Made by a program: the position numbers and the translations under genes | Shown: piece by piece, positions 1 through 32,366 of the stretch | Position numbering within the stretch: the stretch's first letter is position 1 | How the letters are laid out: every line of letters begins with the position of its first letter | Origin: a virus | Length of the DNA stretch: 32,366 nt | IMG/VR virus record: IMGVR_UViG_3300043466_000321 | Location: 1 to 32,366 of that record | Direction: 5' to 3' (one strand) | Notes under the pieces: model-generated | Seen by the model: the letters and a program-made list of their open reading frames with translations, nothing else | Told to the model about the DNA's origin: nothing | The model's database searches: none

Positions 1-127
1 TGTAATTTCATCAAGGTTAGTTATAAAACCAAATTCAGTATTACCTAATTTAAATATTCTTTTCAATTCATATTTTTGATTGAATAGATTTGATAGGTTA
101 ATTGTTATTTCATTAACATCTTTGTAA
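1..127. repeat. 127-bp terminal direct repeat, left copy
   Basis: These bases are identical to 32240-32366. An exact overlap of 127 bases is what a short-read assembler leaves at the ends of a circular or circularly permuted molecule. Joining the copies restores one continuous reading frame, so the repeat is more likely an assembly overlap than a biological terminal repeat, although the sequence alone cannot exclude the latter. Confidence 0.95.
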
Positions 128-291
128 CTTATTTTAGCAGCATTTTTTAAATCTATACCACAAAATATTTCTACCATCTTGTGCTGAAGAAACTCACCAT
201 CAGGATTATCTTTTGCAATAGATAAAAACTTTTGATATTGTTCTAATGTTATTTCTTCTAAACTTGTTGGTATTGTAATCTGTAACTTCAT
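1..291 (-). CDS. Tail assembly chaperone, N-terminal part (continues at 32239)
   Basis: The ATG is at 291-289, and the frame runs off the left edge of the window and continues at 32239 after circularisation. It begins MKLQITIPTSLEEITLEQYQ, and 97 codons lie here. Joined to the right end, the zero-frame product is 225 aa. A -1 shift at 32042-32048 would give 246 aa. The call rests on this G/GT-like two-frame layout and on position at the head of the tail operon; the primary sequence alone is not diagnostic. The short ORF starting at 32305 (MKRIFKLGN) is only an internal Met of this gene. Transcription probably starts in the 68 bases between here and the terminator at 360-390. Confidence 0.7.
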   Translation of the reverse strand, partial: MKLQITIPTSLEEITLEQYQKFLSIAKDNPDGEFLQHKMVEIFCGIDLKNAAKISYKDVNEITINLSNLFNQKYELKRIFKLGNTEFGFITNLDEIT

Positions 292-359
292 TTCTTGTTT
301 TATTTAAAAATAAAATAAAGTCTAAATTGTATTAAACTAAATTGCTTTGCAATTAAAAC

Positions 360-390
360 AAAAAAAAGACCTACATTTCTGCAAGTCTTT
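360..390 (-). terminator. Rho-independent terminator with GAAA loop
   Basis: On the minus strand an 11-bp stem (arms 380-390 and 365-375, including two G-T wobbles) closes a GAAA tetraloop and is followed by eight T residues (360-367). It lies 23 bases after the stop of the 56-aa gene at 413-583. It separates that transcript from the tail operon whose first gene starts at 291. Confidence 0.9.
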
Positions 391-412
391 CTTCAACCAT
401 TATTAACTCAAT

Positions 413-583
413 TTAAACCAATTCTTCTATACTTTCTATTTTACGATATACTAATCTTTTATCTAAAAATTGTTTCATAGCATCTACTTCATTTAATGCT
501 TCTATAATAATTTCTAAATCTGTGCTTTCATCATTTCTTTGTGTCCAGTAAGTTATTCTATACTTTGTCATATATGTTTTCAT
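413..583 (-). CDS. Hypothetical protein, 56 aa
   Basis: A complete small ORF (MKTYMTKYRITYWTQRNDES...) ending SIEELV. Length, acidic-helical second half (EIIIEALNEVDAMKQFL) and clean boundaries support it as a real gene. A strong promoter (601-651) lies directly upstream and a terminator (360-390) directly downstream, so this looks like a single-gene transcript. That is unusual in this tightly packed genome and implies a regulated or abundantly made product. No family recognised. Confidence 0.75.
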   Translation of the reverse strand: MKTYMTKYRITYWTQRNDESTDLEIIIEALNEVDAMKQFLDKRLVYRKIESIEELV

Positions 584-600
584 TTGATTGTTATTTGATA

Positions 601-651
601 CAAATCTAATTATTTTGTTTTAAATAAAATACATTTTAACTTTCTTTTAAC
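601..651 (-). promoter_or_regulatory. Bacteroidota-type promoter with duplicated GTTAAA box
   Basis: Read on the minus strand, the -7 box TAGATTTG (608-601) matches TAnnTTTG. Exactly 26 bases upstream is GTTAAA (640-635), with a second GTTAAA 11 bases further up (651-646). The start codon of the 56-aa gene follows after 17 bases. The same arrangement recurs at 12732-12782 and, with slight changes, at 6807-6857. Confidence 0.75.
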
Positions 652-654
652 ATA

Positions 655-670
655 GTAACTTATAAGTTAC
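655..670. promoter_or_regulatory. 16-bp perfect palindrome, candidate operator
   Basis: GTAACTTATAAGTTAC equals its own reverse complement. It sits between the stop codon of the gene at 673 and the distal GTTAAA box of the promoter at 601-651. No T-tract follows in either direction, so it is not a terminator. A binding site for a dimeric repressor or activator is the simplest reading, but no bound protein can be named. Confidence 0.5.
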
Positions 671-672
671 GT

Positions 673-891
673 TTAAAAGTTTTCATCATATATCATTCCA
701 ATATGTAAATCAATTAAAGCTAAACACTTTCTTCTTATTTCTTTTATTTTATATGTATCTTCTTTTGAAGTCATACCTGTATCAAATCCTTCTACTGAAT
801 TTAAAGCACTATTACACATAGATATAATTTCATATCTTGTATCAGCTGGTTCAAATTCTATGTATTCAAATATATCTTCTTCTTCTTTCAT
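673..891 (-). CDS. Hypothetical acidic protein, 72 aa
   Basis: I chose the ATG at 891 (MKEEEDIFEYIEFEPADTRY...), preceded by AAAGGTAA as a plausible ribosome-binding site. A longer GTG-started form from 957 is possible but would overlap the upstream 48-aa gene. The N-terminus is strongly acidic and the C-terminal part is helical and more basic (KIKEIRRKCLALIDLHIG). It lies just downstream of the terminase genes. No recognisable domain. Confidence 0.7.
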   Translation of the reverse strand: MKEEEDIFEYIEFEPADTRYEIISMCNSALNSVEGFDTGMTSKEDTYKIKEIRRKCLALIDLHIGMIYDENF

Positions 892-940
892 ATCATTACC
901 TTTTGTGTCAATATAAACGTTAATTTTAATACTTATGTTA

Positions 941-1087
941 CTACGAAAGGTAAGCACTTGCTATATTATACATTTGTTGCATCTTTTTAATTTCACCTAC
1001 ATTTCTTGGTAAGTTAATCTGAACTTCAACACCTTTAACGTGATGAATATAACATTGAATAGCTGCTATTATTTGTCCGTATGTCAT
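941..1087 (-). CDS. Hypothetical protein, 48 aa, coupled to terminase
   Basis: MTYGQIIAAIQCYIHHVKGV... ends with TAG at 941-943. Its ATG overlaps the terminase stop by one base (TAATG), the coupling used throughout this genome. The basic stretch and helical C-terminus (VGEIKKMQQMYNIASAYLS) give no clear function. A packaging accessory is possible from position alone. Confidence 0.65.
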   Translation of the reverse strand: MTYGQIIAAIQCYIHHVKGVEVQINLPRNVGEIKKMQQMYNIASAYLS

Positions 1088-2295
1088 TAGTATATAAAGT
1101 AATTTCCTTTGTTTGGGTTCTCTAATTGATAACTAACTGCATATCTTAAAGCATCAATTAAATGATTGTGATTATCTATTGGTGTATTAGATTTCTTTTC
1201 TAACCAGCAATAGTTGTTTAACTCTTTAATTAAGTTTATGCTTTCTGGTGATACTATCAAATCATAGTCCTGTAATAAAGATATTCCATAAGTTACAGAA
1301 CCTTGACCTTTAATTGCTGGTACTATATTTAAACCACTTGTTTGTAATTCACTTATCAATCTTGGTTCAGCACTATCAGCTACTATTAAACTATCTAAAC
1401 AATGTTGCTTATTTAAATTGTATATCTGCGATGTTGTTAATGAAGGTAAATAGAAACGTTCATTTATATAAATTCGTTTATTAGAAGTATCTATATTGCA
1501 TTCTATTAATGTAGTTGGGTCATTACTAAAACCAAAATCTTGACCAAATACAGATTTACTTATTTGTTTATATTCACCAATAGACCAGTTTGTAAATATA
1601 ACTCCTTCTGCTTTATCTAACCATCCACCTAATATTTGATGCTTATACTTTTCTGGTCTACGTTCCTTTATATTCTCTATTTGATTTATAAAAGATTGTG
1701 ATAGGTTTTCTATGTTATCTTGGTAAGTTGTATGTATATAAGTTGTATCACCTTTGATTAAATTACTTCCATCTTGTACACCTTTATCTTCAAAGAATTT
1801 CTTGTATATGAAATGTTCTTTTGTTGCTGGATTTAATATTAGTAAAACTCTATTTTGTATTCCTTTAGTTCTAATACTAAAATCTATTTTCTCAAATGTT
1901 TCTTCATCTGTTAATTCTTCAGCTTCATCTAATACCCAAGTTGTAACACCAGCTAATGATTTTAAAGATGCAGTTTGTGTTCCACTACTTGTTTTAATAC
2001 CTTTAAATAAGATTTTAGACCCTGTTTTTAAATTTATGATTTCATCTTTAGTAATATAAAAATCGTTGCTTAAATCAGCTAATTGTATCTTACTTATAAA
2101 TTCAGGTATAATAGAAACGTTTGCAGAAGTTAATGTATATCTTGTAAATAATATAACGTGTCCTACTTCATAAGTAAGAAGCAATAGAAATGAATTAAGG
2201 GAATATGATTTACCACTTCCCCTACCACCTGTAATTACAAAATATCTACTATCACTTCCTAATAGATTATATTTATCATTCAGTTTTATTTCCAA
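1087..2295 (-). CDS. terL: Terminase large subunit
   Basis: 402-aa packaging motor ATPase and nuclease. The N-terminal ATPase domain has Walker A GGRGSGKS (23-30) and Walker B VLDEAEE (121-127, D123/E124). The C-terminal RNase H-like nuclease domain shows the acidic residues expected of the family: D253 in GQDFGF, D307 in IVADSAEP and D381 in HLIDALRYAV. Length and motif order match the PBSX/Terminase_3 class. It cuts concatemers and drives DNA into proheads through the portal. The start overlaps the small subunit by 20 bases and the stop overlaps the next gene by one. Confidence 0.95.
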   Translation of the reverse strand: MEIKLNDKYNLLGSDSRYFVITGGRGSGKSYSLNSFLLLLTYEVGHVILFTRYTLTSANVSIIPEFISKIQLADLSNDFYITKDEIINLKTGSKILFKGIKTSSGTQTASLKSLAGVTTWVLDEAEELTDEETFEKIDFSIRTKGIQNRVLLILNPATKEHFIYKKFFEDKGVQDGSNLIKGDTTYIHTTYQDNIENLSQSFINQIENIKERRPEKYKHQILGGWLDKAEGVIFTNWSIGEYKQISKSVFGQDFGFSNDPTTLIECNIDTSNKRIYINERFYLPSLTTSQIYNLNKQHCLDSLIVADSAEPRLISELQTSGLNIVPAIKGQGSVTYGISLLQDYDLIVSPESINLIKELNNYCWLEKKSNTPIDNHNHLIDALRYAVSYQLENPNKGNYFIY

Positions 2296-2572
2296 TTTTA
2301 AATATATCTTTTATATTAAAATCATTTACATTGTGAGTAGCTTCTATAATATCTTTTGGTTTACCAAATATATGTTCAGCAATAAATAATTGTCCTCTTT
2401 GTGATTGCATTAATGTATCTTTAACAAAAGCTATTTTAGTTTCATCTTCTGTTTCTTTATTGTACAATTCACCTAATGCTTTAAGAAATATATTATTTAC
2501 TTTTTCTTCTTCTACTTTTGGTTTTCTTCCAGCAGTTGTGTGACCACCATTATTTTTTCTTTTATCTTCCAT
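2276..2572 (-). CDS. terS: Probable terminase small subunit
   Basis: 98 aa directly upstream of and overlapping the large terminase subunit. The N-terminus is basic and polar (MEDKRKNNGGHTTAGRKPK), with a GRKPK tail common at the start of phage small terminases that bind DNA. The rest is helical (EEEKVNNIFLKALGELYN). Position and composition carry the call, since no diagnostic motif is visible. Its role would be to recognise the packaging start site and load the large subunit. Confidence 0.7.
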   Translation of the reverse strand: MEDKRKNNGGHTTAGRKPKVEEEKVNNIFLKALGELYNKETEDETKIAFVKDTLMQSQRGQLFIAEHIFGKPKDIIEATHNVNDFNIKDIFKIGNKTE

Positions 2573-2617
2573 AATTAAAAAAGTAATTATTATTAATTTA
2601 AAAATAATAGTTTTTGT

Positions 2618-2761
2618 TTATTGTTTATACAACTTACCTAATTCAATAGCTATTTGTTTCCATTCATCTAAACCTTGTTTGATATAACCACTTACAACAA
2701 ATCTATTATATTCTTTGCTATACTTATTGTAAAGTATCTTTGCTCTTTCTTTATGTGTCAT
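2618..2761 (-). CDS. Hypothetical basic protein, 47 aa
   Basis: MTHKERAKILYNKYSKEYNR... ends GKLYKQ. An in-frame upstream ATG exists at 2791, but AAAGGA seven bases before 2761 favours the shorter form. The start overlaps the stop of the preceding 30-aa ORF as ATGA. It is helical and lysine/tyrosine-rich, with no known domain. It lies just upstream of the terminase genes. Confidence 0.65.
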   Translation of the reverse strand: MTHKERAKILYNKYSKEYNRFVVSGYIKQGLDEWKQIAIELGKLYKQ

Positions 2762-2850
2762 TCGTTTCCTTTTTTTATTAAGTAATACCATAAAGATATT
2801 AATTTTTCTCTTATAAATTCATAAGCTATTATTACTAAAATATATTTCAT
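2758..2850 (-). CDS. Tiny membrane-like protein, 30 aa
   Basis: MKYILVIIAYEFIREKLISL... with a hydrophobic start (YILVIIAY) and an amphipathic end. Its ATG comes two bases after the stop of the 148-aa gene, and its TGA overlaps the next ATG as ATGA. Tight coupling on both sides supports translation. The short length keeps confidence modest. Confidence 0.45.
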   Translation of the reverse strand: MKYILVIIAYEFIREKLISLWYYLIKKGNE

Positions 2851-2852
2851 AA

Positions 2853-3299
2853 CTATTTCTTTTTAAATTGTTCAAATAAATTTTTAACTCCTTTGGAATG
2901 TGCTAATAAAGTATGTTTAAATATAAACTCTCCAAATGCTATCATATCTTCCTCACTATAACTTCTTTCTTGTTGCCATTTAGCACCATTTATAAAAGCA
3001 TTTTTAGCAACTCTTCTTGGATGTGCAATACCAAATTCAAAACTATTTACATAATTTTCAGCAACTTCTTCAAGTGTTTCTTGTTTAGAAGTTTCTTTAC
3101 CAATATAATCAGTTACAGCATCAATGTCTCTTTGATTAAAAATGTCTTCTTCAGTTAAAACTCTCTTACCCCAAGTTTCAGGATTACCTATTGCAGATTT
3201 ATCATTATCAAATCTTTCAGAATACTTTTCATATCTTTCAGCAGCATCTTTAAGTGTTTTTTGTTTCATAAGTTCACTTGTATTTTCATTATTGGGCAA
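2853..3299 (-). CDS. Hypothetical phage protein, 148 aa, internal duplication
   Basis: Two related stretches are visible: MKQKTLKDAAERYEKYSERF near residue 11 and SKQETLEEVAENYVNSFEFG near residue 70. The second leads into AFINGAKWQQERSYSEEDMI. The AF..GAKWQ.E.SYSEEDM pattern is widespread in small proteins of Bacteroidota phages and is usually left without function. Helical and soluble. It overlaps the upstream Cys-rich gene by 34 bases in another frame. Confidence 0.85.
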   Translation of the reverse strand: MPNNENTSELMKQKTLKDAAERYEKYSERFDNDKSAIGNPETWGKRVLTEEDIFNQRDIDAVTDYIGKETSKQETLEEVAENYVNSFEFGIAHPRRVAKNAFINGAKWQQERSYSEEDMIAFGEFIFKHTLLAHSKGVKNLFEQFKKK

Positions 3300-3496
3300 C
3301 TCATTTTGTGATTATCATTTTCTAAATTGCAGTATTTACATTTACCATTTGCCCAAAACATATCACAATTAACTGCATCACATTCCCTATTGAATATACC
3401 ATAAGATTGCCATACTTCTGATGCTGGTGCTGTAAATCTGTAACAGTAATCTTTTGAAGGACATAAACTATCATTACATTTTGCTATATCTGCCAT
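3266..3496 (-). CDS. Cys-rich putative zinc-binding protein, 76 aa
   Basis: Begins MADIAKCNDSLCPSKDYCYRFTAP and carries nine cysteines, with two pairs near the end (CKYC and SCPIM). The N-terminal C-x4-C-x5-C pattern followed by YRFTAPASEVWQSYGIF resembles small Cys-rich proteins found in many Bacteroidota phages. Zinc binding is inferred from the cysteines. Function unknown. Confidence 0.8.
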   Translation of the reverse strand: MADIAKCNDSLCPSKDYCYRFTAPASEVWQSYGIFNRECDAVNCDMFWANGKCKYCNLENDNHKMSCPIMKIQVNL

Positions 3497-3498
3497 AA

Positions 3499-3606
3499 TT
3501 AAAATTTTATATCTATTATTATAAATGCTATTGCTATTGATATTTCATTTTTACCAATTACAATTCCTAAACTAAATTTGTCTGTGTAGTTTGTTTCTAT
3601 TCTCAT
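3499..3606 (-). CDS. Hypothetical protein, 35 aa
   Basis: MRIETNYTDKFSLGIVIGKN... followed by an isoleucine-rich strand-like tail. It ends two bases before the start of the Cys-rich gene and begins four bases after the DnaA-like gene, exactly filling the gap. It is predicted to be beta-strand rich or membrane-associated. No family recognised. Confidence 0.5.
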   Translation of the reverse strand: MRIETNYTDKFSLGIVIGKNEISIAIAFIIIDIKF

Positions 3607-3610
3607 CTTA

Positions 3611-4144
3611 TTAAATTTTAATGTTTTTATTCATTCTATAAACTGCTTGTAATCTTTCTATAATTATTTCTTGGTGTTCTTTACCTTCTGTTTCTAATAA
3701 TAGTGTTTCTATGTTGTTTACTATTTTGTAATTGTTTCTTGGTTTTTGTAGGTTAGTAATTGTTTCTTGCAAGTTTACTATTTCATCAGTTAGTTTCATT
3801 ACATCTAATTGTAAACTTTGTATATATTCATCTTTAGACAAATCTACTATTTCTGGTGATGCATAATTTAATCTTTGCAATATTTGTTTCCTGAATAGTT
3901 TTAATGTTGGATTAAACTTTTCAAACATTTCATAGTTTTTTAATGAATGTAGAACTGTTGCGTGGTCTTTTCCTACTGAAGCACCAATAGATTGTAGTGA
4001 CTTCTTTTTATCTATTTGCTTTAATATCTTATAATAGATTGCCCTTGCTTCTATTATTTCTCTTTTGCGTGATATTTGATTTATATCTACACCTGTTATT
4101 TCTTGTATTGTTTTTTTTAGTTGTAGTGTTATTTGCGTTTCCAT
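3611..4144 (-). CDS. DnaA domain IV-like DNA-binding protein
   Basis: 177 aa. Residues about 10-72 match the C-terminal DNA-binding domain of the replication initiator DnaA: SRKREIIEARAIYYKILKQI, then KKSLQSIGASVGKDHATVLH, whose GKDHATVLHSLK (58-69) is the DnaA-box recognition helix signature. The AAA+ ATPase domain of DnaA is absent. The rest is a coiled coil (about 95-145, YIQSLQLDVMKLTDEIVNLQ) and a basic tail. It could bind DnaA-box-like sites at the phage origin, redirect or block host DnaA, or act as a transcription regulator. The fold assignment is strong and the role is inference. Confidence 0.85.
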   Translation of the reverse strand: METQITLQLKKTIQEITGVDINQISRKREIIEARAIYYKILKQIDKKKSLQSIGASVGKDHATVLHSLKNYEMFEKFNPTLKLFRKQILQRLNYASPEIVDLSKDEYIQSLQLDVMKLTDEIVNLQETITNLQKPRNNYKIVNNIETLLLETEGKEHQEIIIERLQAVYRMNKNIKI

Positions 4145-4356
4145 CTTATTTTTATCTTTTGTTTTTTACTTTCTTTTATTAGTTGTGTTAATATATTGAA
4201 TGATACTATTTCTACTGCTAAATGTATACCTTGGCATTCTTCATATAGTTCTGCTGCTTCATACTCTTTTAATATTAACCTTAAATGTGCAATAGAAGTT
4301 CCTTGTTCTATTTCATATAAGGTTATATTATAATGTTCTGTTGCTATATCATTCAT
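4129..4356 (-). CDS. Hypothetical protein, 75 aa
   Basis: MNDIATEHYNITLYEIEQGT... is a helical acidic protein with a strongly basic end (KESKKQKIKIRWKRK) that may contact nucleic acid. The start overlaps the stop of the GIY-YIG/MazG gene as TAATG, and the 3' end overlaps the DnaA-like gene by 16 bases. Co-translation with both is likely. No known domain. Confidence 0.75.
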   Translation of the reverse strand: MNDIATEHYNITLYEIEQGTSIAHLRLILKEYEAAELYEECQGIHLAVEIVSFNILTQLIKESKKQKIKIRWKRK

Positions 4357-5111
4357 TATTTGTCTTTAATAAATGTTCCATTTTCCATTTTACCTGTTCT
4401 TTTAGATATAACATTATAAGCACTATGAATACAATCTTCTATATTATATCCTGCTAATTTAGATAAGTTAGTTAAAACAACAACACAATCACCAATAGCA
4501 TCAATTATTTCTTCCTTATCATTATTTAATAAAGCTTTAGCTAATTCACCTGCTTCTTCTTGTAATTTAATATATTGTGTTTTAACATCACCTTTTTCAA
4601 ATATACCTTTTTGTTCTGCCCAAGTTCTTATATTATTAAATATCTCTAATTCATTTTCTTTATTAGCATTTAAGTAATTTAATAAAGCATCTATGTATAT
4701 AAATCTTTCTTTATTGTGTTGTGAACTAGAATTATTTTTAATAATCCATTCTATCGTTTTATTATCAAACTCTATATGATTGCCATTTAATAATTCCACC
4801 AACATAGGGAATTTATATCCTGTTAATTTACTATCTTCAGTTCCTTTAAATGTTAATGTTCTTTCTGTTATGTGAATCATTTTGCTCATAATTTTTTTAT
4901 TTTTATTAATCATTAATTGTAAATATGAATTTTTATCTTTTTTGTAATTAAATATATTTTGAAAATGTATTTCTAATTTAGATGCTTGTTTTATATTATC
5001 TGTTGTTGCTAATATATCATACTCTTTATATCCTTGTGTTTTTTCCACACGGCTTTTTAAATTTTTTGTGCATCCAACTTTAATACCTTTAATATGATAT
5101 ATGTAATACAT
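4356..5111 (-). CDS. GIY-YIG-like domain fused to MazG-like pyrophosphohydrolase
   Basis: 251 aa. Residues 1-65 resemble a GIY-YIG nuclease-type domain: YYIYHIKGIKVGCTKNLKSR with Arg21, and ASKLEIHFQNIF with Glu47 at the expected catalytic position. Residues 75-155 are a linker of unknown nature. Residues 158-251 are a MazG-type all-alpha NTP pyrophosphohydrolase with the metal-binding motif EEAGEL (185-190) followed by EEIIDAIGD (200-208). MazG-family enzymes, including dCTPases, convert dNTPs to dNMPs plus pyrophosphate. The gene directly follows the thymidylate-synthase-like gene with a TAATG overlap, so it may supply dNMP substrate. Nucleotide specificity cannot be read from sequence, and the first domain may be binding-only. 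Confidence 0.8.
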   Translation of the reverse strand: MYYIYHIKGIKVGCTKNLKSRVEKTQGYKEYDILATTDNIKQASKLEIHFQNIFNYKKDKNSYLQLMINKNKKIMSKMIHITERTLTFKGTEDSKLTGYKFPMLVELLNGNHIEFDNKTIEWIIKNNSSSQHNKERFIYIDALLNYLNANKENELEIFNNIRTWAEQKGIFEKGDVKTQYIKLQEEAGELAKALLNNDKEEIIDAIGDCVVVLTNLSKLAGYNIEDCIHSAYNVISKRTGKMENGTFIKDK

Positions 5112-5743
5112 TATTTTTTATTTAAAAAATCATTATATAAGTGAAGATTTTGAGCAAAATGATAGTAATTACCTATTTGAATATTTAATTCATTAGAAAC
5201 CATTTCTTGAAGTTTACTAAAACAATATTGATCATTACAAAATCCATACCATAAGTCATTAGAACGCATTAATACAGTCATATTTAATTTATTATTTAAT
5301 ACAGTAAACTGAACGGCGTATGTACAAGGAGTATCTTTATAATAAGTATCTATTTCTTTTCCATCATAAATTGAAATACTTGCTTTTCTTGTATCTGATT
5401 TTTGTTTTAATAAATTAATAACTTTATCAAGTTGATTATTTCTTTTCCATTGCCAACCATAATTAGACCTAACATTACCATTTTCATCCATCATATTTTT
5501 CCATATAGGTGCAAATTTACTAATTTCAGTTCCTGTTGGATTTCCTTCTAAATACCAATTCCATTCTCTAATAGCATATTTATCATTCCAATCTCTAAAA
5601 TTAGTATTAATACTATTATCTAATGGATTTAATATTTCAAATCCTATATTAAATAAAGCTTTAGTATTATCAAATTTTAAACCTTTTGCTATTATTAAAT
5701 CATAATAATATTCAAATGCTTCTTGTGCATTTTTAAATTCCAT
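5111..5743 (-). CDS. Thymidylate synthase-fold protein, candidate dCMP (hydroxy)methylase
   Basis: 210 aa, shorter than typical ThyA (about 264 aa). Visible family features are: the EWNWYLEGN helix (60-68); Arg119 in DTRKASISIYD; the nucleophile Cys140 in DTPCTYAVQF; the phosphate-binding RSND (160-163); and the ribose-contacting LHLY (200-203). In a gapless alignment from RSND, the Asn that discriminates dUMP in ThyA falls on Asp171 (YGFCNDQYCF). Asp at this position is the hallmark of T4-type dCMP hydroxymethylases. A one-residue gap would instead put Asn170 there, so this is not certain. Its neighbours are a methyltransferase and a MazG-type hydrolase. It may therefore make 5-methyl- or 5-hydroxymethyl-dCMP for modified phage DNA. 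Confidence 0.8.
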   Translation of the reverse strand: MEFKNAQEAFEYYYDLIIAKGLKFDNTKALFNIGFEILNPLDNSINTNFRDWNDKYAIREWNWYLEGNPTGTEISKFAPIWKNMMDENGNVRSNYGWQWKRNNQLDKVINLLKQKSDTRKASISIYDGKEIDTYYKDTPCTYAVQFTVLNNKLNMTVLMRSNDLWYGFCNDQYCFSKLQEMVSNELNIQIGNYYHFAQNLHLYNDFLNKK

Positions 5744-5744
5744 A

Positions 5745-6509
5745 TTATTTTCTTTTTAAAATCCATAATGTATTTCTTGAATGTTCAGGAAAAAATGGAG
5801 CCATTAAATTACTAACTAAATTTGAATCATAGTATTTTTTTAAATGTTCAAACATTTGTGTTTGCCATTCATTCATAAAAGGTTTATAATCTTTTATTGA
5901 AGCAAATGTGCCAAAAGAATCTACTACTTTAGCGTGTTTATTAAATAAATTATTTAATTCTTCATAAGAAAATTCTTGTATTGCAACACCTCTACCGTCA
6001 CCACTATCGTAAGTATGATTACCTGCTGCTCCAACTTTTTCATCAAAATTAGGAGTACTTATATAATAAGTAGCATTTTCATTACCACAATTAATAAAAT
6101 TTTCCATAAATTTATCAGCATTTTGTTTTCCTACGTGCTCTAAAACTTCAAATGAACAAACTTTATCAGCTTTAAAATCTAAAAAATTAATACCATTTTG
6201 TGGATTAACTAAATCTTCAGTTAAAAATTCTGCCCATTCTACATTTTTATATTTTTCATTTGCAGAAAGTATTGTTTTATTACGAATATCAATACCAATA
6301 TATTTATCACATTTAAATTTATTACGATATAAAACTTCTAATAAATTACCTTTTCCAGAACCAAAATCTACTATTTTTTCACCTATTTTAGCTTCTTTTA
6401 AAATATGAGTCCATCTCAAATAATGAGCAAATTGGTCTCTGTGAAATACGTGACGTTCAAAAGTTGTTTGAGGGTCTAAATCTGTTGTGTTGTACTTTTT
6501 TGTTTCCAT
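5745..6509 (-). CDS. Class I SAM-dependent methyltransferase
   Basis: 254 aa with a Rossmann-type methyltransferase core. Motif I is IVDFGSGKGNLL (46-57), the acidic residue after strand 2 is D74 in YIGIDIR, and motif IV-like is FEVLEHV (120-126). This resembles Methyltransf_11/12/23 enzymes, not classical DNA methyltransferases: no DPPY, NPPY or Cys-containing PC motif is seen. The substrate is therefore probably a small molecule, a nucleotide or an already modified base. It lies one base upstream of the thymidylate-synthase-like gene and appears to belong to one transcription unit with it. Confidence 0.9.
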   Translation of the reverse strand: METKKYNTTDLDPQTTFERHVFHRDQFAHYLRWTHILKEAKIGEKIVDFGSGKGNLLEVLYRNKFKCDKYIGIDIRNKTILSANEKYKNVEWAEFLTEDLVNPQNGINFLDFKADKVCSFEVLEHVGKQNADKFMENFINCGNENATYYISTPNFDEKVGAAGNHTYDSGDGRGVAIQEFSYEELNNLFNKHAKVVDSFGTFASIKDYKPFMNEWQTQMFEHLKKYYDSNLVSNLMAPFFPEHSRNTLWILKRK

Positions 6510-6518
6510 TTTTTTTAT

Positions 6519-6782
6519 TTATTTATTATTTATATAATTGTTTAAACTTCCTAAATATGCTACTGTATCAAGTAAATTATCTTCTTTGTGATTATAAGAC
6601 TCTCTAGATAATTTTAATGCTATTAATGCTTTATATATTAATATAGCATCTACTTCATAACCTAACATACCTGAAAGTATTAAGGCAGCTCTGTCCATTC
6701 CTTCCTCAAAAGGTCCATACATACGTTCTTTTTCTTCTGAACGTAAATTAATAATTTTGTTTGCTTCTTCTAAAATATTCAT
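6519..6782 (-). CDS. DUF6378-like phage protein
   Basis: 87 aa, helical: RSEEKERMYGPFEEGMDRAA followed by ILSGMLGYEV and LIALKLSRESYNHKEDNLLD-TVAYLG. The pattern YG-x-F/E, an LSG-type helix, K-LSRE-YN and D-x2-D-x-V-x-YLG matches the DUF6378 family of phage proteins as I recall it. It also recalls the nucleotide-modification-associated family DUF1599. It is the first gene of the cassette reading down to 4356 and has its own promoter 24 bases upstream. A role in nucleotide metabolism is inferred from family resemblance and neighbours only. Confidence 0.75.
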   Translation of the reverse strand: MNILEEANKIINLRSEEKERMYGPFEEGMDRAALILSGMLGYEVDAILIYKALIALKLSRESYNHKEDNLLDTVAYLGSLNNYINNK

Positions 6783-6806
6783 TTTTATTTATTTTTAATT
6801 ACTTTG

Positions 6807-6857
6807 TAAAAGTATTATTTAATTTAATTATATAAAATTAATTAACAAATTTTTAAC
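6807..6857 (-). promoter_or_regulatory. Promoter of the nucleotide-modification cassette
   Basis: Minus-strand boxes: GTTAAA (6857-6852), GTTAAT 11 bases further on (6846-6841), then after exactly 26 bases TACTTTTA (6814-6807), a near match to TAnnTTTG. The start codon at 6782 follows after 24 bases. The spacing is identical to the promoters at 601-651 and 12732-12782. The distal box overlaps the stop codon of the exonuclease gene. Confidence 0.6.
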
Positions 6858-7621
6858 TATAATATACCTCTTAATACATATTGATTTAAATCTATATCTT
6901 CTTCACCAAAGAAGTATTTATAGTTAGATATTGCTTGTTCTAACTTTGCTTCACCTTTAGCATAAAATTCATCACTACATTCAAAAATTGCTATATCCAA
7001 ACTTCCTTTGTCTATTGCAACAAAAATAAAGTCATTAACATTAAACATCTTTTTATATAAATATGCCTGTAAATCGTAGCTATATTTGTCTGCACTATAT
7101 CTGAAGTCTTTAATGCCACTTGTAGTTTTTAAATCTATAATCATATTTGACTTTAATATATCTGCTTTTGCTCTAAATGGTATGCCATCAATCATTTCAA
7201 TAGCTGGAATTTCTGTTTGTGATTTACTCATTAAACTCATAACTTCATTGTTCTTTAATAAAGCATCAGTTAAACGTTCAGCATCTTGATATTCTTTTCT
7301 TGTGTAAACTTCTAAACCTTGTTCTTTTGCCAGTTTGTATTCTTTTCCAGCTTTAGTTGCTACATCTACAATTACTAAATCATTTAACTTATGTGGTTCT
7401 AATATCATTGTGTGAAATAGTTTGCCATCACGTAATGCTTGACTTTCTTCAGAACCATATTGTGTAACGTATTTATAAGTTTTAGGTGAAGATATTAGCA
7501 TTTTTGCTGATGAACTACTCAAAGCATTTTTACCTAAATATCCATAATAAAAACTATCATCATACATATTGTCTAATAGTTCTTGTTTATCCCATTGTTT
7601 GTTATCAAAAGTTGTTATCAT
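6857..7621 (-). CDS. PD-(D/E)XK exonuclease, RecE/DUF3799-like
   Basis: 254 aa. ALSSSSAKMLISSPKTYKYV (33-52) is the substrate-binding helix typical of the family. LRDGKLFHTMILEP includes His70. The nuclease core is FRAKADIL (149-156, D154) plus IIDLKTT (161-167, D163 and K165), followed by YDLQAYLYKK with Gln185. This is the RecB/YqaJ-like layout of phage recombination exonucleases. It would resect ends to produce 3' single strands for the ERF protein at 11932. The start overlaps the stop of the preceding 52-aa gene (ATGA). Confidence 0.88.
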   Translation of the reverse strand: MITTFDNKQWDKQELLDNMYDDSFYYGYLGKNALSSSSAKMLISSPKTYKYVTQYGSEESQALRDGKLFHTMILEPHKLNDLVIVDVATKAGKEYKLAKEQGLEVYTRKEYQDAERLTDALLKNNEVMSLMSKSQTEIPAIEMIDGIPFRAKADILKSNMIIDLKTTSGIKDFRYSADKYSYDLQAYLYKKMFNVNDFIFVAIDKGSLDIAIFECSDEFYAKGEAKLEQAISNYKYFFGEEDIDLNQYVLRGIL

Positions 7622-7776
7622 TGTTTTTCTATATTATTTAAATATGTTTCTATTATTTCTTCTAACTCAAATACTTCTTCATTTGTTAATGGTTGTTTAA
7701 TTATTGTTTTAATTTTAAATTTCCAATAACTTAATCCTGTTGAACAATCGTATTTTTTTTTTAAATATGTTCTCAT
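7618..7776 (-). CDS. Hypothetical basic protein, 52 aa
   Basis: MRTYLKKKYDCSTGLSYWKF... ends EIIETYLNNIEKQ. It is joined to the gene before it by TAATG and to the exonuclease by ATGA, so it is almost certainly translated as part of the operon. The basic N-terminus followed by an acidic helix is all that can be said. No recognised family. Confidence 0.65.
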   Translation of the reverse strand: MRTYLKKKYDCSTGLSYWKFKIKTIIKQPLTNEEVFELEEIIETYLNNIEKQ

Positions 7777-7979
7777 TATCTAATTTTAATGTTGTTTAAT
7801 AAATCATAAGTGTTATCCATATCTAAAACTTCTCTTATTTGTTGTGCATACATATCTGATGTATTCCATTCATTAATTAAATCTTGTTTAATTGATTTTA
7901 GTAAAGTTATTTGATGTGTATTTTCTTCACTTTGTAAATCTAAAAGTATATCTAATTTTCTAATAATTTCTATTTTCAT
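7776..7979 (-). CDS. Hypothetical helical protein, 67 aa
   Basis: MKIEIIRKLDILLDLQSEEN... forms mostly one or two amphipathic helices, plausibly a short coiled coil (LLDLQSEENTHQITLLKSIK). Tightly packed with its neighbours (3-base gap upstream, TAATG downstream). No domain recognised. Confidence 0.65.
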   Translation of the reverse strand: MKIEIIRKLDILLDLQSEENTHQITLLKSIKQDLINEWNTSDMYAQQIREVLDMDNTYDLLNNIKIR

Positions 7980-7982
7980 AAT

Positions 7983-8099
7983 TTAAAATTTTATAATTGC
8001 TATTGTTAATAATACTAATGCTGCTACTAATGCACCAATTAAAATTCTTGTTGTTTGTTTTAATACAAAGTCTAATTCTTTTTTATCTTCTGGTGTCAT
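7983..8099 (-). CDS. Small single-pass membrane protein, 38 aa
   Basis: MTPEDKKELDFVLKQTTRIL is a charged N-terminus, followed by a transmembrane segment (about residues 19-36, ILIGALVAALVLLTIAII) and KF. It lies in the same short operon as a second membrane microprotein. Function unknown; membrane-altering, superinfection-exclusion or host-takeover roles are possible. Confidence 0.6.
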   Translation of the reverse strand: MTPEDKKELDFVLKQTTRILIGALVAALVLLTIAIIKF

Positions 8100-8100
8100 A

Positions 8101-8190
8101 TTAAATAAGTTTTAAAATTAATACTGTACAAGTAAAAAATGTAATCCATAATAATAATGCTAATGCAAATTCTTTTAATAAATTTTTCAT
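8101..8190 (-). CDS. Small membrane protein, 29 aa
   Basis: MKNLLKEFALALLLWITFFT... is nearly all transmembrane (about residues 8-27). It is the first gene after the promoter at 8223-8282, with its ATG 32 bases downstream of the -7 box. One base separates its stop from the next start. The promoter-proximal position makes translation credible despite the size. Confidence 0.55.
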   Translation of the reverse strand: MKNLLKEFALALLLWITFFTCTVLILKLI

Positions 8191-8222
8191 AATGTTTGTG
8201 TTTTTAATTATTAATTGTTTAG

Positions 8223-8282
8223 CAAATATACTACTATTTTTTAATTATAAACAAGTTATTAAAATTTTAACAAAACTTTAAC
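8223..8282 (-). promoter_or_regulatory. Promoter with duplicated GTTAAA box
   Basis: On the minus strand, GTTAAA (8282-8277) and GTTAAA (8271-8266) are again 11 bases apart. The -7 box TATATTTG (8230-8223) lies 35 bases downstream, about one helical turn more than the 26 seen at the other sites. A -33-like TTG occurs at 8254-8252. It drives the small membrane genes and the exonuclease. Confidence 0.7.
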
Positions 8283-8292
8283 ATTTTAAAAT

Positions 8293-8320
8293 AAAAAAGG
8301 ATAGCTATTAAACTATCCTT
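8293..8320 (-). terminator. Rho-independent terminator
   Basis: On the minus strand an 8-bp stem (AAGGATAG with CTATCCTT) encloses TTTAATAG and runs into a T-tract (8298-8293). The stop codon of the 52-aa gene (8310-8308) lies inside the hairpin loop. A promoter follows within about ten bases. Confidence 0.9.
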
Positions 8321-8466
8321 AATCTGTATTGTATTGCTCTTATTTTATCGTTTATCTTTTCATCATTCAAACCTTTTAAATATAATGAATTTCTTTTCTT
8401 AATTAAATAGTTTAAAGTATATTCTAATTCTAATGTATCAAACTTTATTTGTTTTGTTCTATCCAT
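8308..8466 (-). CDS. Hypothetical basic protein, 52 aa
   Basis: MDRTKQIKFDTLELEYTLNY... ends KIRAIQYRLRIV. It overlaps the DUF3310 gene by 22 bases and terminates inside the loop of the downstream terminator, so translation and termination are physically linked. Basic and helical. No known family. Confidence 0.65.
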   Translation of the reverse strand: MDRTKQIKFDTLELEYTLNYLIKKRNSLYLKGLNDEKINDKIRAIQYRLRIV

Positions 8467-8672
8467 TGTTCTTGTTGTTGTCTTAAATATAATAATTCTC
8501 TTTCCAAATAATCTATTGCTTTTTCTAAATCTTTTATATGTGTGCCTTTGTGTTTTGCTCTTGCTACATATTTTATTACGTTACCTTCATTAAAGTTTAA
8601 ATTATAATCTTTTATGAAGTCTATAACATCGTATTCTTTTTGGTTGTTGTAGTGTGATGGTACTCCTATCAT
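8445..8672 (-). CDS. DUF3310 family protein
   Basis: 75 aa. PSHYNNQKEYDVIDFIKDYN followed by FNEGNVIKYVARAKHKG and DLEKAIDYLERELL is the complete DUF3310 signature found in many phages (P-x-HY, N-x-G-x-x-IKYV-R, D-L-x-KA-x-YL). The family is often annotated as a nucleotide-kinase-like phage protein, but no activity is firmly established. It lies in the early region with the recombination genes. Confidence 0.88.
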   Translation of the reverse strand: MIGVPSHYNNQKEYDVIDFIKDYNLNFNEGNVIKYVARAKHKGTHIKDLEKAIDYLERELLYLRQQQEQWIEQNK

Positions 8673-8932
8673 TGCGTAAATCTTTTTGAGTGAAACTTAT
8701 ATAATTCCATTGTTTTTTTTAATGCTTCATATTCAGTAAATTCAACTTTTTTCCCGTTTTCTTTTAAATAAAATATTTCTTTGTAATTACTAATTTGATA
8801 CTTTATTACATTGAATTTAGTTGAATTTGGTATTGGTTTAATAACATATGCTAAATCATTTTTCCAACAATTAGACATAGCATATATTTCTTCAGATGTT
8901 CTTATATATTTTTCTTGTTTAACTTTAGCCAT
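8669..8932 (-). CDS. Hypothetical protein, 87 aa
   Basis: MAKVKQEKYIRTSEEIYAMS... contains a strand-rich middle (NVIKYQISNYKEIFYLKENG) and a basic end (YKFHSKRFTQ). It overlaps both neighbours by 4 and 8 bases. No domain recognised. Confidence 0.75.
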   Translation of the reverse strand: MAKVKQEKYIRTSEEIYAMSNCWKNDLAYVIKPIPNSTKFNVIKYQISNYKEIFYLKENGKKVEFTEYEALKKTMELYKFHSKRFTQ

Positions 8933-9284
8933 CTATTCTTAAAAATTCAGCATTAGCATTTTCCATAAACCATTCTTTGTTTTCTTTGTATTTATCAACT
9001 ACTGCATCAATCATTACTAATTCATCTATTGTTGATGTTTGCAGTTTAGTTATAATGCTTTCTATGCTTCTTAAAATGTTTGTAGTCATTTCTGGGTCTG
9101 TTTTATAAATCTTTGTATATTCTTCAAACACTACTTGTTCAAGTTCTTTATTCAATCTATTAATTAAGTTCTTAATAGTTTGTCTGTATTGTGTTGTAAA
9201 TATTAAACTTTCATTTGCTTCTAATAAAAGTTGAGCAAGTAATACTGATTTTAAATACTCTAATTGTATTGGATTGTCTTTCAT
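8925..9284 (-). CDS. Hypothetical helical protein, 119 aa
   Basis: MKDNPIQLEYLKSVLLAQLL... is predicted to be almost entirely alpha-helical, with a balanced charge and no cysteines or obvious catalytic motif. It sits between the 87-aa gene and the gene encoding a GRKKKATGLG start. Function unknown. Confidence 0.78.
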   Translation of the reverse strand: MKDNPIQLEYLKSVLLAQLLLEANESLIFTTQYRQTIKNLINRLNKELEQVVFEEYTKIYKTDPEMTTNILRSIESIITKLQTSTIDELVMIDAVVDKYKENKEWFMENANAEFLRIDG

Positions 9285-9288
9285 AATT

Positions 9289-9666
9289 TTAATTTATTTC
9301 ATAAGTATCATAAACTTTGCGTAAATCAGATAAAATAGTTCTCCAACAACTTGAACAATTACTATTATCTAACTTTTCATTAAATACATTTAAGTAAATT
9401 TCTTTAATTGTGTGCTGTTGTTTAGGTGTTAATTGATTTACCCTATTGTCATATAATATTTTTAAAAATAAATATTCATCTTCTTTTAAGCAGTTTACGT
9501 TTCTTCTATAAGAAATTAAATTGTTTAGTTTTGCTTTACGTTCTTCACATCCACAATCTATTCCTGTTGCTTTGCTAAATAATTCAACTGCTGCTTTAAT
9601 ACCAGTTGCTTCGGTAATTTGTTCAATAGTATCACCTAATCCTGTTGCTTTCTTTTTTCTTCCCAT
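9289..9666 (-). CDS. Hypothetical Cys-containing protein, 125 aa
   Basis: The N-terminus MGRKKKATGLGDTIEQITEA is followed by TGIKAAVELFSKATGIDCGC. Basic start, two repeated ATGI motifs, a CGC cluster (38-40) and a distal NCSSCW pair suggest a small metal-binding or nucleic-acid-binding protein. Similar starts occur in other phage hypotheticals. Its stop is followed by four bases before the next gene, and its start overlaps the sigma-like gene as TAATG. Confidence 0.78.
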   Translation of the reverse strand: MGRKKKATGLGDTIEQITEATGIKAAVELFSKATGIDCGCEERKAKLNNLISYRRNVNCLKEDEYLFLKILYDNRVNQLTPKQQHTIKEIYLNVFNEKLDNSNCSSCWRTILSDLRKVYDTYEIN

Positions 9667-10214
9667 TAGTATATGTTGTTATAGTCATTATTAATATAAT
9701 CTTGGTAATCATTCATAAACTTATTATTTAATACTTCTTTGTAGTTTTTAATTGAATGAAATATTGATATTAAACTAATATTAGTTTCTTTTGCAATATC
9801 ACGCATACTCATATCTGTATCACGATATAATTTAAATAGCTTTTTATCATACCAATGCCAGTTATCAATTTCTTCATCAATCATTAAACATATTTCATTA
9901 TATGCTTTATGTTCTTCAATATTGCTATTATCTGATAAATTAAACAAAGTATCTATTCCTATTTTATCAATCTTATTACGTTTATTTAAATATTGAAAAC
10001 ATAAACTTTTAATTGTAAAAAAAACATAACCTTTACGAACATTACCTTTTGCATCAATTATCTTTTCAGCATCAGCATATTTAAATAAAGCAATATAAAC
10101 TTCTTGTACAATATCTTCAGCGTAATCATCTACTTTATAAAGGTTAGCAATTTTTACCCATTCTTTATGATGTTGGGCAACCTGTTCTAACCATTTATTT
10201 GTAGACAATTCCAT
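9666..10214 (-). CDS. Sigma-70 family (ECF-like) RNA polymerase sigma factor
   Basis: 182 aa. Residues 29-46 (DDYAEDIVQEVYIALFKY) match sigma region 2, which binds the core enzyme and the -10-type box. Residues about 123-160 (YDKKLFKLYRDTDMSMRDIA then NISLISIFHSIKNYK) resemble the region 4 helix-turn-helix that reads the -35-type box. It would redirect host RNA polymerase to phage promoters; the duplicated-GTTAAA promoters are obvious candidates, but that link is inference. A sigma-like replication or recombination regulator is an alternative. Confidence 0.78.
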   Translation of the reverse strand: MELSTNKWLEQVAQHHKEWVKIANLYKVDDYAEDIVQEVYIALFKYADAEKIIDAKGNVRKGYVFFTIKSLCFQYLNKRNKIDKIGIDTLFNLSDNSNIEEHKAYNEICLMIDEEIDNWHWYDKKLFKLYRDTDMSMRDIAKETNISLISIFHSIKNYKEVLNNKFMNDYQDYINNDYNNIY

Positions 10215-10215
10215 A

Positions 10216-10509
10216 CTAATACATTTTTATTGTTACTATACCAACTTTTGGTATTGGTGCTTCTTTTACTTTAATTTTCAAATCTACTTCTGTTAATTCT
10301 GTATCTATTTTTAATATTGAATTAAAAGCATTTTGTATTTCAGTCCAGTTTGCTTGGTTATCCATTTCGTTCAATTCATACAAATATTCTAATTTATTTT
10401 TCAAATCTTTGAAGAAACTTATTAACATTGAATTATCTGAATTTAAAACTAACATTCTTGATGCTGATGTTTGTAATTCTTCTATGTGGTGTTTCATTGT
10501 ATCTTTCAT
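10216..10509 (-). CDS. Hypothetical protein, 97 aa
   Basis: MKDTMKHHIEELQTSASRML... is helical, with a strand-rich basic C-terminus (VDLKIKVKEAPIPKVGIVTI). It ends one base before the sigma-like gene begins. No recognised motif. Confidence 0.75.
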   Translation of the reverse strand: MKDTMKHHIEELQTSASRMLVLNSDNSMLISFFKDLKNKLEYLYELNEMDNQANWTEIQNAFNSILKIDTELTEVDLKIKVKEAPIPKVGIVTIKMY

Positions 10510-10676
10510 AATTTTTCTTTTATACTTTCTAAATAATTAATAATTTCTTCTTCTGTAAAATGTTCATCACCAACTATAAAATTAACTTGTTGTCTTTTTT
10601 TATATTTCCAAATTACTTCAGTTGATTTTAAATTACCAAATTCACTTTTTATAATTGATATAATTTTTATTTTCAT
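10506..10676 (-). CDS. Hypothetical basic protein, 56 aa
   Basis: MKIKIISIIKSEFGNLKSTE... ends TEEEIINYLESIKEKL. It is coupled upstream to the RecA-like ATPase as TGATG and downstream as ATGA, so it is firmly within the operon. The FTEEEI-type segment resembles a short capping motif. Function unknown. Confidence 0.65.
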   Translation of the reverse strand: MKIKIISIIKSEFGNLKSTEVIWKYKKRQQVNFIVGDEHFTEEEIINYLESIKEKL

Positions 10677-11530
10677 CAGAATATATCTTTTAATGGGTCA
10701 TAAAACGCACCTTCTACTTGTGGTAATCCAAAATTATTTACTTTAAAATTAAAATCTTCAAATGGTGCATTTCTACTTCTTTTACAACTTACTTTAACTA
10801 ATCCTTTATTAACTGTGTTTAATTCTAAACTAATTTGTGTTTCTGTTTTCTTTTCTAAAAATGAACCTAAATGACCTGTTGGTTTATCAGTTCCAAAATT
10901 TGAATGAATAACTGTCACAATATGACAATCTAATTCTTTAGTCCACTTCATTAGCTTTTGCACAACATTATTGCTTTCTTCAATATTATTTACATCACTA
11001 CATAAATCAGCAACACCATCAATAATTACTAAACCAATATTTTTGCTATCTAATCTGTCATAAAGGTAATGTTCAATTATTTCTATTCTATCATTAAAAC
11101 TATATTGTCTTAATGCTAATGTATGATATTTATCTATGTTTTTTAATCCAGCCATTTCTAATGGTCTTTTAAATACCATTTGTGCGTGAAAATTCCCTTG
11201 TTCAGTATCGAAATGAATTAAATGTTTATCATTTCTATTTGCTTTTAAATCACCACAAAATTGTGGTAAATCTTCTGCTAAATATATTGCTGATAATAAT
11301 GATACAAAAAATGTTTTTTTACTTTTAGGTGGTGCTTGTACAAAACTAAAGTTACCATAAGTTCCTATTGGTACTGGAAAACTAATTTCACCATCTTTAC
11401 TTTCATAACTTTTAACACCGAATGAAATTGCTGGTTTAGGATATTCTACTTTTTCTAATGGATTTAATATAGCTTCATCAACTATAAATTCCATCATTAA
11501 ACGTTTTTCTTGTTTTTGTTCTTTTGTCAT
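10676..11530 (-). CDS. RecA/DnaB-like P-loop ATPase (AAA_25/RepA-like)
   Basis: 284 aa. The P-loop is APPKSKKT (66-73), and the Walker B strand is LVIIDGVADL (167-176) with D171. HFDTE (107-111) and TVIHSN are consistent with the RecA-like core. The absence of primase or zinc-finger domains and the length fit the RepA/AAA_25 group of phage and plasmid replicative helicases or loaders. With SSB immediately upstream, a role in replication fork opening or recombination is likely. A terminator lies between it and SSB. Confidence 0.82.
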   Translation of the reverse strand: MTKEQKQEKRLMMEFIVDEAILNPLEKVEYPKPAISFGVKSYESKDGEISFPVPIGTYGNFSFVQAPPKSKKTFFVSLLSAIYLAEDLPQFCGDLKANRNDKHLIHFDTEQGNFHAQMVFKRPLEMAGLKNIDKYHTLALRQYSFNDRIEIIEHYLYDRLDSKNIGLVIIDGVADLCSDVNNIEESNNVVQKLMKWTKELDCHIVTVIHSNFGTDKPTGHLGSFLEKKTETQISLELNTVNKGLVKVSCKRSRNAPFEDFNFKVNNFGLPQVEGAFYDPLKDIF

Positions 11531-11536
11531 AATGTT

Positions 11537-11563
11537 AAAAAAAGGGTAGCTTTTACACTACCC
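11537..11563 (-). terminator. Rho-independent terminator or attenuator after SSB
   Basis: A 6-bp GC-rich stem (GGGTAG with CTACCC) encloses TGTAAAAG and is followed by seven T residues on the minus strand. It lies between the SSB stop (11571) and the ATPase start (11530), with only six bases left before that ATG. No promoter fits in the gap, so it probably reduces rather than stops transcription into the ATPase gene. Confidence 0.85.
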
Positions 11564-11570
11564 AATTAAA

Positions 11571-11867
11571 TTAAAATGGTAGTCCATCATCTTCTACTGA
11601 TGCAGTTGCTTTCTCTTTTTTAGGTGCTGTTTTAATTTCACCATTAGTCCATACTACATTACCATTTCCTAAATAAACTTTAGGTTTTTTTGCTTCACGT
11701 TCTTCTTGTGTTTGACTATCAGTTAAAGAAACGTTTTGACCAAACTGATTAGCATCATCATTTACAGCAACTGTAAAATTGTAATAAACTGCACCATCTT
11801 TACCTGATACAAATTTTTCTTTTGGTAATTTGTCTACTCTTAAACTTACATTAATAATTGCACTCAT
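11571..11867 (-). CDS. ssb: Single-stranded DNA-binding protein
   Basis: 98 aa. The N-terminal OB-fold-like part reads INVSLRVDKLPKEKFVSGKD then YYNFTVAVNDD. The C-terminus ends VEDDGLPF, the acidic tip with terminal Phe through which SSB recruits partner proteins. It is shorter than bacterial SSB, but the order SSB between an ERF annealing protein and a RecA-like ATPase supports the call. It would protect single-stranded DNA during recombination-dependent replication. Confidence 0.82.
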   Translation of the reverse strand: MSAIINVSLRVDKLPKEKFVSGKDGAVYYNFTVAVNDDANQFGQNVSLTDSQTQEEREAKKPKVYLGNGNVVWTNGEIKTAPKKEKATASVEDDGLPF

Positions 11868-11923
11868 TTTTTTTTATTTAAATTTGCTTACCTTTTTTTC
11901 CTGTTGTCAGCTATTCAGTTTTA

Positions 11924-11931
11924 CAAATATA
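11924..11931 (-). promoter_or_regulatory. Possible -7 box upstream of SSB
   Basis: TATATTTG on the minus strand matches the Bacteroidota -7 consensus and lies 56 bases before the SSB start. It has no GTTAAA pair and no clear -33 TTTG. The box immediately follows the ERF stop codon (11932). It is listed as a weak candidate. Confidence 0.35.
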
Positions 11932-12525
11932 TTACTTAACTTTTAATAATTCGTCTTTAACTGCTTTTGCTAATTTATATTTATTTTCAATAGTTGCAAT
12001 ATTACCACCATTTTTTAAATATTCAATAGCTTTATTAAATTCTGGTGTGTTTTTATTTAACCATTTTAAATCATCTTCTGCTTTTACTTCTTTGTCGTGC
12101 TTATTAGTTGCATCAGCATCTTGTGTATCATCAATTAAAAGTAAATTACCTAATGCATATTTTTTAGCATAAGAAGAAGCAGAACCAAATTGTTGTGGAA
12201 CTTGCATTCCTTTTTGTAATAAATCAACACCAACTAAAGCAGTAGCTTTTATTTCATTAACACCATTGTTATCTAATATAGTTGCGGTACTTTCCATAAT
12301 TGGTAAATCACAACCTACATTAATTAATCTTTCGCTAATTACAAATGATACTTGATATTTTTCATTAAATGGTTTTAATGCTTCTAATATATCTTCAGCA
12401 CTTCTAAAATTGTATTTACCAAAACTATTAAATTTTGATTTGTTTGCTTTAAATTCTTTTTGAATTAAAGATAGTTTTTGATTTAAGTTTAATTCAGCTG
12501 GGAAACTAACTATTAATTTGCTCAT
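11932..12525 (-). CDS. erf: ERF family single-strand annealing protein
   Basis: 197 aa. FGKYNFRSAEDILEALKPF (about 36-54) is the conserved N-terminal ERF motif. VPQQFGSASSYAKKYALGNL followed by LLIDDTQDAD is the ERF core that ends with the acidic D-x-D-A-D. ERF proteins anneal complementary strands and act with a 5' exonuclease, here the PD-(D/E)XK enzyme at 6857. The basic C-terminal tail is poorly conserved, as usual. Product length is within the family range. Confidence 0.92.
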   Translation of the reverse strand: MSKLIVSFPAELNLNQKLSLIQKEFKANKSKFNSFGKYNFRSAEDILEALKPFNEKYQVSFVISERLINVGCDLPIMESTATILDNNGVNEIKATALVGVDLLQKGMQVPQQFGSASSYAKKYALGNLLLIDDTQDADATNKHDKEVKAEDDLKWLNKNTPEFNKAIEYLKNGGNIATIENKYKLAKAVKDELLKVK

Positions 12526-12526
12526 T

Positions 12527-12706
12527 TTATTTTGTTTTTAAATTGTATAATTCTTTTTTAATAATTGTTTTGTACTCTTTTGGACATTGTTCATCTGCTA
12601 ATTCAAAGCAATAAGTTTCTAATGTACTTAATAAACTTTCTAATTCGCAAATCTTGTTTTGCATTGTTTCAATTCTAAATCTGTTGTAGTCTAATAAATC
12701 TTTCAT
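12527..12706 (-). CDS. Hypothetical coiled-coil protein, 59 aa
   Basis: MKDLLDYNRFRIETMQNKIC... continues with ELESLLSTLETYCFELADEQ and ends KKELYNLKTK. It is almost entirely helical with heptad-like leucines. It is the first gene after the promoter at 12732-12782 and stops one base before the ERF start. It may be a leader gene of the recombination operon. No family recognised. Confidence 0.68.
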   Translation of the reverse strand: MKDLLDYNRFRIETMQNKICELESLLSTLETYCFELADEQCPKEYKTIIKKELYNLKTK

Positions 12707-12731
12707 TGTTATTTGTTTTTTAATTATGGTA

Positions 12732-12782
12732 CAAATCTAAATATTAAATTAATACAAAAATAAACTTTAACTTTTCTTTAAC
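12732..12782 (-). promoter_or_regulatory. Promoter of recombination operon with duplicated GTTAAA box
   Basis: Minus-strand GTTAAA (12782-12777) and GTTAAA (12771-12766), 11 bases apart. After exactly 26 bases comes TAGATTTG (12739-12732). The start codon at 12706 follows after 25 bases. The arrangement is base-for-base that of 601-651 over the boxes and differs in the spacer. It sits nine bases after the NinG terminator. Confidence 0.78.
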
Positions 12783-12790
12783 ATTTAGGC

Positions 12791-12821
12791 AAAAAAAAGA
12801 GTGGCTATTAAACCACTCCTT
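12791..12821 (-). terminator. Rho-independent terminator after NinG
   Basis: On the minus strand GAGTGG pairs with CCACTC around TTTAATAG, with A-T and G-T extension, followed by eight T residues (12798-12791). It ends the NinG transcript (stop at 12847) just before the next promoter. The loop is identical to that at 8293-8320. Confidence 0.9.
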
Positions 12822-12846
12822 CTTGACAAAAACAATTTAAAAAACA

Positions 12847-13245
12847 TTATGTAAATTTAAGCAAAATATTTACCTGTTGTTTATAGTAATCAATCATATC
12901 AATTAATTCTACATCAGCAAATTTAACTATTTGTTTTGATTTAATATATAATTCTTCTGATAATTTGTAACCAAGATATAAACTATATTTATATTGTTCA
13001 CCAGAATGATAAACGTTACAACCTACACATTGAACTTGTACATTATCTTCATCCCATCTTGTTGAATAATGTGTTCTGCTCATAAAGTGACCAGCTTGTT
13101 GTTTCTTCCAATGTTGCTTTTTACCACAAGTAACACATTCAGCTATTTCTTTTTTAGCATATCTTAAACGAATATATTGACTAAAAACAGTATCTAATTC
13201 TTTTATTAGATTTTTTCTTAAAGGTTTCTTTGCTACTTTAGCCAT
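12847..13245 (-). CDS. ninG: NinG/Rap family recombination protein
   Basis: 132 aa. ECVTCGKK with Cys37 and Cys40, QQAGHFMSR with His53, DEDNVQVQCVGCN with Cys73 and Cys76 make up the zinc-binding, HNH-related core of lambda NinG. Lambda NinG (Rap) is a structure-specific nuclease that resolves recombination intermediates. It appears to form its own transcript, with a -7 box at 13272-13279 and a terminator at 12791-12821. This fits the neighbouring ERF, SSB and exonuclease genes. Confidence 0.9.
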   Translation of the reverse strand: MAKVAKKPLRKNLIKELDTVFSQYIRLRYAKKEIAECVTCGKKQHWKKQQAGHFMSRTHYSTRWDEDNVQVQCVGCNVYHSGEQYKYSLYLGYKLSEELYIKSKQIVKFADVELIDMIDYYKQQVNILLKFT

Positions 13246-13271
13246 ATAACGTATTTTAAATATGATTTTAA

Positions 13272-13279
13272 CAAAGATA
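13272..13279 (-). promoter_or_regulatory. -7 box upstream of ninG
   Basis: TATCTTTG on the minus strand fits TAnnTTTG and lies 26 bases before the ninG ATG at 13245. The duplicated GTTAAA element is missing, so it would belong to a different promoter class from the four others. A -33 element is not obvious. Confidence 0.5.
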
Positions 13280-13386
13280 ATTGATTTTAAGTATAATTAT
13301 ATACCTTGACTGAAAATAGTGTCTTAAAAACGTTTATTTTCTTTATTTTTAATTTCTTAATAATATATATATATAATATAAATAAC

Positions 13387-13406
13387 TTATTTAATTCAAG
13401 AATATT
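13387..13406. repeat. 20-bp direct repeat, copy 1
   Basis: TTATTTAATTCAAGAATATT occurs here and again 40 bases downstream at 13427-13446. The copies flank an AT-only segment, and the second reaches the stop codon of the spanin gene. Repeats with regular spacing in an AT-rich zone are typical of origins or protein-binding arrays (iterons), though two copies are few. Confidence 0.8.
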
Positions 13407-13426
13407 ATAATTTAATATATATTTAT

Positions 13427-13446
13427 TTATTTAATTCAAGAATATT
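13427..13446. repeat. 20-bp direct repeat, copy 2
   Basis: This is the second exact copy of the repeat at 13387-13406, at a 40-bp period. Its last base is the first base of the spanin stop codon on the opposite strand. Confidence 0.8.
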
Positions 13447-13952
13447 TAAATATATAATTTAATAATAAAATTAATAATTTTAAATCTATATTTATAAATC
13501 AAATATAATAATAAAATTAATAATAATATATAAAAATATTTAACTAAACTTTCTTTTTTTTCTATTTTCTTTTCTACAAATACTTTTGAAGCAGTAACAA
13601 CTTGCTTATTATGCTTTATTTGTTGTTTTAAAGCGTTTTTAGACACTTTCTTTTGATTTGTATGTAAACTATTGTCTTTTGTTTTTTTGTGTCTTATTTT
13701 AACGTTTTTATAAGTTTTACCATTTACAACTATTTCTTTGCTGTTGTCTATTGGTTCAATTATAATTTCATCTTCAGTTTTATCTATTTTAGAATTGTTT
13801 TTTATTTCTGTATTTTCATTTGTTTTTATTTCTGTTTTTTCAGAAACAACTGAAACACTATCTTTCTTTTCTTCTAAATTTGTTTTACTTACTTTTCTTG
13901 AACCACAAGATATAAATAAAATACTAACTAAAATAAATAATATTTTTTTCAT
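13446..13952 (-). CDS. Probable one-piece (unimolecular) spanin
   Basis: 168 aa. The N-terminus MKKILFILVSILFISCGS is a lipoprotein signal with lipobox FISC, so Cys16 would be lipidated and anchored in the outer membrane. A long charged periplasmic region rich in Lys and Glu follows. A C-terminal transmembrane segment lies at about 139-153 (YFYILLLILLLYLIY) and is followed by a basic tail. Outer-membrane lipid at one end and an inner-membrane helix at the other is the topology of u-spanins such as T1 gp11, which fuse the two membranes in the last step of lysis. It follows the endolysin gene by three bases. Confidence 0.75.
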   Translation of the reverse strand: MKKILFILVSILFISCGSRKVSKTNLEEKKDSVSVVSEKTEIKTNENTEIKNNSKIDKTEDEIIIEPIDNSKEIVVNGKTYKNVKIRHKKTKDNSLHTNQKKVSKNALKQQIKHNKQVVTASKVFVEKKIEKKESLVKYFYILLLILLLYLIYKYRFKIINFIIKLYI

Positions 13953-13955
13953 CTT

Positions 13956-14414
13956 TTAATTTTTTACTTGAAAGTGCATCCAATCATAGTTCTTTTCTCT
14001 ACCTAAACTTTCAAATCCGTGTTTATAAAATATATCAATCATTTGCTTATATTCTGGTCTTGCAAATCTTGCTGTTTTAGATGTTTCAGTTAATAAATTT
14101 CGACTTGGATTTAAATCAATAGCACAACCCCAACTATGTACACTTAATTTTGTACCGCCTCTCATTAAACGATAATTAAAACAACCACCATAATCATCAA
14201 TTTTTAATTTGCTAATTTGTTCTTGACCATAAAAATCTAATATATCATTAAAGATTGCAAGTAGCTTATCAGCAACTAATTTATGGCAACTTATTTTTGT
14301 AACTTTTTTGCCATCATAGTACATAGGATAAGGTAATGTTATTTGTATAATATATCCTATACCATCCTTATTTGGTGTTCCGTATTTAGCAATCAGTTGT
14401 TCTTGTGTTATCAT
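13956..14414 (-). CDS. M15-family peptidase, endolysin
   Basis: 152 aa. [13 protein letters not shown] (91-103) supplies zinc ligands His93 and Asp100. YDWMHFQV (143-150) supplies the third ligand His147 and the acidic residue Asp144. This is the VanY/L-Ala-D-Glu peptidase architecture common in phage endolysins, which cut peptide crosslinks in peptidoglycan. No signal peptide is seen, so release needs the holin-like protein encoded upstream. The start overlaps that gene by four bases (ATGA). Confidence 0.9.
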
Positions 14415-14824
14415 TTATTTGATTTTTTATAAATTTCAAATTGCTTTTTCAATGCTTCGTGGTCTTTTTCTAATTGCAAATATTTACCTTCTAAATCATC
14501 AAACTTATCTTTCCAATATTTACTTGCTTCTACTTCTTTTGCGTATGCTAAATATAAATCATTAAATTGCTTTTGTAGACTTCTAACATCATTTCTTAAA
14601 TCTGCAATATCTTTGCTTTGTTCAACATTACAGGCTCTTAATTCCTCCCTATCACTTTTTAAATCTTCAACTAAACCATCATAGATATTTTGAACCTTTG
14701 TTAAAAAGTCACCATTGCTATTTTTTAATTCTACTTTTTTTGCTTGTTTACCACCAAATATCCAAGCTATTGGAATTGATATTGTACTAACTATTAAAGC
14801 CCAATTTTCTAATAACCAAATCAT
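14411..14824 (-). CDS. Holin-like protein with N-terminal membrane segment and coiled coil
   Basis: 137 aa. [21 protein letters not shown] (residues 3-23) is one transmembrane helix. The rest is a long soluble coiled coil ([20 protein letters not shown] and following). One-span proteins of this shape next to endolysins in Bacteroidota phages are usually annotated as holins. Position between fibre genes and the M15 peptidase supports a lysis role. Without functional data a lysis accessory protein is also possible. Confidence 0.6.
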
Positions 14825-14834
14825 TTGTTTTTAA

Positions 14835-16091
14835 TTATATATTATAACTTGCTATTTGTCCACCTGTTGTTGCTACTGTTGAAGCATTTTGTAATCTATC
14901 ACCAATACTATTAGCAGTAAATCCACTTGAAATTAAATAGTTCCAAAAGTCTGCTGGTGTCATTAATAATGTTCCAGTAGTATTATCAGTTAAAACACCA
15001 CTCAAAACATTTGAAGCACTTGGCACTCTTAAAGTTCCTGTAAGTTCATTTGATGCACCATAAGTAGTTCCAAATCTTACATTGCTTGTTGCTGGATTTC
15101 CTAAATCTACTCCGGCAGCGTATAAAGTTCTATTACCGCCCGTACTTATTTGAAATAACCAGCTTGATGTATTTGTGTCTATTGTTACTCTTGGTGCTAC
15201 AATAGCCATATTATTAGTAGAGTTAACTACATTACCACTTACTTTTACATAAGTACCAGATGAATACCCACTTATTAAAGCAAAACCAGAATATATTGCT
15301 GGACTTCCAGTTGATGCAGTTATTATTCCAGTAACAGAAATCGTTGCAGCAGTTGTTGCATTGTAAATAGCTGGTTGTACTGTTGATGCATTTACATTTC
15401 CTATTTGAGTATAATTAACTGCACCACCTAAATAAACTGCCGATGTATTATTTGCAGTTGTATTTCCAGTTATATTTAAAGTTCCAGCACTTACACTAAT
15501 ACTGGAAGATGCAATAAAAGTAGTAGTTCCAGCAGTTACATTTCCAGTTATATTTATAGTTCCAGCAGTAGCCATAGATATAGTAACAATACCATTAGAA
15601 CTTCCAGTATATGTAGAAGAAATATCTCCAACAATATTGAGAATGCCCGTAGAAGTTACTGATATTATAGCTCTAGCAGTAGAACCATCTATACTGTAAT
15701 TTCCATTACAATTTAAAGTGCCACTACTTGAATGTCTAATTGCGTTATAATTTGCAGTAGCAGTCATTGTCAAAACACTACCATTAAAAGTAGCAGTATT
15801 AGGACTTGCTAAAGTCATTTCAAGTGTTGGTGTTGTTGAACCTACATAAATAGCTTGTGCAGCAGTACAAGTTAAATTACCACCATTTGCATATCTAAAT
15901 TGTCCACCAGCTGCAATAGTAGGCAATGCTGCATTTAATGTATTTCTAATTGACAAAACTGTAAAAGTTCCATCAATAGTTACTGTAAAGTTATTAGAAA
16001 ATACATCATCTGATGCGGTTGGTAATGTACCACCATCCCAAGTTGCTGTATTACTCCAGTTACCACTTGCTACTGCATATCTAAAAGCCAT
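14835..16091 (-). CDS. Beta-helical tail fibre or surface-binding protein
   Basis: 418 aa. The start YAVASGNWSNTATWDGGTLP resembles the N-terminus of G8-like or beta-helix surface proteins. The middle is a long run of short strands rich in Gly, Asn, Thr and Ser, with repeated ITGN and NITG motifs (TINITGNVTAG, TLNITGNTTANN), as in right-handed beta-helices. The end (FWNYLISSGFTANSIGDRLQN) looks globular. It is probably a tail fibre or spike component that binds the host surface. It lies between fibre and lysis genes. Confidence 0.7.
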   Translation of the reverse strand: MAFRYAVASGNWSNTATWDGGTLPTASDDVFSNNFTVTIDGTFTVLSIRNTLNAALPTIAAGGQFRYANGGNLTCTAAQAIYVGSTTPTLEMTLASPNTATFNGSVLTMTATANYNAIRHSSSGTLNCNGNYSIDGSTARAIISVTSTGILNIVGDISSTYTGSSNGIVTISMATAGTINITGNVTAGTTTFIASSSISVSAGTLNITGNTTANNTSAVYLGGAVNYTQIGNVNASTVQPAIYNATTAATISVTGIITASTGSPAIYSGFALISGYSSGTYVKVSGNVVNSTNNMAIVAPRVTIDTNTSSWLFQISTGGNRTLYAAGVDLGNPATSNVRFGTTYGASNELTGTLRVPSASNVLSGVLTDNTTGTLLMTPADFWNYLISSGFTANSIGDRLQNASTVATTGGQIASYNI

Positions 16092-16093
16092 AA

Positions 16094-16384
16094 TTAAAGA
16101 TTTTTATCATTAATAAAAGTTTGCAAAGCACCCATAATTGTAGCTGCTGCATTTATAGCATCTGTATCTCCACTATCAAAAACATCCATATAAGTAATAG
16201 GAATAGAATTGTCGGGTAAACTTACTGAACTACCATCTTCTAAAACTCTATAAGGTGTTAATCTCATAGCAACACTTGCACCTATGTCAGTTGGTTTAAC
16301 TAATGGCGATATTGCTAAATTAATCATAAAATATGGATACTCTACTCCATCTACTTCAATCGGATTTGTACTTGTAATTGGCAT
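16094..16384 (-). CDS. Hypothetical structural protein, 96 aa
   Basis: MPITSTNPIEVDGVEYPYFM... with strand-rich N-terminal half and helical end (DAINAAATIMGALQTFINDK). It sits between two fibre genes with gaps of two and eleven bases, so a fibre adaptor or tail-tip role is likely. No family recognised. Confidence 0.7.
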   Translation of the reverse strand: MPITSTNPIEVDGVEYPYFMINLAISPLVKPTDIGASVAMRLTPYRVLEDGSSVSLPDNSIPITYMDVFDSGDTDAINAAATIMGALQTFINDKNL

Positions 16385-16395
16385 AATTTCTATTT

Positions 16396-18105
16396 TTATA
16401 TATATGTTGCTGATTCTCTATTTGTCCAAGCTACGTTTGTAGCGGTTGCTACTGTGATTGAACCACTTGCAGCTATTGTTAATCTTGTTATAGTCCATAC
16501 TGCTGATGATTCTGCTGAACCTGTTACGGCATATCCATTATAATTTATATTATTATTAGAAGAATTATTTGCATTCCTTCTTATATTGAATAATAGATTA
16601 AATGTATGTGTATCACCACTTGATGATATATTAAAATTTGTAGCTCCTGTTCCAACATTAAAAAATTGCACTTGATCTGTTAGTCCATTTAATGCAGTTA
16701 ATCCTGTTGTAAATGTAGTTAATACTTCACAAAGATTTCCATTTTCTGTATGTAATGTTATAGTTCTTCCACTTGTGATTACATATATTCTAACTGCTAA
16801 TCTATCAGTAATAAGTAATGAAGTTTGTGGTACAGGAATTGAAGTATAGTATTGATCAACAGTTGTACCATTTGTAATACCTTCAGGATTTGCTGAACCA
16901 CTTGCAACAAGCGTAAATACATTTGTAGCACTAACTTTGTAAATTTCACCATAAAATTGTGGGCTTCCACCTGTTGCACTTGATTGAAAATAAAATTCTA
17001 AATTCCAATTACCGCCAGGTATATTTAAAAATGAAGGGTCACCAGCATCAGTTATAAAAGATGCAATATATCCATTACCTTGACCATTTGTTCGTGTAAA
17101 ATTAGTACCCGCACCAAGTATTGGCGTTTTACTCATTTCATAATAAGTATCACCACCAAATGTACCTTGTGAAACTGAACCATTAAGATAATAATTAACT
17201 GATGAACCACCACCTGTTGAATTTGGGAAGTTAGCTAATGTGCCATCACCTCTAACATATTGAGAAACCAATCCTGCACCTGTTACAGCAATATCACCAC
17301 TTGATGTTATAGGACTATTTGTAACACTAAATGCACTTGGCATAGTTAATCCAACAGATGTAACACCACCTGTAATATCAGAAAGCAAAGCCACTGTTCC
17401 ACTTAAACCTCTTACTAAAACTTCTTGGTCTGCAACTGATGTATTTTCAAATCTTAAAAGAGTATTTCCAACATTATCTATATCTTCAAAATTAATTCCG
17501 TTAGATTGTAAAGTAAATGAATTTTGACTTCCATTAATTACTTTTATAGATTGTGTTGTTTCATTTCCTGCTTCAGTTACTTGTTGAAGCGTTGGTGTAA
17601 TACCAGTATTTACTAATTCCCAAACTGCTGCATCTTCTGTTGGGTCTGTACAAAGATAAACATCACCATTGTCTAAAATCCATCTTGTGTTTTGAACAAA
17701 ACCTTTAGTTACATCATCTGTTGCAGTTGGTGTATAAGTAAGATTATGTGATACTTCACGAATAATAGTTCCACCATCATTCATTATGTAAAGTCTACCA
17801 GCTTCCCATTTATGCTCATATCCTACACCACAAATTTGTGAAATACCTTTAGAACCACCATTACCAGCATCAATAGTTCCTTTTTTAAGCATTGAACCAT
17901 TGTCTAAAATAATAGCATCACCATTTGAAATACTTATATTTTCACCACCAGTTGTATTACCTAAATCTAAAGTTTCTGCTAATGTTTGTGTTCCACCACC
18001 GCCACCTGTTACTTTATTAATATTAACTGTAATAAGATTATCAACTACATTAATAGTAACTTCTTCAATGGTTTCACCTACGTTTATATCTATAATATCA
18101 CTCAT
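16396..18105 (-). CDS. Tail fibre protein
   Basis: 569 aa. A short N-terminal strand-rich region is followed by a Gly hinge (GGGGG near residue 35-39). Fibre-type repeats include TSVGLTMPSAFSVTNSPITS and YVRGDGTLANFP in the middle. A C-terminal portion rich in Ser, Asn, Gly and aromatic residues probably carries receptor-binding or trimerisation functions. The motif mix is typical of Bacteroidota phage fibres. The start overlaps the stop of the preceding gene by one base. Confidence 0.85.
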   Translation of the reverse strand: MSDIIDINVGETIEEVTINVVDNLITVNINKVTGGGGGTQTLAETLDLGNTTGGENISISNGDAIILDNGSMLKKGTIDAGNGGSKGISQICGVGYEHKWEAGRLYIMNDGGTIIREVSHNLTYTPTATDDVTKGFVQNTRWILDNGDVYLCTDPTEDAAVWELVNTGITPTLQQVTEAGNETTQSIKVINGSQNSFTLQSNGINFEDIDNVGNTLLRFENTSVADQEVLVRGLSGTVALLSDITGGVTSVGLTMPSAFSVTNSPITSSGDIAVTGAGLVSQYVRGDGTLANFPNSTGGGSSVNYYLNGSVSQGTFGGDTYYEMSKTPILGAGTNFTRTNGQGNGYIASFITDAGDPSFLNIPGGNWNLEFYFQSSATGGSPQFYGEIYKVSATNVFTLVASGSANPEGITNGTTVDQYYTSIPVPQTSLLITDRLAVRIYVITSGRTITLHTENGNLCEVLTTFTTGLTALNGLTDQVQFFNVGTGATNFNISSSGDTHTFNLLFNIRRNANNSSNNNINYNGYAVTGSAESSAVWTITRLTIAASGSITVATATNVAWTNRESATYI

Positions 18106-18440
18106 TATCTTGTTACATCATTTTTGATTAAAAAATTTCCACTTATGTAAGTCTTAACAGTACCATCACCAAACTCAATTTCTATATCATATAAGTAATT
18201 ATATGCACAAATATCTATTATCTGTTCATTAATCTTAAATAAACCATTTACATCATCTGTAATTGTTATACCAGCATTTGCAACTGAAGTTAAAGATAAA
18301 AATGGAATACCACCATATTCTTTTCTTAACTGCATTCTAATAATAGCATCTTCTAAACTATATGGTTCATCGTTTAATAGTAACTCAAAAGTTACTTCTT
18401 CAAATGTGTCCCCTTTAATATTTTGAAAATTTAATCCCAT
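18105..18440 (-). CDS. Beta-rich structural protein, 111 aa
   Basis: MGLNFQNIKGDTFEEVTFEL... then YSLEDAIIRMQLRKEYGG and a YDIEIEFGDGTVKTYISGNF end. The pattern of one domain reading F-E-V-x-F, AxIRMQLR, YxYDIEI and a final GxF-I-x-DVT is common in small proteins next to fibres in many siphophages and resembles an Ig-like or baseplate-adaptor domain. A precise role is not known. Confidence 0.78.
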   Translation of the reverse strand: MGLNFQNIKGDTFEEVTFELLLNDEPYSLEDAIIRMQLRKEYGGIPFLSLTSVANAGITITDDVNGLFKINEQIIDICAYNYLYDIEIEFGDGTVKTYISGNFLIKNDVTR

Positions 18441-18522
18441 CTTTAGTTTTGTTTTCTATTTTTTTTAAAAATATTTCTAACTTCTTTATGTTAGCTTGTT
18501 TTGGTTTATACTTATTTATCAT
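18415..18522 (-). CDS. Hypothetical lysine-rich protein, 35 aa
   Basis: MINKYKPKQANIKKLEIFLK... ends KDGIKFSKY. Its ATG overlaps the connector gene stop (ATGA), and its 3' end overlaps the next start by 26 bases. A third of its residues are lysine. It fills an otherwise empty gap. Confidence is limited by size. Confidence 0.5.
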   Translation of the reverse strand: MINKYKPKQANIKKLEIFLKKIENKTKDGIKFSKY

Positions 18523-19019
18523 AGTACCCAGCCAGTGAAAAAAGCTGATTTATCTGGGTACATATCACCATTTGAATTAGCATTGTATTCAGGAAAATCT
18601 GCTTGATTAAAACACATATAATCTATAAATCTATTTGTGTAATGTTGTGCAATATCCCTTGCTTTTTCTACCAAGAAATCAATTTCATTCTTTTCAACAT
18701 TTGTAGCATTTTCTGAAGTATGTTTGTAAATGCCTTTTCCAGCTATTGTAATAGCTAAAAATGGTAATGCTTCTACCATAGACCAATGTATTACCATAGG
18801 TTTAATATACTTCGTTAAAAGTGTTGTATATGGTTCTGTTAAATCATCATTTACAATATCATCATTTAGTTTATTAAATAATTGTGTACCTAAATATGTT
18901 TGTATATGTGTATCTTGTGCAATCTTAATATATTGAACAAATTTATCTGTATCAATGTTTCCATTTAATGCAGTAAACTTAACAATATCATCCCTTGTAA
19001 CAAATAATGCTTGTGCCAT
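18519..19019 (-). CDS. Head-tail connector-like protein (DUF6712-like)
   Basis: 166 aa. LFVTRDDIVKFTALNGNIDT then YIKIAQDTHIQTYLGTQLFN and a helical middle (YIKPMVIHWSMVEALPFLAI) are typical of the gp6-like/DUF6712 connector proteins in Bacteroidota phages. It directly follows the portal gene by three bases, which fits a ring-forming head completion protein. Confidence 0.75.
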   Translation of the reverse strand: MAQALFVTRDDIVKFTALNGNIDTDKFVQYIKIAQDTHIQTYLGTQLFNKLNDDIVNDDLTEPYTTLLTKYIKPMVIHWSMVEALPFLAITIAGKGIYKHTSENATNVEKNEIDFLVEKARDIAQHYTNRFIDYMCFNQADFPEYNANSNGDMYPDKSAFFTGWVL

Positions 19020-19022
19020 ATC

Positions 19023-20825
19023 TTAATTTGTAAATCCCATTTTATCCCAATATTCTTGTGTATATCCTTTTGTTGGCATATCTGCTGGTTTCATAGAAAC
19101 TTCTCTTTCATTTCTAATTCTATAACCATACTTTTCAGCAGTTGCAGAACTAATAGCTTTTGCTTTTGGATTTGTAGGGTCTATTTTAACACCTTCAAAG
19201 TTTGCATAAGTTCTACGAAGCCATTTATGGAGGCATCTGGGGCCGCCCTTGTACAGCCAGACAGAATAATTATCAGCACCACCTTTTCCAAAACCAGCAT
19301 TTACTGCTTGACTTCCCATAGCAATAATATCTTCTTTACGATATACTTTATCTGCATTAATCATTTTATTGCAAAATTCTCTTTGACCAATAGCATTACC
19401 ACTATAAACATATCTTGTTATGAATTGCACACCATCAATAGTTGCATCTTGTTCAGGACTTTTTGCATTTGGTCTTGCTATTCCTGTTGAAACAAATTGC
19501 CATATTTTAGATAATGCACTTTTGCTTTTTTTATTATTTTCGTTTATAAAGTTAATTTCAGCATCGTATTCATCTTCTTTATCATAATCAACTTCAAACT
19601 CATCTACTAAAGTCCATTCATCACCTAATTTTTCACCTTTAGAAATTAAAGCATCTGCAATATCTGAACTTAAACAAGTATGTGAACTTAAACCAGTTTC
19701 TTCTTTTACTTGTTCATCTGTTTGTACATTGTCTAATTCAGTAAATTCTAATGGTTGAATAGTTTTAAAGTATAATTTTAAACTAATATCATTGAAAAAC
19801 AATATTTCATTTAATGCTTCTATTATTTCATATTGATATGGTTTAATAACTATATTATCAAATAATAGCGTAGCAGTCTTAATTTCATCTGCATTGTTAC
19901 CTAAACCACCATCACCATTTCTAATTCCTAAAAGCATTGGTGAAGTAACCCTATGCCCAACAATCAATTTATTAAAGCATTCATTACTTAAATATTCATA
20001 ATGTGCTGGTGCATCATTTAATGGTATATCTTCAACTGTTGTTTTGCTTTCTGCATTAGCATTAAAAGCTACAATTACTTTATCACCTCGTGAACCAGTT
20101 AGTTTGTTTTTAACATCTGCTTTAATTTGGTCACGCATTTCTTCAGTTGGAATACCATTGTTAAAATTGATAACTTTAGTTCCACTAAATCCATTTTTTA
20201 CATCGTTTATTTGATAAACAGATATTTCTTCTTCCAATAAAGCATAATCTAAAGCACCGTTATAATCAACTGGTGTATAATAGTGGAATATTGGCAAATA
20301 AGGTTTAACAACCATAATTTCTATTTCATTACCATTACCAAAACCAAAAGCTGGTATTCTTTTTAATACTTCAGATGGTTTAACTTTACTCCAATCAGCA
20401 CAATAAAAGTATGCTTCTATTTCACCTTTATCATTACATTTTTCTGCTCTTAATGTATGAATTGGAAAATGCTCAACTTTAACTATTCTATTCTTTTGCT
20501 TTACTATTTGCATAGAAGCCATACCCATTAGTTTGCGTTCTAAACATACTTTACGCAACATATCTGGCTTAAATAAAGTTTTCATTTGTGCATATTCATT
20601 TGGCTTTCTTGATGCATCTAAAGCATCTAAACCTTTACCATATATCATATTAGATATACCTGTAATAATAGCACCATTTGTAGTTGAATATAAGAACCTA
20701 TCAATTAAGAATTGAAAGTAGTTGTTATCATCACCATATTCAATGTAACCTTGTTTTTTATTTTCTTGTATTTTAGGACTTGTATAAGCACTTAAATTTA
20801 CAATAGAAATATTTGAATTACTCAT
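19023..20825 (-). CDS. Portal protein with C-terminal Cys/His domain
   Basis: 600 aa. The first ~400 residues look like a portal: QGYIEYGDDNNYFQFLIDRF, the GISNMIYGKGLD segment, and RVTSPMLLGIRNGDGGLGNN near 295-315. About residues 430-600 form a second domain with VQFITRYVYSGN, REFCNKMINADKVY, WLYKGGPRCLHKWLRRTY and REVSMKPADMP, a conserved Cys/His-bearing minor-head-type module. Fusion of portal and minor head parts lengthens the protein. It forms the DNA gate at one capsid vertex. A short DNA stretch within the second domain (19229-19262) is conspicuously GC-rich. Confidence 0.82.
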   Translation of the reverse strand: MSNSNISIVNLSAYTSPKIQENKKQGYIEYGDDNNYFQFLIDRFLYSTTNGAIITGISNMIYGKGLDALDASRKPNEYAQMKTLFKPDMLRKVCLERKLMGMASMQIVKQKNRIVKVEHFPIHTLRAEKCNDKGEIEAYFYCADWSKVKPSEVLKRIPAFGFGNGNEIEIMVVKPYLPIFHYYTPVDYNGALDYALLEEEISVYQINDVKNGFSGTKVINFNNGIPTEEMRDQIKADVKNKLTGSRGDKVIVAFNANAESKTTVEDIPLNDAPAHYEYLSNECFNKLIVGHRVTSPMLLGIRNGDGGLGNNADEIKTATLLFDNIVIKPYQYEIIEALNEILFFNDISLKLYFKTIQPLEFTELDNVQTDEQVKEETGLSSHTCLSSDIADALISKGEKLGDEWTLVDEFEVDYDKEDEYDAEINFINENNKKSKSALSKIWQFVSTGIARPNAKSPEQDATIDGVQFITRYVYSGNAIGQREFCNKMINADKVYRKEDIIAMGSQAVNAGFGKGGADNYSVWLYKGGPRCLHKWLRRTYANFEGVKIDPTNPKAKAISSATAEKYGYRIRNEREVSMKPADMPTKGYTQEYWDKMGFTN

Positions 20826-21147
20826 AAACTATATAATCATTAGTTGTTTGATTTGCTACATATTGACCATCGTTAATTGAAAAATTAGCAATAACTTGAT
20901 TTGTGCAAAATATTTTGTCTTTATAAACTACATCAGTATTGTTAAGAATTGATAAAGTATAAAAGTTACCTTCTTTTAAATCAAATGTAGCTGTTGTGTA
21001 TAGATAATAACCATCTATATAAAAATCAGATGTTATAGTAGTACTTTCATTTGTCATTTCATTTACCAAAACTATTGATGTTGCACAATATGTTCTTGGA
21101 ATGAATTTTAAAGATTGTTCTTCTACTTGTTCTCTTAAAATTATCAT
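20818..21147 (-). CDS. Beta-rich structural protein, 109 aa
   Basis: MIILREQVEEQSLKFIPRTY... then FYIDGYYLYTTATFDLKEGN, FYTLSILNNTDVVYKDKIFC. The K-F-I-P-R start and FCTNQ/YIVYE end are shared by many Bacteroidota phage proteins near portal or tail genes. It may be a capsid decoration, connector or tail protein. It overlaps the portal start by eight bases and follows a terminator. Confidence 0.7.
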   Translation of the reverse strand: MIILREQVEEQSLKFIPRTYCATSIVLVNEMTNESTTITSDFYIDGYYLYTTATFDLKEGNFYTLSILNNTDVVYKDKIFCTNQVIANFSINDGQYVANQTTNDYIVYE

Positions 21148-21202
21148 TATCTTTTTATTTAAAAATAAAAGTAAGTTAAAATTGTTTTAATATAGGATTA
21201 AA

Positions 21203-21232
21203 ATAAAAAAGGGACACATAAGCATCCCTTAA
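21203..21232 (-). terminator. Rho-independent terminator after tail tube gene
   Basis: On the minus strand AAGGGA pairs with TCCCTT around TGCTTATGTG, followed by six T residues (21210-21205). It lies about 22 bases after the tail tube stop and 56 before the next start. A TACTTTTA box in that gap could restart transcription. Confidence 0.85.
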
Positions 21233-21254
21233 TTAAAAAACAAAAAAACAATTA

Positions 21255-21782
21255 TTAAGAACCTGCTACTACTGTAAATCCAGCACCAGCTAAAGTATCT
21301 CCAATGAAATTTGCTGGTACTTGCTCCATTCCTGTAAGTGTTAAAGTGTATCCACTCAAATCACCCATTGCAGCACCAGTTACAATAGTTCCACCTGTTA
21401 CATCCATTCCGTGTTCTAATCCACAATAAAAGAAATTACCATTGTTATCTTCAACAATTACTTGTGGTCTACCATAAGCCAAAAGTTTGATTTGTTTGTG
21501 GTCTACAATAGATAATTTTTTTAAAGTCAATGCTAATTCTTGTTGAAAGAATGTAGTACCATTTTCTCTTGAAGAAGTAATTGTTTGTGTAAAAGATGAA
21601 TTACCTTTTAAATCATATTTGTATGCTGTTGGTGTTCCAGCTACTGCATCAATAACATCTGTATTTGTTCCATCGTAAGTGTAACCAGTAGCATCACCCC
21701 AATTAACAAAATAAACCGATTTTAAACCCCCTGAACTATCTTTACAAGGTTCTAATCTACCTAAACTAATATCACAAGCCAT
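21255..21782 (-). CDS. Probable major tail tube protein
   Basis: 175 aa. ACDISLGRLEPCKDSSGGLK at the start, YKYDLKGNSSFTQTI, ENGTTFFQQELALTLKKLS, YGRPQVIVEDNNGNFFYCGL and GAAMGDLSGYTLTLTGMEQV follow the order seen in tail tube proteins of flavobacterial siphophages. The strand-rich pattern agrees with a tube fold that stacks in rings around the tape measure. It is bracketed by terminators, as expected for a strongly expressed structural gene. A second capsid-associated protein is the main alternative. Confidence 0.72.
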   Translation of the reverse strand: MACDISLGRLEPCKDSSGGLKSVYFVNWGDATGYTYDGTNTDVIDAVAGTPTAYKYDLKGNSSFTQTITSSRENGTTFFQQELALTLKKLSIVDHKQIKLLAYGRPQVIVEDNNGNFFYCGLEHGMDVTGGTIVTGAAMGDLSGYTLTLTGMEQVPANFIGDTLAGAGFTVVAGS

Positions 21783-21802
21783 ATTTATATATTTTTAAAG
21801 TT

Positions 21803-21833
21803 AAAAAAAAGGTGGTGTTTTTTTCACCACCCT
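21803..21833 (-). terminator. Rho-independent terminator after major capsid gene
   Basis: GGTGGTG and CACCACC form a perfect 7-bp stem around seven A residues on the minus strand, followed by eight T residues (21810-21803). It lies 22 bases after the capsid stop and 20 before the tail tube start. Confidence 0.92.
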
Positions 21834-21855
21834 TAATTTGATTATTAATTAATTA

Positions 21856-22818
21856 TTAGTTAGCAGCGTTTGTAATACCATAAGTAGTTATATCACCAAC
21901 AATTCCGTATTGTACACCAGCAGTAAAACGCATTACAACTCTTACATTTTGTGAACCATCAATATCAGCCATATCAATCAATTTAACTTCTTGGTTATCT
22001 GACAATAAACCAGTACCAAAGTATAAGTTAGATTTTTGAGCAGCAATAGCAACTGTTGAAGCTAAACCTTGAGCAACAAATATTTTAATTCCATCAAAAG
22101 TAAGTGAACCATTGTTCCACCATTGTGTTCCCATTGTGTTAGTACCATTAGCACCCAAACCAGAAGCACCATAACCACCTAAAGCACGTACATATGCTCT
22201 TGCTGTTGCTTGACTAATGTATAAATACAAGTCTTCTTTTCCATAAAGTGAAGCTGGGATAGCATCTACTAATCTACCAAGTTCACCTATAACTGTTGAA
22301 GAAGCAGTAATTTTAGTTCCATCAGCAGCAATTTCTTGTGCAGTTGGTAAACCAGCATCTAAAGTAAGTAATCTTGTAAATCCGTTAAATTCTCCAGCAT
22401 TAGCAGTAACACCTCTCCAAATGTTTTGTTCTGTTTTTTCAGCAACTTTAGCAGCAACGTGTGCTAATAAGAAATCAGCAAATGAAGGTGGTAAACTATC
22501 AAAAGCTGAATAACCCATTTGAACTGCTTCCCAATCTGAACGGAAATCTTTTTTACAAAGTTGTAGGTTTACTTGAAATTCTTCTGGTTGTAAAATTTGT
22601 TCTGTTAAAGTTACAGTTGAAGTAGCATCAAAATCACAAGTTGCATCTTTTACGATTGCATCAGTAGCAATTTTCTTAATTACTTCTTTGTATTTTACAT
22701 TTGGTTTTACTTCAATACCACCATTTTCGATAGTAGAAGCACTTAATAATGCAGCAGAAATATACTTTCCAGCAAATTCCCCAGCATAAGTTGTTGTAAT
22801 TGAGGTCGTTGTAGCCAT
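21856..22818 (-). CDS. Major capsid protein
   Basis: 320 aa. The N-terminus is Ala/Thr/Ser rich (ATTTSITTTYAGEFAGKYIS). QPEEFQVNLQLCKKDFRSDW, LLAHVAAKVAEKTEQNIWRG, LYLYISQATARAYVRALGGY, FDGIKIFVAQGL and NVRVVMRFTAGVQYGIVGDI form the backbone helix, P-domain and A-domain elements of HK97-fold capsids in Bacteroidota phages. It is preceded by a scaffold-like gene and followed by a strong terminator. No long delta domain is evident upstream, so the separate scaffold fits. Confidence 0.88.
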   Translation of the reverse strand: MATTTSITTTYAGEFAGKYISAALLSASTIENGGIEVKPNVKYKEVIKKIATDAIVKDATCDFDATSTVTLTEQILQPEEFQVNLQLCKKDFRSDWEAVQMGYSAFDSLPPSFADFLLAHVAAKVAEKTEQNIWRGVTANAGEFNGFTRLLTLDAGLPTAQEIAADGTKITASSTVIGELGRLVDAIPASLYGKEDLYLYISQATARAYVRALGGYGASGLGANGTNTMGTQWWNNGSLTFDGIKIFVAQGLASTVAIAAQKSNLYFGTGLLSDNQEVKLIDMADIDGSQNVRVVMRFTAGVQYGIVGDITTYGITNAAN

Positions 22819-22841
22819 TTTTTATTTAATTTTTATTTTTA

Positions 22842-23390
22842 TTATTTATTTAATTTACTTAATACTACATCAAATGTTGTAGCTTGTCTTTTTTTAGAAT
22901 ATAAATTCATTTTAACTTCATTAGTAGCTTCTGGATTGTGTGATAAAACTTCAATGTTATTATTTGATAATTCTACTGTTTCTGTTTTTACACTTTTCAA
23001 TTCAGCAATTTCTGCTCTTAATTTTTCAATTTCAGAAAAGAACATTTCTTTAGTTACACTTTCAACTACTCTTTTTGGTGTTGCTACTTCAGTTGCCATT
23101 TCTTCTTCTTTTTTAGTAGTTTCTACTTCTACTTCAACTTCTGGTGCTTCTTCTTCTGGCATTTCAATAGATGCAATAACACCTTCAGTTTCTACTTTTA
23201 ATACGTTACCATCTTCTAAAACATACTCACCAACTGGCATTGGTACTCTTTCTTCTTCATTTACAATAAAGACTGCCATTTCTGGTTCAAATGTTTCTGC
23301 TTCAATAACAGTAACACCATCCATTAGTTTCATTTGAGCAAGTTTTACTTCCATACCCAAAAGCTCTTTGATTTGATTTACTACGTTCAT
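22842..23390 (-). CDS. Probable capsid scaffolding protein
   Basis: 182 aa. After a basic-hydrophobic start (MNVVNQIKELLGMEVKLAQM) and a strand-rich part, there is an extremely acidic stretch (PEEEAPEVEVEVETTKKEEE near 78-97) and a coiled coil (EMFFSEIEKLRAEIAELKSV). It ends in a basic tail (YSKKRQATTFDVVLSKLNK), which could hold the capsid shell. Low complexity, charge and location immediately upstream of the capsid gene fit a scaffold. The call is by context and composition. Confidence 0.65.
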   Translation of the reverse strand: MNVVNQIKELLGMEVKLAQMKLMDGVTVIEAETFEPEMAVFIVNEEERVPMPVGEYVLEDGNVLKVETEGVIASIEMPEEEAPEVEVEVETTKKEEEMATEVATPKRVVESVTKEMFFSEIEKLRAEIAELKSVKTETVELSNNNIEVLSHNPEATNEVKMNLYSKKRQATTFDVVLSKLNK

Positions 23391-23403
23391 ATTTATTTAT
23401 TTA

Positions 23404-23793
23404 TTAGACTTCTCCAGTTGTTTTTAATCCAGTTATTGCAGATTGTAAACCTTTTATAGAATTATCAATTTCTTTATCTATATATAAATCTGCTAAAATA
23501 TTTTTTTGAAATTGGTCTGTAACTTCAATTCCTAATTCTTTTATAGATGTTTTAAATTTATCAGAATTTTTTTTAATATTTTCTTGTCTATTTTTAACAC
23601 TTGAATATTGTTCAAATGCTTTAGAAATATTAGAAAAAGCATCTCTTATTAATTGTCTTGCAGCATCTTTGCTTTTACCATTTGCTAAAACATCACTTTC
23701 TATTGTATCTAATAATGCTAATTCAATTCTTTGTGATGCTAATTCTACTTTGTCAAATAACTTATTACCAATCTTTGTTACTTCTGGTGTCAT
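23404..23793 (-). CDS. Helical head-module protein, 129 aa
   Basis: MTPEVTKIGNKLFDKVELAS... is predicted to be helical over its whole length. The coiled-coil tendency resembles its neighbour at 24075-24431. It may be a second scaffold-like or internal head protein. No domain recognised. Confidence 0.7.
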   Translation of the reverse strand: MTPEVTKIGNKLFDKVELASQRIELALLDTIESDVLANGKSKDAARQLIRDAFSNISKAFEQYSSVKNRQENIKKNSDKFKTSIKELGIEVTDQFQKNILADLYIDKEIDNSIKGLQSAITGLKTTGEV

Positions 23794-23852
23794 CTATTTT
23801 TTATTTAAAAATTAATACTATTTATATTTGTTATAAATTGCTTATAAATTGG

Positions 23853-24059
23853 TTAGCCATTTGTTCTAACCATTGTTCTTACTCCATCAACTTGTGTTAC
23901 TGTTGAAGTGCCTTGTGCAACTGTTGAACCAATACCTTGATTGATTAATTCACCTTTGCAACATTCTGCTGAATATGTGCTATCATCACATAAACAAGCT
24001 TGTTTTGAGCTTTTTGGACTTGTGTATTTATTTTTTCCCATTTTAAATATGTTAAACAT
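23853..24059 (-). CDS. Small Cys-rich protein, 68 aa
   Basis: The probable alternative start at 24041 gives MGKNKYTSPKSSKQACLCDD. The CLC and ECC pairs (ACLCDDSTYSAECCKGELIN) are followed by QGIGS and a Thr/Val-rich end. Small proteins of the form ACLCDD-x-TYS-x-CC are common next to capsid genes in Bacteroidota phages. Metal or disulfide binding is possible. Function unknown. Confidence 0.7.
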   Translation of the reverse strand: MFNIFKMGKNKYTSPKSSKQACLCDDSTYSAECCKGELINQGIGSTVAQGTSTVTQVDGVRTMVRTNG

Positions 24060-24074
24060 TAATTAGTATTTGTT

Positions 24075-24431
24075 TTATACAGATAGCAATTTATTTATTA
24101 TAGTGTCTATTGCATTTATATTTCCATTAACTTCAGCTTTTGCTTTTTGTACTTTTGTTAATTCACTATCTAAACCTAAATCTTTTATTAATTTTTCTGC
24201 TTTATCAAGTTCTTTAATTAGTTCTCTATTCTTTTTTAAAGAAATATCAGCTAATTTTGCAGCTTGACTTTTTAAATCTAATGCTTTAATAACTTCTTTA
24301 TTTGCTTCTGCTAAAGCACCTTTTAAATCATCATATATAGTAGCTAATTCTACTTTTTGACTTTCTAAATTAACTTTAGTAACCTTATCAGTATGTTCTA
24401 ATTTTTTAAAAACATTGTTTAACGTACTCAT
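24075..24431 (-). CDS. Coiled-coil head-module protein, 118 aa
   Basis: MSTLNNVFKKLEHTDKVTKV... then long heptad-like stretches (LVELATIYDDLKGALAEANK type and ELDKAEKLIKDLGLDSELTK). It starts five bases after the protease stop and is followed by the Cys-rich gene. Structurally similar to the 129-aa gene at 23404. It could assist scaffold assembly. Confidence 0.7.
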   Translation of the reverse strand: MSTLNNVFKKLEHTDKVTKVNLESQKVELATIYDDLKGALAEANKEVIKALDLKSQAAKLADISLKKNRELIKELDKAEKLIKDLGLDSELTKVQKAKAEVNGNINAIDTIINKLLSV

Positions 24432-24436
24432 TTTAT

Positions 24437-25030
24437 TTATTTGTTATTTATTAGTATTTGTTTTATTTTTTCAATCAATTCTTGCTCTTTACTTTCTTGT
24501 AAATTTAATTCTGCTTTTTCAGAAAAATATCCTTCTATGCTATATCCTTGATATTTACCTTCTTTAACATCATTCCAAACTTCATCATTGTCTATTCTTT
24601 GAACAACAACCCAAGCACCTTCAACTGCATTTAAATTATAAATAGCTGATTTATCTTTTTTAACATCTTCAACTATCCAACTTTCTATTGTATAAACACC
24701 TTCAGTTTTTTTGTCGTGTTCTAATGTTGAATTATGTATTTTAAGTTTCTTTAAATATAATTCTGATGCTTTTCTAACTGTATCTTTTGAAAAACGAATA
24801 TTATATTCATAATCACCATTACGTCTGTAAATATCTTTTTCAGGAATTAAAGCTAAACCAATAACTATTCTTTTATCTTCATCAATAGTTTTTAATTCTA
24901 CTTTGTGTTCATTTAATGCAACCCAATTTTCTTCAATAGCTGGAAATTTAACTAAACTAATAGCATCAATCCCATCTTGAATATTATCTTCGTCTATATC
25001 TAAATAAATAGTTTCTAACTTTTTCATCAT
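24437..25030 (-). CDS. XkdF-type prohead serine protease
   Basis: 197 aa. RIVIGLALIPEKDIYRRNGD (54-73) followed by FSKDTVRKASELYLKK, NSTLEHDKK with the probable catalytic His105, VEGAWVVVQRID, and GYSIEGYF with the candidate nucleophile Ser164 are the ordered hallmarks of XkdF-like phage proteases. It would cleave scaffold and capsid precursors during maturation. In transcription order it follows the tape measure gene and precedes the head genes. Confidence 0.86.
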   Translation of the reverse strand: MMKKLETIYLDIDEDNIQDGIDAISLVKFPAIEENWVALNEHKVELKTIDEDKRIVIGLALIPEKDIYRRNGDYEYNIRFSKDTVRKASELYLKKLKIHNSTLEHDKKTEGVYTIESWIVEDVKKDKSAIYNLNAVEGAWVVVQRIDNDEVWNDVKEGKYQGYSIEGYFSEKAELNLQESKEQELIEKIKQILINNK

Positions 25031-25115
25031 TCTTTTTTTTAAAAATTAAATTATTTATATTTTGTTTTAAATAAGTAACATTAACTATGTTTTTAATACT
25101 TAATGATGCTTATAA

Positions 25116-27212
25116 CTAACCTAAACTTGCATTAGTTACTATATTTCTATTTAAACCTTGTGCTGTTGTTACATCATTCGCTACAACATACGCTTGTATT
25201 GGTGCTTGTGCTGAACGACCTTGCATTGTTTCTGCTAATTGATTAACACCACTATTTCCAACTACATTGAAACTTGGTGCAGCACCTCCTCCACCACCTC
25301 CGGCAGTTTGACCTCCTCCACTTGGAGCTGAAGTACTATCAGAAGTAATTGCTTTTATACTTCGTGTTGCTGAAGCCACATTTGATGCAATTGATAAAGC
25401 GGCTTGAACTGTGTTAATAGCGACAAATGGTTGACCGGCTGTTAATGGACTTGCTGCTACTGCTTTTGCATTTGCCTCTCCCGTTGATGAAATTGTAGCG
25501 GAAATACTTTTATATGAACTTCTAATAATGTCCGCTATTGCCAATGCCTTGGAAACACCTGCTAATTTTTTTCCACCTGCCGAAAGTATATTTTGTAAGT
25601 TATCTAAATTAGTTCGGTATTGTTCTTCTTTTAATTTCGCTACTTCTTCTTGTCGCCTTATTTCATCTTCTTTAGCTTTATCGTCAATATCACCTAAATC
25701 TTTTTCAAGTTTCTTTTTTAATTCTGTTTGTAATGCTGCATTTCCTTCAGCTGCTAAATATTCTTGCTCGTATTTTTGTGTTAATATTAACTTATCATAA
25801 TCTGATTTTTGTAAAGTTAATTCTTGAAAACGTTGCCATTCTAAATCTTCTTTTTCAATTCTTAATTTTGTTTCTTCTTCTAATTTAATCCTTTTTGTTT
25901 CTGCATTTTTATCATCTAACTCTTGTTGTAAAGTATTATATTTTTCTTCGAATAATCTTAATAGATTTTCTTTTTCTTTTGCTGTTTTAGTAAGAGAATT
26001 TATTTCGGCAAGTTCACGTTGCTTTTGTAAGTCAAGTTTTTCTTGGTCAGATTTAGCATTTAAATTTTGTAAATCTTTTAAATAATTTTCTTCTAAACTA
26101 CTAATATTTTTTACTCTATCTTCTTCCGCTTTTCTTAATTCTTCGTTTGTTTTTTTCTTTTCTGCAATTTGTTCTTGACCTATTTTTTCAGCATTCTCTT
26201 TAGATTTTTGTCTTGCATCTGTTTGTTCTTGTGTTTCTGCTATTTTATTTTCATTTAATAGTTTTTTTCTATTTAATATAGATGTTTTTAATGCATTATT
26301 TGCATCATCATATTCTTTTCTTGCTTTTTTAGCAGTTTCTATAATTTGGTCAGATGCATCTTCTAATAAAGACCTTCTTTGTGCTTCTATTGCTATTGCA
26401 TATAAACTTTGAGCATTTGCTTTTTTTTGTGCTACTTCTTGATTTGCTAATTCAACTGCTAATTTTCTAATTTCAGAAGCACTTTTACCCGATGCCTTTG
26501 CTAATCCTAATTGTAAATCCCTTGATAATTCTGCTTCTTGTGTTGCTGCTTTTTGACTTTTTACTGTATTGTCTAATTGTTTTGCTAATGCTTTGTTTGA
26601 TGCTTCTGCTTTTTTAGATGCATCTGAACTTGACATAAACATATTTACTAAAGCATAACCAGCAGCAATTAAAGCAGTAACAGCAACTACTATAACACCA
26701 ATAGGATTAGCAGCCATTGCAGTATTCCAAATTCTTTGAGCAGCAGCACTAATATTTTGAACTATTGTAAATGATTTAACAACTGCACCTAATTGTTTAA
26801 ATGCATCTACACTTTCTCCAACTGCTTGGATACCTTGTGAAATAGCCATTGCAGATTGAACTTTCAAAATCATTTGTTCAACTTCTTTACTTTCAGTACC
26901 AAGTAAACCCATTGCACCAGTTACAGCACTTAAACCACCAGCAGCACCACTTAAAGATGAAGTTAATGCTTTAAATTTTGCATCAGGATTGAATGCATCG
27001 GTTAAAGATTTAGCATCACCCATTCTGTCTTTTAATTCTGCTGCTCTTTTAGCTGCTTCAACAGCTTCTTTTGATGTAGCACCAAACTTTTCAGACATTA
27101 AGGCAACATCTTCTTGGGCTTTTCTTAATTCACTTCTTAATGAAGTAACTGCTTGTTCAGTTTGACCTAAATTAGAATTAACTTCTAAATTTACAGTTTT
27201 AGTTTCTGCCAT
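25116..27212 (-). CDS. Tail tape measure protein
   Basis: 698 aa. The N-terminal half is Ala/Lys/Glu-rich coiled coil (LRSELRKAQEDVALMSEKFG). A hydrophobic stretch near residues 170-195 (NPIGVIVVAVTALIAAGYAL) is typical of tape measures. A second long coiled coil follows (KTNEELRKAEEDRVKNISSL and onward). The C-terminus has a Gly-rich run (GGGQTAGGGGGGAAP). It sets tail length, which at roughly 1.5 angstrom per residue would be about 100 nm. A 53-aa gene overlaps its start by 14 bases. Confidence 0.9.
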   Translation of the reverse strand: MAETKTVNLEVNSNLGQTEQAVTSLRSELRKAQEDVALMSEKFGATSKEAVEAAKRAAELKDRMGDAKSLTDAFNPDAKFKALTSSLSGAAGGLSAVTGAMGLLGTESKEVEQMILKVQSAMAISQGIQAVGESVDAFKQLGAVVKSFTIVQNISAAAQRIWNTAMAANPIGVIVVAVTALIAAGYALVNMFMSSSDASKKAEASNKALAKQLDNTVKSQKAATQEAELSRDLQLGLAKASGKSASEIRKLAVELANQEVAQKKANAQSLYAIAIEAQRRSLLEDASDQIIETAKKARKEYDDANNALKTSILNRKKLLNENKIAETQEQTDARQKSKENAEKIGQEQIAEKKKTNEELRKAEEDRVKNISSLEENYLKDLQNLNAKSDQEKLDLQKQRELAEINSLTKTAKEKENLLRLFEEKYNTLQQELDDKNAETKRIKLEEETKLRIEKEDLEWQRFQELTLQKSDYDKLILTQKYEQEYLAAEGNAALQTELKKKLEKDLGDIDDKAKEDEIRRQEEVAKLKEEQYRTNLDNLQNILSAGGKKLAGVSKALAIADIIRSSYKSISATISSTGEANAKAVAASPLTAGQPFVAINTVQAALSIASNVASATRSIKAITSDSTSAPSGGGQTAGGGGGGAAPSFNVVGNSGVNQLAETMQGRSAQAPIQAYVVANDVTTAQGLNRNIVTNASLG

Positions 27213-27360
27213 TTTTTCTTTCTTTTATTTGTCTTTTAAATTGCTTTAATCCACCTGAAATTGTTGTTGGTAATTCATATTTACCTTTTGCAATTTCTAT
27301 TATTTCTGATTGTCCGTAATGCTCATCTAATTGAAGCATTTCTAATATTAACTTTATCAT
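27199..27360 (-). CDS. Hypothetical basic protein upstream of tape measure, 53 aa
   Basis: MIKLILEMLQLDEHYGQSEI... then AKGKYELPTTISGGLKQFKR and QIKERKNGRN. The start shares one base with the stop of the large tail protein (TAATG), and the 3' end overlaps the tape measure start by 14 bases in another frame. A tail-assembly accessory is likely from position. No family recognised. Confidence 0.65.
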   Translation of the reverse strand: MIKLILEMLQLDEHYGQSEIIEIAKGKYELPTTISGGLKQFKRQIKERKNGRN

Positions 27361-29681
27361 TATGCAGTTTGTATTATTGGTATTGTTATTAACCCCGTAT
27401 CTCCACCTAATAAATATCTAATCTCAAAATCTTCTATTCTTTCTAACCCTGTTGAATTTGCTGCAATAGATATTGTTACACTAAAGTCGTCCTTTATTCC
27501 ACCAGCAGCACTCCAAGTAACAAAACCTGATGCATTACTAATAACTTCCACATCGTCAAATAATCCTTTGTAAACATCTATTTGAACTTCTTGTGCTGTA
27601 TTATCTACGTTTAATAATTCTATGTTTGCAAATCTATAACCTACACTATCAAAACCTAATACTCTATAATCATTTATCAATTCAAATGTTGCTTCACCTG
27701 TTGTTAAATCAGTAGTAAAAGAATTTATAATATACCTGTTATCTCTTATTACTATCCTATCATTTAATTTTAAGTTAGTTAAGTTTTGTGGTTCTAATTT
27801 TGCTTTTGCTTTTAAAACTCTTGTTTTTTGATTATAAAGATTTGCTATATATTGCTCATAGTGTCTTTTGTATAATCCTTGTGGTGCATTTACTAAATAC
27901 CAAGATGAAACTTCATTTCCAAAGTTTATAGAATATAAATAACTTAAATCAGTAGCACCTGTATTTATTTCATTGTTAAATCTTATATAGTTGTTTATAC
28001 TTGTATAAACAGTTCCGTTAAATATTTTAATAGGATAAGAAGAAACATTAGTTAGACCATTGTTATACATTAATATTGGTTTAGGTGTATAACTTTGTAA
28101 ATCTTTGTTTAATAATGTAGCAGTTTGAAAATTAGAACCTGTTGCTCTTTCCCACATTATATCTTCAAATGGTAACTTAATTTCATATTTACTACTTTCA
28201 GAAATTGAACCACTATCAAAAGTTAAATCACCATATTCCCTATTAAACAAACCTCTAAATGCATTGTTTAAAATGTTTTCTGATTGTTCATATTTAAACT
28301 CTATTGACTTAAATAGTTTTGGCTTTTCAATATCTAATTCATCAGCATAAATAAATGGTGTTAAATCTTTTATTTGACCAGCTTGATAATAAAGTTCTAA
28401 TGGTTCTAATTTAAATGTTGTTTCATTTATTGGTGTGATAATTAAATTAAACATTTTAACTAATCCCATAAAGAAATCTGAAACTTTTATATCTGGTACA
28501 TAATTAACAACATTTTGTATTGCTGAAAATGATTGACCAGCACCACCACTTGGATAGTTAAAACTATCTGTTGTTCTATCACCATAAACATTTCTTCTTA
28601 TATAAGCAATTTGTGCTTTAAATTCAAAAGCACCTAAAGCAGAAACTCTAATTTTATATTGGTTACTTGCTGGATTATCTGATTGTCTAACATCTAATAA
28701 TATTGGACTTTGGTTTCCTATTAAATTATCAAATGTTTGTGTTACTACTCCATTTTGTAATAATTCAACTTTATAATTAGTTGATAAATATGGTGATACT
28801 GGTGTAACAATAAATTTAATTACTATTCTTCTATTTCCACCATAACTTGGAAATGGTGGTGAACCTGTTTGAAAATAACTACTATTCCAATCTAATGTTA
28901 TTGTATCAGTTGTTGTATTGTATTCTGGGAAAGTAGCAGTTCCTGTAAATCTATTTTGGTCGTAAAAAACTCCAGCATTGTATGCTCTTGGTAATTCACT
29001 ATTTTTCATCAACATTTGCAACTTGCTAAATTGATTGTAGTTTAAAAAATTACCTGTAAATGTTATACCATATTTAGTTTCTATAAAATCTAATATTAAT
29101 GTTATTGGTACTGCTGGAAATAAATCATTCCAATTAATAGCACCTGTGTTTGTAGTTACATCATAAATAGTTGCATTATTATAATCAAACTTTCTTGTAT
29201 TACCAATTAAAGGATATGTTAAACCACCAAGATTTGTGTTTATAAAACCAATAACACTTGCAGCATTATAGGTATGATTTAAAGAACTAAAATCTAAACT
29301 GTTTAATTTATCTTCACCAAACTTATCCTTTAATTGTGTTAAATTTCCATAAAATGTAAGTGTATAACTTTCAACATAACCATTCTTTTTATTTGCTTTT
29401 TCTAACTGAACATTACCTTGTTTAAATGGTATTGTTTCTATTTCAATAAATGCACTATATCTTATTCTTGCATCATATCCATTATCAACTGCATTATCAT
29501 ACCAATGTGAAAATATAGCATTATTTGTAGATGATGCTGGTATTGTAAATGATTGTGAATAGTCTGTAAATAGCTTTCCAATATCTGAATAGTTTTGTAT
29601 AGTAGAAGTTACTGAAACTTTTTCATCTTGAAACATTTCAACTCTATGTGCAACATCATCAACGTAAATATATAATTCCAT
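27360..29681 (-). CDS. Large tail-tip or baseplate protein
   Basis: 773 aa. It starts MELYIYVDDVAHRVEMFQDE and continues with SDIGKLFTDYSQSFTIPASS, a motif common in large tail proteins of Bacteroidota phages. Strand-rich domains include KIRVSALGAFEFKAQIAYI, and a hub-like part reads LKLNDRIVIRDNRYIINSFT near the C-terminus. The final ~100 residues look like an Ig-like domain (VDVYKGLFDDVEVISNAS onward). It probably forms the tail hub or tip that leads to the fibre. It is co-translated with the preceding 362-aa gene (one-base overlap). Confidence 0.78.
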   Translation of the reverse strand: MELYIYVDDVAHRVEMFQDEKVSVTSTIQNYSDIGKLFTDYSQSFTIPASSTNNAIFSHWYDNAVDNGYDARIRYSAFIEIETIPFKQGNVQLEKANKKNGYVESYTLTFYGNLTQLKDKFGEDKLNSLDFSSLNHTYNAASVIGFINTNLGGLTYPLIGNTRKFDYNNATIYDVTTNTGAINWNDLFPAVPITLILDFIETKYGITFTGNFLNYNQFSKLQMLMKNSELPRAYNAGVFYDQNRFTGTATFPEYNTTTDTITLDWNSSYFQTGSPPFPSYGGNRRIVIKFIVTPVSPYLSTNYKVELLQNGVVTQTFDNLIGNQSPILLDVRQSDNPASNQYKIRVSALGAFEFKAQIAYIRRNVYGDRTTDSFNYPSGGAGQSFSAIQNVVNYVPDIKVSDFFMGLVKMFNLIITPINETTFKLEPLELYYQAGQIKDLTPFIYADELDIEKPKLFKSIEFKYEQSENILNNAFRGLFNREYGDLTFDSGSISESSKYEIKLPFEDIMWERATGSNFQTATLLNKDLQSYTPKPILMYNNGLTNVSSYPIKIFNGTVYTSINNYIRFNNEINTGATDLSYLYSINFGNEVSSWYLVNAPQGLYKRHYEQYIANLYNQKTRVLKAKAKLEPQNLTNLKLNDRIVIRDNRYIINSFTTDLTTGEATFELINDYRVLGFDSVGYRFANIELLNVDNTAQEVQIDVYKGLFDDVEVISNASGFVTWSAAGGIKDDFSVTISIAANSTGLERIEDFEIRYLLGGDTGLITIPIIQTA

Positions 29682-30769
29682 TATATTACATTATTAATTT
29701 GATTGTAATTGTACTCAAAATCTATTTGGTAATTAATCATCTTATCTTGCAAAGAAGTTTTTAAATCAGTTGTCATTGTTTTTAATTTAACTGGATTATT
29801 ATCTAATAAAATAGTTTCTGAAGTCATTAAATCTTTTATAAGTTCATTGTAGCTTTCTTCAACCCAACCTGTATTTATTTTAACAGATTGTTTTGCTTCA
29901 TAGTTAAACATTTTAGTTTCACCTCTTAATATGTTATAAGCTACATCATCTGGCAATAATTGATATTCTTTATTTTTAACTTCCCAATTTTCAGTTCTTG
30001 CTTTAAAGAATGTAATAAAATCCCAACCACCAAATCTATTTATAAATGAACATAACATAGGTGTATATTTATTTTCACATTCTGTTTTAAAAACATAAGT
30101 AATTAATGTTGTTTCATTTTTTACAATAGATACTTTATTACCCTCTAAATAATCTATATCATTTTTAGTAATTGGTACTTTAAAAACATATTGTGTTTCT
30201 ACATCACCATTTAATATTTCATTAGTAATAAAATTTGCATTATTTAAATCACTATAAACAACTGAATAAACATCAGTATCATTTACATAATCTATATAAA
30301 AATTAAGATAAAAAGGATTGTCTAAACTATATTTATGTGTTTTGGCTTGATTTAAAACAGTAAAAGGTATAAATTCATTATCATCTGAATTATTATAACC
30401 ATCTAAATAATTTGTATATCCATTTAAAGCAACATAAGTTGTTGTATCTAATAAAGTTGGTGAGGGATTATTAGCAGTAGTTGAATAATATCTTTTAACT
30501 TTAACATAGCACCAATTATCTGTATTTTCTTCAATAGCTGATAAAACAAATACTGGATTAATTATATTTATAAACTCTTTAACATAATTAGATATATTGT
30601 AAATGTTATTAGTTTGTGTTGCTGATGCTGCTTTTTTGCTTAAAGTATATGTAGCTGTTGCTGGTTCAGTTTCACCTTTGTGCCATATAAATAATTCAAC
30701 TTTACTTTCAAGTTGACTTGCTTCATCTACTTGTATAAAATATGGGCTTCTTACAAATATTACTTCCAT
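29681..30769 (-). CDS. Tail-tip structural protein, 362 aa
   Basis: MEVIFVRSPYFIQVDEASQL... then VELFIWHKGETEPATATYTL and YNISNYVKEFI. This opening (RSPYFI, EL-x-IW-G, NISNYV) is shared by a family found before large tail proteins in flavobacterial siphophages. It is predominantly strand-rich with several aromatic residues. A distal-tail or hub partner role is likely; no enzymatic motif is visible. Confidence 0.72.
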   Translation of the reverse strand: MEVIFVRSPYFIQVDEASQLESKVELFIWHKGETEPATATYTLSKKAASATQTNNIYNISNYVKEFINIINPVFVLSAIEENTDNWCYVKVKRYYSTTANNPSPTLLDTTTYVALNGYTNYLDGYNNSDDNEFIPFTVLNQAKTHKYSLDNPFYLNFYIDYVNDTDVYSVVYSDLNNANFITNEILNGDVETQYVFKVPITKNDIDYLEGNKVSIVKNETTLITYVFKTECENKYTPMLCSFINRFGGWDFITFFKARTENWEVKNKEYQLLPDDVAYNILRGETKMFNYEAKQSVKINTGWVEESYNELIKDLMTSETILLDNNPVKLKTMTTDLKTSLQDKMINYQIDFEYNYNQINNVI

Positions 30770-30770
30770 T

Positions 30771-31334
30771 TTATTTATTTGTTATTGTGTAATCTATTAA
30801 TGTTTCTATATCGTCACCAAATGCTTTTATTAAATCAGTATCTATGTATTTTTTATATCCTGCTTCAAATGGTTTAGTAAAAAATAAACTTGGTTTAATT
30901 CCTCTTGCCCAAATATTCTTTGCTATTATCATTCCTATTGATTTATAATTGCCTTTAGTATATTTTCCTTTTGCATCCCTTAAACGTATATTTCTTTGCT
31001 TTGCCCAAACTTCTATTAATGAACTTGGTGGTCTTTTAGTTTTAAATTTAAATCTACTATTTGGTGCTTGTTGTCCTCTTATCTTTGCATTCTTTGATAC
31101 TTGACTTGGGTCTGCACCTTTAACACCTTCATCTTGATAAAAGCCATAATCAGGCATTGAGAAACCTAATAAGAAATAATCATTTTCATATAATATTTCC
31201 CCTTTAATTTCATTATAAAGTCTTTTAGAAACGTTCTTATTGCCTTTAGATAAATTACTTCTTGCTTGTTGAATAACATATTTTTTATATGCTTCTAAAA
31301 CTTCTTTTGTAGATGTTAAATTATTAGCATTCAT
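30771..31334 (-). CDS. HK97 gp10-like neck/tail-completion protein
   Basis: 187 aa. YGFYQDEGVKGADPS (about 84-98) and a helical, basic middle (PPSSLIEVWAKQRNIRLRDA) precede KNIWARGIKPSLFFTKPFEA. The Y-x-F-x-D-x-G-V-x-G and RGI-x-PS-x-F motifs occur in gp10-like proteins that join head to tail. It overlaps the upstream gene by 11 bases. Confidence 0.72.
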   Translation of the reverse strand: MNANNLTSTKEVLEAYKKYVIQQARSNLSKGNKNVSKRLYNEIKGEILYENDYFLLGFSMPDYGFYQDEGVKGADPSQVSKNAKIRGQQAPNSRFKFKTKRPPSSLIEVWAKQRNIRLRDAKGKYTKGNYKSIGMIIAKNIWARGIKPSLFFTKPFEAGYKKYIDTDLIKAFGDDIETLIDYTITNK

Positions 31335-31791
31335 TTTCGCAACTTGTCATTTCATTAGCAACCATAACATCAAATGTAACAGTCCAACCAGCTATTTTAT
31401 TTTCAAACCTATCTACAAATGGTTCACAATTTGGTGTACCTTGTAATTGATATAAATCATCAAATAAACTTCCTCTTCTTAATACTTCTAATAATCTATT
31501 AATAACCATTAGTTGTGTATGCAGTACATCTTGTTCATTATCATTTGTTAAAAATTGGTCTGTTTGTTCAGTCTTACTAAAATCTACAACATCCATACAT
31601 AGAACTGATATATTAAATATCCAAACATTGCCATTGTATTGTGCATTGTTTACAATTATATGTGACAAAGGAAATATAGTTTGCTTATTTAAATCTATTT
31701 CAAATATATCACCTGAAGAAACTGTATTAACAAATATATCTTTATATAGTTGGTCTTTAATTGCTGTTGTTATTTGATAAAATCCTTTCAT
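31324..31791 (-). CDS. Tail terminator-like or tail-completion protein, 155 aa
   Basis: MKGFYQITTAIKDQLYKDIF... then SGDIFEIDLNKQTIFPLSHI, WIFNISVLCMDVVDF, MVINRLLEVLRRGSLFDDL and GWTVTFDVMVANEMTSCE. The alternation of strands and one long helix resembles tail terminator proteins of siphophages, but the sequence is not diagnostic. Its ATG overlaps the stop of the -1 frame of the chaperone gene (TAATG), which supports that frame as genuine. Confidence 0.65.
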   Translation of the reverse strand: MKGFYQITTAIKDQLYKDIFVNTVSSGDIFEIDLNKQTIFPLSHIIVNNAQYNGNVWIFNISVLCMDVVDFSKTEQTDQFLTNDNEQDVLHTQLMVINRLLEVLRRGSLFDDLYQLQGTPNCEPFVDRFENKIAGWTVTFDVMVANEMTSCENEC

Positions 31792-32042
31792 TATTTATTT
31801 CTGATTAATTCTGTTTCTATTTGGTTCTTTTCTTTCTCAAATGTTAAAAATGTTAATGCAACTGATAATCGAAGTCTGGAAACATCTTCAAATCTTCTAA
31901 CATCGCCTTGAGCGATAGCATAGAATGATGAATACCAACCCCATTTACTTCCAAATTGTGATTGTTTACTATATTCTGAAACTCCTTGTTGTTCTCCAAA
32001 TAGTGTATCGTAGACTTCAATAATTCGTTGCCTAAATTGTAA
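31791..32042 (-). CDS. Tail assembly chaperone, -1 frameshift extension
   Basis: 83 codons in the -1 frame, from TTA at 32042 to TAA at 31793-31791. The predicted peptide begins LQFRQRIIEVYDTLFGEQQG and includes SKWGWYSSFYAIAQGDVRRF and SVALTFLTFEKEKNQIETEL. It contains no ATG, GTG or TTG start, so only a frameshift from the upstream frame can produce it. Codons end in A or T as in normal genes here, and the stop has the TAATG overlap. The fusion protein would be 246 aa (163 shared plus 83). This parallels lambda gpG/gpGT. Confidence 0.75.
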   Translation of the reverse strand, partial: LQFRQRIIEVYDTLFGEQQGVSEYSKQSQFGSKWGWYSSFYAIAQGDVRRFEDVSRLRLSVALTFLTFEKEKNQIETELIRNK

Positions 32043-32366
32043 AAAAAAACCACCGCACCTAATGCTACATCAACTGGCATAAACTTCATTACATCACAAT
32101 AGGTATAACTGCCATTGTATTCTTCTATTTTATATTTATCTTTTAACTTCTTTGTTATTGGTCTGTATAATACCGCCATTGCATTATGCATCTTATCCCA
32201 ATCACCAATGTACTTATCTAAATCAGTATATTCACCTAATGTAATTTCATCAAGGTTAGTTATAAAACCAAATTCAGTATTACCTAATTTAAATATTCTT
32301 TTCAATTCATATTTTTGATTGAATAGATTTGATAGGTTAATTGTTATTTCATTAACATCTTTGTAA
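31853..32366 (-). CDS. Tail assembly chaperone, zero-frame C-terminal part
   Basis: This continues the gene that starts at 291 on the joined circle, ending at 31853-31855. The zero-frame product totals 225 aa. After residue 163 it ends with 62 residues unique to this frame (YNLGNELLKSTIHYLENNKE onward to DYQLH). It shares DNA with the -1 extension for 62 codons. The zero-frame tail uses more G- and C-ending codons than usual here. Whether it is a functional alternative or simply what is left when no shift occurs is unclear. Confidence 0.7.
   Translation of the reverse strand, partial: YKDVNEITINLSNLFNQKYELKRIFKLGNTEFGFITNLDEITLGEYTDLDKYIGDWDKMHNAMAVLYRPITKKLKDKYKIEEYNGSYTYCDVMKFMPVDVALGAVVFFYNLGNELLKSTIHYLENNKEFQNIVNNHNLEVNGVGIHHSMLSLKAMLEDLKMFPDFDYQLH
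32042..32048 (-). promoter_or_regulatory. Slippery heptamer T TTT TTT for -1 frameshifting
   Basis: A run of nine T residues on the minus strand (32049-32041) includes T TTT TTT in the zero frame (GTT TTT TTT TAC). Slipping back one base makes the next codon TTA and opens the 83-codon extension. No strong downstream stem-loop was obvious. A single-base error in the homopolymer is the competing explanation. Confidence 0.65.
32240..32366. repeat. 127-bp terminal direct repeat, right copy
   Basis: Exact repeat of 1-127. The junction falls inside the tail assembly chaperone gene, which is intact only when the copies are merged. Confidence 0.95.

Follow-up and report, generated by a model that had tools for sequence, protein, structure and literature searches.

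Gene content of the locus

The DNA analysed (the window) comprises all 32,366 nucleotides of IMG/VR virus record IMGVR_UViG_3300043466_000321, a 32-kb contig classed as linear that also encodes a terminase, a portal protein, a tape-measure protein, an Erf-type annealing protein and an endolysin. A Bacteroidota host is likely because the nearest named relatives of the record, in the cassette gene compared, are Bacteroides phages (51% identity). Four genes of the record lie head to tail on the minus strand and, with their principal motifs and upstream neighbour, are listed below.

6857-7621, minus strand: PD-(D/E)XK exonuclease (DUF3799), the upstream neighbour, which in relatives often precedes the cassette
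6519-6782, minus strand: DUF6378 protein gene, 87 aa, the recurrent first gene of the cassette (PF19905, E 3e-11)
5745-6509, minus strand: class I SAM methyltransferase gene, 254 aa (Pfam Methyltransf_23, E 2e-12), candidate 5-hydroxymethylcytosine (5hmC) O-methyltransferase
6135-6149, minus strand: methyltransferase ExxEH motif (E121, E124, H125), aligned with Hen1 metal ligands E796, E799 and H800
6015-6017, minus strand: methyltransferase His165 of an AxNH motif, invariant, candidate for the fourth Hen1-type metal ligand (His860)
5111-5743, minus strand: thymidylate-synthase-fold protein, predicted dCMP hydroxymethylase, 210 aa (Thymidylat_synt PF00303, E 2e-24)
5321-5326, minus strand: hydroxymethylase catalytic Cys140 and Thr141 (T4 C148/T149; E. 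coli C146/H147)
5231-5233, minus strand: hydroxymethylase base-discriminating Asp171 (T4 Asp179; E. coli Asn177)
4356-5111, minus strand: MazG fusion protein gene, 251 aa, candidate dCTPase (MazG PF03819, E 5e-6)
4500-4559, minus strand: MazG catalytic motif EEAGE...EIID (EExxE...ExxD pattern; protein residues 185-204)

An earlier note on this DNA had described a four-gene cassette in this order, and the open reading frame coordinates agree with it: the genes are spaced by 9 nt, 1 nt and a 1-nt TAATG overlap. The single promoter that the same note had placed at 6807-6857 did not hold up, as motif matches there were no better than chance. A TTAAAA-18-TATAAT match is present at 6856-6827; promoter-type matches in the region were rarer than in shuffled sequence (19 versus 31.7), and the pattern TTTG-N(17-21)-TAnnTTTG had no match at the claimed promoter and no excess across the window. 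In close relatives the DUF6378 gene overlaps the gene upstream of it, and a separate promoter is therefore not implied.

The 5111-5743 product resembles dCMP hydroxymethylases

The best PDB matches of the thymidylate-synthase-fold protein were the CMP 5-hydroxymethylase MilA (E 1e-16) and T4 dCMP hydroxymethylase (E 1e-14), with most thymidylate synthases ranking below both. MilA, which acts on a ribonucleotide in antibiotic synthesis, also carries Asp at the position equivalent to Asp171. The catalytic Glu60 and Cys140, together with Thr141, Arg160 and Asp171, are as in T4, and the SNYG and MRSNDLxYGFCND blocks match T4 in the alignment. Asp at the base-discriminating position, already noticed when the locus was first described, was borne out by this alignment and occurs in 202 of 203 distinct relatives, nearly all of which also have Thr at position 141. 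In T4, Asp179 is the residue that selects cytosine. Of the markers of modified-cytosine phage contigs in the MetaGPA study, Asp177 and position 147 were the best, and the domains co-occurring on those contigs included one of the MazG-like pyrophosphohydrolase type (PMC8670742).

An Asn-to-Asp change alone makes thymidylate synthase a dCMP methylase (cited in PMC8670742), which raises the alternative that the enzyme makes 5-methyl-dCMP, as in phage XP12, and that the methyltransferase acts independently. We regard this as improbable, since the best solved relatives of the enzyme are hydroxymethylases and its family is found with homologues of T4-type glucosyltransferases (see below). The protein also lacks the C-terminal part, approximately 50 residues of E. 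coli thymidylate synthase. That part is involved in the closing and reduction steps, and its loss makes hydroxymethylation likelier than reductive methylation. The conversion of dCMP to 5-hydroxymethyl-dCMP by the 5111-5743 product is thus strongly supported as a prediction from residues and relatives.

The MazG fusion protein and the DUF6378 protein

The 4356-5111 protein matched a MazG-like PHROG (E 3e-29), and its MazG domain, which is C-terminal, scored over the Pfam cut-off. The EExxE...ExxD pattern is retained in 148 of 161 distinct MazG relatives. The protein had been described as a GIY-YIG/MazG fusion; the MazG half of that description stands, with the motif intact, and the N-terminal T5orf172/GIY-YIG-like region is marginal (E 0.004; 17.9 bits against a curated cut-off of 20). 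Most distinct MazG proteins are shorter (108 of 167), and 59 have the long, fused form. The MazG domain is predicted to hydrolyse dCTP.

The DUF6378 protein was modelled as a five-helix bundle (pLDDT 83). A fold search with the model gave no significant match, and members of the family had no meaningful match to any other Pfam family or PDB sequence. A second MazG protein was considered; the fold matches that bear on this are weak (E. coli MazG, 3crc, E 8 and Z 4.5; RS21-C6, 2oie, Z 3.5) and do not decide for or against it. The gene lies near 57 of 68 distinct methyltransferases (see below), and the protein may be a conserved helper.

The methyltransferase is linked to the hydroxymethylase in many viruses

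A first pattern scan with the methyltransferase alone returned four loci, and a scan with a family profile identified the METHYLTRANSFERASE family at 213 loci. The methyltransferase scan used the HRDxxAH and APxxP motifs, and so the presence of these motifs is partly by construction; the identity of the neighbouring genes is not. A hydroxymethylase gene lies on the same strand at 63 of 68 distinct methyltransferase loci, which argues that the cassette is no chance assembly. At four of the five loci lacking it, the methyltransferase is located 0.6 kb or less from a contig end. MazG genes occur near 41 of the 68 and dCMP deaminase genes near 25.

The linkage extends to unrelated phages, namely two Manatee Spring phages and Stenotrophomonas phage AXL3, whose methyltransferases are 24-35% identical to that of the window. 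Their neighbours include a pyrophosphohydrolase, a thymidylate kinase, an Asp-type enzyme and a dCMP deaminase. The 32-kb record, which may be incomplete, yielded neither a phage dCMP deaminase nor a thymidylate kinase. In related phages, which the earlier note had suggested searching for the same set, the linked methyltransferase and hydroxymethylase recur, and the set around them is not fixed, the window holding one version of an interchangeable cassette.

An exchangeable slot between the DUF6378 and hydroxymethylase genes

IMG/VR was scanned with the hydroxymethylase (517 loci), DUF6378 (503 loci) and others, and the best 80 loci of each scan were compared. Among these, the hydroxymethylase and MazG genes are nearly always close together. 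The slot between the DUF6378 and hydroxymethylase genes varies; it can hold nothing, a three-gene set, glucosyltransferase homologues, an FkbM set or the methyltransferase of the window. A homologue of T4 beta-glucosyltransferase was identified in the slot of locus L096 (PF09198, E 2e-12), with a weaker match in L087, and a homologue of T4 alpha-glucosyltransferase in L133 (PF11440, E 2e-18). The three-gene set, present in more than 200 viral loci, encodes proteins of approximately 300 residues each: an SGNH-like protein, labelled on the basis of GDSH and GNxD motifs, a second protein (g2) that matches nothing in Pfam or the PDB, and a PALP-type PLP enzyme. The FkbM version comprises an FkbM methyltransferase and a 342-residue protein. 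The T4 alpha- and beta-glucosyltransferases act on the 5hmC hydroxyl in DNA, and the slot therefore reads as a place for decorating enzymes. The earlier suggestion that the methyltransferase adds a further step to the pathway gains from the T4-type homologues found in the slot elsewhere; that the product is a methylated 5hmC is what we infer.

Pairs of closely related loci differ in the slot. L061 and L057 share 1.5 kb on the left (88.0% identity) and 3.4 kb on the right (91.7%); between these flanks, 1.1 kb of L061 holds the methyltransferase and a 61-residue open reading frame, and 2.8 kb of L057 holds the three-gene set. The boundary on the right lies one base ahead of the last base of the methyltransferase open reading frame. 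The same difference separates the window from L003, whose hydroxymethylase is 80% identical to that of the window. A tree of 158 hydroxymethylases requires repeated changes of slot content; its well-supported branches force the methyltransferase label to change at least nine times, a count that is approximate because a few loci are labelled 'none' though a methyltransferase lies beyond 4.5 kb.

The methyltransferase aligns with Hen1 at three metal-ligand residues

The best PDB profile matches of the methyltransferase were Hen1 RNA 2'-O-methyltransferases (E 6e-12), with which it shares the SAM motif and the ExxEH motif. Three of the four Hen1 metal ligands align, E121, E124 and H125 corresponding to the Arabidopsis HEN1 residues listed above (numbering allows for an 8-residue tag on the PDB chain). 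In Hen1 these three residues bind the metal that positions the acceptor hydroxyls, and in HENMT1 the fourth ligand lies in the helix after strand 5 (PMC10781085). The invariant His165 is located at the corresponding site of the methyltransferase model, in a short helix following strand 5 (pLDDT 88), and may be the fourth Hen1-type ligand; its register against Hen1 His860 is not fixed by the profile alignment. Small-molecule methyltransferases, too, can have XhhEH-type motifs (PMC1397878). Structure prediction returned a generic class I fold for the methyltransferase with N-, O- and C-methyltransferases tied, and this does not discriminate its function; as described above, the DUF6378 model had no significant match.

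Because Hen1 proteins are the best solved relatives, the methyltransferase could be a Hen1-like enzyme that repairs or modifies RNA 3' ends and is only a passenger of the cassette. The substrate of Hen1 is the RNA 3' end; the phage family has blocks of its own, HRDxxAHxxRW and a C-terminal APxxPxxxRNxLW. The window showed neither an RNA ligase nor a kinase as a partner, the methyltransferase swaps exactly with presumed DNA-decorating modules, and its linkage to the hydroxymethylase spans unrelated phages. An RNA enzyme therefore seems very improbable to us, and genomic context argues for a role on a DNA base rather than on the RNA 3' terminal ribose. We consider it likely, from gene neighbourhoods, that the methyltransferase acts on the modified cytosine.

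The position of the methyl group is less certain, with about an even chance that it is placed on the hydroxymethyl oxygen. 5hmC could also be made while the methyltransferase targets N4 of hydroxymethylcytosine or another base, or transfers a SAM-derived group other than methyl. The class I fold does not discriminate among these, and the use of carboxy-SAM by a phage cytosine enzyme provides a precedent for the last (PMC12783734). That enzyme, CmoX, produces 5-carboxymethylcytosine and likewise transfers a SAM-derived group, but it is a C5-methyltransferase homologue that acts on cytosine in DNA, with no pre-made hydroxymethyl group. Going by their labels alone, the neighbouring genes include no carboxy-SAM synthase. 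The slot, moreover, houses in relatives the homologues of glucosyltransferases whose target is the hydroxymethyl oxygen, and O-methyltransferases are the best profile matches of the methyltransferase. A target other than this oxygen, or transfer of another group, is therefore rather unlikely.

Phage AXL3 carries a related gene block and restriction-resistant DNA

Of 37 restriction enzymes, 35 fail to cut the DNA of phage AXL3; the two that do cut it have recognition sites of A and T only (PMC7504290). The authors of that study concluded that its G/C bases are possibly altered and attributed dTMP synthesis to the thymidylate synthase, gp28; AXL3 also encodes a separate ThyX (PMC7504290). The AXL3 methyltransferase is 24% identical to that of the window, and the two marker positions of gp28 are occupied by Asp and Thr. 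Like the window, the gp27-gp31 block combines a methyltransferase, a pyrophosphohydrolase and an Asp-type enzyme; unlike the window, it has an extra thymidylate kinase and dCMP deaminase and was published as dTMP synthesis. AXL3 DNA appears to be modified at C or G (PMC7504290). The digest fits a modified cytosine; it would look the same with G as the altered base, or with 5hmC either bare or decorated. The methyltransferase cassette offers a possible explanation of the AXL3 restriction resistance, which was reported in 2020 without an assigned cause.

Genes with the thymidylate synthase fold are routinely annotated for dTMP synthesis, AXL3 gp28 included (PMC7504290), and the window enzyme could on this basis be read as an ordinary thymidylate synthase with unrelated neighbours. 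This was rejected on residues and gene context, and we regard it as highly implausible, given the Asp conserved in all but one of the 203 relatives and the occurrence in AXL3 of a separate ThyX together with modified DNA.

A proposed pathway for cytosine replacement

Residues, relatives and the literature on modified-cytosine phages lend strong support to the T4-like logic put forward in the earlier note, in which a MazG-type pyrophosphohydrolase is coupled to a dCMP-type hydroxymethylase. It is highly likely that the cassette has a 5hmC-producing core, and the window phage very probably replaces cytosine with hydroxymethylcytosine in its DNA, as T4 does. In the first step, the MazG domain would hydrolyse dCTP to dCMP and so remove the normal nucleotide. 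The Asp-type enzyme would then convert dCMP to 5-hydroxymethyl-dCMP, and kinases would phosphorylate the latter to the triphosphate that enters DNA. In a third step, the Hen1-like SAM methyltransferase would methylate the hydroxymethyl oxygen, probably in DNA, to give 5-methoxymethylcytosine, a step at which relatives add glucose or employ another module. The modified DNA would escape host restriction. The third step is supported by slot exchange and linkage, its chemistry being proposed from relatives. Taken as a whole, T4-like cytosine replacement with a methyltransferase decorator is the explanation we favour, by a little over even chances.

T4 itself combines a dCTPase (gp56), a dCMP hydroxymethylase (gp42) and alpha- and beta-glucosyltransferases, and thus shares with the window a pyrophosphohydrolase, an Asp-type hydroxymethylase and a decorator; homologues of both glucosyltransferases occupy the same slot in relatives of the window. 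The window differs in that its decorator is a methyltransferase, its hydroxymethylase is shorter (210 versus 246 aa) and no phage kinase was found in its record. The 5hmC carbamoyltransferase system of MetaGPA also pairs an Asp177-type enzyme and a MazG-like pyrophosphohydrolase with transfer of a group onto 5hmC, but from carbamoyl phosphate, whereas the donor in the window system would be SAM (PMC8670742).

A broader proposal, to which we give slightly less than even chances, is that a widespread group of phages carries 5-methoxymethylcytosine instead of cytosine, formed by hydroxymethylation of dCMP and then O-methylation of the new group by a dedicated Hen1-like methyltransferase, with the slot swapping methyl, glucosyl and other decorations by recombination. 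A literature search of limited reach found no paper on 5-methoxymethylcytosine in phage DNA, and to our knowledge it is not yet known as a natural DNA base. If the proposal is true, 5hmC capped with the help of SAM would add a new base to those found in natural DNA, and methylation would protect against restriction at low cost, in place of glucosylation. The slot also provides a list of interchangeable candidate 5hmC-decorating enzymes, the three-gene set included.

Some methyltransferase clusters carry further genes. A SAM synthetase domain (PF00438, E 1e-10) is present in some, and heavy SAM use would favour such a gene. A 5-hmdU-kinase-like domain occurs in some clusters and could indicate a longer pathway in those that bear it.

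Genes occupying the decorating slot

The decorating slot, which holds a methyltransferase in the window, carries other genes in viral relatives from IMG/VR scans (L-numbers denote loci, with coordinates within the locus):
L057:1711-4354, three-gene module (SGNH-like protein, conserved protein, PALP-type PLP enzyme)
L131:2873-4195, slot protein of 440 residues
L157:5090-6148, slot protein of 352 residues

In L057 and relatives, Asp-type hydroxymethylases adjoin the three-gene module, the second gene of which was found at 211 viral loci in a scan of viral records, and the module is a candidate for a new pathway of 5hmC hypermodification. The L131 and L157 proteins matched no Pfam families; by eye, the former appeared glycosyltransferase-like.

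Associated genes in relatives

L060:2038-2409, 123-residue ORF of no known family
L271:5989-11307, methyltransferase cluster

The ORF lies between hydroxymethylase and MazG in several relatives, and is retained through the module swap. In L271, the Asp-type hydroxymethylase is preceded by a protein matching the 5-hmdU DNA kinase helical domain (PF18723, E 9e-52), a SAM synthetase N-terminal domain and a dUTPase, possibly forming a longer pathway. Bacteroides phage BF503P4 (L001) encodes two Asp-type thymidylate-synthase relatives (L001:5154-5915 and L001:7989-8669), both annotated as deoxycytidylate hydroxymethyltransferase.

Genes around the cassette

Window 3611-4144, protein with DnaA C-terminal helix-turn-helix (PF08299, E 2e-10)
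Window 8445-8672, DUF3310 protein (PF11753, E 7e-15)

The former, directly after the cassette and present in many relatives, likely has a role tied to replication. The DUF3310 protein, placed by PHROGs among nucleotide kinases, could be relevant to modified-nucleotide phosphorylation.
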